DNA from: Nitrospira sp.
GTDB taxonomy: Bacteria > Nitrospirota > Nitrospiria > Nitrospirales > Nitrospiraceae
NCBI GenBank assembly: GCA_024998685.1
Contig: JACOEH010000017.1
Span: forward strand, 27,495-91,494
Direction: 5' to 3'
DNA: 64,000 bases
Of this stretch, positions 1 through 64,000 are shown piece by piece. Each line of letters begins with the position of its first letter. The first letter of the stretch is position 1. The notes under the pieces were generated by a model. The model made no database searches. It was given only the letters and a program-made list of their open reading frames with translations, and was not told the DNA's origin. A program made the position numbers and the translations under genes.

Positions 1-1553
1 AAAAGCCGGCCTTGGCGCTTCGTTACGATGGTCTGGCGAGAGATCTCGCGAAGGTGGCGGTCTTGGCGCTGTCGGTCACGGCGCTCATCGGCAGCGTGAT
101 GCTGACGATGTTCATCACGCTGTACCCCAGTTTTATGACGTATATGGGCGGGACGTTCAAGGGCTTCATGCCGGTCTACGCCGCCGTGTTCCTCGGGGAG
201 ACGCTGCTGCTGATCGTCTATTACTACGGTTGGAATCGGATGACGGACCGGGGCATGAAGTGGATCCACGCCGCGATCGGCATCCTAACGAACATTGTGG
301 GGACCCTGCTATTGGTGATGGTGAATGCCTGGTCGGCCTTCATGATGGCACCTGCCGGAGTGGATGCGCAGGGGCGGTTCTTGGGAAATGCCTGGCATCT
401 GCTGCACTCTGCGCTCTGGAACCCTCTGAACGTCCATCGATTCCTGGCTGACATTATGTCCGGCGGGGCGGTGGTGCTGGCCTATGCCTGTTATCGGTTT
501 TTTACCAGCAAGACCGACGAGGAGCGAGCCTATTTCGATTGGGTCGGGTATGTCTTTCTGTTTGTCACCGTCTGCGCGCTCATACCCATGCCCATTGCCG
601 GCTACTGGCTGATGAAGTCAGTGTTTGTGTTTCGCCAAACCATGGGTGTGACCATGATGGGTGGACTGCTCACGTGGCTGTTCGTGGTTCAGGCTCTCCT
701 CATCGGTGTCCTGTTCTTGGGAATCAACTACTATCTCTGGCAAAGTATGGCACGGATCAACGGGGGCGAGCGCTATCAGCCGTATTATCAATTTCTGCTG
801 GGTGTATTGATGTTGGCCCTCTTTATTTGGCTGACACCGCACACCTTGTTGATGTCTGGGAGCGAAGTGAAAGCAATGGGAGGCGCCCAGCATCCCGTCG
901 TCGGCAATTACGGAGTCATGTCGGCCAAAAATGGTGCCGTCAACATCCTGATCCTCGTCACTGCCCTCAGCTTTTTGTACTATCGCCGAGCGAATCGAAC
1001 CATGACCATTTCATGGGTCAGGACTGGAAACATGCTCATCACGGTCCTGTACGTGGTCGGCGCTTTGAACGTCATCTGGTTGTCGGTCTATGGGTTCTAC
1101 TTGCCGGCGAAAATACGCGTCGGTCTTTCATTCCCACAAGCGTTCACGACCTTGACGGTGATTGTGGCCGGCATCATCATCAACCGCTTGATGCTGAGAA
1201 GATCGACGGTTCGCGGTGCGATTCAATGGGGGAAAATTCCGGTGCGCGGCATGGTCGGATTGTTCGGGTTAGCGGCATCCTTTAGTTGGGTGATGGGGTT
1301 GATGGGGTACATTCGTTCGTCGGGACGCTTGTCTTGGCATGTCAGTGAAGTAATGGCCGACGTCTCACCATGGGCCTTCACTCCAGACCTCCAATTTGCC
1401 ACGAAAATGGTGACGCTGAACATGGTGGTATTCTGGACGGCGGTGTTTGCTTTGTTCTGGATGTGCCAGCGCGGACAGCAACCGGTGATGGATGAAGAAT
1501 TTCGAGAGAAGCAGGTTCCACTGCTTGCACCGGTTCCGTCTCAAGAAACATAG
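1..1553 (+). CDS. Cytochrome bd-like oxidase subunit I family protein (5' end cut by window edge)
   Basis: Long multi-TM ORF; paralogous to ORF 5147-7069 (shared ...SPAGVD/MAPAGVD.QGR.LGN.WH..H.ALWNPLN.HR... and PIPIAGYWLM blocks). Reading frame is open to base 1 and the KPALALRYDGLARD start aligns to internal KDKALAKRYDQLAYD of the paralog, so the true start is upstream. Confidence 0.85.
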   Translation, partial: KPALALRYDGLARDLAKVAVLALSVTALIGSVMLTMFITLYPSFMTYMGGTFKGFMPVYAAVFLGETLLLIVYYYGWNRMTDRGMKWIHAAIGILTNIVGTLLLVMVNAWSAFMMAPAGVDAQGRFLGNAWHLLHSALWNPLNVHRFLADIMSGGAVVLAYACYRFFTSKTDEERAYFDWVGYVFLFVTVCALIPMPIAGYWLMKSVFVFRQTMGVTMMGGLLTWLFVVQALLIGVLFLGINYYLWQSMARINGGERYQPYYQFLLGVLMLALFIWLTPHTLLMSGSEVKAMGGAQHPVVGNYGVMSAKNGAVNILILVTALSFLYYRRANRTMTISWVRTGNMLITVLYVVGALNVIWLSVYGFYLPAKIRVGLSFPQAFTTLTVIVAGIIINRLMLRRSTVRGAIQWGKIPVRGMVGLFGLAASFSWVMGLMGYIRSSGRLSWHVSEVMADVSPWAFTPDLQFATKMVTLNMVVFWTAVFALFWMCQRGQQPVMDEEFREKQVPLLAPVPSQET

Positions 1554-1560
1554 AAAGGGA

Positions 1561-2223
1561 ATGAAGGATATGAGGTGTCGGGTTCTTCGTTGTGCGGCAG
1601 TTGTTCTCAGCCTGCCGATGAGTATTGTTATGTGGCAGCCATCCGTGTTTGCCCAAGGGCAACCGTTAGTCCTGGAGGATTTTCAAGCGAAGGAAGCGGA
1701 TGGGTTTCCTTCTCTGTGGGATCATGAGAATCAACGAAGCCAATCAAAAGGCCGGGAAGCTTATAAGGTGCGGTCCGAGAACGGAGCAAACTTTTTGTCC
1801 GCGATGGATGCAGGCCAGCGGATTAAAAAGAAGAAGATCGACTGGGATCCCAAGGCCTATCCCATCCTGACATGGCGGTGGCGCCTGAATAAGGCGGTAC
1901 CGGGAACGGAGCCTCTCGCCGCCGTCTATGCCTCGCTCGACACCGATCTCCTGTTTATTCCGGTTTTTACGAAATATGTGTGGAGCGGGTCGAAACCGGA
2001 GGGGACCGTGACGGAAGGCGGCATGTTCAGCGGCTCCGAGATCGTCGTGCAGACTGGGACAAAGGAGGTCGGACAGTGGTTTGAGGAACGGGTGAATGTG
2101 TACGAAGACTTCAAGCGAATTCATCAGCATGAGCCGGCGGAGAAGGCATGGGGAATCTCCATTATCGCGGCACCTGGTGTTGAGATCGATTTTGGTCCGC
2201 TGATTGCGACTCCCCTCAAGTAG
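1561..2223 (+). CDS. DUF3047-like exported protein
   Basis: ORF with N-terminal signal peptide; LTWRWRLNKAVPGTEPLAAVYASLDTDLLFIPVFTKYVW pattern resembles DUF3047. Confidence 0.65.
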   Translation: MKDMRCRVLRCAAVVLSLPMSIVMWQPSVFAQGQPLVLEDFQAKEADGFPSLWDHENQRSQSKGREAYKVRSENGANFLSAMDAGQRIKKKKIDWDPKAYPILTWRWRLNKAVPGTEPLAAVYASLDTDLLFIPVFTKYVWSGSKPEGTVTEGGMFSGSEIVVQTGTKEVGQWFEERVNVYEDFKRIHQHEPAEKAWGISIIAAPGVEIDFGPLIATPLK

Positions 2224-2275
2224 GGATGTGTCTTGCCCCGCTCTGCATATGAAACTCTGCCTCTGAAAGATCAAT

Positions 2276-2641
2276 GTGGTGGCAAGAGAAAAGGCATTTG
2301 ACATCGCACTAGGGATAACCGTGATGGGTACGGTCGGTACTCTGATCGGGATGACCATGGGTGGTGGGCTAATGCCGGTCGCCATCCTGGCGGGGATTAT
2401 TCTTGGCATCGTCATCGGCTTTCTCGGTGGACGTCGATTTCTCATCAGTATCCTGATCGGGGCGGCGCTGGGAGGCATGCTGGCCTGGATGCTGGCAGAT
2501 GTTGATTGGATCTGGGTCGGCGCAGGTGCGGGAGCCGCCATGGGTGGATTCCTTGGCGTCCAAATATCAATGTTGCTCGATGTGCGTGCCGCCAAGAAGG
2601 CGGCATCGGAAAAGGGTGAGACATCGGCATCCTATCGGTAA
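2276..2641 (+). CDS. Small glycine-rich membrane protein, unknown function
   Basis: ORF of 121 aa with several Gly-rich hydrophobic segments, co-directional with neighbours. Confidence 0.6.
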
Positions 2642-2644
2642 TTC

Positions 2645-3583
2645 GTGCGGGTTGTAGAGGTGTCCGTGGAAAACAAGGGCGTTTTAGTCGGATCCATCGT
2701 TTTTGTGTTTGCATCGTTTTTTCTCATGATCGGCCTGCTGGCTTATGAGTCTTATAAAGCAAAGCAAATGAAACAGCTGGCCGTATCAGTGAAGTCGGAA
2801 GCTCGACCGACGGTGAGCAGTCTGTCCGTTCACGATTTCTCGATGTATAAGACAAAAATCGGAGATGAGGGTCGGGAAATGGTGCAGATCCCCGAAGGCC
2901 CTTTTACGATGGGAAGCAATGAAGGGGATCCGGATGAGGCTCCTGAGCATCAAGTGTATCTTAAGGGATTCTATCTCGACCAAAAAGAAGTCACCCAAGA
3001 GGAATATATGCGGTTCGCGAAGATGACCAAGCGCGCTATGCCGCGAATCGAGGTGTTTGACGACGATCAGTCAAAAGTTTTGAAGCCGGAATTGGCTGCC
3101 ATGAGTGTTTCCTGGGACGAGGCGACCGCCTACTGCAAGTGGGCTGGCAAGCGACTTCCGACGGAAGCGGAATGGGAGAAGGCCGGTCGTGGCGAAAGCA
3201 AAAAAAAATATCCGTGGGGGAACGAATTCGTCACCAACGCCGCCAATGTGGATGGCAGTGAGGATGGGTATAAATATCTCGCTCCCCCAGGATCCTTCGA
3301 TGCAGGACGGAGTCCCTACGGCCTGTATGACATGACGGGGAACGTAGCGGAATGGGTGGAGGATTCATACAGCGAACACTACTACCAGAAATCACCGTTT
3401 CGTGATCCCAAGGGGCCGGAGAACGCGGACCTCAAAGTTGTGCGCGGCGGCTCATGGCGGGAAACCGAACACAATGCGAGACTGTCAAAGCGATTTACGG
3501 CCAAACATTGGCGGGCGGATGTGACGATCGGCATTCGTTGCGCGAGCGATCTGGATCAAGCCGGAAGTAGTCCTGCGTCATAA
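2645..3583 (+). CDS. SUMF1/formylglycine-generating-enzyme-like protein, membrane anchored
   Basis: N-terminal TM; motifs PFTMGSNEGDPDEAPEHQVYLKGFYLDQKEVT, GKRLPTEAEWEKAGR, YGLYDMTGNVAEWVEDSY, VVRGGSW. Confidence 0.9.
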   Translation: MRVVEVSVENKGVLVGSIVFVFASFFLMIGLLAYESYKAKQMKQLAVSVKSEARPTVSSLSVHDFSMYKTKIGDEGREMVQIPEGPFTMGSNEGDPDEAPEHQVYLKGFYLDQKEVTQEEYMRFAKMTKRAMPRIEVFDDDQSKVLKPELAAMSVSWDEATAYCKWAGKRLPTEAEWEKAGRGESKKKYPWGNEFVTNAANVDGSEDGYKYLAPPGSFDAGRSPYGLYDMTGNVAEWVEDSYSEHYYQKSPFRDPKGPENADLKVVRGGSWRETEHNARLSKRFTAKHWRADVTIGIRCASDLDQAGSSPAS

Positions 3584-3589
3584 GCTGGT

Positions 3590-4489
3590 ATGCTGGAAAC
3601 CAAGTTCAAGGTGGTTTTCTTGCTTGTCGTGTTGGCCTGTGCCGCTATGCCCATCGTTGCTATTTTACGAGGGACTACCCTCACGCCATATGAAGAGCCG
3701 GTGTCAGGAGCCGGTTCTGATGTTGAACCGACATCAGAGACCGCTTCTGGAGAGGAGCCTATTCAGGATGAGATGGTGACGATTCCGGCGGGGCCGTTCA
3801 TTCGTGGAACTGAGGGCGGAGGGTTCGATGAGCAACCACAGAGAACCATCTACTTGGATGCGTTTTCTATCGATCGGTATGAAGTGACGAATCATCACTA
3901 TCAGCAGTTCGTCCTGGCGACCGGCCATCGGAAGCCAGGATTACCTGCGCGTTACGCCAAGAGCGGTGGAAAGACGAAAGGAACAAATCAGCCGGTCGTC
4001 TATGTGTCGTGGGATGATGCGACGGAGTATTGCCGCTGGAAGGGGAAGCGACTTCCGACGGAAGCGGAATGGGAAAAGGCGATGCGGGGTAGTGACGGAA
4101 GGCTCTGGCCATGGGGGAACAAAGAACAGGCCAATGGCGCCAACTGGGCCCGAGTGCAGGATGGGTATGAGGTATCGGCCTCTGTGGGAAGTTTTCAGGC
4201 TGACAAAAGCCCTTATGGAGTGATGGACGGAGCGGGCAACGTCATCGAGTGGGTAAACGATTGGTATGATGAAACATACTACAAGAGTTCGTCTGAACAG
4301 AACCCACCGAGTCCTGAGTATGGTACCTATCGAGTGCTTCGTGGCGGAGGTTATACGACGACCGGAGGAGATATTCGAATCACTAGTCGAAGCAAGATGA
4401 TGCCGGATTTTCGAGATGAGACCATCGGGTTTCGCTGTGCAGTTTCGGAGACCGGAATGAATGAAGAGGGAAAGAAGAAAACGGGATGA
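3590..4489 (+). CDS. SUMF1/formylglycine-generating-enzyme-like protein, second tandem paralog
   Basis: N-terminal TM; motifs PFIRGTEGGGFDEQPQRTIYLDAFSIDRYEVT, GKRLPTEAEWEKAMRG, YGVMDGAGNVIEWVNDWY, VLRGGGY. Confidence 0.9.
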   Translation: MLETKFKVVFLLVVLACAAMPIVAILRGTTLTPYEEPVSGAGSDVEPTSETASGEEPIQDEMVTIPAGPFIRGTEGGGFDEQPQRTIYLDAFSIDRYEVTNHHYQQFVLATGHRKPGLPARYAKSGGKTKGTNQPVVYVSWDDATEYCRWKGKRLPTEAEWEKAMRGSDGRLWPWGNKEQANGANWARVQDGYEVSASVGSFQADKSPYGVMDGAGNVIEWVNDWYDETYYKSSSEQNPPSPEYGTYRVLRGGGYTTTGGDIRITSRSKMMPDFRDETIGFRCAVSETGMNEEGKKKTG

Positions 4490-4491
4490 GT

Positions 4492-4596
4492 TTACAGAAA
4501 ATCAAAGTAGTAGAGAATCAAAAACACGGCCAAAATGATATTGACAACCATTCCGGCCAAAACTATAATGTCAAACACTTTTGAGTTTTTTGTCAC
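4492..4596 (-). CDS. Putative 34-aa single-TM microprotein
   Basis: Minus-strand GTG ORF: MTKNSKVFDIIVLAGMVVNIILAVFLILYYFDFL, preceded by AGGAGAAccc (RBS-like). Absent from the supplied ORF track (below length cutoff). Confidence 0.5.
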   Translation of the reverse strand: MTKNSKVFDIIVLAGMVVNIILAVFLILYYFDFL

Positions 4597-4728
4597 GGGT
4601 TCTCCTATTTGATTAGCCCGCAAGCGACAAAATTTGATAACACAGGATGGGATGTCTGTCAAGAAACTGTATTTTTTGGATGTCTCATGATTCTATATTC
4701 TATTTCTTGAAACAGGAGTAATGGGACG

Positions 4729-4851
4729 ATGGCAACGGCTACACCTGACAGCGAAATAAAGATAAAAATCGGCAAGATGATTTTTTACATCACCTGTGCC
4801 GTCGGACTATGGTTTTTCTACTGGTTTGCTGGAATCCAATGTCCCTGCTGA
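4729..4851 (+). CDS. Putative 40-aa single-TM microprotein with C-terminal CPC
   Basis: ATG ORF: MATATPDSEIKIKIGKMIFYITCAVGLWFFYWFAGIQCPC; upstream AGGAG. Not in ORF track. Confidence 0.5.
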   Translation: MATATPDSEIKIKIGKMIFYITCAVGLWFFYWFAGIQCPC

Positions 4852-4934
4852 GATCGTGAATCTCGCCTAAACCACAGGGCTCTGGTTCGCAGTTCAATCA
4901 ACAGATGGCCAGGTAAGCAGAGGAGAAGAGCGAA

Positions 4935-5066
4935 ATGAGTGCGTTGAATAATCCTGTCATTGCAGTGATTGTCTCTCTTGTTATTGCTGTCGGCTATTTT
5001 ACGTTTGTTGACCATTATTTAATGGATATGCAGGGGCTCGACTACTGGTACCTGTTCCGCAAGTAA
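4935..5066 (+). CDS. Putative 43-aa single-TM microprotein directly upstream of bd-like oxidase
   Basis: ATG ORF: MSALNNPVIAVIVSLVIAVGYFTFVDHYLMDMQGLDYWYLFRK; upstream AGGAGAAGAGCGAA RBS. Not in ORF track. Confidence 0.6.
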   Translation: MSALNNPVIAVIVSLVIAVGYFTFVDHYLMDMQGLDYWYLFRK

Positions 5067-5146
5067 GTCTGCGAGGTGGAGGGTAGTAGTCGGGTCATCT
5101 GGTCAGGTTGTAACTTTTAACGGAAGCGTATCTAGGGAGGTATTCC

Positions 5147-7069
5147 ATGGCTCCATTAACGGGCAAGCGCGTGTTTTCGATCATGGCGCTCTGCATGATG
5201 GTCGGCCTCCTTCTGCTCCCAATCGTCATAGCTCTACCTTCGCCGGCTATCGGTGAAGAGGCTCCTGCTGGCGATACGGCGAAGAAGGATGGAGATAAAG
5301 TTGAGAAAGGCCGGGATGTTTATTACAAGACGGAGGGTATCGTAGTCGGCGCTCCCGCTCCTAAGACCACGGATGGCCCCAAGGACTATCCACGATACAA
5401 CTTCGAAAGTCGTGTCTTGATCTGGTTTGCCAACCAACAGCATCTTTATTATGGCAGCTTCGTGTTGGCGGTCCCGATTTTCTGCATGATCATTGAATTT
5501 ATGGGCGTCGTGACCAAGGACAAGGCGCTTGCTAAGCGTTACGATCAACTGGCCTATGATTTTATTAAGATCAGTCTCACGGCCTACTCCCTCACGGCCA
5601 TTCTTGGTGGCATTCTGATATTTACGTTTCTGACTCTGTACCCGGCGTTCTTCGGGTATCTATCCAGCATATTCCGTCCAGTCATGCACATCTATGCGTT
5701 GATGTTTGTGGCTGAGAGCGGAACTCTCTATATCTATTATTATGGCTGGGACAAGATGAAGGAAGGTTTTCTGAAATGGATTCATCTGAGTATGTCGGTG
5801 GTCTTGAATATCATCGGCACGCTGCTTATGTTCCTGGCGAATTCTTGGATTGGATTCATGATGTCGCCAGCCGGTGTCGATGAGCAGGGTCGATACCTTG
5901 GAAATATCTGGCATGTGATCCATACCGCTTTGTGGAACCCGCTCAATCTTCATCGCATCCTGGGGAATATGGCGTTTGGCGGTGGAGTGGTCGCCGCTTA
6001 CGCCGCGTATAAGTTCCTGGCAGCGAAGACCGATGAAGACCGCGCACACTACGATTGGATGGGTTACATCGCAATGGCGCTTGGCGTGGCCTTCTTGATT
6101 CCGCTCCCTTTTGCCGGCTATTGGCTCATGCGTGAAGTGTATGCATACCGCCAGCAGATGGGGATCACGTTGATGGGCGGATTGCTGGCCTGGCTATTTA
6201 TTATTCAGGCTACGATGATCGGAATTCTTTTCTTAAGCTCCAACTACTACCTCTGGCAGGCAATGGGCCGCATGCGTGGTGCGGAGAAGTATCAACGATA
6301 TATTAAGTATCTCGTGTTTCTGCTCATCTGCGGATTTTTGGTTTTTATTACACCGCACACCATGGTTATGACACCGGCTGAATTGAAGGCCATGGGAGGA
6401 CAGCAGCATCCGGTGCTGGGTAACTTTGGAGTTATGTCCGCCAAGAATGGCGGCATCAATGTGATGATTACGACCACAGTGTTGAGCTTCATCTGGTACA
6501 TGCGAGGCAATAAAGTCTCGACGGTATCATGGGCGAAGTTCGGAAACATCTTCATGGGCGTATTCTTCGCCTGCGCGTACATCAACATCATCTGGCTCGC
6601 AATTTACGGGTATTATATTCCGGCGAACGTGCGGGTCGGTTTGTCTGTCCCGCAAGTGGCGACGACTTTGTCATGTCTCTTCTTTATGTTCGCGCTGAAC
6701 AGTGTGATGATGAGAGGGGCAAAGCAAATGGGGCCGATTGAGTGGGGCAAGATTTCCGTCCGCTCACAGTATGCCCTCATCATGTTGGCGACCGCGTTCA
6801 CCTGGATGATGGCATTAATGGGCTATATCCGCTCTTCCGTTCGCCTGTTCTGGCACGTTAATGAAATCATGCGGGATAACTCCCCTTGGGCCTATACTCA
6901 TACGGTGGGATTCGCCGCTAACATGATTTCTTTCAATGTGCTGTTTTTCTGGATCAGTATCCTTTTCGTCTTCTGGATGGGCAGCTTGTCGGCGAAAAAG
7001 GTTCCGGTCGAGGCAAAGGCAGGTATTCCGGGTGGTGTCCCGCAACCGGCTCCCGCTGCTGGTCGCTAA
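5147..7069 (+). CDS. Cytochrome bd-like oxidase subunit I family protein, full length
   Basis: 640-aa polytopic protein with signal/TM N-terminus, paralog of the 1-1553 ORF; RBS GGGAGG upstream. Confidence 0.85.
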   Translation: MAPLTGKRVFSIMALCMMVGLLLLPIVIALPSPAIGEEAPAGDTAKKDGDKVEKGRDVYYKTEGIVVGAPAPKTTDGPKDYPRYNFESRVLIWFANQQHLYYGSFVLAVPIFCMIIEFMGVVTKDKALAKRYDQLAYDFIKISLTAYSLTAILGGILIFTFLTLYPAFFGYLSSIFRPVMHIYALMFVAESGTLYIYYYGWDKMKEGFLKWIHLSMSVVLNIIGTLLMFLANSWIGFMMSPAGVDEQGRYLGNIWHVIHTALWNPLNLHRILGNMAFGGGVVAAYAAYKFLAAKTDEDRAHYDWMGYIAMALGVAFLIPLPFAGYWLMREVYAYRQQMGITLMGGLLAWLFIIQATMIGILFLSSNYYLWQAMGRMRGAEKYQRYIKYLVFLLICGFLVFITPHTMVMTPAELKAMGGQQHPVLGNFGVMSAKNGGINVMITTTVLSFIWYMRGNKVSTVSWAKFGNIFMGVFFACAYINIIWLAIYGYYIPANVRVGLSVPQVATTLSCLFFMFALNSVMMRGAKQMGPIEWGKISVRSQYALIMLATAFTWMMALMGYIRSSVRLFWHVNEIMRDNSPWAYTHTVGFAANMISFNVLFFWISILFVFWMGSLSAKKVPVEAKAGIPGGVPQPAPAAGR

Positions 7070-7097
7070 TTAATGTTTATTAAAGTTTGCTCAAATG

Positions 7098-7121
7098 GCG
7101 AGGGAAGTTCTCTTCCCTCGC
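7098..7121 (+). other. Intercistronic hairpin GCGAGGGAAG-ttct-CTTCCCTCGC
   Basis: Perfect 10-bp inverted repeat, 4-nt loop, no T tract, between the bd-like gene and the downstream cytochrome c gene. Confidence 0.7.
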
Positions 7122-7144
7122 TGTAGCTGTAGGAGGTCAGGACC

Positions 7145-8452
7145 TTGGGTAACTTGATTGCTGAAACGCTCTCGTCAAGTTGGATGGCTTTGGCCATCCT
7201 TGCAGGTCTGATGGTCTATTTTCAGGTGTCTATCAGCGATCCTGCTGCAAAAAAGCGCGCGGTGTTCAAGACATTCATCGGGATTGTTTCTTGCTTCTTT
7301 TTGTTCATGGCAATCGTCAATTACAAAACGAATTTTTATGGCGAAAGCCGTTTGCTGCCGGTGTCTCTTGTGACGATTACGGTGACGACCTTCGTCATGG
7401 CGTTGTACTTTACCAATCTCAGTGCAATGTTGAAGGTCGGCGGGTTTATGTTTTTCGTGGCCGCATTCCTTTCGGGCTATGGGAACTGGCTTCCGCAGGT
7501 CGAAGGTGGGTTTCCGCCCGTAGAAGAGAAGAAAACGTGGGATTCGATGTCTCCGCAACAGCTGGCTGATGAAGGTGAGAAGATTATCTTTGGAGGTGTC
7601 GGGAAAAACAAGGAACAGGGCGCAATCGGCAAGGGGCAATGTCCCCTCTGCCACGCATTCCATGCGGGCATGCTCGGGGAGCGGGCACCTAACCTATTGG
7701 GACTTCCCACTCGGGGGAAGGAGCGGTTGGATGATCCCAAATACTCCAAAGGTAACCCATCCAAGCGTGAATACGAAGTCAAGGAAGCTTTCGCTGGCTC
7801 TGGAACTGCAGAAAACTCACAAGAGTACATTGCGGAATCGCATGCTTGTCCGAGCTGTTATGTGGTTTCAGGGTATGGCGTGAAGGGGACGAATGACAAG
7901 CAAAGTCCGATGCCTGCTATTCATAAACCGCCGATTTCACTCAGTCTTCAAGAGCTTGCAGCTGTAGACACATGGATGTATGTGCGTGAGGGAATAGAGC
8001 CTCCCCCCTTTGAAGAGATCGTAAAGTCATACGAAAAGTTCATCCCGGAAGCCGATCGTCCTAAGATGGCCGAGGATAAGCCCGCAGGAGCTACTTCGTT
8101 GATGGCTGATGGGTCGGAACCGGTCGATCAGATTTTTGCTAAAGCACAGTGCGTGTCATGCCATACGATTCCGGGAATCCCTGGAGCCATGGGTACCATT
8201 GGTCCCAAACTTGAAGAGGGCACAACTGCTGCCCAACGCATAAAGGACCCTACGTATAAGGGCACGGCAAAATCACCTGCCGAATACATTATGGAATCTA
8301 TTGTGGATCCCAGCGCCTATGTTGTAAAGCCTTTCCCGGATAATACGATGCCGAAAGTCTTTGGGCAAAAGTTGAGCGCGGGTGCGTTGAAAAAGATTGT
8401 CGATTATTTGTCGCAGGTGAAGGCCGGAGCGCCGCCACCAAAGATTTCATAG
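7145..8452 (+). CDS. Membrane-anchored c-type cytochrome
   Basis: N-terminal TM segments; heme-binding motifs CPLCH and CVSCH; downstream of bd-like gene. Confidence 0.85.
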   Translation: MGNLIAETLSSSWMALAILAGLMVYFQVSISDPAAKKRAVFKTFIGIVSCFFLFMAIVNYKTNFYGESRLLPVSLVTITVTTFVMALYFTNLSAMLKVGGFMFFVAAFLSGYGNWLPQVEGGFPPVEEKKTWDSMSPQQLADEGEKIIFGGVGKNKEQGAIGKGQCPLCHAFHAGMLGERAPNLLGLPTRGKERLDDPKYSKGNPSKREYEVKEAFAGSGTAENSQEYIAESHACPSCYVVSGYGVKGTNDKQSPMPAIHKPPISLSLQELAAVDTWMYVREGIEPPPFEEIVKSYEKFIPEADRPKMAEDKPAGATSLMADGSEPVDQIFAKAQCVSCHTIPGIPGAMGTIGPKLEEGTTAAQRIKDPTYKGTAKSPAEYIMESIVDPSAYVVKPFPDNTMPKVFGQKLSAGALKKIVDYLSQVKAGAPPPKIS

Positions 8453-8494
8453 CCTCCAGCTGCCTGTTACGCAGAGAGTAAAGGGAGTTTTCCA

Positions 8495-9532
8495 ATGAAA
8501 GCGTTAATGTCTCTCGGTGCACTGATTGGAGTAGCGGGACTTCTCCTGCTTGCAGGGATGATCTTCAATGTCATCCCTTCGAGCACTGTACGTTTAGTCG
8601 AAGGCTATATGCCGATGCAGATGCTTTTTGAGCTTACCTGTTTCGTCGCCGGCTTTGCAGGACTGAGCTATATGATGAGCGCTATGGGCATGCCGCTTTC
8701 TCGTTTTTGGCAGGGAATCGGCTTCTGGGCATTCATACTGCTTTATCTGAAATATCGCGTCTATCCACCGATCCCCTTCAGCGTCCGCGCCATGTATGGC
8801 ACCGTGTCTCTCGTCGCGGTCTTCATGTGGGTTTCGGCTAGTGAGGAAGATTGGAAAAAATTCAAACAGCCCATTATGAACGTACTGGACGCACAGACCG
8901 GGATGAATAAGCTTTTGCGTTACATGTATCTGGTACTTCTTCCAATTCTTATCGGTGGATTCTCTTACAACGCAATGATGCCGAAGTCCGAAGAACCCAT
9001 CGAGTTAAGAACGGTTCACCCGGCACCACCGGCCAGCACAAAGGTCCATGGTAAGACCTATACATTACAGACTTCGCAAAATCCATATCGAGTCAATCCA
9101 GAAGGAAAATACGATCAAGATTTCACGAACGCGAATATCGTCGAGCAAGGTATGGGTCGGTTGATGAAGCCCAATGCCAATCCGTGGGATGACAAAAATC
9201 AAGGCTACCTGAAGTATGTACGTGAAGGCGGAGAGATATTCTTCCAGAATTGTCATTTCTGTCATGGCGATAACCTGAACGGCCGCGGACTACATGCCTT
9301 CGCTTTCAACCCGATACCTGCAAACTTCACCGACCCAGGTACTATTGCCCAGCTGCAAGAAACCTTTATATTTTGGCGCGTTTCCAAGGGTGGTATTGGG
9401 TTGCCCAACGAAGGATTTCCATGGGCCTCAGTTATGCCGCCCTGGGAACAACATTTAACGGTTGATGAAATTTGGAAAGTAATTTTGTTCGAATATTGGC
9501 ACACCGGCTACTATCCACGGACCTGGGATTAG
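8495..9532 (+). CDS. Membrane-anchored monoheme c-type cytochrome
   Basis: N-terminal TM segments; CHFCHG heme motif; cytochrome c family C-terminal domain. Confidence 0.85.
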   Translation: MKALMSLGALIGVAGLLLLAGMIFNVIPSSTVRLVEGYMPMQMLFELTCFVAGFAGLSYMMSAMGMPLSRFWQGIGFWAFILLYLKYRVYPPIPFSVRAMYGTVSLVAVFMWVSASEEDWKKFKQPIMNVLDAQTGMNKLLRYMYLVLLPILIGGFSYNAMMPKSEEPIELRTVHPAPPASTKVHGKTYTLQTSQNPYRVNPEGKYDQDFTNANIVEQGMGRLMKPNANPWDDKNQGYLKYVREGGEIFFQNCHFCHGDNLNGRGLHAFAFNPIPANFTDPGTIAQLQETFIFWRVSKGGIGLPNEGFPWASVMPPWEQHLTVDEIWKVILFEYWHTGYYPRTWD

Positions 9533-9574
9533 TCGCCATACTCTTAAGGAATGCCAAACCCGACATAAGAAATA

Positions 9575-11365
9575 ATGAAGATGAGGCTAAACATGATGGA
9601 CAGCATAACTCAGAAGGCCGGAATCATAGCGGCTGCTGCCTTCGGAGTCGTTCTGGTGTCTAGTGCAGGCTATTCGATTGTTTCAGCGCAAGGGCTCCCT
9701 GAAGGTTTTAAGAAGGGGGATCTCGCTCCTGAACCGTCGGCAGAAATGATTGAAGCGGGAAAGCGAGTCTATTTCACCAAGTGTGTGTGGTGTCATGGAG
9801 TGGATGGAGCCGGAGACGGACCTGGAGCTGATCGACTCTGGCCTCGCCCGCGGAATTTCAATCAAGGGACTTTTAAAATTCGCCACACTGCGAGCGGCGA
9901 ACTTCCATTGTTTGACGCTAAAAAACCTGTCCCTGGTCAAAATGATCTTTTTGAGACGGTTACTCATGGGCTTCCAGGCTCTGCCATGCCACCTTGGGAA
10001 GGTATTCTGACTGAAGAACAGCGCCTTCAGGTGTTGTCCTTTGTCACCACTCAACTGGTCAAGGATCGGAAATTTACGGATAAACAGACTGAAACTCAAA
10101 CGGTATTACAGTTGGCTGAACTCAAGGCCAAACCGGCAACCGATGAAAGCAAAAAGCGCGGTTCCGAACTCGTCGTCGAGAAGAAGTGTGTCGAATGTCA
10201 CGGCATGGAAGGGCGCGGTGATGGGAATGCTTTTAATTTGAAAGACGATTGGGGATTTTCGATCCAGCCGGCCGATTGGCACAAGTGCTGGAACTTCCGT
10301 GGTAGCCGTCAGGATCCATATAATGTGGGCAACATCTTCAGAACCTTTTCGACAGGGGTCAACGGTACTCCGATGCCCTCGTTTGCGGATAACACGACGG
10401 TGGATGAACGATGGGATATCGCGAACTTTGTGAATTCTCTCTGTGAAAGGGATGCGCTGGGCAATCCGCTTCCGATCGACCCACTGACTGACAAGCCGAA
10501 GATCAATTTCGTGATTCCCTCCGATATGGTCGAAGGAGAAATCCCGACCGACATCGGACATGAGGCCTGGCAAAAAGCTCCGAAGCGTTACGTGGCTATG
10601 GGTGGGCAGATTACCCACAAGCCGAGAAACTTTGTGAATCGAATTGACGACATCTGGGTGCGGTCGCTCTACAACGATAAATCAATCGTCTATCTTCTCG
10701 AGTGGGATGACCGAACGAAGAGTGTGGCTGAAGGCAAACTTCCATGGGCCCCGACTCAAGTCAATATTGATGTCAAAGAGCAGGATCCAAAGACTGGTGA
10801 GGAAGGGTCGATCGCAGCGCACCAAAATAACTACACGGTGTACAACGATGCGATCGCTATTGAAACTGCTGTGAAATGGAAGGAGCTGCCGGCTCCAATC
10901 AAGCCTCGCTATCTGTTCGGGACGAACGACCAATTCCCGGTTGATATCGTCAAGTGGGAGGCCGACGGATCTCTCAGGGCGTTCAAAGGTACAGGCTGGG
11001 ATAAGGATTTCGAAGAACGCGATAACTATGAAGAGAGTATGAAGCTCTTAAAGGGCGAATGGAAGGATGGTCGCTGGTATGTGATGATCCAACGTCCGCT
11101 GGGGAATAAGAAGGACCAAGATTATGACGAAGATACCTTCTTCGAAGTAGGACAATACATTCCGACCGTGTTCTTCGCATGGGATGGTCATAATGGCGAT
11201 GCTGGACGAAAGATGGCGGTCTCCGCATTCTTTTATACATTCATGAATCCACCGATTCCCCGTGAGACATATATCTATCCGGCGGTCATTGCCGTCGGAG
11301 TTGTGTTGCTGGAAGGATGGGTTTTGACTCGTCGTGCCAATAAGAAAAAAGGTAAGACGCTGTAG
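9575..11365 (+). CDS. Diheme cytochrome c fused to NxrC/ethylbenzene-dehydrogenase-gamma-like heme-binding domain, C-terminal TM anchor
   Basis: CVWCHG and CVECHG motifs, followed by a domain with AWQKAPKRYVAMGGQITHKPRN..IDDIWVRSLYNDKSIVYLLEWDDRTKS; C-terminal TM then KKKGK. Confidence 0.8.
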   Translation: MKMRLNMMDSITQKAGIIAAAAFGVVLVSSAGYSIVSAQGLPEGFKKGDLAPEPSAEMIEAGKRVYFTKCVWCHGVDGAGDGPGADRLWPRPRNFNQGTFKIRHTASGELPLFDAKKPVPGQNDLFETVTHGLPGSAMPPWEGILTEEQRLQVLSFVTTQLVKDRKFTDKQTETQTVLQLAELKAKPATDESKKRGSELVVEKKCVECHGMEGRGDGNAFNLKDDWGFSIQPADWHKCWNFRGSRQDPYNVGNIFRTFSTGVNGTPMPSFADNTTVDERWDIANFVNSLCERDALGNPLPIDPLTDKPKINFVIPSDMVEGEIPTDIGHEAWQKAPKRYVAMGGQITHKPRNFVNRIDDIWVRSLYNDKSIVYLLEWDDRTKSVAEGKLPWAPTQVNIDVKEQDPKTGEEGSIAAHQNNYTVYNDAIAIETAVKWKELPAPIKPRYLFGTNDQFPVDIVKWEADGSLRAFKGTGWDKDFEERDNYEESMKLLKGEWKDGRWYVMIQRPLGNKKDQDYDEDTFFEVGQYIPTVFFAWDGHNGDAGRKMAVSAFFYTFMNPPIPRETYIYPAVIAVGVVLLEGWVLTRRANKKKGKTL

Positions 11366-11403
11366 CATTTCTTAGCGACACGCTTCAGGCGCAGTCAAGA
11401 GAT

Positions 11404-11438
11404 AGAGGGGGTGGGGAGACCTACCCCCTCTTTTTTTT
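11404..11438 (+). terminator. Rho-independent terminator
   Basis: AGAGGGGGTgGG gagac CTACCCCCTCTTTTTTTT: GC-rich stem followed by an 8-T run. Confidence 0.9.
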
Positions 11439-11456
11439 CAAAGAAGTCATACGTTC

Positions 11457-12074
11457 ATGATTGCTGATGTGACGGGCGTACTGCTGGCCGGTGGAAAGAG
11501 CAGGAGGATGGGAGAAGACAAGCGATTTATCCTTGTCGGTCAGCGGACCCTCTTTGAGCGGAGCTGCGCTGTTCTCCGTGATTTGTTCGAGCATGTATGT
11601 GTCGTCATTGCTCAAGACAGTCCGTCGTTCCAAGCAGACGTACCGGTGGTCCGGGATCTTATTCCGGACTGTGGAAGCCTTGGGGGATTGTACACGGGTC
11701 TTCGTTTGGCGAAGACCCAACATGTTTTCCTCACGGCCTGCGATATGCCGTTCCTGAACCCGGATGTCGTTCGGTATATGGTTCGGCTGAAAGACCAAGC
11801 TGATATTGTCATCTGTCGTTGGGCGACTCGTCTGCAGCCAGCCCATGCGGTGTATGGCCGAGGCTGCCTTCCCGTTATTGAGGAAATGATCACCCTCCAC
11901 AATAAGAAGATTTACAGCATGATAGATCACCCCGCTCTTCGCGTACGCGTGATTGCCGAAGGGGAGATCAGGCAAATCGACCACGATGGGCGTTCCATGT
12001 TCAATGTCAATACGCCATCCGATTTGGAACAGGCTCGATCAGTGCACGATGCTGATACGGGTCTCGGATCATAG
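11457..12074 (+). CDS. mobA: Molybdenum cofactor guanylyltransferase (MobA-like)
   Basis: N-terminal LLAGGKSRRMGEDKRFI nucleotidyltransferase motif; ACDMPFLNPD. Confidence 0.85.
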   Translation: MIADVTGVLLAGGKSRRMGEDKRFILVGQRTLFERSCAVLRDLFEHVCVVIAQDSPSFQADVPVVRDLIPDCGSLGGLYTGLRLAKTQHVFLTACDMPFLNPDVVRYMVRLKDQADIVICRWATRLQPAHAVYGRGCLPVIEEMITLHNKKIYSMIDHPALRVRVIAEGEIRQIDHDGRSMFNVNTPSDLEQARSVHDADTGLGS

Positions 12075-12077
12075 TGT

Positions 12078-13094
12078 TTGAGGAGACAAGTGAAACGCAC
12101 TATCCTTATTGTTCATCCCGGTGCGCTTGGGGATGTCCTGCTGGCTGTTCCAGCGATAAGGAACCTAAGCAGGAAGTTTTCTCAGCATGAGACCGTACTC
12201 ATAGCTGCTGCAGCCGTGGGCCGACTACTATCGGAATGTGGAGTGATTGACGATTGGATTCCATTGGAAGGGCAAGCGTGTCTAGGATTGTTTTCAGACA
12301 CGGTATCAATCACGGAAGAATTACAATCATGGTTGAACCGATGTGATGCGGCTGTGGTCTGGACGGAAGACAAAGACGGCGCCCTTGGTTTCTTATTTCA
12401 AAAATTCTGCATAGCGTGGGTTCAGATTCAGTCGCCATTTTCTCCGGTATTACGGGCGAGGCATCAGAGCAACCGCTTTCTTGAGACGCTGGGTGAAACG
12501 GCGGGAGATATTTCATCGGAGAGAACGGTACAAGTTCCTCCCCATCTCTTGGAGCAGGGTAAAGACTATCTTGAGGCGCTGAGGATCTCACGCGATCGAT
12601 CGCTGGCCCTTGTACATCCGGGGAGTGGAAGCGTTCATAAATGCCTTGAACCCAGAAGAATGGCCTCGCTGATTGAACAGTTGCGGCGAGGAGGGGTGTG
12701 CCCGCTGATCTTGGAGGGACCAGCGGATCAAGATGCCGTTGGCCATGCACTGCAGTTTATGAGTAAGCCACCTCTTGTTCTCAGAAACCTTGATCTTTCC
12801 CAGCTTGCGGGAGTACTTGCGCAGGTCACGTTCTATATCGGTCATGATTCGGGTGTGACCCATTTGTCCGCTTTGTTGGGTGTACCGACTATTGCCTTAT
12901 TCGGTCCAACAGACCCGCAGCGGTGGGCATCACATGGTCGCCATGTGACGATCTTGCGTGGGGCACCCTGTATTTGCGAGTCGTGGGAAACAGTTAAAAG
13001 GTGCGCGGAGAAACCCTGTCTTAAAGTGCCGATCGAAGAGATTCAGATGGCATCGGGACTTGCGATGGAGGAAGAGCAGTGCAAACCCTCGTAA
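12078..13094 (+). CDS. Glycosyltransferase family 9 (heptosyltransferase-like)
   Basis: ILIVHPGALGDVLLAVPAIRNL; HPGSGSVHKCLEP; IGHDSGVTHLSALLGVPTIALFGPTDPQRWAS. Confidence 0.9.
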   Translation: MRRQVKRTILIVHPGALGDVLLAVPAIRNLSRKFSQHETVLIAAAAVGRLLSECGVIDDWIPLEGQACLGLFSDTVSITEELQSWLNRCDAAVVWTEDKDGALGFLFQKFCIAWVQIQSPFSPVLRARHQSNRFLETLGETAGDISSERTVQVPPHLLEQGKDYLEALRISRDRSLALVHPGSGSVHKCLEPRRMASLIEQLRRGGVCPLILEGPADQDAVGHALQFMSKPPLVLRNLDLSQLAGVLAQVTFYIGHDSGVTHLSALLGVPTIALFGPTDPQRWASHGRHVTILRGAPCICESWETVKRCAEKPCLKVPIEEIQMASGLAMEEEQCKPS

Positions 13095-13186
13095 TTCCAG
13101 ATGAACCGCCTTGTCTCTCGCTGCTTCATAATGTTAGAGTGCTCCGTTGTTTTTCCCTTCATTCGTAGGGACTTAGGAGAATCGTT

Positions 13187-14911
13187 TTGTCGCAAGGTAT
13201 CGTGCAAGCAAAGGTAACTACCGCACTGCTCACTGCCCTCAATGGAGCCAAGCAGAAGGGGCAATTGAAAACGGACGTATGGCCCCCTCTCACGCTGGAT
13301 GCGCCTAAGCGTCCAGAGTGGGGTGACTTGGCTAACACAGTCGCCATGTCTTTGGCCTCCTCTGAGCACAAGGCGCCTCATGATATCGCCCAAATCATCG
13401 TCGAAAATCTTCCTCAGAAAGAGCAGCTGTTTGATCGTGTGGAAATCGTCCGTCCCGGTTTCTTGAATCTTACGGTGAAACCGGCTCTCTGGCAGGAGGT
13501 TCTCCGTGAAATCGAGTTACAGGGGGGTCGCTATGGCCAGGCAGCTATCGGGACCGGTCGTCGAGTATTGGTTGAGTATGTAAGTGCAAATCCGACCGGT
13601 CCGTTGCATGTCGGCCATGGCAGGGGGGCGGCGGTCGGGCACGCAGTTGTCCGATTACTGAATGCGATCGGATACGATGCCGTAGGCGAGTACTATGTCA
13701 ACGACGCAGGACGACAGATGAAATTGTTGGGGGCATCTGTTTATGCCCGTTACCAAGAGTTGTCGGGGCGGTCTGTCGAGTTTCCTGAGGACGGCTATCA
13801 TGGCTCGTACATCACATCTGTGGCGCAACAGCTCAAGGAGCAACTCGACCTCGTAGCCGGTGAACTGACTCCTGCCGACCTTGAGGCTCGCTGCCGATCA
13901 CTTGCCTATCAGAAACTGCTAGGACTGATCCGTGACGACCTCCGGTCATTTGGTATCGAGATCCAATCCTGGTTCAGCGAAGCGTCGCTTCTAGAGTCCA
14001 AAGCCATCGAGCGGGCTCTGGATGAATTGAAAGCCCGCGAACTCCTGTTTCAACAGGATGGTGCGTGGTGGTTTCGGGCGTCCGTGTACGGCGACGAAAA
14101 AGACCGTGTCGTCAAGAAGCAAGACGGGGAGTATACGTACTTAGCCTCCGATATCGCCTATCACTATGACAAGCTGAGGCGTGGCTATGATCTGTTGATC
14201 GATGTCTTCGGTGCCGACCACCATGGGTATATTCCACGCATGCAAGCCGTCATGCAGGCCTATGGACATCCAAAAGATCGTCTCCAAGTCGTGCTGGTCC
14301 AGTTGGTGAAGCTGTTGAGGAATGAAGTGGAAGTGAAGATGTCCAAGCGGACCGGGGAATTCATTACGATGCGGGAAGTCATCGATGAGGTCGGAGCCGA
14401 TGCCGCCAAGTTCTATTTTTTGATGCGGGATTCCAAGACTCATCTGGAGTTCGATCTGGAGTTGGCGAAGCAACGGTCCGCCGACAATCCGGTGTACTAC
14501 GTCCAATATGCCCATGCGAGGATCTGCAGTCTCTGGCGTGTGGCTTCCGAAAGGGGAATGGCCCGTCCGTCCGCAGCGGAGACGGACCTGACTGTGTTGA
14601 CTGATCCCGATGAATTAGGGTTGATCAAAAAACTTTCCGCCTACCCTGAAATGATTCAAGCCAGCGCGTTGGCCTTTGAGCCGCATCGAGTGACGTATTA
14701 TCTCCAACAATTGGCGGCGCAGCTGCATACGTTTTATAACAAGCACCGCGTGTTGCCTCCAGCGACCGATCAGGAGCATGCCGAGTCGGCTTCCGTCGAA
14801 GTCCTGACGCCCAAACGGACTGCGGCGCGACTGGTCTTGATGGGGGCGGTCCAGCACGTTCTGAGAAACGGACTCAACGTGCTCGGCATCTCGGCGCCCG
14901 AGCATATGTAG
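13187..14911 (+). CDS. argS: Arginyl-tRNA synthetase
   Basis: VEYVSANPTGPLHVGHGRGA (HIGH signature), YVLYYVQYAHARICS region, class I aaRS DALR C-terminus. Confidence 0.95.
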   Translation: MSQGIVQAKVTTALLTALNGAKQKGQLKTDVWPPLTLDAPKRPEWGDLANTVAMSLASSEHKAPHDIAQIIVENLPQKEQLFDRVEIVRPGFLNLTVKPALWQEVLREIELQGGRYGQAAIGTGRRVLVEYVSANPTGPLHVGHGRGAAVGHAVVRLLNAIGYDAVGEYYVNDAGRQMKLLGASVYARYQELSGRSVEFPEDGYHGSYITSVAQQLKEQLDLVAGELTPADLEARCRSLAYQKLLGLIRDDLRSFGIEIQSWFSEASLLESKAIERALDELKARELLFQQDGAWWFRASVYGDEKDRVVKKQDGEYTYLASDIAYHYDKLRRGYDLLIDVFGADHHGYIPRMQAVMQAYGHPKDRLQVVLVQLVKLLRNEVEVKMSKRTGEFITMREVIDEVGADAAKFYFLMRDSKTHLEFDLELAKQRSADNPVYYVQYAHARICSLWRVASERGMARPSAAETDLTVLTDPDELGLIKKLSAYPEMIQASALAFEPHRVTYYLQQLAAQLHTFYNKHRVLPPATDQEHAESASVEVLTPKRTAARLVLMGAVQHVLRNGLNVLGISAPEHM

Positions 14912-14927
14912 CGGTCGGACCCCATAA

Positions 14928-16106
<1,179 letters not shown>

Positions 16107-16124
16107 AAGGAGGGGATTTGCTCG

Positions 16125-16475
16125 ATGTTGATGGAATCGATTGCATGGGCTCAGGAGACGGGGGGAGGCGGCTCACCCGCCAGCGGAGGGGCGGGCGGAA
16201 TCCTATCCCTGATTCCGTTCCTCTTGATCTTTATCATTTTTTATTTTCTTCTGATTCGGCCTCAACAGAAGAAGCAAAAGCAACAGCAGTCGTTGTTGGA
16301 CGCGGTGAAGAAGGGCGACAAGGTGGTCACGACGTCGGGGATCTGGGGCACCATCACCAACATGGGAAAAGAGACCGTGACGCTGCAGATTGCCGATAAT
16401 ACCAAGATCAAAATGCAGCGCGAGAATATTGCGCGCATACGCGCAGAGGATGAAGACAAAGAAAAAGAGTCCTAG
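16125..16475 (+). CDS. yajC: Preprotein translocase subunit YajC
   Basis: Single TM followed by RPQQKKQKQQQSLLDAVKKGDKVVTTSGIWGTI; upstream of secD/secF. Confidence 0.95.
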   Translation: MLMESIAWAQETGGGGSPASGGAGGILSLIPFLLIFIIFYFLLIRPQQKKQKQQQSLLDAVKKGDKVVTTSGIWGTITNMGKETVTLQIADNTKIKMQRENIARIRAEDEDKEKES

Positions 16476-16502
16476 TCAATGGGATAAGGGGTCGCAGACG
16501 AC

Positions 16503-18140
16503 ATGAAAAAAGTAAGCGGGCGGCTATGGTTATTAACGCTGGTCATTGTGGCATCGGTCGTGGCCTTTCTGCCGTCTTATCAGCCGGTGTATCAGAGCTT
16601 GCCGAGTTGGGCGAAAGGAATTCTCCCGAACAAGGGAATTACGTTAGGGCTGGATTTGCAGGGCGGTATCCACATGGTCTTGGAAGTGGATGAGGACCGT
16701 GCCGTGGAAATCGCGGTCGACCGTTCTATGACTGCGCTGCAGGACCTCATCGCCGAGAAGAAGATCGCAGTCGACTCGGTCAAGAGAACCGGGCACGATC
16801 AAATCACGATTCAGCTGCAGAATCCCGATGCCAAAGATCCGGCTCAAAAGTTGATCGATAACTTCCCCATTTTTATAGGCAAGGAGTCAGGGGGGGCGAC
16901 GAATACGGTGGTGTGGGAGCTTCGTGATGTGGAATCCAAGAGAATTAAGGACTCCGCCATCAACCAAGCTCTGGAAACCATCAGAAATCGGATCGATCAG
17001 TTCGGCGTCGCAGAGCCGATCGTTCAGCGGCAAGGGTTGAAGCAGATCGTTGTCCAGCTGCCCGGAGTCAAGGATCCGAAACGCGCCAAGGATCTGATCA
17101 AGGAGACGGCGCTGCTCGAGTTCAAGATGTTGGACGAAGACATCCGACTCGATTTGCCTGCGCGTGTTCCGAAGGACAAGGAAGCGGAAGTGCTTCAGCA
17201 ATTTGCGGGCCAGTTGCCGGAAGCGGACCAAATTTTATTCGAGCGAATGATCGATAAGGATACCGGCCTCGAATATCGCATTCCTTACGTGGTCAAAAAA
17301 CGGGTCATGCTGACCGGCGATGTGCTGAGCGATGCGCGGGTCGCCATCGGTCAATTCAATGATTCGTATGTGTCCATCACGTTCGACGCCAAAGGAGGGC
17401 AGGAATTCGAACGGATTACGGCCGAGAACGTCAAGAAACGTATGGCCGTCGTTCTCGATAACACGATCTATTCGGCGCCGGTCATCCAAGAACGTATTTC
17501 AGGGGGACGTGCGCAGATTACCGGGACCTTCACCACGCAGGAGGCCAATGATTTGGCGATTGTTCTGCGGGCGGGTGCTCTGCCGGCCCCGCTGAAGATC
17601 GTGCAGGATCTGACGGTCGGTCCGTCCCTCGGCCAGGATTCTATCGATAAGGGGGTCAGAGCGACTCTTATCGCCGGGATCATGGTGGTGATCTTCATGA
17701 TCGTGTATTACCGTCTGTCCGGGCTGATCGCGGACTTTGCCCTGGTGTTGAATCTCGTGTGTCTGATGGGCGCGCTGTCCGCTCTGACCGCCACGTTGAC
17801 TCTGCCTGGAATCGCCGGGATCGTGCTGACGATCGGCATGGGTGTCGATTCGAACGTCTTGATTTTCGAGCGCATTCGTGAAGAAATCCGTGGTGGAAAA
17901 GCCGTACGATCGGCAATCGACGCGGGTTACGACAAAGCGTTCCTGACGATCGTCGACTCGCACGTCACGACGTTGATCACCGGGGTTGCTCTGTTTTTGT
18001 TCGGAACCGGGCCGATCAAAGGTTTTGCCGTGACATTGTGCCTGGGCATCGCCATCAACCTCTTCACGGCGTTGGTCGGGACAAAAGTGATTTTTGATCT
18101 GTTGTATCATCGACAACGAGTCGAGGTATTGAGCATCTAA
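16503..18140 (+). CDS. secD: Protein translocase subunit SecD
   Basis: LGLDLQGGIHMVLEV; C-terminal TM domain GMGVDSNVLIFERIREE. Confidence 0.97.
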   Translation: MKKVSGRLWLLTLVIVASVVAFLPSYQPVYQSLPSWAKGILPNKGITLGLDLQGGIHMVLEVDEDRAVEIAVDRSMTALQDLIAEKKIAVDSVKRTGHDQITIQLQNPDAKDPAQKLIDNFPIFIGKESGGATNTVVWELRDVESKRIKDSAINQALETIRNRIDQFGVAEPIVQRQGLKQIVVQLPGVKDPKRAKDLIKETALLEFKMLDEDIRLDLPARVPKDKEAEVLQQFAGQLPEADQILFERMIDKDTGLEYRIPYVVKKRVMLTGDVLSDARVAIGQFNDSYVSITFDAKGGQEFERITAENVKKRMAVVLDNTIYSAPVIQERISGGRAQITGTFTTQEANDLAIVLRAGALPAPLKIVQDLTVGPSLGQDSIDKGVRATLIAGIMVVIFMIVYYRLSGLIADFALVLNLVCLMGALSALTATLTLPGIAGIVLTIGMGVDSNVLIFERIREEIRGGKAVRSAIDAGYDKAFLTIVDSHVTTLITGVALFLFGTGPIKGFAVTLCLGIAINLFTALVGTKVIFDLLYHRQRVEVLSI

Positions 18141-18142
18141 CG

Positions 18143-19120
18143 ATGAAGCCGTCAGCGATCAGCCATCAGGGGGAGACTCAGGGTTATCAAAAGGGAGCTC
18201 GCATGTTAGAGATTCTCGGGAAGACCAACATTGATTTCATAGGCAAGCGCAAGTACTCCGTTCTCTTTTCAGGGATCATGGTCTTGCTCGGGCTCATCGC
18301 GCTTGTCCAGATTGCGCGGGGTGCCGCGAATCTCGGCATCGACTTTGCCGGAGGGACAGCCGTCCAACTCAAGTTCGAGCAGCCTGTTCGGATCGATGAA
18401 GCCCGTAAAGCCCTGGAGACCAACGGCCTGAGTGATGTGGAACTGCAGGAATTCGGACAGGACAACAAGCTCCTCATTCGAGTGAAGGCTTCAACGACGA
18501 TCGAAGAAAAGACGGCGGAACGTGTCGTGGGAATCTTCACCAAAGAGTTTCCGAACAACAAGTTCGTGGTGGACTCAACGACCGAGATCGGGCCGACCAT
18601 CGGCAAGAAGCTTCAAGAGGATGCGCTCGTGGCCGTCGTCGTTTCATTCGCGGGTATTATCCTGTACATTGCGGCACGATTCGAACTCCGGTTCGGTGTA
18701 GCGGCTGCGTTGGCGACATTCCATGACGTCTTGGCCGTGATCGGGGCGTTCTATCTCTTAGACAAAGAAATTACCCTCCTGATCGTGACGGCGCTGTTGA
18801 CGCTGGCCGGCTATTCCTTAACCGATACCGTCGTCGTGTTCGACCGGATCAGGGAGAATCTCAAGTTGCGTCGACGCGAGAATGAAGAAACGACGATCAA
18901 CAGCGCCATCAATCAGGTGTTGAGCCGCACGATTGTGACCAGTTTGACGGTCGTGATTGTCCTCATTCCCCTGACCGTGGCCGGCGGAGAAGTTCTGCAT
19001 GATTTTTCGCTTGCGCTGCTTTGGGGTGTGATTTTCGGCACCTATTCATCGATATTCGTTGCCAGCCCACTCGTGCTCTTATGGCCAGGAACGTCGGGTC
19101 GACTCTTGAAACGCGGCTGA
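18143..19120 (+). CDS. secF: Protein translocase subunit SecF (probable start near 18203)
   Basis: GIDFAGGTAVQLKF; TDTVVVFDRIRENLK. Met-Leu-Glu-Ile at 18203 is a likely true start. Confidence 0.95.
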   Translation: MKPSAISHQGETQGYQKGARMLEILGKTNIDFIGKRKYSVLFSGIMVLLGLIALVQIARGAANLGIDFAGGTAVQLKFEQPVRIDEARKALETNGLSDVELQEFGQDNKLLIRVKASTTIEEKTAERVVGIFTKEFPNNKFVVDSTTEIGPTIGKKLQEDALVAVVVSFAGIILYIAARFELRFGVAAALATFHDVLAVIGAFYLLDKEITLLIVTALLTLAGYSLTDTVVVFDRIRENLKLRRRENEETTINSAINQVLSRTIVTSLTVVIVLIPLTVAGGEVLHDFSLALLWGVIFGTYSSIFVASPLVLLWPGTSGRLLKRG

Positions 19121-19259
19121 GCGAATGATGGAATAGAGCGGTGCGCGGGGCTTGTCTGTCCCGTACCGTCGGTGATGAGCGTTGAGCGCCCCATCATCGA
19201 CTTACGACGCGAGCGCTTTCTCACAAAGAAACACCGCTTTCACGTTCTGTGGTGTAGCC

Positions 19260-22200
19260 ATGGCACTCTGGAGCCGGTCTTACAGCCTCCAGCAGAAGAT
19301 CATCGCAGCGATCGTGATGGTCGGTCTCTTGCCCCTTACTCTCCTGCTTGCCCTCATCTATGTCGAGGAGCGACGCGCCTTGCGAGAGTCGACGGGAGCG
19401 AATTTCAAAGAAGTGGCCGTCGAAGCAGCCCGTCGGATCGAAATACACATTACTCAAGGTATGAACGAAGCCCAACAACTCGCGACAACACCCTTCCTGC
19501 GCACCGCAGTGTCGGAGGCCAACCGAACGTACGAGGGCAAAGACGCTCAGAGTATTTCCGAAATCATCAAGGACTGGCAACAGCGGTGGGGGCAGCGCGA
19601 CAAGCGGAGCGAATTTCCGCACTTCGTCAATCGAATCGTAACCAACTACCTGATCCGATGGCATGAAATTCGAAAGTCGGACTATATCGGCATTTTGGTC
19701 ACCGACGGACAGGGGGCCTTGGTCGTCAGTTCGATTCCTCAAGTGGAGTATTCCTATGCGAAGACCGCCTGGTGGCAGGCGGTGATACAAGGCGACAGTC
19801 AGCACCCGTATGTGAGCGAAATCGCCTTCGACCCATCCTTCGGGACCCACGTGGTCGTGGTGGCTGCTCCGATTCTGGATGATCGACGTCAGGCTGTGAT
19901 CGGAGCTGTGACGATTCTGCTTCGGCGTGACACATTGTTTCAGTCCATTGCGGAGGGCTCCTTCGGCGTGACAGGCCATGCCATGCTGTTCGCCTCGGAC
20001 GGGGGTGTGGTGATTTGCCCGGTCCTTGGACCGGAGGCGCACTCGATCGATGCCGAATTGCTCGGTACGCTGGGGGCTACGAAATCAGGATGGACAGTGG
20101 CCGTCGACGATTCGCACGGAAACAAACACGCCCTGATCGGGTTTGCGCCGGTGCGGTTTTCTGAACAACTGGCGAAAGGCAGTCTCGGGGGAAAACGGTG
20201 GATGACCCTGGTGCGTCAGGATGCGGCGGAAACGTTCGCTCCGCTGGGTGAGCTGATGACCAAGATGCTGTTGTTCGGCTCGGTGGTGCTGATAGGACTT
20301 GGAGGAATCGGAGTCGTCGTCGCCCGCCGGATCGCGCGTCCGATTCGACTCTTACATGACGGAGTGCAGCAGATCGGGAGCGGTCATTTGGAGCAGCGGG
20401 TGGAGTTGAAGACCGGCGACGAAATCGAAGGGCTTGCCCAGGCCTTCAATCAGATGGCGTCCAATCTGCAACGTTCGTTCGGGCAGCTGGAGCAACGAAT
20501 GACGGAGGTCCGGCAGTTGGAGGAAAAATATCGAGATCTGATCGAGCATGCTCCGGAAATGATCTGTCAACTGGATCGGGGCGGCCGACTGGTGCACGTC
20601 AATAAGACCGGCCTCGACAAATTCGGGTATACCTCCGACGAAATGTTAGGCATGAAGCTATGGGAGTGTGCTGCCGCCGGACAGGAATTGAACATATTGC
20701 ATTTTCTGGAGCGGCTCGTTTCACACGGCCAAAGCTCGATGGAGACGGTGCTGTTGGCCAAGGATGGACGGGTGATGGATGTGGAGGTTCATGGGACGGC
20801 GCTGTTCGATCAAGAGCGGGGCGGGCTGATTCACTCGCGTGCGTTCGTTCGAGATGTGACCGAACGGCGTCGGTTGGAGCGGGAGATACAGCGGTATACC
20901 GTCGGATTGGAGCAGGCGGTGTCGGAACGGACACAGCAACTGACGGTCTCGCAAGCCCGCTACAAGGCCTTGTTCGACTTCGTGGCGGATTCTGTTTTTA
21001 TGGTGAGTGAAACGGGGTCCGTTGTCGCCGTCAATGAACGGGAAGAGCGGGTGCTCGGCTATGCCGACTCGGAGATCGTCGGAAAAAACTTTCTCGATAT
21101 CGTGCCGGACGCGCACCACCGGAATTTTACGGACTGGTTGTGCGATGTCAGTACGGAGCAACGGCAGGTCGCCACTCAGGAAATGACCGTGTACGACGCC
21201 GATCGCCATGAGATTCCGGTGGAAATGGACCTGATCCGCGTGGGGGGGACCGAACCAGTGCTGGTGATGGTACAGCTTCGCGATATTACCGATCGGAAAA
21301 AGCTCGAGCGCCAACTGCAATCATACCGAGAAGATCTCGAATTCAAAGTACGAGCGCGCACCAGAGAGATCGAAGAGACCAAGCAATACCTGGAAAATTT
21401 GCTCGAGAATGCCAACGACGTCATCTATACACTCGACTTGGATCAACAGTTCACCTATGTCAACGGCAAGATCAATGCGTGGGGGTATCGCAAAGATGAT
21501 TTGATCGGCCGGCCGTATCTCTCGCTCCTGTCACGGCGTCATCGGGGACGGCGTCTCAAGAGCACATTGGATATCGGAGCCAAGCAGGTGTACGAGGTCG
21601 AAGTGGTGACTCGACTGGGTGAAGTGCGTGCCGTCATGGTCAGTGTTTCTCCCCTTCAAGGGGCCGACGGGAAAATCCTCGGAGTGCTCGGCATCGCGCG
21701 TGATATGACGGAGACGAAGAAGCTGGAGCGACAGATTCGTCATGCAGAAAAACTGGCCTCAATCGGTCAATTGGCGGCGGGGGTGGCTCATGAAATCAAC
21801 AATCCACTGGGGGGCATCCTCAATTGTCTCTACAATCTTCGAAAAGGGTCCCTCTCCCCGGCACGCCAAGAAGAATACTGGGCTTCCATGGAACATGGCG
21901 TCCGACGTGTTCAAAAGATCGTTCGGCAGTTGCTCGACTTTTCACAGCAGCACGAACCGGCATTCAGCCCCGCCGATATCAACCGAATCGTCGACCAGGT
22001 ACTGGGGCTGACTACCCATCTCTTTGTTCCCAATCGGATTCGCTTGGAAACATTCCCCGGCCATGGCTTGCCCAACGTCATGGTTGATCGGCATATGATC
22101 GAACAGGTCTTGATGAACTTGATCTTGAACGCCGTGCAAGCCATGAAAAACGGCGGAGTGCTGACACTCAGGACATCCGTGGCAGAGGGCATCTGCCGGG

Positions 22201-22439
22201 TCGAGGTGAATGATACGGGTTCCGGCATTCCTGCATCAGTGCTCCCGCGGGTCTTTGACCCGTTTTTTACGACCAAAGGAGAAGGTGAAGGGACGGGGCT
22301 GGGACTCTCGGTCAATCTCGGCATCATGGAACGGCATGGCGGAAATATTTTGGTCGAGAGTGAAGTCGGGAAGGGAACGACCTTCACACTGTGCCTGCCC
22401 GTGTCACGAGAGCGTACCTTTGCGGAGAAGGAAGCATGA
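19260..22439 (+). CDS. Sensor histidine kinase with extracellular sensor, HAMP and multiple PAS domains
   Basis: N-terminal TM, Cache-like region, second TM, HAMP, three PAS-like segments, HisKA (LAAGVAHEINNPLGGILN) and HATPase (NDTGSGIP, FDPFFTTKGEGEGTGLGLSV). Confidence 0.92.
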   Translation: MALWSRSYSLQQKIIAAIVMVGLLPLTLLLALIYVEERRALRESTGANFKEVAVEAARRIEIHITQGMNEAQQLATTPFLRTAVSEANRTYEGKDAQSISEIIKDWQQRWGQRDKRSEFPHFVNRIVTNYLIRWHEIRKSDYIGILVTDGQGALVVSSIPQVEYSYAKTAWWQAVIQGDSQHPYVSEIAFDPSFGTHVVVVAAPILDDRRQAVIGAVTILLRRDTLFQSIAEGSFGVTGHAMLFASDGGVVICPVLGPEAHSIDAELLGTLGATKSGWTVAVDDSHGNKHALIGFAPVRFSEQLAKGSLGGKRWMTLVRQDAAETFAPLGELMTKMLLFGSVVLIGLGGIGVVVARRIARPIRLLHDGVQQIGSGHLEQRVELKTGDEIEGLAQAFNQMASNLQRSFGQLEQRMTEVRQLEEKYRDLIEHAPEMICQLDRGGRLVHVNKTGLDKFGYTSDEMLGMKLWECAAAGQELNILHFLERLVSHGQSSMETVLLAKDGRVMDVEVHGTALFDQERGGLIHSRAFVRDVTERRRLEREIQRYTVGLEQAVSERTQQLTVSQARYKALFDFVADSVFMVSETGSVVAVNEREERVLGYADSEIVGKNFLDIVPDAHHRNFTDWLCDVSTEQRQVATQEMTVYDADRHEIPVEMDLIRVGGTEPVLVMVQLRDITDRKKLERQLQSYREDLEFKVRARTREIEETKQYLENLLENANDVIYTLDLDQQFTYVNGKINAWGYRKDDLIGRPYLSLLSRRHRGRRLKSTLDIGAKQVYEVEVVTRLGEVRAVMVSVSPLQGADGKILGVLGIARDMTETKKLERQIRHAEKLASIGQLAAGVAHEINNPLGGILNCLYNLRKGSLSPARQEEYWASMEHGVRRVQKIVRQLLDFSQQHEPAFSPADINRIVDQVLGLTTHLFVPNRIRLETFPGHGLPNVMVDRHMIEQVLMNLILNAVQAMKNGGVLTLRTSVAEGICRVEVNDTGSGIPASVLPRVFDPFFTTKGEGEGTGLGLSVNLGIMERHGGNILVESEVGKGTTFTLCLPVSRERTFAEKEA

Positions 22440-23890
22440 AAGGGCTGACCATTCTGCTGGTCGACGATGAGCCCTTGATGCGCCTTTCCATGATGGACGC
22501 ATTGGAGGCTGTCGGCTGCGATGTCCGAGCGGTACCGACCGGTACGGAGGGGATCGAGGCGATCCGAGAGAAAACATTTGATTTAGTCATCACCGATCTC
22601 CGGTTACCTGGTGTGGACGGGTTGACTGTGCTCCAGACGGCAAAAGACAAGGAGCCCCAGACCGAGGTGCTCGTCATTACCGCACATGGATCGGTAGAAA
22701 CAGCCGTTGAAGCCATGAAATTGGGGGCGTTTGATTACATCACGAAGCCGTTCCAAATGGATGAATTGCTCCTGATCGTTGAGCGGGTCGGCAGCATGAT
22801 CACACTCCGTCGGGAGAATCAGGATCTCAAACACCAACTGGAGGACAAGTTCTGCTTCAACGGTATTTTAGGGGCGAACAGTCAGATGCGCGCCGTGCTG
22901 GATAAGATCAAGCTCGTGGCTGAGACCGATTCTACCGTCCTGATCGTCGGGGAGAGCGGAACCGGAAAGGAACTTGTCGCCAATGCGCTGCATCAGAACA
23001 GCGCGCGAAAAGGGTATCCGCTGATCAAAGTCAGCTGTGCCGCGTTGCCGGAGACGTTGCTGGAAGCGGAACTCTTCGGCCATGAGAAAGGCGCGTTTAC
23101 GGGTGCTCTGCGTCAGCGTCGCGGGCGATTCGAAATGGCGAATCAAGGAACCTTGTTCCTTGATGAAATCGGCGAAATCTCCCCTGTGGTGCAGGTGAAA
23201 CTCTTGCGCGTCCTGCAAGAGCGTACCTTCGAACGGCTCGGGAGCAATGAGCCGATCGAAGCGGATGTGCGGCTGGTGTGTGCCACACAGAAAGATTTGC
23301 GTAAAGAAGTGGCTCGGGGCCGGTTCCGCGAAGACCTCTTTTACCGACTCAACGTCGTACCCATCGTCGTTCCACCGCTCAGGCAACGCCAAGAAGACAT
23401 TATGGTGATCGCCGATCATGTCCTCGAAGCATGCTCGCTCAAGCTGAACAAGCAACTGCGTGGCTTTTCCCAGCAGGCGCGTGAATTGTTGCTTCGCTAT
23501 TCGTACCCGGGAAATGTGCGGGAATTGGAGAACATGGTCGAGCGGTCTGTGGCTCTGGGGCGAGATCGGGCCGCGGTGCAACCGGCCGACCTCTGTGGAT
23601 TTCAAGCCTGCCCCTACCTGGGGGATGTCCAACAAGAATCCTGCGGGTTCTGTAGCGAAGGGTTGACCGGAGGGAAAAAAAAGAAGGATTCGCCCTTGAC
23701 CTCGCTCGCCGCCGCACGAGAAAGTTTCGAGAAGGACTACATCGTCTCCGTATTGGAGCGCACCGACGGGAGCCGCACGAACGCCTCGAGAATCTTGGGA
23801 TTGTCCAGAAAGGCCCTGTGGGAAAAATGCAAACGCTATGGTATTCCGTCGGCGCACAGCGACGCCGCGGAGATAGAGGAGGGATCATGA
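22436..23890 (+). CDS. Sigma-54-dependent response regulator (NtrC family)
   Basis: Receiver domain (LLVDDEPLMRLSM, DLVITDLRLPGVDG), AAA+ (GESGTGKELVANALH, ELFGHEKGAFTGA), Fis-type HTH; ATGA overlap with kinase. Confidence 0.95.
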   Translation: MKGLTILLVDDEPLMRLSMMDALEAVGCDVRAVPTGTEGIEAIREKTFDLVITDLRLPGVDGLTVLQTAKDKEPQTEVLVITAHGSVETAVEAMKLGAFDYITKPFQMDELLLIVERVGSMITLRRENQDLKHQLEDKFCFNGILGANSQMRAVLDKIKLVAETDSTVLIVGESGTGKELVANALHQNSARKGYPLIKVSCAALPETLLEAELFGHEKGAFTGALRQRRGRFEMANQGTLFLDEIGEISPVVQVKLLRVLQERTFERLGSNEPIEADVRLVCATQKDLRKEVARGRFREDLFYRLNVVPIVVPPLRQRQEDIMVIADHVLEACSLKLNKQLRGFSQQARELLLRYSYPGNVRELENMVERSVALGRDRAAVQPADLCGFQACPYLGDVQQESCGFCSEGLTGGKKKKDSPLTSLAAARESFEKDYIVSVLERTDGSRTNASRILGLSRKALWEKCKRYGIPSAHSDAAEIEEGS

Positions 23891-24294
23891 ATGTTCGGTG
23901 CCACGTTAGCCTTATCTCGTTCAGCATGGTTCTATTCGCGGGAAGCGGGTATGCCGCCGAGCCGGCGGAAGTGGAACAATTCGTCAAGGCACGAATCGAG
24001 ATCGGTGAGATGATGACGAACTATTTCAAGGGTGGAACGGGCTATGGCGAGGGGCAGCGTCCGTCGCAGGACCAAATGCGACAAATGGGAGCGGACATCA
24101 ATACTAAACTCACTGCGCTCCTCGCCAAGCACGATTTGACGCTCGATGAATATCGCAAACGCAGCCCCGGGGTATTTGCGGATGATGCGGCGGTCAAAAG
24201 CTATCTCAATGAGCATCCGGACCTGAAACAACGTTATGAGGCGCTCCCACTCGATCGAATGGGGCGTGGTGGGAGTACGGGCCGGGGGTACTGA
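23887..24294 (+). CDS. Exported hypothetical protein
   Basis: Signal peptide; start ATG overlaps end of the regulator gene; no recognised family. Confidence 0.6.
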   Translation: MNVRCHVSLISFSMVLFAGSGYAAEPAEVEQFVKARIEIGEMMTNYFKGGTGYGEGQRPSQDQMRQMGADINTKLTALLAKHDLTLDEYRKRSPGVFADDAAVKSYLNEHPDLKQRYEALPLDRMGRGGSTGRGY

Positions 24295-24336
24295 CTTCTA
24301 TCCGGCCACATTGCTCCGGAATAAGGCGTTGCCCTT

Positions 24337-25308
24337 TTGCAATACGTTCATCTCGGTCGCTCAGGACTGAAAGTCAGTCGGCTCTGTCTCGGCACGATGA
24401 ATTTCGGGCCGCAGACCAGCGAAGCGGACAGCTTCGCCTTGATGGATCGAGCCTTGGAGCTCGGTATCAACTTTTTCGACACGGCAAACGTGTACGGCTG
24501 GAAGGTCGGTGAAGGATGGACGGAGCAGATCATCGGCCGCTGGTTCGCACGAGGAGGAGACCGCCGAGACAAAGTGGTGTTGGCCACGAAGGTCTACGGC
24601 CGCATGGGTGACTGGCCCAATCAGTCACGTCTCTCGGCCGTACACATCAAGCGAGCGTGCGAGGACAGTCTCCGACGGTTGAAGACGGATTGGATCGATG
24701 TGTATCAAATGCATCATGTCGATCGAGAAACACCATGGGAAGAAATCTGGCAAGCGATGGAGCAGTTGGTCAGGGAAGGCAAAGTGGTCTATGTGGGCAG
24801 CAGCAATTTTGCCGGTTGGCACGTGGCCCAGGCTCAGGAAGCCGCGCGCAGCCGTCACTTTTTGGGGCTGGTGTCGGAGCAAAGTCTCTATAACCTCAAT
24901 GAACGTACGATTGAATTGGAAGTCATTCCTGCCTGTGAAGCCTACGGCATCGGTCTGATCCCGTGGAGTCCGCTCGGTCGGGGATTGTTGGCCGGCGTTC
25001 TGCAGGCCGACAACGTTGGTCGGCGAGCGGACGTCGACTTGAAACAAGAGGTCATCAAGTCCCGCCCCAAATTGGAAGCGTACGAGGGGCTGTGCGCACG
25101 GATTGGTGAAACACCGGCGAATGTCGCGCTTGCCTGGCTGCTGCACCAACGAGCGGTCACTTCACCCATTCTCGGTCCTCGCACAATGGAACAGCTGGAA
25201 GGGGCTATGAGGGCATTGAGCCTCTCCCTGGGCGGCGACATCTTGCAACAACTCGACGAGCTCTTTCCTGGACCCGGTGGAGCGGCGCCGGAGTCCTATG
25301 CCTGGTAG
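24337..25308 (+). CDS. Aldo/keto reductase
   Basis: LGRSGLKVSRLCLGTMNFG; DTANVYG; WIDVYQMHHVDRETPWEE; GSSNFAGWHV. Confidence 0.92.
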   Translation: MQYVHLGRSGLKVSRLCLGTMNFGPQTSEADSFALMDRALELGINFFDTANVYGWKVGEGWTEQIIGRWFARGGDRRDKVVLATKVYGRMGDWPNQSRLSAVHIKRACEDSLRRLKTDWIDVYQMHHVDRETPWEEIWQAMEQLVREGKVVYVGSSNFAGWHVAQAQEAARSRHFLGLVSEQSLYNLNERTIELEVIPACEAYGIGLIPWSPLGRGLLAGVLQADNVGRRADVDLKQEVIKSRPKLEAYEGLCARIGETPANVALAWLLHQRAVTSPILGPRTMEQLEGAMRALSLSLGGDILQQLDELFPGPGGAAPESYAW

Positions 25309-25531
25309 CCCGCCATCTTTCATCGTACTTACTCCCCGCGTATAAACATCAACGATGTTCCAAATAATCCGCTCTCGCGGCAAGAGATGAATATGTATTC
25401 GCCTACCGCGGGCCATTCGGCTCTGGTTTGAGAAATTGGTCCCTGGATCTTTTTCACCATTCGACGGAGCCATCTTTCTTCTTCTCAGCCCTTGACAGAT
25501 ACAAAACGTCGCTCCTGATGCTGAGAACCTC

Positions 25532-25792
25532 CATCCACAGAAAAGTTGAGAACCTGTGGATAACGATCCGAATAAAGGCACTTGTGAGTGGGCGGCCGGC
25601 GGCGGCCATAGGATGTCAAGCAGATTTTTCTAGGTATGCGTGAAAACATGCAGAAGTATTACGCAGGACACTATTAGTTGTGGCCGACTTGCTAGGAGGC
25701 GGATGCCTAAAAAATAGGCGAATCGATGAATCCACGCGCTATTTGCCTCGTCCCTTCTCAAATCCAGAGACTTGTTCACAAGGTTATCCACA
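25532..25792. promoter_or_regulatory. Cluster of DnaA-box-like 9-mers in a long intergenic region
   Basis: CATCCACAG 25532-25540; TGTGGATAA (reverse of TTATCCACA) 25555-25563; TTGTTCACA 25772-25780; TTATCCACA 25784-25792. Confidence 0.5.
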
Positions 25793-25916
25793 GAAGATGG
25801 GGAGTAAAAATTACCATGCCGATTCGCAGGTAGTTCGTTTTCCATGTGAATTTTATTCGATTGCGAGGAACTTTCTTTCGTCTCTGCGGTTAGAGGGAGG
25901 GAGGAGAAAACAGTTG

Positions 25917-26561
25917 TCAGTCGTAAGGCGGAGCATGACCCGGCTTCCACTTGATGCTACAACCGATGCTGGCTCTCTGGTTCCCGTCGACCGGCTGGCC
26001 GACGTGCACGGCTTGGATGGCGGCGCGGAGGTCACGGCCCGTGACCGGCTTGTTGTTGCCGGGTCGGCTCTCATCCAATTGCCCGCGATACACCAGACGC
26101 CGATCTCGATCAAAGAGATAAAAGTCCGGCGTGCAGGCGGCGCGATAGGCCTTCGCAACTTCCTGCGTCTCGTCGTGGCAAAATGGAAAGGTCAATCCCA
26201 GGCGTAAGGCCATTTCTTTGAGCTTGGGAGGCGAGTCATCGGGATATCCGACCGAGTCATTGCTGCTGATGGCCATGATGCCTAAATCCGTGTCGCGATA
26301 GTCGCGTCCAAGCCTGGCAAGCTCCTGCTCGACATGCACCACGTACGGGCAATGTCTGCAGATAAACATCACCAAGAGAGCGGTTTTATCGGCAAATGAT
26401 TCGAGTGAATAGGTCCGGCCGCTCACGACATCGTGCAGTGAGAAGGGCGGTGCGGCTGTTCCCAGGGGAAGCATGGCGGATGGTGTCGCCACAATGGCAG
26501 CTCCTTTTTGATGCTGGTAAGGAAGAAGATGCCGCATGTCGCCGGCTGGGTCAAGTACCAA
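25917..26561 (-). CDS. Thioredoxin-fold/AhpC-TSA family protein (probable start 26474)
   Basis: LPLGTAAPPFSLHDVVSGRTYSLESF, FICRHCPYVVHVEQEL, DFYLFDRDRRLVYRGQLDESRPGN. Confidence 0.9.
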   Translation of the reverse strand: MVLDPAGDMRHLLPYQHQKGAAIVATPSAMLPLGTAAPPFSLHDVVSGRTYSLESFADKTALLVMFICRHCPYVVHVEQELARLGRDYRDTDLGIMAISSNDSVGYPDDSPPKLKEMALRLGLTFPFCHDETQEVAKAYRAACTPDFYLFDRDRRLVYRGQLDESRPGNNKPVTGRDLRAAIQAVHVGQPVDGNQRASIGCSIKWKPGHAPPYD

Positions 26562-26652
26562 TGAGGTGGCGGCGTTTCTTGCGCCATAGTTGAGGGGAAG
26601 CTATGCTGCCGCAGTGATGACAGAGATGAGTTGTCCCGTCGTTGAGAGGAGG

Positions 26653-27387
26653 ATGAGGATGAGCATGTGGATTGTTTGGTGGCTGGTGCTGCTGGGGTTT
26701 CCAATCGCGGTGCAGGCCCATGATGAGACGAAGCCCGAGATGCCGACCCTCACGGTCAGCGAAACCGGGACGGTAACGCACGCGCCGGATACGGCTTTTG
26801 TGACGTTCGGCTTGGACAGTCCCGGTAAAGTACTCGCCGAGGCGCAAAAACGGAACAGCGTCACCATGAGCCATGTCATGGATCGGCTGCGGGACTTACA
26901 GATCGACAAGGACCTGATCCAAACCTCGTCCTTTACGGTCTCTCCGCAGTATCGACCGCCGCCTAAACGCTCCGCCGATACGCCGCCTGCTCCTCCGGAA
27001 ATTATCGGCTACGTCGTCAGCAATATGGTAACGGTGGAAATCCGTGCCCTCGACAGAATCGGCACAGTAATCGAAGAAGTCTTAAAAGCCGGTGCGAACA
27101 GCTTTCGCGGGTTGCACTGGGGGTTGCGTGATGAACAATCAGTACGTCTGAGCGCATTGAAACAGGCTGCGGCCAAGGCGCGCGAGAAAGCGGCGGTGCT
27201 GAGCGAGGCGCTGCAGGTGAAACTTGTGCGGGTGTTATCAGTCAGCGAAGGCGGACATGTGGTCAGACCGGCCGCTCCGATGGCGCGTATGGCCATGGAG
27301 GCGAGTGCAGGCGAGGTGCTGATCTCGCCGGGGGAGATGAAAGTCGAGGCGTCGGTGACGCTGGTCTACGAAATCGCTCCAAACTGA
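26653..27387 (+). CDS. SIMPL domain (DUF541) exported protein
   Basis: Signal peptide then LTVSETGTVTHAPDTAFVTFGLDS; IGYVVSNMVTVEIRALDRIGTVIEEVLKAGAN. Confidence 0.88.
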   Translation: MRMSMWIVWWLVLLGFPIAVQAHDETKPEMPTLTVSETGTVTHAPDTAFVTFGLDSPGKVLAEAQKRNSVTMSHVMDRLRDLQIDKDLIQTSSFTVSPQYRPPPKRSADTPPAPPEIIGYVVSNMVTVEIRALDRIGTVIEEVLKAGANSFRGLHWGLRDEQSVRLSALKQAAAKAREKAAVLSEALQVKLVRVLSVSEGGHVVRPAAPMARMAMEASAGEVLISPGEMKVEASVTLVYEIAPN

Positions 27388-27576
27388 AGCGCGGCGCTTC
27401 TTTGCAGGACTCAGATCATCTGCAGAGACCATTGGAAGCGATCGATGCGGACATCGAGGCGATCGAGCAGGATCTCGTAAAGATGTTAAGCATCCTCAAG
27501 GTAAGGCTTGCGCACTCATGTGTCCCAGGCTATCATTCTGCTATCGTTGGCGACAGATAGCGGAAAGCGAGGAACA

Positions 27577-27810
27577 ATGGCTCAAATTCTCATCAGAAAC
27601 TTGGACGACAAACTGGTTGGACGGCTCAAAAAGCGGGCTAAGGGGCATGGGCGATCGTTGCAGGCCGAGGCGAAGCGGATTCTGGAAGAGGCCGCGCCCG
27701 ACTATGAGGCGGTCTGGAGGCGGATCGATCGTTTCCGCAACAAGCTGAAGCGGTCGGGGCGAACCTTCAGCGACAGCGCCGAGTTGATCCGAGAGGATCG
27801 CGATCGGTGA
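27577..27810 (+). CDS. FitA/VapB-like antitoxin (RHH family)
   Basis: MAQILIRNLDDKLVGRLKKRAKGHGRSLQAEAKRILEEA; overlaps PIN gene. Confidence 0.85.
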   Translation: MAQILIRNLDDKLVGRLKKRAKGHGRSLQAEAKRILEEAAPDYEAVWRRIDRFRNKLKRSGRTFSDSAELIREDRDR

Positions 27811-28229
27811 GCCACTATGTGGTTGACGCGAGTGTCGCGGTCAAGTGGTTTGTCTCGGAAGTCCATAGCGATCCAGCGCTTCGGCTGCGCGACCAAGCGC
27901 ATACCTTGCATGCGCCGGCTTTCTTTACATTGGAATTCGCCAATGCGCTGTGCAAAAAGCTGCGGCGGGAAGAGTTGACGAAAGCGCAAGCCAGATACGC
28001 TCTTGGCGAGTTGCACAATATCCCGTTATTCCGGCATGCCGACGACGCACTCCTCCCCTCTGCCTTCGATCTTGCCGCTGACACACAAGCCGCCTTGTAC
28101 GACTGCTTGTATCTGGCCTTGGCTTTCATCGTCGACGCCCGGTTTGTGACGGCAGATCGGAAGTGTGCGGAGACTCTGACGCGATCTCGTTACGGCTCAT
28201 ACCTCTTGTGGATCGAAGACGTCCCATGA
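27807..28229 (+). CDS. PIN-domain toxin (VapC-like)
   Basis: YVVDASVAVKWFVSE; YDCLYLALAFIVDARFVTADRK. Confidence 0.88.
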   Translation: MSHYVVDASVAVKWFVSEVHSDPALRLRDQAHTLHAPAFFTLEFANALCKKLRREELTKAQARYALGELHNIPLFRHADDALLPSAFDLAADTQAALYDCLYLALAFIVDARFVTADRKCAETLTRSRYGSYLLWIEDVP

Positions 28230-28256
28230 GGTGGAAGCCCTGTCCGGCCTATCCTC

Positions 28257-28517
28257 ATGAATAAGCAGAAGCTGCTGGCAAAGGCATTGGCCGGCTCGAA
28301 AAATCTGTGGTTCACCGAAGCCGTCGCGCTCGCAAAAGCGTTCGGTTATCGTTTGGCGAGGACCAAAGGAAGCCATCACATTTTCGTTCATCCTAAAATC
28401 AAGGAACTGATCAACCTTCAAGAAGTCGGAGGCAAGGCAAAGCCGTATCAAGTCCGTCAGTTGCTGGATATCGTGGAACGGTATAATCTACTGCTGGAAT
28501 TGGGAGATGAGTCATGA
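28257..28517 (+). CDS. HicA-like toxin
   Basis: ALAKAFGYRLARTKGSHHIFVHPKIKELINLQEVGGKAKPYQVRQLLDIV. Confidence 0.8.
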   Translation: MNKQKLLAKALAGSKNLWFTEAVALAKAFGYRLARTKGSHHIFVHPKIKELINLQEVGGKAKPYQVRQLLDIVERYNLLLELGDES

Positions 28518-28735
28518 AGGATTATCACATCAACATCTTCTACAGCGATGCCGACAAGGGCTACATCGCCGATATTCCTGATCTCGAAGCCTGTTCTGCT
28601 TTCGGCAAAACACCGGCAGAGGCGCTCAGACAGGCGCAGCTGGCCAAGAAGGCATGGTTGGAAGCGGCTCGTGCCGAGGGCAAACCCATTCCCCGTCCAC
28701 GGTACCGGCCTGCGATTTATCAGACCGGCTCATGA
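28514..28735 (+). CDS. HicB-like antitoxin
   Basis: YHINIFYSDADKGYIADIPDLEACSAFGKTPAEALRQAQLAKKAWLEAA; overlaps upstream HicA-like gene. Confidence 0.85.
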   Translation: MKDYHINIFYSDADKGYIADIPDLEACSAFGKTPAEALRQAQLAKKAWLEAARAEGKPIPRPRYRPAIYQTGS

Positions 28736-28861
28736 GCGGTTCCCCGAACGCTGACGAGTTGTCCCCCGCCTCGTTCTTCTTCTGATTCGGCCAGATGATT
28801 TCTGCTCAGTAAAAGAGTATCCTGCGGCGCAATTTGGTTAGCGTTCCACAGGGACAGGTGC

Positions 28862-31525
28862 ATGGCCAAGAAAGCCAAGTCTGCGGCAAAGCTGAATCAG
28901 ACTGCCCCGTACAAGCATCCTGAGGCCACAAGCCTCATGCGCCCGGAGGTCGGCACGCAGGCGCAGTTCAAGAAGAAGAAATCGCCGAAGACCTACCGGT
29001 ACGATTCGTCGCTCTCGCCCTCGCTTGATTGGGATGCTGAGAATCCGACTCGCGAGCAGGGAGAGCAACTCATCAAGCAAGTGATCGATGCCAAGAGCCT
29101 CGAAGAAGCGAAGGCTGCCGCATCGAAGCTCAAGAGTCTCAGCAAACCGTTTCTGAACTGGGCCGGCAAGGCCGAACGCCTCTCGTTCGACGTGCCGACC
29201 TTGCCGCTCTTTATCCATGAACGGCTTTCCACCAAAGCCATCATTGAAACGCTGGCCGGGCATAAGACCGACAAGCAGGAGGATATGTTCGCCCTGTTCG
29301 GCGACCCGCAACATTCGATTACCGATCAGGTGTTGAAAGCTTACGAGTATCAGGATAATTGGACGAATCGGATGGTGTTGGGCGATTCGCTCCTCGTCAT
29401 GAACTCGTTGCTGCACTACGAAGGTCTCGGCGGCCAGGTGCAGATGATCTATATGGACCCGCCCTACGGCGTGAAGTTCGGCAGCAACTTCCAGCCCTTC
29501 GTCCGCAAGCGTGACGTCTCTCACAACGACGACGAGGACATGACCCGCGAGCCAGAAATGGTCCAGGCCTACCGGGATACCTGGGAACTGGGTCTGCATT
29601 CCTATTTGACCTATCTGCGAGACAGGCTGCTCCTGGCCCGCGATCTGCTCACACCCAGCGGCAGCATCTTCGTCCAGATCAGCGACGAAAACCTGCACCA
29701 TGTGCGAGAAGTGATGGATGAGGTGTTTGGGGCCGAAAATTTCGTCGTCCAGATTAGCGTGCAAAAGACTGGAAGCCAGACGGGTACTTTTGTTCAACCA
29801 AACACCGATTTCCTGCTTTGGTACTCCAAGGAAAAGACTGCAGCTGAGCGTAAGTTTCATCGTGTATTCCTGAAGCGTCGATTACACAGTGCAGGTGGAA
29901 CCGGCTATACAATGGTCGAACTGCCAGATGGCGCAGATCGGCCTCTATCGGACGAAGAATATGAGAATTTGGATTTATTGCCGACTGGGTCGAGAATCTG
30001 GTCTGCTTATCCTCTGACCTCTGAAGGCTTTCGCCCGACAACAACTGTGGATTTCCGATTTGAAGGGAAGGTTTTTCACCCGGGAGCATCGCGACATTGG
30101 GGTGTTACGGTTGACGAACTCGCAAAGGTAGGAGAAAAGGGTCGTCTTGTCGTGCAGCGAGGACAAGTGCGATTGAAACGGTACTTTGACGACTTTCCTA
30201 TTATTCCACTAACCGCCTATTGGGATGACGTTGGTGGTGCCGGGGACCGACTCTATGTGGTGCAAACTTCCACCAAAGTAGTTGAACGCTGCGTTCTCAT
30301 GACCACAGACCCAGGCGATCTGGTTCTCGATCCAACCTGTGGCAGCGGCACAACGGCTTATGTTGCTGAACAATGGGGCCGGCGTTGGATTACGGCAGAT
30401 ACCAGTCGTGTACCACTGGCACTTGCGCGCCAGCGGCTTCTGACTGCCACGTTCCCTTGGTACGACTTGAAAGACGATAACCGAGGTCCAGCCGGCGGTT
30501 TCACCTACAAGCGCAAGCAGAATAAGAAGGGCGAAGAGGTCGGTGGCATCGTCCCGCACATTACACTCAAGTCGATTGCGAACAACGAGCCGCCGGCTGA
30601 AGAAGTGTTGGTAGATCGGCCTGAAGTGGAGAACGGCATCACGCGCGTGACTGGGCCGTTCTGTCTCGAAGCCACGATTCCTACGCCAGTGGATTGGGAA
30701 GGTGATGGCGTTGAAGATTCCGGGGCCGGTTCGACCGAAGCTTATGGCTCCTTTGTCGATCGGATGCTCGAAGTGCTGCGTAAGAGCCCCGTTCTTCGAT
30801 TGGAAGGCAACAAGACCGTCACGCTGAAGAATATCCGTCCGCCTGCCAAGACGTTGTCGCTCTCCGCCGAAGCCCTGGTGACAAATGGACAAGACAAGCC
30901 GGTGGCGCTGGTGTTCGGTCCAGAGAACGGCGCGGTCAGTGAAAAGCTGGTCTATGAGGCGGCACGCGAGGCGCACGCCAAGAGCTACGCACATCTCTAT
31001 GTCGTTGGCTTTGCCATTCAACCCAACGCGCGGACGCTGGTGGAGAAATGCTCTGACGTGATGGGCGTGCCTGCCACCTACGTACAAGCGACGCCGGATT
31101 TAATGATGGGCGACTTGCTCAAGAACATGCGGTCGAGCCAGATCTTCAGCGTGTGCGGCCAGCCGGAGATCAAGGTGAGTCGCAACAAGGAGAAACAGTA
31201 CCAGGTTGAGCTGCTTGGTCTGGATGTGTTTGACCCCATCACAATGGACGTTGCACATCGCGGCGGTAACGACGTACCGGCCTGGTTCCTCGATATCGAT
31301 TACAACGACCTCTGTTTCCATGTCTCACAAGCCTTCTTCCCGCGCACCAGCGCTTGGGACAATCTCAAGAAGGCGCTCAAGGGCGAATACGAAGAAAGCG
31401 TGTGGGATCATCTGTCCGGCACGACCAGCGCGCCGTTCGAAGCGGGCGAGCACAGGCAGATCGCCGTCAAAATCATCGACGACCGGGGCAACGAATTACT
31501 GGTGGTGAAGAAGCTGTCGGCGTAG
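28862..31525 (+). CDS. Type III-like restriction-modification DNA methyltransferase (Mod)
   Basis: DNA methylase motifs IYMDPPYGVKFGSNF and DLVLDPTCGSGTTAYVAEQWGRRWI; partner Res gene downstream. Confidence 0.9.
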   Translation: MAKKAKSAAKLNQTAPYKHPEATSLMRPEVGTQAQFKKKKSPKTYRYDSSLSPSLDWDAENPTREQGEQLIKQVIDAKSLEEAKAAASKLKSLSKPFLNWAGKAERLSFDVPTLPLFIHERLSTKAIIETLAGHKTDKQEDMFALFGDPQHSITDQVLKAYEYQDNWTNRMVLGDSLLVMNSLLHYEGLGGQVQMIYMDPPYGVKFGSNFQPFVRKRDVSHNDDEDMTREPEMVQAYRDTWELGLHSYLTYLRDRLLLARDLLTPSGSIFVQISDENLHHVREVMDEVFGAENFVVQISVQKTGSQTGTFVQPNTDFLLWYSKEKTAAERKFHRVFLKRRLHSAGGTGYTMVELPDGADRPLSDEEYENLDLLPTGSRIWSAYPLTSEGFRPTTTVDFRFEGKVFHPGASRHWGVTVDELAKVGEKGRLVVQRGQVRLKRYFDDFPIIPLTAYWDDVGGAGDRLYVVQTSTKVVERCVLMTTDPGDLVLDPTCGSGTTAYVAEQWGRRWITADTSRVPLALARQRLLTATFPWYDLKDDNRGPAGGFTYKRKQNKKGEEVGGIVPHITLKSIANNEPPAEEVLVDRPEVENGITRVTGPFCLEATIPTPVDWEGDGVEDSGAGSTEAYGSFVDRMLEVLRKSPVLRLEGNKTVTLKNIRPPAKTLSLSAEALVTNGQDKPVALVFGPENGAVSEKLVYEAAREAHAKSYAHLYVVGFAIQPNARTLVEKCSDVMGVPATYVQATPDLMMGDLLKNMRSSQIFSVCGQPEIKVSRNKEKQYQVELLGLDVFDPITMDVAHRGGNDVPAWFLDIDYNDLCFHVSQAFFPRTSAWDNLKKALKGEYEESVWDHLSGTTSAPFEAGEHRQIAVKIIDDRGNELLVVKKLSA

Positions 31526-31548
31526 AGTGTTAGCACACAAAGTTCTCG

Positions 31549-31562
31549 ACCGACCGGTCGGT
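31549..31562. promoter_or_regulatory. Perfect palindrome ACCGACCGGTCGGT upstream of TA module
   Basis: 14-bp perfect dyad between mod stop and the RBS of the antitoxin gene. Confidence 0.4.
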
Positions 31563-31578
31563 GTATAGGAGGTGAGCG

Positions 31579-31785
31579 ATGAAGACGTTAGAAGAACTCG
31601 TGCGAGAGCTTCCTCCTGACATGCAAGAAGAGGTGCGAGAGTTTGCACAATATCTGTTGGAGAAACGCACCAAGGGCAAGAAGAAGTTTTTGGCACAGAC
31701 CTGGGCCGGTGGACTGAAAGAATTCCGCGACCAATACACCTCGCTGGAGCTTCAAAAGAAAGCGCTGGAGTGGCGGGGAGACTGA
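31579..31785 (+). CDS. DUF2281-like antitoxin
   Basis: MKTLEELVRELPPDMQEEVREFAQYLLEKRTKGKKK...TWAGGLKEFRDQYTSLELQKKALEWRG; strong RBS AGGAGGTG. Confidence 0.82.
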   Translation: MKTLEELVRELPPDMQEEVREFAQYLLEKRTKGKKKFLAQTWAGGLKEFRDQYTSLELQKKALEWRGD

Positions 31786-31787
31786 AG

Positions 31788-32189
31788 ATGTATTTGGTCG
31801 ATACCAATGTTTGGCTGGAACGACTCCTTGAACAGGAGCGATCTAGCGAAGTGCGTCGGTTTCTGGATTCGACCGAAACATCGCAGATTTTTCTCACCGA
31901 CTTTTCCTTCCATTCGATCGGGTTGATCCTGACCAGGCTGAATAAGTCCACGCTGTTGCTGAACTTTGTGCAAGACACTCTTCTCGAAGGCGCGGTGTCG
32001 CTGGTTCATCTCGCCCCGGAAGACACGCAAGCGATCGTGGCCGCTATGCAGCAGTTCCGGCTCGACTTCGACGATGCCTATCAATACGTGGCTGCCGACA
32101 AACACAATCTGGTCATCGTGAGCTTCGATGCCGACTTCGACCGAACCGAGCGGGGGAGGAAGACCCCGCAGGCAGTGTTACAAACCTGA
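31788..32189 (+). CDS. PIN-domain toxin (VapC-like)
   Basis: MYLVDTNVWLERLLEQERS; DDAYQYVAADKHNLVIVSFDADFD. Confidence 0.85.
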   Translation: MYLVDTNVWLERLLEQERSSEVRRFLDSTETSQIFLTDFSFHSIGLILTRLNKSTLLLNFVQDTLLEGAVSLVHLAPEDTQAIVAAMQQFRLDFDDAYQYVAADKHNLVIVSFDADFDRTERGRKTPQAVLQT

Positions 32190-32199
32190 CCGGCATCCG

Positions 32200-34785
32200 A
32201 TGAGCGGCTACGAAGTCCCGGAACCCATCCTCAATTCCCCGTTCGACGAGCCCTCCGAACATTGGCATATCGTGGAAGGCGAAATGCCTGAACGGCGACC
32301 GGGTCGCCGGCCGGCGATGTATTTTTATCGCGATCCGAAAGCCAAACCGGAGACGGAAGCCGGGCGTGTGGTCGGCATTGCCATTGAACTGACGCTCGTC
32401 AACCGCATTCGTGAACAGGTGAAGAAGTGGCGGCTAGAGGGTTATCCCGGCGTGACCAGAACGACGTTGGAATTACTGCACTGGTGGCGGCGGGACGGGC
32501 GTGCGCAGCGATTCTTCTTTGCGCAGCTCGACGCCGTGGAAACCATCATCTTTCTCACAGAGGCCAGAGCCGACTATCGGCAGGGCATCGAGGTGCCTCA
32601 GGAAGAGATCAGTGAGGACAAACGGAACGATGGCTTTGCCGGATTCAGGCGCTATGCCTCAAAAATGGCGACGGGCTCCGGCAAGACCACGGTAATGGGG
32701 ATGTTGGCCGCTTGGAGCATTCTCAACAAGGTGAATGACCGCAGCGATGCGCGATTCTCCGATGTCGTGCTGATCGTTTGCCCGAATGTGACGATCAAGA
32801 ACCGGCTGCGAGAGCTGGACCCCGAAGGCGGGGAGGCCAGCCTCTATCGTTTGCGCGATCTCGTGCCCGCCCACCTGATGCCATCGCTGACGCAGGGGCG
32901 AGTCCTCGTCACCAACTGGCATGTCTTCGAACCTCAAGCCATTCAGACCGGCGGCGTCGGCGCGCGTGTGAATAAGGCCGGGGTCGAAGTGCGCACGAAG
33001 GAAACCATTACGATCAGCGCGAAAACGACGACGGCGCGTGGGACGCGATATTTGACTCTGGAAGATTTTGAAAGACAGGTAGCTGCCGGGTTGTTGACGG
33101 TGCTCGACGAGGAGCGGGAGAAAGACGGCACATTGAAGAAGGTCAGTGTCGAATCGCGGCGCTATGTCGAGAGCGATACGGCTCTGGTCAATCGTATTCT
33201 TGGGCGTGAGGTGGGCGGCAAACAGAACATCCTCGTGATGAACGACGAGGCGCACCATGCCTATCGTATCGTCCGCGCGGAACGAAGCGAGGAGGACGAT
33301 CTTTTCGGCGAGGATGAAGAGGCCGAGGACTTCTTCAAGGAAGCGACGGTCTGGGTTGACGGGCTGGATCGCATTCAGAAACTGCGCGGCATCAACTTCT
33401 GTCTGGATCTCTCTGCGACTCCGTATTTTCTCGGTCGCGTCGGCCAGGATACGAACCGGCCCTTTCCTTGGGTGGTGAGCGACTTCGGTCTCATCGACGC
33501 CATCGAGTCCGGCTTGGTGAAGATTCCGCAACTGGCCGTTCGGGACACGACCGGCAAGGATATTCCCGGCTATTTCAACATCTGGCACTGGATTCTGCCG
33601 CAACTCACTCCGGCAGAACGAGGCGGGAAGAAAGCGAACCCCAAGCCTGAAGCGATCTTGAAATATGCCCATCATCCGATCGCGATGTTGGGCGCTCTGT
33701 GGGAGCAGGAACGGGAGGATTGGGTTGCGAGTCGAGAAGACTCGCGTCCACCGGTCTTTATTCTGGTGTGCAAGAACACGCAGATCGCCAAGGTGCTGTA
33801 CGAGTGGCTGGCGAAAGACAGGGCTCCGACCGGAATTCCGCCAGTGAAACTCGAAGGGTTCAGGAACAACGGGCGACAGAACACGATCCGAGTAGATTCC
33901 AAGGTCGTGCATGAGTCGGATTCCGGCGAAGCGAAGAACGACGAAGTCCGCTGGATGCGGTTCACGTTGGATACGGTCGGGAAGACGGCGTGGCCGGCGG
34001 ACCGTGTGGGCCGACCGATCTATCCGGATGGCTTCAAGGAACTAGCCGACAAGCTGGAGCGCCCTGAATATCCGCCAGGACGAGACGTGCGCTGTATTGT
34101 CAGCGTGGGCATGCTGACGGAGGGATGGGATTGCAACACGGTGACGCATATCATCGGCCTTCGTCCCTTCATGTCCCAGTTGCTCTGCGAGCAGGTAGTG
34201 GGGCGAGGATTGCGGCGAGCCAATTATGAAGTCAGTCCCGACGGGAAACTGACTGAGGAAGTGGCCAAGGTGTTCGGCGTGCCGTTTGAGGTGATCCCGT
34301 TTAAAGCGAATCCTCAAGGTCAACCGCAACCTCGTGTGAAGCGACACCATGTCCATGCCATTCCTGCTAAAGCTCAGTTCGAGATCACGTTTCCGCGCGT
34401 GGAAGGGTACACCCAGGCGCTTCGTAACAAGGTGACCGTGGATTGGGCGACAGTTCCGTCGCTGGTTCTGGAACCGGGCCGGATCCCGCCGGAAGTCGAC
34501 ATGAAGGGCCTGCACGTCAACAACACAGGGCGGCTTTCCCTCAGTGGTCCCGGTCGAATCGACGATGTGACACTCAATGAGTTTCGCGCGAAGCGTCGCA
34601 TGCAAGAGCTGGTGTTCGATCTCGCGAAAACGCTCGCACGGGAGTATGTTGCGCAGAAGCAGTGTACGATTCCGCTTCACAAACTGTTTCCTCAACTGAC
34701 CGGCATCATTCAGTTGTATCTCGACAAAAAGGTGGAGGCTCGGCCACCGGCCGATAAGAAAGACCTCTTCCTTGCGCCGTACTGA
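32200..34785 (+). CDS. Type III-like restriction endonuclease (Res), helicase part; stops at 34785 ahead of its C-terminal domain
   Basis: SGKTTVMGMLAAWSILNK (Walker A), NDEAHHAYRIV, helicase core SVGMLTEGWDCNTVTHIIGLRPF, QVVGRGLRR. Ends LFLAPY* with continuation in +1 frame. Confidence 0.85.
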   Translation: MSGYEVPEPILNSPFDEPSEHWHIVEGEMPERRPGRRPAMYFYRDPKAKPETEAGRVVGIAIELTLVNRIREQVKKWRLEGYPGVTRTTLELLHWWRRDGRAQRFFFAQLDAVETIIFLTEARADYRQGIEVPQEEISEDKRNDGFAGFRRYASKMATGSGKTTVMGMLAAWSILNKVNDRSDARFSDVVLIVCPNVTIKNRLRELDPEGGEASLYRLRDLVPAHLMPSLTQGRVLVTNWHVFEPQAIQTGGVGARVNKAGVEVRTKETITISAKTTTARGTRYLTLEDFERQVAAGLLTVLDEEREKDGTLKKVSVESRRYVESDTALVNRILGREVGGKQNILVMNDEAHHAYRIVRAERSEEDDLFGEDEEAEDFFKEATVWVDGLDRIQKLRGINFCLDLSATPYFLGRVGQDTNRPFPWVVSDFGLIDAIESGLVKIPQLAVRDTTGKDIPGYFNIWHWILPQLTPAERGGKKANPKPEAILKYAHHPIAMLGALWEQEREDWVASREDSRPPVFILVCKNTQIAKVLYEWLAKDRAPTGIPPVKLEGFRNNGRQNTIRVDSKVVHESDSGEAKNDEVRWMRFTLDTVGKTAWPADRVGRPIYPDGFKELADKLERPEYPPGRDVRCIVSVGMLTEGWDCNTVTHIIGLRPFMSQLLCEQVVGRGLRRANYEVSPDGKLTEEVAKVFGVPFEVIPFKANPQGQPQPRVKRHHVHAIPAKAQFEITFPRVEGYTQALRNKVTVDWATVPSLVLEPGRIPPEVDMKGLHVNNTGRLSLSGPGRIDDVTLNEFRAKRRMQELVFDLAKTLAREYVAQKQCTIPLHKLFPQLTGIIQLYLDKKVEARPPADKKDLFLAPY

Positions 34786-35293
34786 TGGTTGGGTTGTTGA
34801 GCGCCTATTGGAAGCGATTCGTCCCGACACGTCACAAGGGGAAGCGCCGGAAGTCCCTCGCTACGAAGCGACTCGCGGACCAGGTTCGACAGCCGAGGTG
34901 GACTTTTGGACAAGCCGGGAGGTGCGAGAGGTCAACAAATCTCACCTCAATTATGCCGTTGCGGACACCAAACTGTGGGAGCAGTCCGCCGCCTATTACC
35001 TCGACAAGAGCAAAGCCGTCGAGGCATTCGTCAAGAATTCAGGACTTGGGTTCGCAATTCCCTATCTACACAATGGCCAGATGCACGACTACGTGCCGGA
35101 CTTTCTCGTTCGGCTCAACACAGACACCCCGAGCTATCTGATTCTGGAGACCAAAGGGTATGATCCGCTGGAGGATGTGAAACGCGCGGCGGCTGAACGA
35201 TGGGTTGCGGCGGTGAATGCAGACGGAACCTACGGGAAGTGGCGATATGCCGTCGCGAAGAAAGTATCAGACGTTCCTGACCTGCTTCAGTAA
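34772..35293 (+). CDS. C-terminal domain of Res in a shifted frame (RE nuclease part)
   Basis: Begins DGWVVERLLEAIRPDTSQGEAPEVPRYEATRGPGSTAEVDFWTSREV..., continuing directly from LFLAPY in the preceding ORF; contains DFLVRL...YLILETKGYD (PD-ExK-like). Confidence 0.8.
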   Translation: MRRTDGWVVERLLEAIRPDTSQGEAPEVPRYEATRGPGSTAEVDFWTSREVREVNKSHLNYAVADTKLWEQSAAYYLDKSKAVEAFVKNSGLGFAIPYLHNGQMHDYVPDFLVRLNTDTPSYLILETKGYDPLEDVKRAAAERWVAAVNADGTYGKWRYAVAKKVSDVPDLLQ

Positions 35294-35301
35294 GCCTACC
35301 G

Positions 35302-36396
35302 TTATTCTTCTGTCTTCTCTCCCCCTTCCCACAATTTGACAGTCCGATCCCAGGAGGCGCTGGCGATGCGTTTACCGTCCGAGGAGAAGGTGATGCAGCG
35401 CACAGGGCCGCTATGGCCTTTCACGGTTCGGAAGTTTCGACCGGTGGCCAGATCCCAAAACTTTATGGTCTGGTCGTCGCTTGCGCTGACCAATACTTTC
35501 CCGTCCGGGGACACCGCGAGACTGCGAACCCAGTCCTTATGGCCGGTGAGGGTTTTTTTCTCGACCGCGTTCGGCATCTCGAACAGCTTGATGGTGGCGT
35601 CTCGGCTGCCGGTCATCAAAAGCTTGGCGTCGGGAGTGAAGGTCATGGCCCCGATCCAGTAGTCCATCGGCTTTTGGAATCCGCCGTCATCCGCGATGAA
35701 GTAGCCGCGGGTTTCAGTGGTATCTTCCTCGTCCTCCTTCCAATGGCCGTCGTGCAGCACCTTCTCCTCGCCGCTCGGGAGCACTTCCCAAATCTTGATC
35801 TTTCCGATGTCGGTCCCGCTGGCGAGATGAATGCCGTCCGGTGAAAACGCCACGCAGACCGACCAGTGGTGGTCGAATTCATCCTTCCCGAGCAGCGTCA
35901 TCAACTCCGTGCCGGTGGTCACTTCCCAAATCTTGATGTCTTTGTTGTGGCTGCCGCGTGCGAGCATCAGGCCGTCCGGCGAAAGCGAGAGGCTGCAGAC
36001 ATTATGGTCGTAACGTGAGAACAAGAGTTTCATCGGCTCGCCGGTTTTGCCGTTCCACAATCGAATCGTGCGGTCTTCGCTGCCGGTGGCAAGGGCCTGT
36101 CCGTCCGGAGTGAAGACGATGGCGCGAATATCATTGGTGTGGCCGCGAAGGGAGCGCAACAACCGACCGGTTTCGATATCCCACATGCGGACGAGGCGTT
36201 CGGCGCCGCCGCTGGCGAGTGTTGATCCATCGGGAGAAAAGGCGACCGCCCAGACTCCATGCGAATGGCCGCGGAACGTCTTCACTTCCCGGCAGTCTGT
36301 GGTCCAGTATCCTAAGAAATCGACGGGAGGTGCCGATGCAGCTGTCGTGTCAGAAGCGGCGTTCACAAGCGAAGGGTTCATGGTGGATTCCAACAT
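35302..36396 (-). CDS. WD40 repeat protein
   Basis: Multiple GH...VAFSPDG..LASGS.D..IK.WE repeats. Confidence 0.92.
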   Translation of the reverse strand: MLESTMNPSLVNAASDTTAASAPPVDFLGYWTTDCREVKTFRGHSHGVWAVAFSPDGSTLASGGAERLVRMWDIETGRLLRSLRGHTNDIRAIVFTPDGQALATGSEDRTIRLWNGKTGEPMKLLFSRYDHNVCSLSLSPDGLMLARGSHNKDIKIWEVTTGTELMTLLGKDEFDHHWSVCVAFSPDGIHLASGTDIGKIKIWEVLPSGEEKVLHDGHWKEDEEDTTETRGYFIADDGGFQKPMDYWIGAMTFTPDAKLLMTGSRDATIKLFEMPNAVEKKTLTGHKDWVRSLAVSPDGKVLVSASDDQTIKFWDLATGRNFRTVKGHSGPVRCITFSSDGKRIASASWDRTVKLWEGGEKTEE

Positions 36397-36695
36397 GCTT
36401 GATGGTTTGCTTTTCTCGGCCGCTTGCTCCTTGATTGAGCAACAGCCCGCCCAGTATAATTCCTTGGTCGTTCGGATCGTAAGAGATGCCTCACGGCCAA
36501 GTCAACCCTTCGACTGTCTTGTTTGCGGAGGGGAAGGTGGGCAAGGGTTGACGCTGAGCGCACTCTCGTGTTCTAAGATGTTCTAAGGGACATCGTCGAA
36601 TCACCAAGCTGGCCCTCATCACTATGTCGTCGACGGGTTGTTGTCATCGTACAGAATATCTCAAAGGTGGCCTCTTAAGCCACTGAGGTTCTTCC

Positions 36696-37694
36696 GTGGA
36701 AATCAGATTCCAACCGGCTTTGCTCCAAGAAGTGATCGACTCGTTCGTTGAGAAGACCGAACGAGAAGGCGATCCTACGTACTACAAGGAATTCCATGAG
36801 CATGCCGACCCGATTTATGAGAAGTTCACCCTCGATGACCGAGAGGCCGAGTTCAAGAAACTCTATCAATATCTCTTCGGTATCTGGGGATTTTCAGATA
36901 TTGTGCGAGATTCGTTTCACGAATATCCGCTGTTAAAGGAAAAGGTCGGCATCGTCCTGGTCAAGGGCGTGCTGAAGGAAGATCAGGAAGGCGTCGATAT
37001 TCTTCGGAAATGGGGGTCTGTTGAAAAAGGTTTGGCGCAAGAGTTTGAGGCGAAGGGGATGAAGGGCGTTGGGATCAAGCTGATTCCACGCAGATTTTAT
37101 GACCCGGCATTGACCCGCTATTCCCGCCATGAATTGATGCACATCTCCGATATGCTCGATCCGCAGTTCGGGTACGATCCTGATACCAAGGTGGGGCTGA
37201 ATCCCGGCGAAGAGACGTTGATCTTACAGCGGTATCGTGTGCTCTGGAGCTTGAGCGTCGATAGTCGGCTGATTACGGCCGGCAAGGAACCCATGCTGAG
37301 CAAGGAGGATCGATTCAAGGAATTCCGGTCGTGGTACCGAAAGATTCCACCTCCTCAACTGAAGTCGGTGTTCGAGGGGCTCTGGCAGACTTCATACTTC
37401 ACCCATTCAGAGTTGATCGAAATGGCCGGCGACACGCTCCGTGTGATGGATCGAGCCGTCGATGTGGAAGGCGGCGAGGTCCCGGAGACTGAAAATAAGA
37501 TCATGCTCATGCCGGGTTTCCCGTGCCCGCTGTGCCGGTTTCCTACCTATTCGTGGGTCGAAGATATGGGAACGACAGTGGAATCGTACGTGCTCGACTT
37601 CATCCGTGAGAATCACCCGGGATGGGACGTAGACTTCGGAGCCTGTGATCGCTGTGTTGAGGTGTATAAACTGCGTGCCGACGGTGTCATGTAG
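36696..37694 (+). CDS. Uncharacterised protein with HExxH motif and two CxxC pairs
   Basis: RHELMHISDMLDPQFGYDP (HExxH) and C-terminal CPLC...CDRC. Confidence 0.75.
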   Translation: MEIRFQPALLQEVIDSFVEKTEREGDPTYYKEFHEHADPIYEKFTLDDREAEFKKLYQYLFGIWGFSDIVRDSFHEYPLLKEKVGIVLVKGVLKEDQEGVDILRKWGSVEKGLAQEFEAKGMKGVGIKLIPRRFYDPALTRYSRHELMHISDMLDPQFGYDPDTKVGLNPGEETLILQRYRVLWSLSVDSRLITAGKEPMLSKEDRFKEFRSWYRKIPPPQLKSVFEGLWQTSYFTHSELIEMAGDTLRVMDRAVDVEGGEVPETENKIMLMPGFPCPLCRFPTYSWVEDMGTTVESYVLDFIRENHPGWDVDFGACDRCVEVYKLRADGVM

Positions 37695-37697
37695 TGA

Positions 37698-37888
37698 GGA
37701 GGGTGAAAAAGGCCACTGGCTTTTTGAGACACTGGGCGCTCACCGCCTCGCGCCCGTGCGCAAACATGAAGCGACTTATTCGTCGCTTCGCGCACCTCGG
37801 CTCGCAAGAATCCTCAACGTACCTCCGAAGGTACGCCTGCGGTTCTTGCTTCACCTGCGGCCTTGCCGAGCGACCTTTTTGACCCTCC
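37698..37888. repeat. Palindromic intergenic repeat, copy A
   Basis: Ends GGAGGGTGAAAAAGG / CCTTTTTGACCCTCC form an inverted repeat; internal hairpins GAAGCGAC..GTCGCTTC and GTACCTCCGAAGGTAC; shares CAACGTACC..CGAAG..GTACGCCT and GCGGCCTTG with copy C. Confidence 0.75.
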
Positions 37889-37901
37889 CCCGAGAAAATT
37901 C

Positions 37902-38504
37902 ATGGCGACCAACCCATCATATGGCCGGCGAGATTTCCTGAAAGATTCGGTGATCTCTACGGTCAGGGCCGCGCATGAGCTCGTCAAACAGGCGGATGGT
38001 CTCCCGGCGGAGCCTCCTCCTGCAGCGACGCGTAGGGATTGGCTGCGTCCTCCTGGTGCGGTGGGAGAACAATTGTTCCTTGAACGGTGTACACAGTGCA
38101 ATGATTGCGTCACGGCCTGTCCACCCGGCGCGATCGTCGCACATCCGGAGGACGGCACCCCGGTTCTTTTTGCGGATCAATCACCCTGCCTCCTCTGCGA
38201 AGACCTTCCCTGCATCGCCGCATGTGAAACAGACGCGCTTTTGCCCGTCGTGGGAGTCAACCACGTCCATATGGGAATCGCTGCGATCTCACACCGTATT
38301 TGTACGGCGGGGCAGGGATGTCATGCGTGTGTGTCGAAGTGTCCAACGGACGCCCTTGTGATGGATTTTGCGTCGTTGCATCTATCCGTCGTGGAGGAAG
38401 CCTGTGTCGGGTGCGGAATGTGTGAGATGGTCTGCAAGACCGTCAGCGACCGAGTTGCAATCCGTGTGATACCGTCGAGACATCTGACAAGGGTCGATTC
38501 ATGA
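37902..38504 (+). CDS. 4Fe-4S ferredoxin-type protein (NapF/NapG/MauM-like)
   Basis: Motifs CTQCNDCVTACPPG, CLLCEDLPCIAACE, CHACVSKCPTDAL, CVGCGMCEMVCK. Confidence 0.88.
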   Translation: MATNPSYGRRDFLKDSVISTVRAAHELVKQADGLPAEPPPAATRRDWLRPPGAVGEQLFLERCTQCNDCVTACPPGAIVAHPEDGTPVLFADQSPCLLCEDLPCIAACETDALLPVVGVNHVHMGIAAISHRICTAGQGCHACVSKCPTDALVMDFASLHLSVVEEACVGCGMCEMVCKTVSDRVAIRVIPSRHLTRVDS

Positions 38505-38569
38505 TGACGTCATTCGTGCGGGATTGCTCAGCGGAAAATGTCAGTTCGCGACATCGAACCAATTCACTC

Positions 38570-38599
38570 TTGACTTCGTACCACCCTTATTCATATACA
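38570..38599 (+). promoter_or_regulatory. Putative sigma-70-type promoter
   Basis: TTGACT - 18 nt - TATACA upstream of the chaperone gene. Confidence 0.4.
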
Positions 38600-38661
38600 T
38601 ACATGGCTCTGTCGCCCGACCTTGGGGGTAGGGTGAACGAGGCGGCCAGGAGACGAACGCT

Positions 38662-39633
38662 ATGACGAGTCAACAGCCGATGCAAGGGGTATCTGCATCA
38701 GCAACCGCCACACTGCCGAACCCTTCCACCATCAAAGACTCTCCCGCCGTCGAACGCGCGCTGAACCGCAGTAAAATCTATTTGTTGATCTCTTGGAGTC
38801 TTCTGTATCCCGAAGATGAAGAATTCCTGGATTACCTGCGGTGCGGCGAATTCGTGGAGGATGGCCGTGCTGCTCTCAGTGCATTGGAAGTCGCCCTAGG
38901 AACCGATGACGGTGGACGAGCCAAGGAAAAGTTGGGCGCGCTGAAGCAACAATTTGATCGGATGGAGAGCCTTATCGCTTCCGAATGTGTCAACTGGCAG
39001 CTGAGCGACCTTCAGTCGGAACATCGTCGTGTGTTCAGCAATGTGATTACGCTCGACTGCCCTCCCTATGAAACGCTTTTTGGGAACGACCATGTGTTTG
39101 CGCAATCCCATGTGATGGGTGATATCTCCGGCTTCTACAAAGCCTTCGGAGTCGAATTATCGAAAGATATCCATGAGCGACTCGATCACCTCAGTGTCGA
39201 ATTCGAGTTCATGCATTTTCTTGCCTATAAGGAATCCTATTCGCGCTGTCACGATGGGCCGGAAAAGACACAGATCGTGGTCGACGCGCAGAAGAAGTTC
39301 GTCAAAAATCATATCGGTCGATGGGTCCCGCTGTTCTGTCGCATGCTGACCAAGAAAGCGGACTCCGGCCTTTTCAAATTAGTGGCCGATATGACCGCTG
39401 AGTGGATGGAGATTGAGGCGGCCTTCTTGAGCGTGGCCCCTCAGCCCTACACGGAAACCGACTATCGTCCGGCGACGTTCAATTCTCCCGAAGGCCAGAC
39501 CTATGAATGCGGCGCGCAAGATCAGGGGAACGAATTGACCGTGCTGTTGAATGAAGTCGGTGCGCAGTCGTTCATGGATGTGAAAGAGAAAGATAAGGGG
39601 CAGGAGGAAGGGGGACCTTCCGGAACCGCATGA
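38662..39633 (+). CDS. TorD/NarJ-like molecular chaperone
   Basis: Helical protein with LQSEHRRVFSNVITLDCPPYETLFGNDHVFAQSHVMGDISGFYKAFG and LDHLSVEFEFMHFLAYKE, typical of the TorD family. Confidence 0.85.
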   Translation: MTSQQPMQGVSASATATLPNPSTIKDSPAVERALNRSKIYLLISWSLLYPEDEEFLDYLRCGEFVEDGRAALSALEVALGTDDGGRAKEKLGALKQQFDRMESLIASECVNWQLSDLQSEHRRVFSNVITLDCPPYETLFGNDHVFAQSHVMGDISGFYKAFGVELSKDIHERLDHLSVEFEFMHFLAYKESYSRCHDGPEKTQIVVDAQKKFVKNHIGRWVPLFCRMLTKKADSGLFKLVADMTAEWMEIEAAFLSVAPQPYTETDYRPATFNSPEGQTYECGAQDQGNELTVLLNEVGAQSFMDVKEKDKGQEEGGPSGTA

Positions 39634-39694
39634 GAAATCAGTTAAGGGGTATTCAGTCAAAAGCCATCTTTCATAAAGAGGAGGGAGTAGCATT

Positions 39695-40645
39695 ATGAGG
39701 GTAGCGCAGACGACCAACAGGAAATTGGTGTTTGCCATTCTTCTCTCCGCCCTCACTGTCGGCCTGATGCTGACGTTGGGGCGCGTACCACTGGCCGTCA
39801 GTCAACCGGTAACGATACCGGCTAAGACGGTGAAGGGCCCGATTCCAATGGACGGCGCCAACCCCATCTGGGAAAGTGTTCCCGGCGTTGTCGTTCCGTT
39901 GAGTGGTCAGCTCATCACGACACCGATGCATCCGAATATCTCGGTCAAGTCGGTATTCGTCAAGGCGATGACCAACGGCAAGGAGATCGGATTGCGCTTG
40001 GAGTGGAGTGATCAGACGAAGAATGACACGACGATCGGCCCGCAAGATTTTCGGGACCAGGTTGCGGTGATGTTTCCGGTCAATACAGCCGGGGCTCCGC
40101 CGTTCCAGTGCATGGGGCAGTCCGGCGGGACAACCAATATCTGGCGATGGAATGCCGAATGGCAGAAGGATCTCGGCAAGGACAGCGCGGGAATCTGGGA
40201 TGTGGACGATCAATACCCCGGCATTTTCTGGGATTATTATTTTGAAGAGCCGGCCGGCGGCGTCACCTATCCGGATCGCATCGGTCGAAGTCTGGGACCG
40301 TTCAATCCCGGCATCTGGTCTGGAAACATTATGTCTGATCCGACTCTTCGCGTGAGTTCTGTCGAAGATTTGAGCGCGAACGGTTTCAGCACCCTCACGA
40401 CGCAAGCCCATCAGGATATCATCGGAAATGGTGTCTGGGAACCATCGGGATCCGTCAAGGGCGGAGGCTATACCGGTCCGACATGGCGGGTCGTCGTGAA
40501 GCGGACCTTGGAAAACGGCGACGCGAACGATGTCCAATTCAAGGCAGGAATGTCGGTGCCGATCGCTTTTGCAGTGTGGGACGGCGCCAATATCGAGCGG
40601 AACGGCATGAAGTCGCTTTCGACCTGGTTCACGTTGAAGCTATAG
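39695..40645 (+). CDS. NxrC/ethylbenzene dehydrogenase gamma-like heme-binding protein
   Basis: Signal peptide; VPLSGQLITTPMHPNISVKSVFVKAMTNGKEIGLRLEWSDQTKND, FQCMGQ, PIAFAVWDGANIERNGMKSLSTWFTLKL. Confidence 0.82.
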   Translation: MRVAQTTNRKLVFAILLSALTVGLMLTLGRVPLAVSQPVTIPAKTVKGPIPMDGANPIWESVPGVVVPLSGQLITTPMHPNISVKSVFVKAMTNGKEIGLRLEWSDQTKNDTTIGPQDFRDQVAVMFPVNTAGAPPFQCMGQSGGTTNIWRWNAEWQKDLGKDSAGIWDVDDQYPGIFWDYYFEEPAGGVTYPDRIGRSLGPFNPGIWSGNIMSDPTLRVSSVEDLSANGFSTLTTQAHQDIIGNGVWEPSGSVKGGGYTGPTWRVVVKRTLENGDANDVQFKAGMSVPIAFAVWDGANIERNGMKSLSTWFTLKL

Positions 40646-40700
40646 CGACCCGAGCGACATTTGAGCGGATAGTATTGCCGCGTCGCGTACTTTTACAGAG

Positions 40701-40752
40701 GCCTCGGATCGGGATCCCGGTAAATAAGGGAAACGGTCCGAGGCTTTTTTTT
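40701..40752 (+). terminator. Rho-independent terminator
   Basis: GCCTCGGA...TCCGAGGC stem followed by TTTTTTTT. Confidence 0.8.
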
Positions 40753-40876
40753 GAAGATTCCAGGATCGGCTTACGTCTCTCCGTCCCTGCAGGATTGCAT
40801 TTTTCGAAGTGCGGAGAGTATAAGAGGAAAGCATTTCGAACCTGCTGATTTTCAAGCATAAAAGGACAAGCATCGC

Positions 40877-42655
40877 ATGAAAATCTCACTGCTCTTCCCT
40901 CCGACCTGGCACCCTTCGCAACCCTATCTCAGTTTGCCGTCCTTGACGGGGTTTTTGCATCAGGGTGGGGTTTCCGACGTGTCCCAACGAGACCTTGGTA
41001 TTGAATTGTTGGATACCGTATTGACCAGAGATTATGCAGCCGAGGTGTATCAGCGTTTGATGGCCAAGCAGCACGAGCTTGAGAAGACTCAAACAGGAGA
41101 GACGGGTCCGGGAAGTCGCGAGCATTACGTGAAGGTGACCGATTCGCTCGACCGATTCTCCTATCTTGTCGACCGTATCGAGCTTGCCAAGGAGACATTG
41201 CGCAGCGAAGGATTTTACGATCCTGACGCCTATCGGGCCAGCTTGTTCATGATCGACAAGTGGCTGGAAGTCGTGTCCTCAGTTTATTTCCCGACCAGGC
41301 TCACGGTTGTGGATAATCAGTTCGAGAACTATTCCATTTATTCCTCCAAAGATCTGATGCGGGTTATTCGTGACGAAGCTCAGAATCCCTTCCTCAGCCT
41401 CTTTCGCGACCGATTCATCCCATCGATCGTCAGCAGCCGCCCAGATCTCATCGGGGTCTCGATTACGGCCACCTCCCAAATCATCCCAGGCCTTACGCTC
41501 TGTCGACTGATTAAGGAGGCCGCCCCCGACCTTCACGTCACCATCGGTGGCAGTATCTTTACCCGTCTCGTGGACAACATTCGTCGTTGCCCGAGCCTCT
41601 TCGAATTGACCGATGATATCGTCGTGTTCGAGGGCGAAACAGCCTTGTTGGAATTGGTCAATCAGCTGGCAGGAAAGAAGGACTACAGTAAGGTTCCCAA
41701 TCTGATCTATCGGCAGAACGGCAAGATTACGGTCAATCAGCCATTCTATTCAGAAAATGTCAATCAGCTTCCCGCGCCGAACTATGACGGATTCCCGCTG
41801 CATCGCTACTTATCGCCGGAGCCGGTCCTGCCGGTCCAATTTTCGCGGGGCTGCTACTACAAAGATTGTGCGTTCTGCGCACTGACCCTCGATCACCAGA
41901 ATTTCAGACAAAAGGACCCGGGGCGTACGGTCGAGGAATTGCAATGGCTGAAGCAGCGCTATGGCGCACGCCATTTCTTTTTCACCGACGAATGCTTCGC
42001 GCTGGCACCGACAAAACGGTTGTGCCAGCAAATGATCGAGCGCGAGCTCGATGTCAAATGGACATGCGAAATGCGGTTCGAGAAAAATCTTTCACGCGAG
42101 CTGTTGGCGTCGATGCGTGATGCCGGATGTTTGAAGATCGTCTTTGGGTTGGAGTCCTTCAATCAACGTATCATGGATTTCATGAAGAAGGGAATCAAAC
42201 AAGAATGGGTCCGGCGGATCGCGAATGACTGTGTGGATCTCGGCATCGCCGTGCATTGTTACATCATCGTCGGCTTCCCGACGGAAAGAGAGGAAGAAGC
42301 GCTGGAAACCATGAACTTTATCGTTGAAAACAAGAGACTCCACGAGTCGTACGGGTTTTCTTGCCAACCCTGCCTGTTCGACTTGGAAAAGGAAGCTCCC
42401 ATTATGAGCGATCCCGGAGGATACGGCATTCGGCGCATCATGCGGCCGTCGGCGGAAGACTTGAGCCTGGGATTTTTCTATGAAGTGCAAGAGGGCATGA
42501 CTCCCGAAGAAGCAGAGCGGTTGTATCAGTATGTCTACGAGCGGATCAGCGAAGTCGTGTGCGAGCTTCCCTTCAACTATGCGATGGCGGATGGGCTACT
42601 GTACATCTCCAGGACGAAAGAAGGCGCCGGGCAGGCGCCGATCGCCGCGCATTGA
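40877..42655 (+). CDS. B12-binding domain radical SAM protein
   Basis: N-terminal PTWHPSQPYLSLPSLTGFLHQGG, SRPDLIGVSITATSQIIPGLTLCRLIKEAAPDLHVTIGGS; radical SAM cysteines SRGCYYKDCAFCAL. Confidence 0.88.
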   Translation: MKISLLFPPTWHPSQPYLSLPSLTGFLHQGGVSDVSQRDLGIELLDTVLTRDYAAEVYQRLMAKQHELEKTQTGETGPGSREHYVKVTDSLDRFSYLVDRIELAKETLRSEGFYDPDAYRASLFMIDKWLEVVSSVYFPTRLTVVDNQFENYSIYSSKDLMRVIRDEAQNPFLSLFRDRFIPSIVSSRPDLIGVSITATSQIIPGLTLCRLIKEAAPDLHVTIGGSIFTRLVDNIRRCPSLFELTDDIVVFEGETALLELVNQLAGKKDYSKVPNLIYRQNGKITVNQPFYSENVNQLPAPNYDGFPLHRYLSPEPVLPVQFSRGCYYKDCAFCALTLDHQNFRQKDPGRTVEELQWLKQRYGARHFFFTDECFALAPTKRLCQQMIERELDVKWTCEMRFEKNLSRELLASMRDAGCLKIVFGLESFNQRIMDFMKKGIKQEWVRRIANDCVDLGIAVHCYIIVGFPTEREEEALETMNFIVENKRLHESYGFSCQPCLFDLEKEAPIMSDPGGYGIRRIMRPSAEDLSLGFFYEVQEGMTPEEAERLYQYVYERISEVVCELPFNYAMADGLLYISRTKEGAGQAPIAAH

Positions 42656-42679
42656 CCTCATTTTTTTACGAGAGCTATA

Positions 42680-43828
42680 ATGACTGATTCTATGGGTGTG
42701 GTCATGAAGGCAACAGCTCTCAGCGAGCGAGTGACAGGGAAAGTTTCAGACTTCGGGCCGCTGTTCGAGTATACCGTCAAACTCGTTCTTCTGACCTCTT
42801 TTCTCGAGCTGGTTCTCTATCGTCTGGCCTCCCGACTGGGAATGCATCTCAGCAAGATGGCGGCAGATCATCCGTGGATCACTCCCACATTCACCGCCCT
42901 GACCGAGGTGGGCGCATGGCTCCTCAACATCGTCGCCGTATTATTGTTCTTGGCACTCACGTTGACTTTGATCAACCGATGGGGAGGACCGGAAACAAGC
43001 CGGCTCAGCAAGCTTGGCAGTGTGGGGGTTGCACTCTTGTTGCTGTTGACCGTGATGTTTCTCATTGTGCAGCCCGGCATGCTGGGGGCAATCGTCTACA
43101 ACGGGTTGACGCTGCTGGTGCTGACGGCGTTTGTATGGGAATATGTGACGGCCCACCCCGAGCCGGCGCAACGCGCGCTGGCGGTCACGTATTATTTGGG
43201 TGTTTCCGGATGGCTGTATTATCAGATCGTTTCGACGATCTACAGTTTGATGGGCACGATCGCGTCACCGCCCTTGGTCTACGAATCTCATCGTGTGGGT
43301 GAGGCATTGATGGTTCTAGCCAGCTTCTTCGTTTTTGTGGCCTATGGCAAGAGCAAGAGTCTCTCGTTGCGAACGAAGAATCGGCGGCAGCGGAACCGAG
43401 CCATGTGGTTTTGGTCGATGACGGGAATCATTTTCTCAGCCCTCCTCGTCGCAGACTACGCCTTGGACCTGTATAATCCCGCATTGGCCTCCGCCGTCAG
43501 GCAGGCCTCGCAGGGCATCGGGTGGATCTTTCAATTCGGAATGGGCTATACCTTCTATCTCCCGTTTGCGGTGTATGTCGGGGGATTGCTCTGCTGGTCC
43601 TACACCGTCGTCAAGTTGCTGATGATGGGGCGACTGGCCGGCTATGGGATCGGTCTGATGTTCGTCGCCGGTTATGCCCTCATGTTCTCGAACCTTACGT
43701 TAATGGTCGTCCTTGGGGTCATGTTGCTTGCCCTTGATCGAGTGAAGCCGACCGCCGCCGAATCTGTGCCGACCGCCGTCGGCCCCGTGATGTCGGCATC
43801 GGACGGCCTACTCCCGAGGCAGGCCTAG
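42680..43828 (+). CDS. Polytopic membrane protein, unknown function
   Basis: Many predicted hydrophobic segments; co-directional in the cluster. Confidence 0.7.
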   Translation: MTDSMGVVMKATALSERVTGKVSDFGPLFEYTVKLVLLTSFLELVLYRLASRLGMHLSKMAADHPWITPTFTALTEVGAWLLNIVAVLLFLALTLTLINRWGGPETSRLSKLGSVGVALLLLLTVMFLIVQPGMLGAIVYNGLTLLVLTAFVWEYVTAHPEPAQRALAVTYYLGVSGWLYYQIVSTIYSLMGTIASPPLVYESHRVGEALMVLASFFVFVAYGKSKSLSLRTKNRRQRNRAMWFWSMTGIIFSALLVADYALDLYNPALASAVRQASQGIGWIFQFGMGYTFYLPFAVYVGGLLCWSYTVVKLLMMGRLAGYGIGLMFVAGYALMFSNLTLMVVLGVMLLALDRVKPTAAESVPTAVGPVMSASDGLLPRQA

Positions 43829-43840
43829 TTTCAGAGCGAG

Positions 43841-44653
43841 ATGATTATGGAAAATCCAGAACCGACGGCATCGCAATCGGAGGTCGTTCTCGACCCCGGC
43901 GATCAGCCGCTTACTCCGGACGAAGAGATCTCCGAGATCGAAAAATTATTGGCCGGCGAACCGGATGACTTTCAGGCTCGTTGTCGACTCGGTGAACTGT
44001 ACTTCAGCAAAGGGCGGCTTGACGAGGCGTTGGCGGAAGTCAAGAAAGCGATTGAGATGGCGGAATCCCTTCGCGCGGAAATGAATCGCTCGCTGGCCAT
44101 GTATTATTCAAACCTGGGAACGATCTATGCGACGAAGAACATGGCCGATGAAGCCGAGGCTGAATTTCGGCATGCATTGGATATCTTCCCGCATGATGTC
44201 CTGGCGTTGTTCAATCTTGGGAGGCTCTACGCAGACAAGAAGCAATACATGGAGGCGAAGGGTTACTACGAACGTCTCGTCGAAATCACGCCTGACGACC
44301 CGATCGCTTGGTATAACCTTGCCGGCGTCTATATTGAGTTGGATAACCCCCACGTGTCCGACTACAACACGATCGACGTGGGTATTCAGTGCTACCTTCG
44401 CACCTTGGAGCTGGATCCCAAGCATTTGGAATCGAGCTTCAAGCTGATGGAAATCGCGCTCAATCATAAGAAGACCGATTTGGCGGTCAGGGTTATGGAG
44501 AGCGCGGTGGAGCACAGTCCGGATGAACCGCTCGCGTATTACAACCTCATCAGTGTGTATGATAAGTGCAAGATGTTCGACAAGGCCGAAGAGACCCGCA
44601 AACGATTAAAGGAGCGGTTTTCCAAGAAGCCGAAGGACGATTCACGATCCTAA
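43841..44653 (+). CDS. TPR-repeat protein
   Basis: Repeated AMYYSNLGTIYATKNMADEAEAEFRHALDIFPHD / AWYNLAGVYIELDNP units. Confidence 0.9.
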   Translation: MIMENPEPTASQSEVVLDPGDQPLTPDEEISEIEKLLAGEPDDFQARCRLGELYFSKGRLDEALAEVKKAIEMAESLRAEMNRSLAMYYSNLGTIYATKNMADEAEAEFRHALDIFPHDVLALFNLGRLYADKKQYMEAKGYYERLVEITPDDPIAWYNLAGVYIELDNPHVSDYNTIDVGIQCYLRTLELDPKHLESSFKLMEIALNHKKTDLAVRVMESAVEHSPDEPLAYYNLISVYDKCKMFDKAEETRKRLKERFSKKPKDDSRS

Positions 44654-44677
44654 TTCATCTTGAGGAAGAGGTGTACT

Positions 44678-44953
44678 ATGTTTGGAAGTTTGGGATTCAC
44701 CGAGCTGATTCTTATACTCATGATTGTGCTGATTATCTTCGGCGCCGGGAAATTACCGCAATTGGGCGAGGGGCTGGGCAAGGCGATCAAGGGATTCAAG
44801 AAGTCCGTCCATGAAGCGGACGCGATCGAGGCCGACGCTCAAGCTGAGGCGCAACAGACTGCTGCGCCTCAAATCGTGACTGCGGCTTCGACTCAGAATG
44901 CTGCATTGAATCAACCGGCGGGAGGCGCCGCGCAGCCCGCTCCACGGGCCTAG
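44678..44953 (+). CDS. tatA: Sec-independent translocase protein TatA
   Basis: [44 protein letters not shown]. Confidence 0.93.
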
Positions 44954-44999
44954 CAGGATGTTGAAAAAGTCCGGTTGGAAGGCCTTTTTGAACATCCTG
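44954..44999. repeat. Palindromic intergenic repeat, copy B (short form)
   Basis: CAGGATGTTGAAAAAGTCC ggttggaa GGCCTTTTTGAACATCCTG, near-perfect inverted repeat immediately after the tatA stop. Confidence 0.8.
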
Positions 45000-45064
45000 T
45001 GTTGAGAGTCAAAAGTGCGCCAGCAGCATAGTTTATCAACAGCCTCCTAGCGAGCGTCGTACCT

Positions 45065-46318
45065 ATGGAAACCGAACTTGGTTTGGCCGCCGGTTACATT
45101 GAAACCTTTGCCGGAAACGGTAAAGCCCGAAGCACGGGCGACGGCAAGCGTGCGGTGAAAGCCGGAATTCCGCTCCCCCATCACATCGCACTCGACAAGG
45201 CAGGACGGTGGCTGTACTTTGCCGAATCAGGCTCTGACCGAGTCCGGCGCGTCGATCTTCAAGAAGGCACTGTCCACAATTTTGCCGGAATCGGGGAGAC
45301 GTGTTACAGCGGCGATGATGGTCTCTGTGGCGAAGCAGGACTCTATCTTCCCTTAGGCGTCGCGTTTGATTCCCTGAACAATTTGTACATCTGTGATTCC
45401 GGAAGCAACCGGATTCGAAGGGTCGATCATGTCACGGGCATCATTACGACGGTGGTCGGTACCGGTCAGCATGGATTCAACGGGGACGGTCCCGCGCTGG
45501 AAGTCAATCTGACTTGGCCTGCAGCGATCGCGTTTGATCATGAAGACGTTCTCTTTATCGCCGATACTCAAGCGCACAAAGTCAGGCGGTTCGATCCGAA
45601 AACAGGATTGGTGACGACGATTGCAGGGACCTGGTCGCCCGAGGATGAAGCGAGAGAACAACCGTTGGTAGCCAGGAATTTAGTCGTTTTGTCAGGCGAC
45701 GCGATCGGAATCGATTTCAGCGATGATCAGGGATGGCTTATGCCGGTCTGCTCGGATGGGCTCGACATGTCGATGTATCTGGACGATGGAAAGCATGCGA
45801 TGGACGCGCGTCTCTACGACATCGTCGGTCTGGCGGTTGATGCCAGGGGCGACGTGTACGTCGTCGATAAGGGCAGCAATCGTGTCAGAAAGATCGATTC
45901 TCGGACGGGAGTGATTTCGACTGTCGCGGGGGTCTGCCGGTACGGATACGACGGCGACGAGAAGCCGGCCGTCAGAGCCATGTTGCACGCCCCGGAAGCC
46001 GTGATTCTTGATCACGATGACAATCTCTACATTTCCGACACCATGAATCATCGGGTTCGCAAGGTCGATGGAAAGACGGGCCTTATCGCCACGGTCGCGG
46101 GAAACGGTGACAGTGGATATGAAGACAAGAACATCGGCGGCTGCGGGGCCGCTCGATTCGTCGCCAAAGAATCGTCCGGGATGTTGAAACATGGAGACGG
46201 TTTGCTCGGGACCGAGGCTGTGGTGAATTCGCCCGTCGGTTTGGCCGTGGATTCGCAAAGTCACCTCTATATCTGCGAACGCGGAGAAAATAAGATCCGT
46301 CGTCTGAAGCTCTCCTAG
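45065..46318 (+). CDS. NHL-repeat protein
   Basis: Recurring I.T.AG.G..G..GDG..A....L..P..VA.D...NLYI.D...NR.RRVD units. Confidence 0.88.
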   Translation: METELGLAAGYIETFAGNGKARSTGDGKRAVKAGIPLPHHIALDKAGRWLYFAESGSDRVRRVDLQEGTVHNFAGIGETCYSGDDGLCGEAGLYLPLGVAFDSLNNLYICDSGSNRIRRVDHVTGIITTVVGTGQHGFNGDGPALEVNLTWPAAIAFDHEDVLFIADTQAHKVRRFDPKTGLVTTIAGTWSPEDEAREQPLVARNLVVLSGDAIGIDFSDDQGWLMPVCSDGLDMSMYLDDGKHAMDARLYDIVGLAVDARGDVYVVDKGSNRVRKIDSRTGVISTVAGVCRYGYDGDEKPAVRAMLHAPEAVILDHDDNLYISDTMNHRVRKVDGKTGLIATVAGNGDSGYEDKNIGGCGAARFVAKESSGMLKHGDGLLGTEAVVNSPVGLAVDSQSHLYICERGENKIRRLKLS

Positions 46319-46397
46319 TCACTACCCCTTGCCTTCACGTTTGTCTCGCATCGGTTTTGTGGTATTCTGAAATCGGCTTCTCTCGGAGTACCGTGCG

Positions 46398-47228
46398 GTG
46401 CGAATGAAGTACATGGACGATTCCCACTCTCATCTCCTTGGGGTTTTTTTCGGCCTTATTGTCGTGGCCGGTGTGCTCGGTGCGTTTGGGATTCCACTGG
46501 TCAGTTCGGCGGGAATGACCATCAGATCGTATTTGGTCTCTGGTGATCTGCCGAATGCCGCCGATGATGCCGATTGGAGGAAGATCTCACCGACCACCAT
46601 TCCCCTGAGTGGGCAAGTGATCACGAGGCCTGTGTGGCCGGAGCCTACCGTGCGCGCGTTGACGGTGCGGTCCGTACACAATGGGACCGAGATCGCCTTT
46701 CTACTGGAATGGCAGGACAACACGAAGAATGATCGGTTGACTCCCGGTACCTTTCGGGATGGAGTTGCGATCGGTCTTCCGCTCGGCGATGCGCCGGCAT
46801 TTTTCTGCATGGGACAGCTCGACCACTATATCAACATCTGGCATTGGAAGGCGGATTGGCAAAGCGATATCGATCGACGGACGTCTCGGGCATCGGAGAA
46901 AAGAGAAGGAGGGGTCCGCACTTTCGAAGTCATCCCGCGACGAGTCTCTTCAGTGGAAGATTTGATCGGCGGGGGATTCAGCACGTTGACCACAAAGGAG
47001 AAGCAGGGAAGAGTGCAAGGACAGGCGGTATGGAGGGACGGTGTGTGGCATGTTGTGATGCGCCGTCCTCTGGCGAGCGAAGAACAAGAGAATGAGGCTA
47101 CGCTCGTTCCCGGTCGCGTTCAGACCGTTTCATTCGCCGTGTGGAATGGAGAAAACAAAGAGCGAAACGGCCAAAAGGCCGTGGCGCCATGGTTTCAACT
47201 TAGCATCGATCCTGTCGCCAAACTGTAA
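46398..47228 (+). CDS. Second NxrC/ethylbenzene dehydrogenase gamma-like protein
   Basis: IPLSGQVITRPVWPEPTVRALTVRSVHNGTEIAFLLEWQDNTKND, FFCMGQ, VSSVEDLIGGGFSTLTT, VSFAVWNGENKERNGQKAVAPWFQL. Confidence 0.82.
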   Translation: MRMKYMDDSHSHLLGVFFGLIVVAGVLGAFGIPLVSSAGMTIRSYLVSGDLPNAADDADWRKISPTTIPLSGQVITRPVWPEPTVRALTVRSVHNGTEIAFLLEWQDNTKNDRLTPGTFRDGVAIGLPLGDAPAFFCMGQLDHYINIWHWKADWQSDIDRRTSRASEKREGGVRTFEVIPRRVSSVEDLIGGGFSTLTTKEKQGRVQGQAVWRDGVWHVVMRRPLASEEQENEATLVPGRVQTVSFAVWNGENKERNGQKAVAPWFQLSIDPVAKL

Positions 47229-47244
47229 TCCAATCGCGTGAAGT

Positions 47245-47733
47245 GTGAAGCGTATCTCGTTGGAGAAAAGGGCGGATTGGTTGCGATGGTTCGCCTGGAG
47301 AATCATTGTCTATGGATGGACGGCGTTTCTGTTGGTCAGCCCGATCTCCGCGGATGTGGCCATGGCACAGGCTGCGAACCTGCACGATGCGATGACGGAG
47401 GAAGAAGCGTCCAAGCTTGGAGAAGAGTTCGGGATTATTGTCGGCGCCGTCGATGAAGACATTCAAAAAGAACTTAAACTGCAGAAACCCCAGGGAGTGG
47501 CCGTGTTCGAGGTCATTGGGAATTCACGCGCGGATTATGCGGGAATCAAGGTCCGATCCGTCATTAAGGAAATCGATAAGCAGGAGATCCGAACCATGGC
47601 GGATTTTGGGCGAGCGGTCAAGAAAGCGATGAAAGAATGCAACTTCACCGTCGGAACCTATGAGCCGGCGGATCCGGGCGATCCGGTCGGCTGGGGGGTT
47701 AATTTTCACTTTGTCGGCTGTAAGCGGGATTAA
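47245..47733 (+). CDS. PDZ-domain-like exported protein
   Basis: Signal peptide; GVAVFEVIGNSRADYAGIKVRSVIKEIDKQEIRTMADFGRAVKKA. Confidence 0.7.
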   Translation: MKRISLEKRADWLRWFAWRIIVYGWTAFLLVSPISADVAMAQAANLHDAMTEEEASKLGEEFGIIVGAVDEDIQKELKLQKPQGVAVFEVIGNSRADYAGIKVRSVIKEIDKQEIRTMADFGRAVKKAMKECNFTVGTYEPADPGDPVGWGVNFHFVGCKRD

Positions 47734-47770
47734 CGGCGGTCGTGATGAGCGGTGTGTGGTGAGTGGCGCG

Positions 47771-49084
47771 ATGGGACATGGCCGGTCGTGGCGACGACGA
47801 GGCGTGATGATTGCCGTCTGTCTTCTGAGCGTGATCGGTATCCCGAGCACCAATCATAAGGAAGCAATCGCTCAAGGAGCGGATGGTCAGTCCCAGGCCG
47901 ACTGGGTGGCGGAAATCGAGAAACTCTTCATCCGTTCCGAAGCCTGCAAGCAATGTCATGAACGTCATTACGAAGAGTGGAAGGGCGCCAGGGAGCAGAC
48001 GCCGGACTTGAAGACGTTCGGCCGTGTGGATGCCGCCCTCCTGCACGGCACGTCGTTGGACTCACCTGTTTTTCGGACCGTGCTGGGTCTTTGGAGGCAG
48101 ACGAATCCGACGCCTGATGAACAGCGCCGCTGCCTCTCGTGCCATGTGCCGTCCGTCATCGCATTCCCTCAGTATGCCGAGAAGATTGCGGCGCACGTGA
48201 TTGCCGGCGCGCCGAACATTGAAGGGATCGGCTGTGCCGCCTGCCATTTGATGAATGGGATGGAAAAGGGTTCGAACTCACCGCCGACATTCACATTGCA
48301 GCCAGGCAATACGTTCTACGGCCCTTATTCAAATCCGGAAGAGAACCTCGTCCATCCGTCCGCACAGTCGGATCACTTCCGAGCGGCCAGTTTTTGTGCC
48401 TCCTGTCACTTCGATAAGGTGAAAGATGTGTCGCAGAAGAATCTGCCGGGGGAAATTCTTCAGGGCACGATTTGTCAGGATTGCCACATGGAGCCGTCGA
48501 CGGGGAGTTCCACGTCTAGACGCGGGGCCATGACCAGAGTCATCGGTCGCCACTGGTTTCGCGGTGTCGTCATTTCCGGTACCATGCTCAAGAATCGGAA
48601 CCTACAAGCCGAGTGGATGCCTCGCATCGATATTGATGTGACGAAGATCGGCATGGCGCTGGAGGGGGTCGGGATCGTGAAGATCGGCAGTCTTCCGCAC
48701 AGTTTTCCCGATGGCGATCCGGTATTGAAGCAGTTCTTTTTGACCGTCACAGCGAAGGATGGGGCCGGTAAGACATTAGCGGAAGAGACAAAACAGTTCG
48801 GGTTGTCTTACGACAAAATCCTTCGTGGCCCTATCCCTGATCCTTTCATCAAGGGCGGCAACACGAGGAAGGTCCCATTTTCGCTCACGCTCCCGTCGGG
48901 CACAGCCGCCGCATCGATAGAGACAGTGCTGACTTATTCGCTTCTTCCTACGCCGGAACCTTCCTTACAGGAACGGTACCTTGCGACTTTGGAAACCGAC
49001 ACAGAGCGGGACGAGGCGAGAAAAATCATTCAGGAATATACGCAGCGACGCTTGCTGACTTATCGTGTCAAATCACTCTCCTAG
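47771..49084 (+). CDS. Pentaheme c-type cytochrome
   Basis: CKQCH, CLSCH, CAACH, CASCH, CQDCH motifs; likely start ATG 47771. Confidence 0.87.
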   Translation: MGHGRSWRRRGVMIAVCLLSVIGIPSTNHKEAIAQGADGQSQADWVAEIEKLFIRSEACKQCHERHYEEWKGAREQTPDLKTFGRVDAALLHGTSLDSPVFRTVLGLWRQTNPTPDEQRRCLSCHVPSVIAFPQYAEKIAAHVIAGAPNIEGIGCAACHLMNGMEKGSNSPPTFTLQPGNTFYGPYSNPEENLVHPSAQSDHFRAASFCASCHFDKVKDVSQKNLPGEILQGTICQDCHMEPSTGSSTSRRGAMTRVIGRHWFRGVVISGTMLKNRNLQAEWMPRIDIDVTKIGMALEGVGIVKIGSLPHSFPDGDPVLKQFFLTVTAKDGAGKTLAEETKQFGLSYDKILRGPIPDPFIKGGNTRKVPFSLTLPSGTAAASIETVLTYSLLPTPEPSLQERYLATLETDTERDEARKIIQEYTQRRLLTYRVKSLS

Positions 49085-50504
49085 CAGAATGTTGAAAAAG
49101 TCCTCCAGCATCGTTCTCGCCTCGCTCAGAGGCTCAACGTACCGAAGCGTACGCCTCGCCTCTTCGCTCGCTGCGGCCTTGCTGGAAGGCCATTTTGAAC
49201 ATTCTGCGGGCGATTCTGATTCAGCGCGTGACCTCTCTAACAGTTCGAGAGTGAGATCGTTGCCTACCATGATGGCGGTCTGGCTCGGTTTTGTCATAAT
49301 AATTGGTGCGGCTGTGTTATCTGCCGGCGCGTTCACTTCCCTCCTAGCACAGAATGCGGCAAGTCAGTCCTTGATCGAGAAGGCCTTTCCACATTCCAGC
49401 AAATGCAAGCGGTGTCATGAGCGTGTGTACGAGGAGTGGGAAACTTCCCCTATGGCGAAGTCCATCCATTCCCCGGCGTTCCGCGCCTCACTTGATATGT
49501 ATTTGAATTCAACTTTGAATTCAACGATGGGAAAAGACAAGACGGTGTGTTTTCGTTGCCATGCCCCGCATGTGCGAGAGTTTTCGGATCATGCGCAGCT
49601 CTTTGTGGATCAAGCGAAAGCGGGCGATCCCTCCTTAGATGGCGTAGCCTGCAGCCAGTGTCATCTGATCAAGTCTCTGGACCTGGCTAAGCATCCCCCG
49701 GAACCGAAGTATGAGGGTGGGAGCAAAACTCTCTATGGGCCCTACGGTGACTTCGTTCAGAATCTTGCACATCAGTCCATGGAACTGAACCTGTTTCAAA
49801 AGTCGGACCTCTGTTTGAACTGCCATCAGTCGGTGCCTTCAGCGATGAACTTGGGCAAGGCCAACGATTTGCTCGGGAATTGGGAGCAGAGCCGAGCCGT
49901 CAAGTCCGGCAAAGAATGCCAGAGTTGCCACATGCCGCAGCAGGTCGGGGAGTCGGCCAATGGGGAAAAGAAACGTAAAATTGCAAATCATACGTTTCCT
50001 GGGCGCATCGGCAAGTTGCGCCAGGAAGCGGCGAAACTAGATGTGCGGACAAAGATTGATGGGGACAAGACGACCGTCATGGTAAAAGTTCAAAGTCTGG
50101 TGCCGCACAACCTTCCTGCGACACATCCGGCCTGGGCCACAGTGGTCTTAAACCTGGACATCAAGGGGAAGAACCTCAAAACGGTGTTTACGGATAAGCG
50201 TGTCTACGGTCGGACGTATCTGGATGCCCAAGGACAGAAGACGGTCTTTGACTTCGAAGCGGCGAAGGTGGCCGAAGACACGGTTCTCAAACCCGAAGAG
50301 ACCAGAGAAGAAACATTCACGTTCCCGACGCCGAAAGACACCAAGACATTCGATGTTGAAGTCGGCCTCAATTACGCTCCCTTGAACGGCCCTGCCTCAT
50401 TCCTCGAACGGGTTGAAGCAGAATCCTCCAAAGGCTCACAAGACCCAGTTTTCCAGCCGATTGAGATCGTCAAGCGGTCGGAGAACGTGCCTGTCGGTAA
50501 GTAA
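49065..50504 (+). CDS. Pentaheme c-type cytochrome (true start probably 49266/49269; upstream codons overlap repeat C)
   Basis: CKRCH, CFRCH, CSQCH, CLNCH, CQSCH motifs; MMAVWLGFVIIIGAAVLSAGAF signal anchor. Confidence 0.82.
   Translation: MSNHSPSRMLKKSSSIVLASLRGSTYRSVRLASSLAAALLEGHFEHSAGDSDSARDLSNSSRVRSLPTMMAVWLGFVIIIGAAVLSAGAFTSLLAQNAASQSLIEKAFPHSSKCKRCHERVYEEWETSPMAKSIHSPAFRASLDMYLNSTLNSTMGKDKTVCFRCHAPHVREFSDHAQLFVDQAKAGDPSLDGVACSQCHLIKSLDLAKHPPEPKYEGGSKTLYGPYGDFVQNLAHQSMELNLFQKSDLCLNCHQSVPSAMNLGKANDLLGNWEQSRAVKSGKECQSCHMPQQVGESANGEKKRKIANHTFPGRIGKLRQEAAKLDVRTKIDGDKTTVMVKVQSLVPHNLPATHPAWATVVLNLDIKGKNLKTVFTDKRVYGRTYLDAQGQKTVFDFEAAKVAEDTVLKPEETREETFTFPTPKDTKTFDVEVGLNYAPLNGPASFLERVEAESSKGSQDPVFQPIEIVKRSENVPVGK
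49085..49206. repeat. Palindromic intergenic repeat, copy C (long form)
   Basis: CAGAATGTTGAAAAAGTCC ... GGCCATTTTGAACATTCTG with internal CTCAACGTACCGAAGCGTACGCCTCGCC. Confidence 0.8.
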
Positions 50505-50545
50505 GCATTGCTCGTTGGGAGTAAACCGTATCTCGCGACGGAATC

Positions 50546-50653
50546 ATGAAGGAGAGGGCGCGTTACGCAAAGATCGTTGAGTGGTCCGAAAAGGGCCAGT
50601 GCTACAGTGCTGGGGCACGCGCGGTATCCGGGAAGGGATATTTCGCGCCCTGA
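50546..50653 (+). pseudogene. Truncated HicB-like antitoxin remnant
   Basis: Short ORF MKERARYAKIVEWSEKGQCYSAGARAVSGKGYFAP* resembles the N-terminus of HicB-type proteins then terminates. Confidence 0.4.
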
Positions 50654-50684
50654 TCTCCATCGTCGGCACGCATTACTAGAACAG

Positions 50685-50900
50685 CATCAATAGCACGATC
50701 ATCAAGGCGCACCGCTCGGCGAGCGGTAAAAAAGGGGCGGCAGCGAAGCCATCGGCAAAAGTCGTGGCGGCAGGACGACAAAAATCCATGCTGCGACGGA
50801 TGAACAAGGACGCCCGATAGCCTTCCTTCTCACGCCGGGCAACGCGTCCGACAGCAAGTCCACCAAGCCTTTGCTGGATCCTCTCAATGCTTCTGCTACT
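50685..50900 (+). pseudogene. Degenerate IS5-family transposase fragment
   Basis: Across frames: SINSTIIKAHRSASG, then SRGGRTTKIHAATDEQGRPIAFLLTPGNASDSKSTKPLLDPL, typical IS5 transposase core but frameshifted and without ends. Confidence 0.75.
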
Positions 50901-51076
50901 TCAACCGCCGATATGCCGATATCCGTCACTCGTCGTTCGTGAAACCCGTTTCTTCCTCCTCAGCCATGCGAACGTGAAGCTCATTCATGAAGAGACGCAG
51001 CCATGTGCCATACGCTCTTTGATTCGGATGATGAAGAAAACGATGAGACCGTCGGTTCCGGAAAGTACGGGATCGA

Positions 51077-51268
51077 TCAGGGCTGCCGATTCTTCAAGCC
51101 AAGTTGTTTCAAAATTGTTTTGCAGAGGGTATCGGCGAGTTCCTGGTGGCGCGGGACGGTGGTCGAGAGGCCATTGCGGGGATTGAAATAAATATCGTGT
51201 TTGGCCCCGGATCTTTTGAGCATACAGCCGAGTGTCTCAAGCCTGTGAACAAAAGCCCGGCGCTTCAC
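51077..51268 (-). CDS. HicA-like toxin
   Basis: MKRRAFVHRLETLGCMLKRSGAKHDIYFNPRNGLSTTVPRHQELADTLCKTILKQLGL. Confidence 0.85.
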   Translation of the reverse strand: MKRRAFVHRLETLGCMLKRSGAKHDIYFNPRNGLSTTVPRHQELADTLCKTILKQLGLKNRQP

Positions 51269-51480
51269 GCAGTGAGGGCGATCAGTTTGGTTTTGGCGCG
51301 GCGGCGAGCGGCTGGGCGGTGTTCTTTGATCATGAGCTGGTAGGCGTCCTGGATATTTTCCTCAAGTTCCTTCAGTGTGGCTCCTTGACTGATGACCCCC
51401 GGCACTTCGCGAAGTTGGCCCACATACCAGTCGGCATCTTTCCAGTATTCCAGTGTGAGTTTCGTGGCAGTTGTCGGCAT
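51265..51480 (-). CDS. HicB-like antitoxin
   Basis: LTLEYWKDADWYVGQLREVPGVISQGATLKELEENIQDAYQLMIKE; probable start at internal MPTTATK; overlaps HicA gene. Confidence 0.85.
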   Translation of the reverse strand: MPTTATKLTLEYWKDADWYVGQLREVPGVISQGATLKELEENIQDAYQLMIKEHRPAARRRAKTKLIALTA

Positions 51481-51663
51481 AGAAGGGGCTCTGTCCACGA
51501 GCCAAGATGAATGATACTCAATCAGCAAACGGTCTGTCAAAGAAGCAGTACATCACGGCGCAGCATCAGAAGAATGGGCCTAGGGAGCCCAACTGTGGCA
51601 TCCCATCACATGCCGAGCTAGACTGAGACCGAAGTCCTTAGCCGAAACATTCCAACGAAATGT

Positions 51664-53025
51664 ATGAAGCAGCAGATACGTCGAGGCACGAAGGTCATCG
51701 TCGTGGGAGCAGGTTTGGCAGGACTGACTGCTGCGGTGAAACTCAAGGAAATGGGCGCAAAGGTTTCGCTGATCGAAGCTCGCGATCGAGTCGGAGGGCG
51801 CGTCTTCACAATCCGAGGAGCATTCGCTCAAGGGCAACATGCCGAGGCGGGAGGCGACTTTATCGACGAAGGTCAACATGAGATTAAACGATTAGTGAAG
51901 GAGCAGGGACTGACCTTACGCCCCATTCTGCGAAAGGGCTTCGCCTTCGTTCGATATCCAGGCCCCAGCCGGCGTCGGCGACGCATTCTATCGGGTGAAG
52001 AGGCGTGGAATACCTTGTCTCATGCGCTCTATCCGCTGGTGGCAGCCTATCGAACGGCCGACAAGCGATGGGACAGTCCGATCGCCAAACAACTGGCTCG
52101 GCAATCGGTGGCCCAATGGTTGGAGGAGGGAAAGGCCGACAGCAACATGAGAGCCGTTGTGCGGAGCTTACGAGGGTTTTTCCTGGCGGATCCGGAAGAT
52201 CTTTCCTTGCTGGCCCTCGTCGATCAACTCGCCGGCGATGTTCCTGGACCAGCAGCCATGTCTCGAATTGAAGGAGGAAACGACCGACTCCCACTTACCC
52301 TTGCAGAGCATCTACGGGAGGATCTGCGACTCAATAGCGTAGTGCAGGCCATTTGCCAGGATCGCAATTCAGTTCGCGTAAGGGTTGAAACATCAAATGG
52401 ACAAGAAACGTTCATACAAGGAAAGTATGTCGTTCTTGCTGTGCCGACCACCACGTTACGATCCATCCATATGGGGCCCCCGTTACCGGCTATGCAATCC
52501 CGCGCCATTGACTCGTTGAAATACGGCAGGACGACGAAAACGCTCTTGCAGTTCGACCGATCTTTCTGGAGGAAGAAAGCAAAGCCGCAGGCATGTGGGA
52601 CGGATGCGCCGACGGGCGCCTTTTGGGATGCCAATGAAGAGCAAGCAGGTGAGGTCGGAATTCTGACACTGATGGCCGGCGGACAAGCCAGTGAGGATAC
52701 CCAAAAAATCGTGGCGCAGCGTGGGGTGGAAGGATTGGTGAAAGAATTGGATTGGATGGGAAGCCGATCGGCTACATTACTTCATAGTCGGATCGTGACG
52801 TGGGAGGATGATCCATGGGCACAGGGCGGCTATGCCTATTTCGACCCTGGTTTCGACCCTCATCTCAGAAGCTGGCTCGGCCGGCGACATGGACGGATCA
52901 TCTTTGCCGGTGAACACACGAGCCTGAATTGGCAGGGCTACATGAATGGAGCCGTGGAAAGCGGCCTTCGAGCGGTAGAAGAGATTTGTGCGATGACTCT
53001 AAGAAATGAAGGACATCCAGTTTGA
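51664..53025 (+). CDS. FAD-dependent amine oxidase/flavin monoamine oxidase family
   Basis: VIVVGAGLAGLTAAVKLKEMGAKVSLIEARDRVGGRVFT; C-terminal IIFAGEHTSLNWQGYMNGAVESG. Confidence 0.92.
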   Translation: MKQQIRRGTKVIVVGAGLAGLTAAVKLKEMGAKVSLIEARDRVGGRVFTIRGAFAQGQHAEAGGDFIDEGQHEIKRLVKEQGLTLRPILRKGFAFVRYPGPSRRRRRILSGEEAWNTLSHALYPLVAAYRTADKRWDSPIAKQLARQSVAQWLEEGKADSNMRAVVRSLRGFFLADPEDLSLLALVDQLAGDVPGPAAMSRIEGGNDRLPLTLAEHLREDLRLNSVVQAICQDRNSVRVRVETSNGQETFIQGKYVVLAVPTTTLRSIHMGPPLPAMQSRAIDSLKYGRTTKTLLQFDRSFWRKKAKPQACGTDAPTGAFWDANEEQAGEVGILTLMAGGQASEDTQKIVAQRGVEGLVKELDWMGSRSATLLHSRIVTWEDDPWAQGGYAYFDPGFDPHLRSWLGRRHGRIIFAGEHTSLNWQGYMNGAVESGLRAVEEICAMTLRNEGHPV

Positions 53026-53095
53026 CTCGTCCAGCGGCTCAGTCGAAAATGCGGGATCGAACGGCACTTCACTGGTTCATCCGTAATGGAAACGA

Positions 53096-53779
53096 TTATC
53101 CTCGGATGATGCCGATACAAAGGGCATTCGCGACGGATCGTCCATAGAGCGCTGTACGACAGCCCTCCCAATTTGATTCAACCCAATAGTTCTTCTTGGA
53201 AATCCGCTTGAGAAAATGCTGCGTGGTGAACGGGGACCGCCCGTTTCCAATGAGTCCGTCGAAGTAGGTATTGTACCCCAGCGGCAAGCTGGCCATCAGG
53301 GTGCCGTCCGGGGCAAGACATCGTTCCTTCAGGTGCTCAATGGCCCGGAGAAGTTTGTCCGGTTCACGCGGATGTTCATCCCACCCGACATGCTCCAAGG
53401 TCGAGATGCTGATGATCAAATCGTACTTCTGCTGAGGGGTAAACTCGACGATGTCCTGGCTCATAACACCAGGAGCGATTTCGTACTTGTCGACGATGTC
53501 ATGGTGAACAGGATAATAGTGGGCGAGGACGTTGCCGAGTTCGAGAACACGCTTGTGTTGATATCGCATCAAAAGTTCGCGGAAAATCGGGATTTCCACT
53601 CCGCGCTCGTTTTTCCAGGTCTTATTGTACATGTGGTACAGGTACTCGTAAGTCTTGCCGTCGAAATGGAACGTTTTAGCTCGCACGAGGCGGGTCAGCG
53701 TCATCTTGATGGCGCGCCAATATCTCCGAGCGACCCTCTCATCGGCTGTCGCCTTTGTGTAATCGTAGGTATAGGACAA
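53096..53779 (-). CDS. SAM-dependent methyltransferase-like protein
   Basis: VLELGNVLAHYYPVHHDIVDKYE...KYDLIISISTLEHVGWDEHPREPDKLLRAIEHLKERCLAPDGTLMASLPLGYN. Confidence 0.7.
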   Translation of the reverse strand: MSYTYDYTKATADERVARRYWRAIKMTLTRLVRAKTFHFDGKTYEYLYHMYNKTWKNERGVEIPIFRELLMRYQHKRVLELGNVLAHYYPVHHDIVDKYEIAPGVMSQDIVEFTPQQKYDLIISISTLEHVGWDEHPREPDKLLRAIEHLKERCLAPDGTLMASLPLGYNTYFDGLIGNGRSPFTTQHFLKRISKKNYWVESNWEGCRTALYGRSVANALCIGIIRG

Positions 53780-53798
53780 GGACAGCGTCCTTCGGAGG

Positions 53799-54128
53799 TT
53801 ACTCGAAGACGATGCGGGAGCCAGGGGATTTCATCTTGAAAATCTGCAGGGCGTTATAAATGCCCTTAGCCGGATGGTTCAGAATCAGGCGAGAGTTGGT
53901 GATATGGGTGTCGAGGAGCTCATACTGTCCGCCACTGTAATAAAGATCGCAGTCGTCGATCTGACAGTTCTTGTAGACATGATTGTCCAAAGAGAGTTTT
54001 GCCTTGGTAAAGGTCTGCCCATCAATAATGATGTAATTCGGTTCAAATCCCATAGGACTGCTCACGCGGACTATAACAAAGTAGACGACGGTCGTAAATA
54101 AGCTTAGGAACAGCGGTATAAGCCGCAC
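53799..54128 (-). CDS. Hypothetical protein with N-terminal TM
   Basis: GTG start overlapping the upstream stop (TAGTG); MRLIPLFLSLFTTVVYFVIV... then beta-rich IIIDGQTFTKAKLSLDNHVYKNCQIDDCDLYYSGGQY. Confidence 0.6.
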   Translation of the reverse strand: MRLIPLFLSLFTTVVYFVIVRVSSPMGFEPNYIIIDGQTFTKAKLSLDNHVYKNCQIDDCDLYYSGGQYELLDTHITNSRLILNHPAKGIYNALQIFKMKSPGSRIVFE

Positions 54129-55291
54129 TAATTCGGGACAATCCTGGACACAGTCCCACCCTTGGTCAGGATATAGAGCTCTCCCACGCCATCTTGGCCG
54201 AAACTGGTGATCGAAGGGGCGGCAAGCAACGGCCATTCTGTCCGTTCAAGGGCCGAACCGTTGTTGAAGCGGAAACTGCGGACAAAGCCGGCACAGAAAT
54301 CTGCATAGAAATAGGTGCCTTGGATTGCCGGGGCTACTTGGCCGCGATAAACATAACCGCCGGTCACGGAGCAGGCTCCGTTGTCGTGCGTGTACTCAAC
54401 AGTCGGCAACGTGAGTGTTCCACCAGTGCAGTTGATGGCTGGGTTAAAACAAACTGATCCTTCCATGAGCCGCCAACCATAATTCAGTCCGCGTCCGGCA
54501 TTGGGCCCTTGTGACACATCGATTTCTTCACGGGCGTCTTGGCCGACGTCGCCGATATAGAGGTCGTCTCCATCGAACGAAAAACGCCAGGGATTACGAA
54601 GCCCATAGCTCCAAACCAGCTGATCACCTCCACTAAGAAAAGGGTTGAGTGTTCCGCTGGCGCAGGCTGCTCCGGTGATCGGATCGATCCGGAGAAGTTT
54701 CCCCAGTCGGCTTGCGAGATTCTGGGCGTTATTGTTCGGATCCCCTGAACCTCCCCCATCCCCAACGGCTGCGTACAGACAACCATCCGGTCCGAACGCC
54801 AACATGCCTCCGTTATGGTTGGCGAAGGTCGGATGGGGAATGGACACCAAGATGACTTGCGATGCAGGCTCGGCTACATTGGGGTCGGTTGACGACACCA
54901 CAAAGCGAGTGACGGTGATTGCGCCATTGGCATCGGTATAGTGGATGTAGAATCGGCCGCTGGTCGTGTAGTTTGGGTCAAAGGCCAGACCAAGCAGTCC
55001 TTGTTCTCCTCCGCTCGTGAGGCCGGTCAGTGTCAGAAATGTCGAGAGCATGTTGCCGTTTGCCCGATCAAGAACTTTAATGGCGCCTCCCTGTTCCAGG
55101 ACAAACAGGCGGTTTGTATCCCCAGGGGGAGCAGCCAGGAATACCGGAGAGTTAAGGGTACTGGCGATGGTTTGGAGCTTCAGAGTGGTTGAGGCCGGGG
55201 AGTTGCTCTGGGTCTCACCTTCTCCTCCGCATGCAGCAAGAAGGCTGAAGAAACACACGCAGAGACTGGTCCACAGAATGACCTTTCTCAT
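54128..55291 (-). CDS. PQQ-dependent sugar dehydrogenase (glucose/sorbosone dehydrogenase-like) lipoprotein
   Basis: Lipobox LLAACGG; LLGLAFDPNYTTSGRFYIHYT, NHNGGMLAFGPDGCLYAAVGDGG, YGLRNPWRFSFDGDDLYIGDVGQDAREEID. Confidence 0.93.
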   Translation of the reverse strand: MRKVILWTSLCVCFFSLLAACGGEGETQSNSPASTTLKLQTIASTLNSPVFLAAPPGDTNRLFVLEQGGAIKVLDRANGNMLSTFLTLTGLTSGGEQGLLGLAFDPNYTTSGRFYIHYTDANGAITVTRFVVSSTDPNVAEPASQVILVSIPHPTFANHNGGMLAFGPDGCLYAAVGDGGGSGDPNNNAQNLASRLGKLLRIDPITGAACASGTLNPFLSGGDQLVWSYGLRNPWRFSFDGDDLYIGDVGQDAREEIDVSQGPNAGRGLNYGWRLMEGSVCFNPAINCTGGTLTLPTVEYTHDNGACSVTGGYVYRGQVAPAIQGTYFYADFCAGFVRSFRFNNGSALERTEWPLLAAPSITSFGQDGVGELYILTKGGTVSRIVPN

Positions 55292-55631
55292 GGATAAGCT
55301 CTTGTCTTATTTGAGAGCATATTATCATTACCTTTGGGATAAAATCCTAGTCCATCTGAATGGAACAGGCGCGCTCCAGGAATAGGTCTTCCCAATTCCA
55401 GCGCAACCGCTGGTCCAAGGGTGGTAGGGTGGCTGTTTTCTGAGTGGGCAGTCTTTGGTCTTGATCCGATCAGGATGACTCTATAGAATGGCCCAGCTTT
55501 TCGGGTGGTTAGCTTCGAGTTCGATTCCGCCCGCCTTGGGTTTACCCACTCGCGCATGTGCTTTGGATGGGTTGAAGCCACGGAGAGCCGTGTGACATAA
55601 GGAGTCCGTTTAACCAGCAGGAGGATTTCCC

Positions 55632-57689
55632 GTGAGTGACTCAGCGATTGTAACGTTTGCCCTCATAGCGGCCGTAGCCGGCATCGCATATGGGCTTTAT
55701 TTAGCAATGTGGGTGTTCAGGCTCGACGCCGGCAATGCGAAGATGCAGGAAATTGCGAAGGCCATTCAAGAAGGTGCCGGCGCCTATATGAATCGACAGT
55801 ACAAGACCGTCGGCTATGTGGCTGCGGGCTTGTTCGTCGTTCTGGCAGCTGGTGGAGCCGTATCGGATAAATTTGGTCTGATCACTGCCGTCGGTTTTTT
55901 GGTCGGCGCGGGAGCCTCGGCCATCGCCGGCTATGTCGGCATGATTATCGCGGTTCGCGCCAATGTGCGGACAGCCCAAGCCGCTCATAACGGTATGAAT
56001 TCAGCTCTGACCGTTGCCTTCCGTGGTGGAGCGGTGACCGGTCTGCTGTTGATCGGACTCGGCCTGCTCGCCATCACCGGTTTCTATACCATTGCCCAGT
56101 CGATCGCCGGACAAGAGAAGGCCATTCATGCGTTGTTAAGTCTCGGGTTCGGCGGCAGTTTGATCTCGGTATTTGCACGGGTCGGTGGCGGCATTTACAC
56201 GAAGGCGGCCGACGTTGGTGCCGACCTGGTCGGCAAAGTCGAAGCGGGAATTCCAGAGGACGATCCGCGGAATCCAGCGGTGATTGCAGATAACGTGGGT
56301 GACAATGTGGGAGATTGTGCTGGAATGGCGGCAGACCTCTTTGAGACCTATGCGGTGACGACCGTGGCGGCGATGGTCCTGGCCTTTACGATGTTCAAGG
56401 GAGCCACAGCCCCGATTCTGTATCCGTTAGCGTTGGGTGGAGTGACGATCTTTGCCACGATCATCGGTATCCTGTTCGTAAAGGTGAGCCCTGGCGGGGA
56501 GATCATGACGGCGCTCTACAAAGGTCTGTTCGTGGCCGGCGGCATCGCGGCCATCGCGTTCTTCCCGATTACCTCGAAGATCATGGACGGCGTGGGTGGA
56601 GTAAGCGGCACGAGCTACTACTTCGCGGCGTTGATTGGGTTGGCCGTCACGTTGGCGCTTGTGTTCATCACCGACTACTACACATCGAAGAACTATGAGC
56701 CGGTGAAATACATCGCCAAGGCAAGCGAAACCGGTCACGCGACAAACATTATCGCAGGCTTGGCGGTTGGTATGCAGTCGACGGCGGCTCCAGTCATGGT
56801 GATTGCAGCGGCAATTCTCGGCAGTTACTGGATTTGTGGCGGGGCGGAATCCGGTGGGCTCTATGGCGTTGCCGTCGCAGCGGTGTCGATGCTCTCGATG
56901 GCCGGGATCGTCGTGGCAATCGATGCTTTCGGTCCGATCACCGACAATGCGGGCGGCATTGCCGAGATGTCGCATTTGGGCAAGGAAGTTCGAGACATCA
57001 CCGACCCATTGGATGCCGTCGGCAATACGACCAAGGCAGTCACGAAAGGTTATGCGATCGGCTCCGCCGGGTTGGCGGCCGTGGTGCTCTTTGCTGAGTA
57101 CTCGCGAGAGGTCGCAGCGCACAATCCGGCGCTGTCTGCATTCGATCTTTCCAATCCGAAAGTTTTGGTGGGGCTGTTCCTGGGCGGCATGTTGCCGTTC
57201 ATCTTCAGCTCACTGTGTATGCGGGCCGTCGGTGAAGCGGGGGGGTTGATCGTGGAAGAAGTGCGTCGGCAATTCAGAACGATCAAGGGCATCATGGAAG
57301 GCACGGGCAAGCCCGAGTACGGTACCTGCGTCGACATCGTGACTCAAGCGGCAATTCAAAAGATGATGATTCCCGGTTTGATTCCGGTGGTCTCGCCGGT
57401 GGTCGTCGGTGTGGTGCTTGGACCACAGGCGCTCGGTGGTATGCTGGTGGGCAGCATCGTGACCGGTTTGTTCGTCGCCATTTCAATGACGAGCGGCGGC
57501 GGTGCATGGGACAACGCCAAGAAGTTCATCGAAGAGCAGGGCTTGAAGGGGAGCGAGACACACAAGGCGGCGGTCACCGGCGATACAGTTGGTGATCCTT
57601 GCAAGGATACGGCGGGACCAGCTGTGAACCCGATGATCAAGGTCATCAATATCGTCGCACTGCTCATCGTGTCGTTGATCGTGCGCTAA
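55632..57689 (+). CDS. hppA: Membrane-bound H+(Na+)-translocating pyrophosphatase
   Basis: [54 protein letters not shown] and [21 protein letters not shown]. Confidence 0.97.
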
Positions 57690-57720
57690 TTTGTTATTTT
57701 AGTATCCGCTGACACAGATG

Positions 57721-57754
57721 AAGCACCGTGCCGCGATTGAGACACGGTGCTTTT
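57721..57754 (+). terminator. Rho-independent terminator
   Basis: AAGCACCGTG ccgcgattgaga CACGGTGCTTTT. Confidence 0.8.
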
Positions 57755-57771
57755 CGTTTCCCTCCCTTGTC

Positions 57772-57801
57772 TTGACGGGTTTCAGCACCCTAGAGTATGG
57801 T
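57772..57801 (+). promoter_or_regulatory. Weak putative sigma-70 promoter upstream of pup
   Basis: TTGACG - 18 nt - TATGGT. Confidence 0.3.
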
Positions 57802-57866
57802 GAGCTTGTCATCGGTAGATACCGGTGAATCGCGAGGGTTTCCCCTGGTCCACGGGAGGTGCTCGG

Positions 57867-58064
57867 ATGGAAAAGCAGGAACGGAAACAAGAGCCGCGAC
57901 GAGAACCGCAGGGTAAGGAAGAGGTCAAAGCGAATCCCAAAGTTGTCGAAGCCGGCAAGAAGATCAAGGAAGATATCGATAAGCTGGTCGATGAAATCGA
58001 TGATGTCCTTGAAAAAAATGCTGAAGAGTTTGTGAAGAACTACGTTCAGAAAGGAGGAGAATAA
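57867..58064 (+). CDS. pup: Prokaryotic ubiquitin-like protein Pup
   Basis: 65 aa MEKQERKQEPRREPQGKEEVKANPKVVEAGKKIKEDIDKLVDEIDDVLEKNAEEFVKNYVQKGGE; disordered charged N-terminus, coiled-coil DEIDDVLEKNAEEF, C-terminal YVQKGGE as in actinobacterial Pup; RBS GGGAGGTG. Confidence 0.9.
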   Translation: MEKQERKQEPRREPQGKEEVKANPKVVEAGKKIKEDIDKLVDEIDDVLEKNAEEFVKNYVQKGGE

Positions 58065-58217
58065 CACCTCCAACTTCCGCATTCCTACTCGATTTCTCCT
58101 ACGACGGCCCAAGTCCGTTGGTTTGACAAAGAAGAAGCGACTTATTACAGTCTTTCTCGTTCCTATGAAACCCATGGTTTGAATTGTGGTAAGGCCCAGG
58201 CTCTTAAGGAGGCGGGG

Positions 58218-59918
58218 ATGAAGTCTAAGCTCTGGGTCATTCGCCAGGTCGATCCAGTCCAACGAGGCCTCTTATCACAGGCCTTATCCATCTCATCGGC
58301 CACTGCCTCGTTGTTGCTCAACCGAGGCGTTATGGACGTAAACCAGGCGACAGCCTGGATGTCTCCTCTTCGAACTCATGATCCTTTCTTGATTCCCGAT
58401 ATGGAATCGGCTGTTGATCGTCTGTTTCAAGCCATGCAACGGCGCGAGGTCGTCTGTTTTTATGGTGATTACGACGTTGACGGCATGTCCGCTACGAGTA
58501 TTTATCTTTCCTTTTTCCGTGGACTCGGTGCCGAAGTTCGAGCCTATGTTCCGCATCGCCTGCGTGAAGGATATGGACTCAATGAGAACGCTGTTCGGAC
58601 CTTGGCGAAGGAGGGCGTCTCTTTATTGGTGACGTCGGATTGCGGGACCACGTCGCATCGTGAGATCAGCTTTGCCAATCAATTGGGAATTGACGTGGTG
58701 GTCACCGATCACCATCAAAGCGACAAGGAGATGCCGCCCGCTTTGGCGGTGATGAATCCGCATCGGCCGGAAGCTCGGTATCCCTTTCACGGGCTTTGTT
58801 CCGGTGGTCTGGCGTACAAGGTTGCCCAGGCCTATGACAGAAAGTATGGATCCGGTTCGGTGCCTCTGGAGTCGCTGTTGGATTTGGTGGCGCTTGCCAC
58901 AATTGCGGATGTGGTTCCGCTACAAGATGAAAATCGACTATTTGTTAGAGAGGGTCTCGTTCAAATTTCACGAGGCGCGCGCTGCGGCATACGAGCCTTG
59001 AAGCATGTCGCCGGTATTAGTCGTGAGTGTACGGCAGAAACCATCGCATTTAAACTCGGTCCCCGACTCAATGCCGCAGGTCGATTAGATGAGGCCATCA
59101 AAGGGGTCAGGCTTCTGACGACGGAGTCTGAACGGGAAGCCAAAGAGTTGGCTGAAGATTTGGAGCGGTTGAATCGAGCCCGCCGTGAGCTCGAGGCCGA
59201 GATCCTACAGGAGGCGCTGGCCCAGGCGGAAGCACGGGAGTGGCCGGGCGGTATCGTGCTGTATGCGCGAGGATGGCATCTAGGGGTCGTCGGCATCGTG
59301 GCCGCCCGTATCATGGAACGGTTCCATCGTCCGACGGTCGTCATCGCTGTGAGTGAACAGGGTATCGGAAAAGGGTCTGCCCGAACCGTGCCGGGGTTCG
59401 ACTTATATCAGGCCTTAACTGCCTGTCGAGACCTGCTCATGGCGTTCGGCGGCCATCCCAGCGCGGCCGGAATGACGATTCGTGAGGAGCGGTTGCCGGA
59501 ATTTTCGGAGCGATTTTCCGCCATCGGCGAAACATGGATCCAAGCCACTCACAGTGTTCCTCAGCTGTACGTGGATTCAGAAGTTCGACTGAACGAAGTC
59601 ACGTTGCAGCTGATTCGGGAGATCGGGACGTTGCATCCATTTGGGGCCGGTAATCCGGAGCCGACGTTCGCCGTCAAGGGTCTGGATGTTCTCAACGCTC
59701 GCATGGTCGGAGAGAAGCATTTGAAGATGACGGTCCGCCAGGGGGGGTCGGTACCGTTTGATGGCATTGGGTTCGGGATGAAATCGTTGGAGGATCATGG
59801 GCTGTCTCTCAAGACGCCGATCGACGTCGCGTTTACGCCGGAACTGAATCACTGGAACGGCTATGATCGGATTCAACTACGCATTCGAGATATAAGGGCG
59901 GCAGGCCGTGAGTCATAG
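58218..59918 (+). CDS. recJ: Single-stranded-DNA-specific exonuclease RecJ
   Basis: VCFYGDYDVDGMSATSIY, VTDHHQSDKEMPPALAVMNPHR, LGPRLNAAGRLDEA, FGGHPSAAGMTI. Confidence 0.95.
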   Translation: MKSKLWVIRQVDPVQRGLLSQALSISSATASLLLNRGVMDVNQATAWMSPLRTHDPFLIPDMESAVDRLFQAMQRREVVCFYGDYDVDGMSATSIYLSFFRGLGAEVRAYVPHRLREGYGLNENAVRTLAKEGVSLLVTSDCGTTSHREISFANQLGIDVVVTDHHQSDKEMPPALAVMNPHRPEARYPFHGLCSGGLAYKVAQAYDRKYGSGSVPLESLLDLVALATIADVVPLQDENRLFVREGLVQISRGARCGIRALKHVAGISRECTAETIAFKLGPRLNAAGRLDEAIKGVRLLTTESEREAKELAEDLERLNRARRELEAEILQEALAQAEAREWPGGIVLYARGWHLGVVGIVAARIMERFHRPTVVIAVSEQGIGKGSARTVPGFDLYQALTACRDLLMAFGGHPSAAGMTIREERLPEFSERFSAIGETWIQATHSVPQLYVDSEVRLNEVTLQLIREIGTLHPFGAGNPEPTFAVKGLDVLNARMVGEKHLKMTVRQGGSVPFDGIGFGMKSLEDHGLSLKTPIDVAFTPELNHWNGYDRIQLRIRDIRAAGRES

Positions 59919-59921
59919 AAG

Positions 59922-62099
59922 ATGTACGAAACCGTGACGAGCATCGACCAATTGTTGGATCGTTTGCAAGACTATCAGCCGGACGCTGATCTCGACGTGG
60001 TACGGAAGGCGTATGAGTTTTCCGCGAGGGCGCATGAGGGACAAGTGCGTCGATCCGGAGAGCCCTATGTGAAGCACCCTGTGGCGGTGGCTGGAGTGTT
60101 GACGTCTTTGAAAACCGACGTCACCGCAGTTGTGGCCGGGTTGTTACACGATACGCTGGAAGATACGGTGGCGACGGCCGATGAGCTTCAGCGGGAATTC
60201 GGGAATGAGGTCGTTCATCTCGTCGATGGGGTGACAAAGATCGGCAAGATCACCTTTAGGAGTTCAGAAGAAAAACAGGCTGAAAATTTCCGCAAGATGG
60301 TGCTCTCGATGGCGGACGACATTCGCGTCGTGATCATCAAACTGGCCGATCGGCTCCACAACATGCGAACGCTTGAGCATCTCAGTGAGAAAAGACGGCA
60401 AGAAATTGCACAAGAGACGATGGAGATCTATGCGCCTTTGGCGAATCGCATCGGGATCGGCTGGGTGAAGAACGAACTGGAGGATTTGTGTCTGAAGCAT
60501 CTTAAACCGGATGCCTATGAAACCTTGCGGGTGTGCGTGGCGAAGCGTGATGAAGATCGTCGGCAGTATATCCAGGAGGTGCAAGCGCTCGTTGAGGTGG
60601 CTCTGAAAGAGAATGGGCTTATCGGAGCAGTGTACGGAAGACCGAAACACCTCTACGGTATCTATCAAAAAATGAAGAAGCAATCGATTTCCTTCGATGA
60701 GGTGTACGACCTCACCGCCTTGCGGATCATCACCGATTCGAAGATGAACTGCTACGCGCTGTTGGGTGTCATCCATTCGTTGTGGCGACCGCTGCCGGGC
60801 CGTTTCAAGGATTACATCGCGATCCCCAAATCGAACCTCTATCAATCCCTCCATACAACCGTGGTCGGGCCGAAGGGCGAGCATGTAGAGTTTCAGATCC
60901 GCACGGAAGAAATGCATCGCGTGGCCGAGTATGGGATCGCCGCGCATTGGAAGTATAAAGAACAAGGGAAGGTGCATGATAAAGACAGTAAAGCCTTCGG
61001 ATGGCTGAGACAGTTCATCGAATGGCAAAAGGATCTGCCTGACAATCGTCAATTCATGGATTCCGTGAAACTCGAGTTGTTCCACGACGTGGTCTATGTT
61101 TTTACGCCCAAGGGAACCGTCAAAGAACTGCCTAAAGGAGCCACGCCGATAGACTTTGCCTATGCGATTCACACGGAAATCGGCGACCACTGTGTCGGGG
61201 CGAAGGTCAACGGAAAGATCGTTCCGCTCAAGCATGAAGTGACGAGCGGCGACACCATCGAAATCCTGACATCTCCGAACCAGACTCCACATAAGGATTG
61301 GCTCAAGTTCGTCCGCACGTCCCGGGCGAAGACAAAGATTAAACATTGGATCAAGGCGGAGGAACAGAAACGAAGCCTGGAAATCGGGTGGCGTTTGCTC
61401 GAAACAGAGGTTCGTCGCCATGGCATGGCTCCCTCGCAGGTTCTCAAGTCGGATGCGCTGCTCGAAATGGCCAAGCAAGAAGGCTATGCAACGATCGACG
61501 AACTTGCCGCGGCCGTGGGATTTGGTCACCTCGCAACGGTTCAACTCATTGGAAGGTTGATGGCTCCAATTTCGGCCGGCGCTCGGACTCAGTCCGAACC
61601 CGCCGGTGCCCCTAAAGCCGTCAGCACGAGAGGAGGGGAGCCGGGCGTCCAAGTGAAGGGGGGGCGCGATCTATTGATGCAACTGTCGCGATGCTGTAAC
61701 CCAGTCCCCGGCGACAAGATCTTGGGGTACATCACGCGTGGAAGGGGCCTCACGATCCATTCACTCGATTGTCCCAACCTGGGAGCATTGGATTATGATC
61801 GAGAACGTTTGGTGGAAGTTGAGTGGGATACGGCTATGCCGAGTCAACACGCGGTTAAAATAGCCGTCATCGCGGAGGATAAGCCGGGAATGTTGGCGAA
61901 TGTCTCCTCGGCGATCGCCGAATGCAAAGCGAATATCAGCCGCGCTGAAATCATCACGCGGGAAGATCGGAAAGCGGAGCTGGATTTCGTTATCGAAATC
62001 GCCGACACGGCTCACCTGAATAACGTGTTGAAAACGATTGAACGGGTCGGCGGGGTCATTACGGCACGGCGCGTTCGGTCCTGGCAAGAACGATCATAA
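59922..62099 (+). CDS. Bifunctional (p)ppGpp synthetase/hydrolase (RelA/SpoT)
   Basis: HD domain (HPVAVAGVLTSLKTD..VVAGLLHDTLEDT), synthetase (YDLTALRIITDS, YIAIPKSNLYQSLHTTVVGP), TGS and ACT domains. Confidence 0.97.
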   Translation: MYETVTSIDQLLDRLQDYQPDADLDVVRKAYEFSARAHEGQVRRSGEPYVKHPVAVAGVLTSLKTDVTAVVAGLLHDTLEDTVATADELQREFGNEVVHLVDGVTKIGKITFRSSEEKQAENFRKMVLSMADDIRVVIIKLADRLHNMRTLEHLSEKRRQEIAQETMEIYAPLANRIGIGWVKNELEDLCLKHLKPDAYETLRVCVAKRDEDRRQYIQEVQALVEVALKENGLIGAVYGRPKHLYGIYQKMKKQSISFDEVYDLTALRIITDSKMNCYALLGVIHSLWRPLPGRFKDYIAIPKSNLYQSLHTTVVGPKGEHVEFQIRTEEMHRVAEYGIAAHWKYKEQGKVHDKDSKAFGWLRQFIEWQKDLPDNRQFMDSVKLELFHDVVYVFTPKGTVKELPKGATPIDFAYAIHTEIGDHCVGAKVNGKIVPLKHEVTSGDTIEILTSPNQTPHKDWLKFVRTSRAKTKIKHWIKAEEQKRSLEIGWRLLETEVRRHGMAPSQVLKSDALLEMAKQEGYATIDELAAAVGFGHLATVQLIGRLMAPISAGARTQSEPAGAPKAVSTRGGEPGVQVKGGRDLLMQLSRCCNPVPGDKILGYITRGRGLTIHSLDCPNLGALDYDRERLVEVEWDTAMPSQHAVKIAVIAEDKPGMLANVSSAIAECKANISRAEIITREDRKAELDFVIEIADTAHLNNVLKTIERVGGVITARRVRSWQERS

Positions 62100-62122
62100 A
62101 GGAAGCGTACCGAGAAAAGATA

Positions 62123-62635
62123 CTAGGGCTGGCCGAATAGCAGTTTGGTCCCTTTTTCAATCTTGTAGCCGTCGACCGTACCCCCCGTAATTTCAAGTAC
62201 GTACATCGCATCATCGTTGTTCGGGCGGTATTGAGGACATGAGTCGTCGGTCTTCGTGCAGATCGGAGCATTGCGTTCAATATGGGTGACACGTTTCTTG
62301 GCGTCCAGCCAGATCAGATCGAGCGCGATTTTGGTATTTTTCATCCAGAAGGACCAGGCTTGCGGTTGGCTGAAGAAAAATAACATCCCATGATCCTTCT
62401 TGAGGTGATCCCGATACATCAACCCGACCGAGCGCTTCAGCGGCGTATCGGCGATCTCGGCATGGATCGTGATGCCCGAGGGAGTTTGAATATGTACGAG
62501 TTCTCCGTCAGAGGCGTTGGATGCCGGCATGCCGAAGAGAAGCGATCCAATGAGCGCCATGGAACACAGAGGGAAGAGAGTTGAACTTGCAAAAGACATG
62601 GTGCGCATCGTAGCCATCCGGCCTACCTCAGTCAA
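62123..62635 (-). CDS. DUF192 family exported protein
   Basis: RSVGLMYRDHLKKDHGMLFFFSQPQAWSFWMKNTKIALDLIWLD; ...VLEITGGTVDGYKIEKGTKL. Confidence 0.92.
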   Translation of the reverse strand: MTEVGRMATMRTMSFASSTLFPLCSMALIGSLLFGMPASNASDGELVHIQTPSGITIHAEIADTPLKRSVGLMYRDHLKKDHGMLFFFSQPQAWSFWMKNTKIALDLIWLDAKKRVTHIERNAPICTKTDDSCPQYRPNNDDAMYVLEITGGTVDGYKIEKGTKLLFGQP

Positions 62636-62735
62636 GGAACGTATTGACGCTGTTGTGATCAGATCGCGTTCTTTCCCGCCAATCTTGCAATCCGTTCAAG
62701 CAATGTGCCATCCTCAGACGCAGTAAGAGGAGACC

Positions 62736-62921
62736 ATGCAGGAAAAGCGACGGGTATTATACAAAAAAGGTGTGTTCGTCTGTCCTGGATGTCGCCAGTC
62801 CTACGTCCAAGAAAAATGGATTGAAGAATGGAGGATTCGGTGCCATCGTTGCACTTATCGTGGAACGCTGACAGAAGTATCGGTTGAGGAACATATGGAG
62901 GAAGAGACGTTTCGGCGCTAA
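62736..62921 (+). CDS. Small zinc-ribbon-like protein
   Basis: VCPGCRQSYVQEKWIEEWRIRCHRCTYRGTLTEV (two CxxC knuckles). Confidence 0.65.
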   Translation: MQEKRRVLYKKGVFVCPGCRQSYVQEKWIEEWRIRCHRCTYRGTLTEVSVEEHMEEETFRR

Positions 62922-62960
62922 TCCATCCTTTCATGTTGGTTCTATCCAGACTGTAACGTT

Positions 62961-63602
62961 GTGTCGCCGTACTTCACCAAGACTCATGCCTCCAGTGAAT
63001 CACGGCATCTCCCGGCTATTGCATTGGCGTTGGTCATCTTTTGTACCGGCTGCATGTCTTGGTCTTGGGCGGATGAGTCCTCGCCCGCGATCAAGATTCT
63101 CGTGACCTATCATTCGCTCTCGGGAAATACCGAGCGCATGGCAGAAGCGGTGGCGGCAGGAGCAAAGTCGGTCTCTGGTACTCAGGTCGTTTTGAAGCGT
63201 GTAAGGCAAGTGACCGCGGAAGATTTATTTTCCGCCGATGCGGTTGTGGTCGGTTCTCCTGTCTATTGGTCCAACATGTCCGGAGAGGTGAAGGCTTTCT
63301 TCGACAATTGGCAGTTCAAATTCGGTGTCTTTCCAGAATTCAAGATGAAAAATAAGATAGGGGCTGCTTTTACCACGGGAGGGCAAATCTCAAGCGGCAA
63401 AGAGATTACGATGTTGACCATCCTCGCCGCGATGCTGGGAAATCAGATGATTGTAGTAAGCGGCGGGGGAGCCTTTGGAGCGTCGGCCACCACCGAGGGA
63501 GAGAGTCCGGGAATCGATGACAAAGAGCTCGCCGAGGCAAAAGCCCTAGGCCGACGCGTCGCCGATGTGGCGAAGCTTATCAAAATCGGTTCTCCACGTT
63601 GA
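62961..63602 (+). CDS. Flavodoxin-fold NAD(P)H:quinone oxidoreductase (WrbA-like), exported
   Basis: ILVTYHSLSGNTERMAEAVAAGAKSVSGTQVVLKRV; AVVVGSPVYWSNMSGEVKAFFDNW. Confidence 0.88.
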   Translation: MSPYFTKTHASSESRHLPAIALALVIFCTGCMSWSWADESSPAIKILVTYHSLSGNTERMAEAVAAGAKSVSGTQVVLKRVRQVTAEDLFSADAVVVGSPVYWSNMSGEVKAFFDNWQFKFGVFPEFKMKNKIGAAFTTGGQISSGKEITMLTILAAMLGNQMIVVSGGGAFGASATTEGESPGIDDKELAEAKALGRRVADVAKLIKIGSPR

Positions 63603-63666
63603 ATCGAAAGAGTGCTGGAACTCTTCTGTGAACGGATACACGGAGGGGGAAGGAGAGAAAGTCTAT

Positions 63667-63864
63667 CTACCGGTCTACTGCGCCGGCCGATGCTCCTTGG
63701 ACGGCAAGCTCGACAAACTCCTGGATATTTTTTGCGCAACGACCGCAGCAGCCGCTCTGCTTCAGGCCAAATTTTGATTTGAGCTGACAGGGCATCACAA
63801 GCCCCGCTCGCCCCGCGTCACGAACATCTGAATCAGTGATCCCTCGGCACAAGCAAACGAACAT
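63667..63864 (-). CDS. Bacterioferritin-associated ferredoxin-like (2Fe-2S, BFD-like) protein
   Basis: MFVCLCRGITDSDVRDAG...SGCCGRCAKNIQEFVE: CxC ... CxxC arrangement. Confidence 0.85.
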   Translation of the reverse strand: MFVCLCRGITDSDVRDAGRAGLVMPCQLKSKFGLKQSGCCGRCAKNIQEFVELAVQGASAGAVDR

Positions 63865-63885
63865 TCAAACACCATGCAGCGATTA

Positions 63886-63900
63886 TGAGAAGCATTCTCA
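63886..63900. promoter_or_regulatory. Putative Fur-type operator
   Basis: TGAGAA GCA TTCTCA perfect dyad just upstream of the minus-strand Bfd-like gene. Confidence 0.5.
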
Positions 63901-63980
63901 TTGTGCCATTGCGGAGCGATTTTGTCAAGCCTTCTCATGTAGTTTTGTAGATAGCATATGCTTATCCGCTTGTTTCAGCA

Positions 63981-64000
63981 GACCGCAAGCGCTTGCGGTC
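63981..64000. other. 20-bp perfect palindrome at window edge
   Basis: GACCGCAAGCGCTTGCGGTC equals its own reverse complement. Confidence 0.75.

Follow-up and report, generated by a model that had tools for sequence, protein, structure and literature searches.

A Nitrospira pup gene beside recJ, its probable place in a complete Pup-proteasome system, and a UBact system in the same genome

A short open reading frame lying between a membrane pyrophosphatase gene and recJ in a genome of Nitrospira raises the question of whether it is a genuine gene for the prokaryotic ubiquitin-like protein Pup and, if so, whether it stands as an orphan or supplies the tag for a degradation system encoded elsewhere. 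The window analyzed here is a 64 kb (64,000-nucleotide) stretch of this genome. A first-pass annotation, made from its sequence, had described the gene as an orphan encoding a canonical-looking Pup with a terminal Glu, and had considered that it might belong to a second or separately located tagging system. The reading frame (57867-58064, forward strand) has 65 codons followed by TAA and encodes the protein MEKQERKQ...DKLVDEIDDVLEKNAEEFVKNYVQKGGE. It matches the Pfam profile PF05639 with 77.1 bits (E=2e-21; cut-off 27) and the NCBIfam profile TIGR03687 with 60.9 bits (E=8.4e-17; cut-off 41.45), while Pup chains from the PDB match it with E-values down to 7.7e-11. The UBact profiles PF20513 and NF033388 give no match with hits allowed up to E 10, and on these comparisons the protein is a member of the Pup family and not a UBact.

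The length of 65 residues falls within the 60-70 expected of a Pup, and the C-terminal GGE is one of the two ends, GGE or GGQ, that define such proteins. Across 27 distinct sequences from the genus, the variable sites of pup are distributed as 8/5/63 over codon positions 1/2/3, i.e., 63 of 76 lie at the third position, and the median dN/dS is 0.013; together, these values point to strong constraint at the protein level. Hence, the canonical appearance and terminal Glu noted at the outset are both upheld, and the profile matches, the tail and the constraint confirm a genuine pup gene; the family is known, the arrangement unusual. All copies read from the genus end in GGE and three members of the order end in GGQ (loci L031, L116 and L119, all from family f3), the other Pups read from the order likewise ending in GGE. 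A GGE tail makes deamidation by Dop unnecessary, although Dop is still useful as a depupylase (PMC3511204). The presence of both tails within one order suggests that the need for deamidation has switched there.

The immediate surroundings of pup, all on the forward strand, suggest a separately expressed gene. The upstream neighbor hppA (55632-57689), which encodes the membrane pyrophosphatase and lies outside the tagging system, is followed by a probable terminator (57721-57754) recognized by folding, with 10-bp arms AAGCACCGTG/CACGGTGCTT, a 12-nt loop and a T-run (-19.5 kcal/mol, z -4.2), which probably separates pup from the transcription of hppA. Between this hairpin and pup, a consensus scan and conserved alignment columns pick out a candidate sigma-70-type promoter, TTGACG-18-TATGGT (57772-57801), in a stretch conserved in the genus. 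This is followed by the ribosome-binding region GGGAGGTgctcgg (57851-57866), with GGGAGGT 5' of pup, in which GGAGGTGCTCG is nearly invariant across the genus in the upstream alignment. The combination of the hppA terminator and the conserved promoter-like site indicates that pup probably has its own promoter. Downstream lies recJ (58179-59918), also outside the tagging system, with a likely start at the ATG at 58218 favored by an SD-like site, and next after it a gene for a relA/spoT-type (p)ppGpp enzyme (59922-62099). The neighbors are thus those originally reported and, as had also been reported, a tblastn search of the 64 kb window returned no mpa, dop, prcA, prcB or pafA; an Rfam search of the window likewise returned nothing.

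The missing machinery is encoded elsewhere in the assembly, which comprises 4.83 Mb in 105 contigs and is 98.8% complete, and the description of pup as an orphan therefore does not hold. The whole genome contains one match to PF05639, i.e., the pup of the window, four proteins of the Pup-ligase/Dop family PF03136 and five proteins of the proteasome fold, one of them probably HslV. Contig C10 carries an mpa-dop-prcB-prcA-pafA operon (henceforth type-1), devoid of pup, whose products all score above the NCBIfam equivalog cut-offs (Mpa 739, Dop 539 against a cut-off of 492, PrcB 298, PrcA 305 and PafA 561 against 551 bits). Here dop ends at L070:9722 and the likely ATG of prcB is at 9746, i.e., dop runs almost into prcB; a profile search of the C10 operon for a hidden second pup found none, and no Pup remnant was seen in the 120-bp gap of G040. 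The usual operon arrangement places pup directly upstream of prcB (PMC3511204), instead of which it lies here between hppA and recJ; that position is the usual layout and not a functional requirement. A second complete operon on contig C18, arc-dop-UBact-prcB-prcA-pafA (henceforth type-2), has the classical order. Its UBact has 64 residues, ends in YRQRTGE and scores 75.9 bits with NF033388 and 74.6 bits with PF20513, and its ATPase, Dop, PrcB and PrcA all fall below the cut-offs for the Pup system. The searches that had been proposed beyond the window, for prcAB, mpa/arc, pafA, dop and a UBact gene, have thus all returned genes, on C10 and C18.

Inspection of the encoded proteins shows the catalytic pattern T1-D17-K33 in every PrcB read of both types, and a GHY[LF] C-terminal end in every type-1 Mpa, with GHYL in the Mpa1 of this genome. 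PafA and Dop are therefore accompanied by intact PrcB catalytic residues and an intact Mpa docking motif. As a separate observation, the type-2 ATPases have no G-x-Y-L end despite adjoining proteasome genes (L071:11705-13468 on the reverse strand, L161-L167, L177, L178 and L180). Absence of this motif has been tied to absence of the proteasome (PMC3511204), and docking of the type-2 ATPase to the proteasome may differ here.

The order hppA-pup-recJ is found in every locus of the genus long enough to tell, and the gene order in named Nitrospira MAGs agrees with it; the conservation across Nitrospira that the first-pass annotation had wished to see is thus present both in the gene and in its setting, and none of the three outcomes it had named as refuting (absence of a Pup HMM hit, of PafA or of conservation) was obtained. 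Families f2, f3 and f4 of the order, which was taken as Nitrospirales by named matches, have pup adjoining recJ or relA, sometimes without hppA, and type-1 operons devoid of pup. In contrast, outside this order, both elsewhere in the class and in other classes of the phylum, pup lies between dop and prcB, and in five outgroup genomes (loci L149-L153) recJ and relA are neighbors with no pup beside them. The order forms a clade with SH-aLRT support of 99 in PafA1 and 98 in Dop1, adjacent to family f9, in which pup is still inside the operon; the order is recovered in a concatenated tree as well, at a node support of only 71, and the shortness of Pup precludes a dependable tree of the tag itself. 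The linkage of pup to recJ or relA throughout Nitrospirales, together with the in-operon pup of the outgroups, makes one relocation the simplest account: pup would have left the operon once, on the stem of Nitrospirales, with the enzymes inherited vertically. The distance involved can be read from the closed single-contig genome G024, with which the ends of contigs C24 and C10 of the window's assembly are collinear: its pup maps to 3103411 and its type-1 Dop match to 3158890, with about 54 kb between the two sites. The idea that the arrival of UBact drove pup out of the operon was rejected, as UBact and an in-operon pup occur side by side in seven outgroup genomes. In one member of the order, the recJ beside pup has an in-frame TAG (L142; G021:C17:89238-90956).

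With two sets of enzymes in one genome, the displaced Pup might be served by the type-2 PafA and Dop, either through one ligase pair acting on two tags or through cross-reacting systems. Both tags end in Gly-Glu, homologues of PafA and Dop are encoded in both operons, and the displacement has removed the usual physical linkage of pup to the type-1 operon. However, order members with just two PF03136 proteins, i.e., a single PafA/Dop pair, keep Pup and have no UBact. Further, beyond Nitrospirales, in genomes of the class's other orders and in loci of other classes, the type-1 operon has the order mpa-dop-pup-prcB-prcA-pafA and so holds pup, while UBact occupies its own, corresponding slot between dop and prcB in the type-2 operon. 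A tree of 105 Dop/PafA proteins resolves dop1, pafA1, dop2 and pafA2 as one clade each (SH-aLRT 99-100), and the best structure match of PafA1 is the PafA 4B0T with 385 bits, whereas the matches of PafA2 are much weaker (Dop 253 bits, PafA 204 bits). These observations combine into a well-supported prediction that Pup pairs with the enzymes of C10, i.e., with PafA1 rather than PafA2, and service by the type-2 pair appears quite improbable.

It is also conceivable that the gene beside recJ did not move, but came in by horizontal transfer and took the place of the pup in the operon. Several Rokubacteria/Methylomirabilota MAGs with a free-standing pup, and with Dop and PafA on other contigs, are possible donors; yet the in-operon Pups of sister orders are no less close (mostly 65-86% over the aligned part) than the Rokubacteria/NC10 copies (56-63%), and the vertical inheritance of the enzymes speaks against a transferred Pup, making such a replacement unlikely. 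That the gene is an orphan or decaying Pup devoid of a conjugation system, or a chance reading frame, could have been argued from the lack of any machinery within the 64 kb window, but the whole-genome search, which recovered the full machinery, refutes the orphan version, and both chance and decay are hard to reconcile with the low dN/dS and with a gene that is near-universal in Nitrospirales, such that this explanation is scarcely credible. We therefore consider it very probable that the gene of the window is the functional pup of a complete Pup-proteasome system, which moved once and whose enzymes are encoded elsewhere, with a UBact system present in parallel.

A survey of 246 Nitrospirota genomes found both Pup and UBact in 79, Pup alone in 36, UBact alone in seven and neither in 124. 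Pup is present in every sampled family of the order, as well as in other classes of the phylum, and most UBact-bearing members of the order have extra proteasome-family genes. By this count, two tag-proteasome systems appear to be present together in around one third of the sampled Nitrospirota and in most Nitrospira. Mis-binning was rejected as their source on the strength of single-contig genomes such as G024, which has pup together with both operons. The initial suspicion of a second or separately located system stands insofar as pup lies apart from its machinery and two systems are present; it fails insofar as Pup is not the odd extra, the UBact operon being the less widespread of the two. 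Pup was not detected in five order members (G009, G016, G020, G042 and G224); in G009, G042 and G224, recJ is likewise missing or is cut at a contig end, which points to assembly gaps as the likely reason there. Among the UBact loci, G035:C35:122595-125308 has a pair of UBact genes separated by about 2.5 kb, with extra proteasome-family matches, possibly a tandem duplication or an assembly artefact, and L166 (G056) has about 1 kb extra between UBact and the type-2 dop at 8212-9284, where other genomes have little.

Compared with the actinobacterial Pup-proteasome system, e.g., that of Mycobacterium, the C-terminal half of Pup is nearly identical; Dop, PafA, Mpa, PrcA and PrcB score above the equivalog cut-offs, the PrcB catalytic residues are shared and Mpa ends in G-x-Y-L/F. 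The differences are the position of pup, far away beside recJ and not between dop and prcB, the tail, which is GGE in Nitrospira and GGQ in mycobacteria, and the exact end of Mpa, which is GHYL in Nitrospira. Leptospirillum ferrooxidans (PMC3511204, Fig. 2), also of the Nitrospirota, likewise combines two complete sets in a single genome, with one tag lacking GGE that would fit UBact; unlike the displaced Pup of Nitrospira, both of its loci keep the tag in the operon (PMC3511204). The UBact system proper (PF20513, NF033388) is represented here by the separate C18 operon, with its tag ending in RTGE, and not by the reading frame of the window.

Free-standing pup genes also occur in other lineages. 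In Rokubacteria, Methylomirabilota and NC10 (L211, L213-L217 and L219), pup lies more than 6 kb from the enzymes, or is free of them out to the contig end, and full-length Dop and PafA are encoded elsewhere in four of the genomes searched. The MAGs of L211, L214, L215 and L219 resemble Nitrospirales in that over 6 kb separate pup from dop/prcBA/pafA and the genome encodes Dop and PafA at another place, but differ in the neighbors of pup, and they are not traced to the same event. As judged from these loci, a free-standing pup is not unique to Nitrospirales. Further Pup-like genes lie on contigs labelled Azambacteria, Sungbacteria and Patescibacteria (L207, L222 and L254), for which contamination is possible; the genome of L222 has several divergent PF03136 proteins and that of L254 has none, and in L254 a recJ homologue lies beside pup.

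In the arrangement that we propose, pup would be transcribed beside recJ/relA, probably from its own promoter. Dop1 would act only as a depupylase in the GGE-tailed species and additionally as a deamidase in the few GGQ-tailed ones, and Mpa1, which ends in GHYL, would feed pupylated proteins to the PrcAB1 proteasome. Alongside this, the C18 operon would equip UBact with a ligase, depupylase, ATPase and proteasome of its own. We lean slightly towards the view that these constitute two complete and separate pathways (Pup-PafA1/Dop1/Mpa1/PrcAB1 and UBact-PafA2/Dop2/ARC2/PrcAB2), which would run at once in most Nitrospira and family members, with pup under independent transcriptional control owing to its departure from the operon.

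Pupylation in Nitrospirota was reported in 2008 and 2012 (PMC2588565, PMC3511204), and Leptospirillum ferrooxidans was described in 2012 as having the system in two divergent copies (PMC3511204); a search of open-access papers found none on the displaced pup locus or on UBact in Nitrospira. An apparent orphan thus becomes the probable gene for the tag of a complete degradation system, and an operon whose gene order was described in a 2012 review as rigidly conserved (PMC3511204) would, in a single bacterial order, have been left with no gene for its tag. According to a 2026 review, all Actinomycetales and Nitrospirales species except Rhodococcus erythropolis have one alpha and one beta subunit (PMC13022661), which for Nitrospirales is contradicted by the genomes studied here; if true, the operation of two pathways would conflict with the view that all Nitrospirales make just one form of 20S proteasome.

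Nitrospira play key roles as nitrite oxidisers and as comammox organisms, and some of them are in cultivation. Calculated from the tail sequences on the assumption of the same chemistry, the tryptic remnants expected on lysines are GGE (+243.0855 Da) for Pup and TGE (+287.1117 Da) for UBact, and as these differ, both systems could be sought together in existing proteomes.
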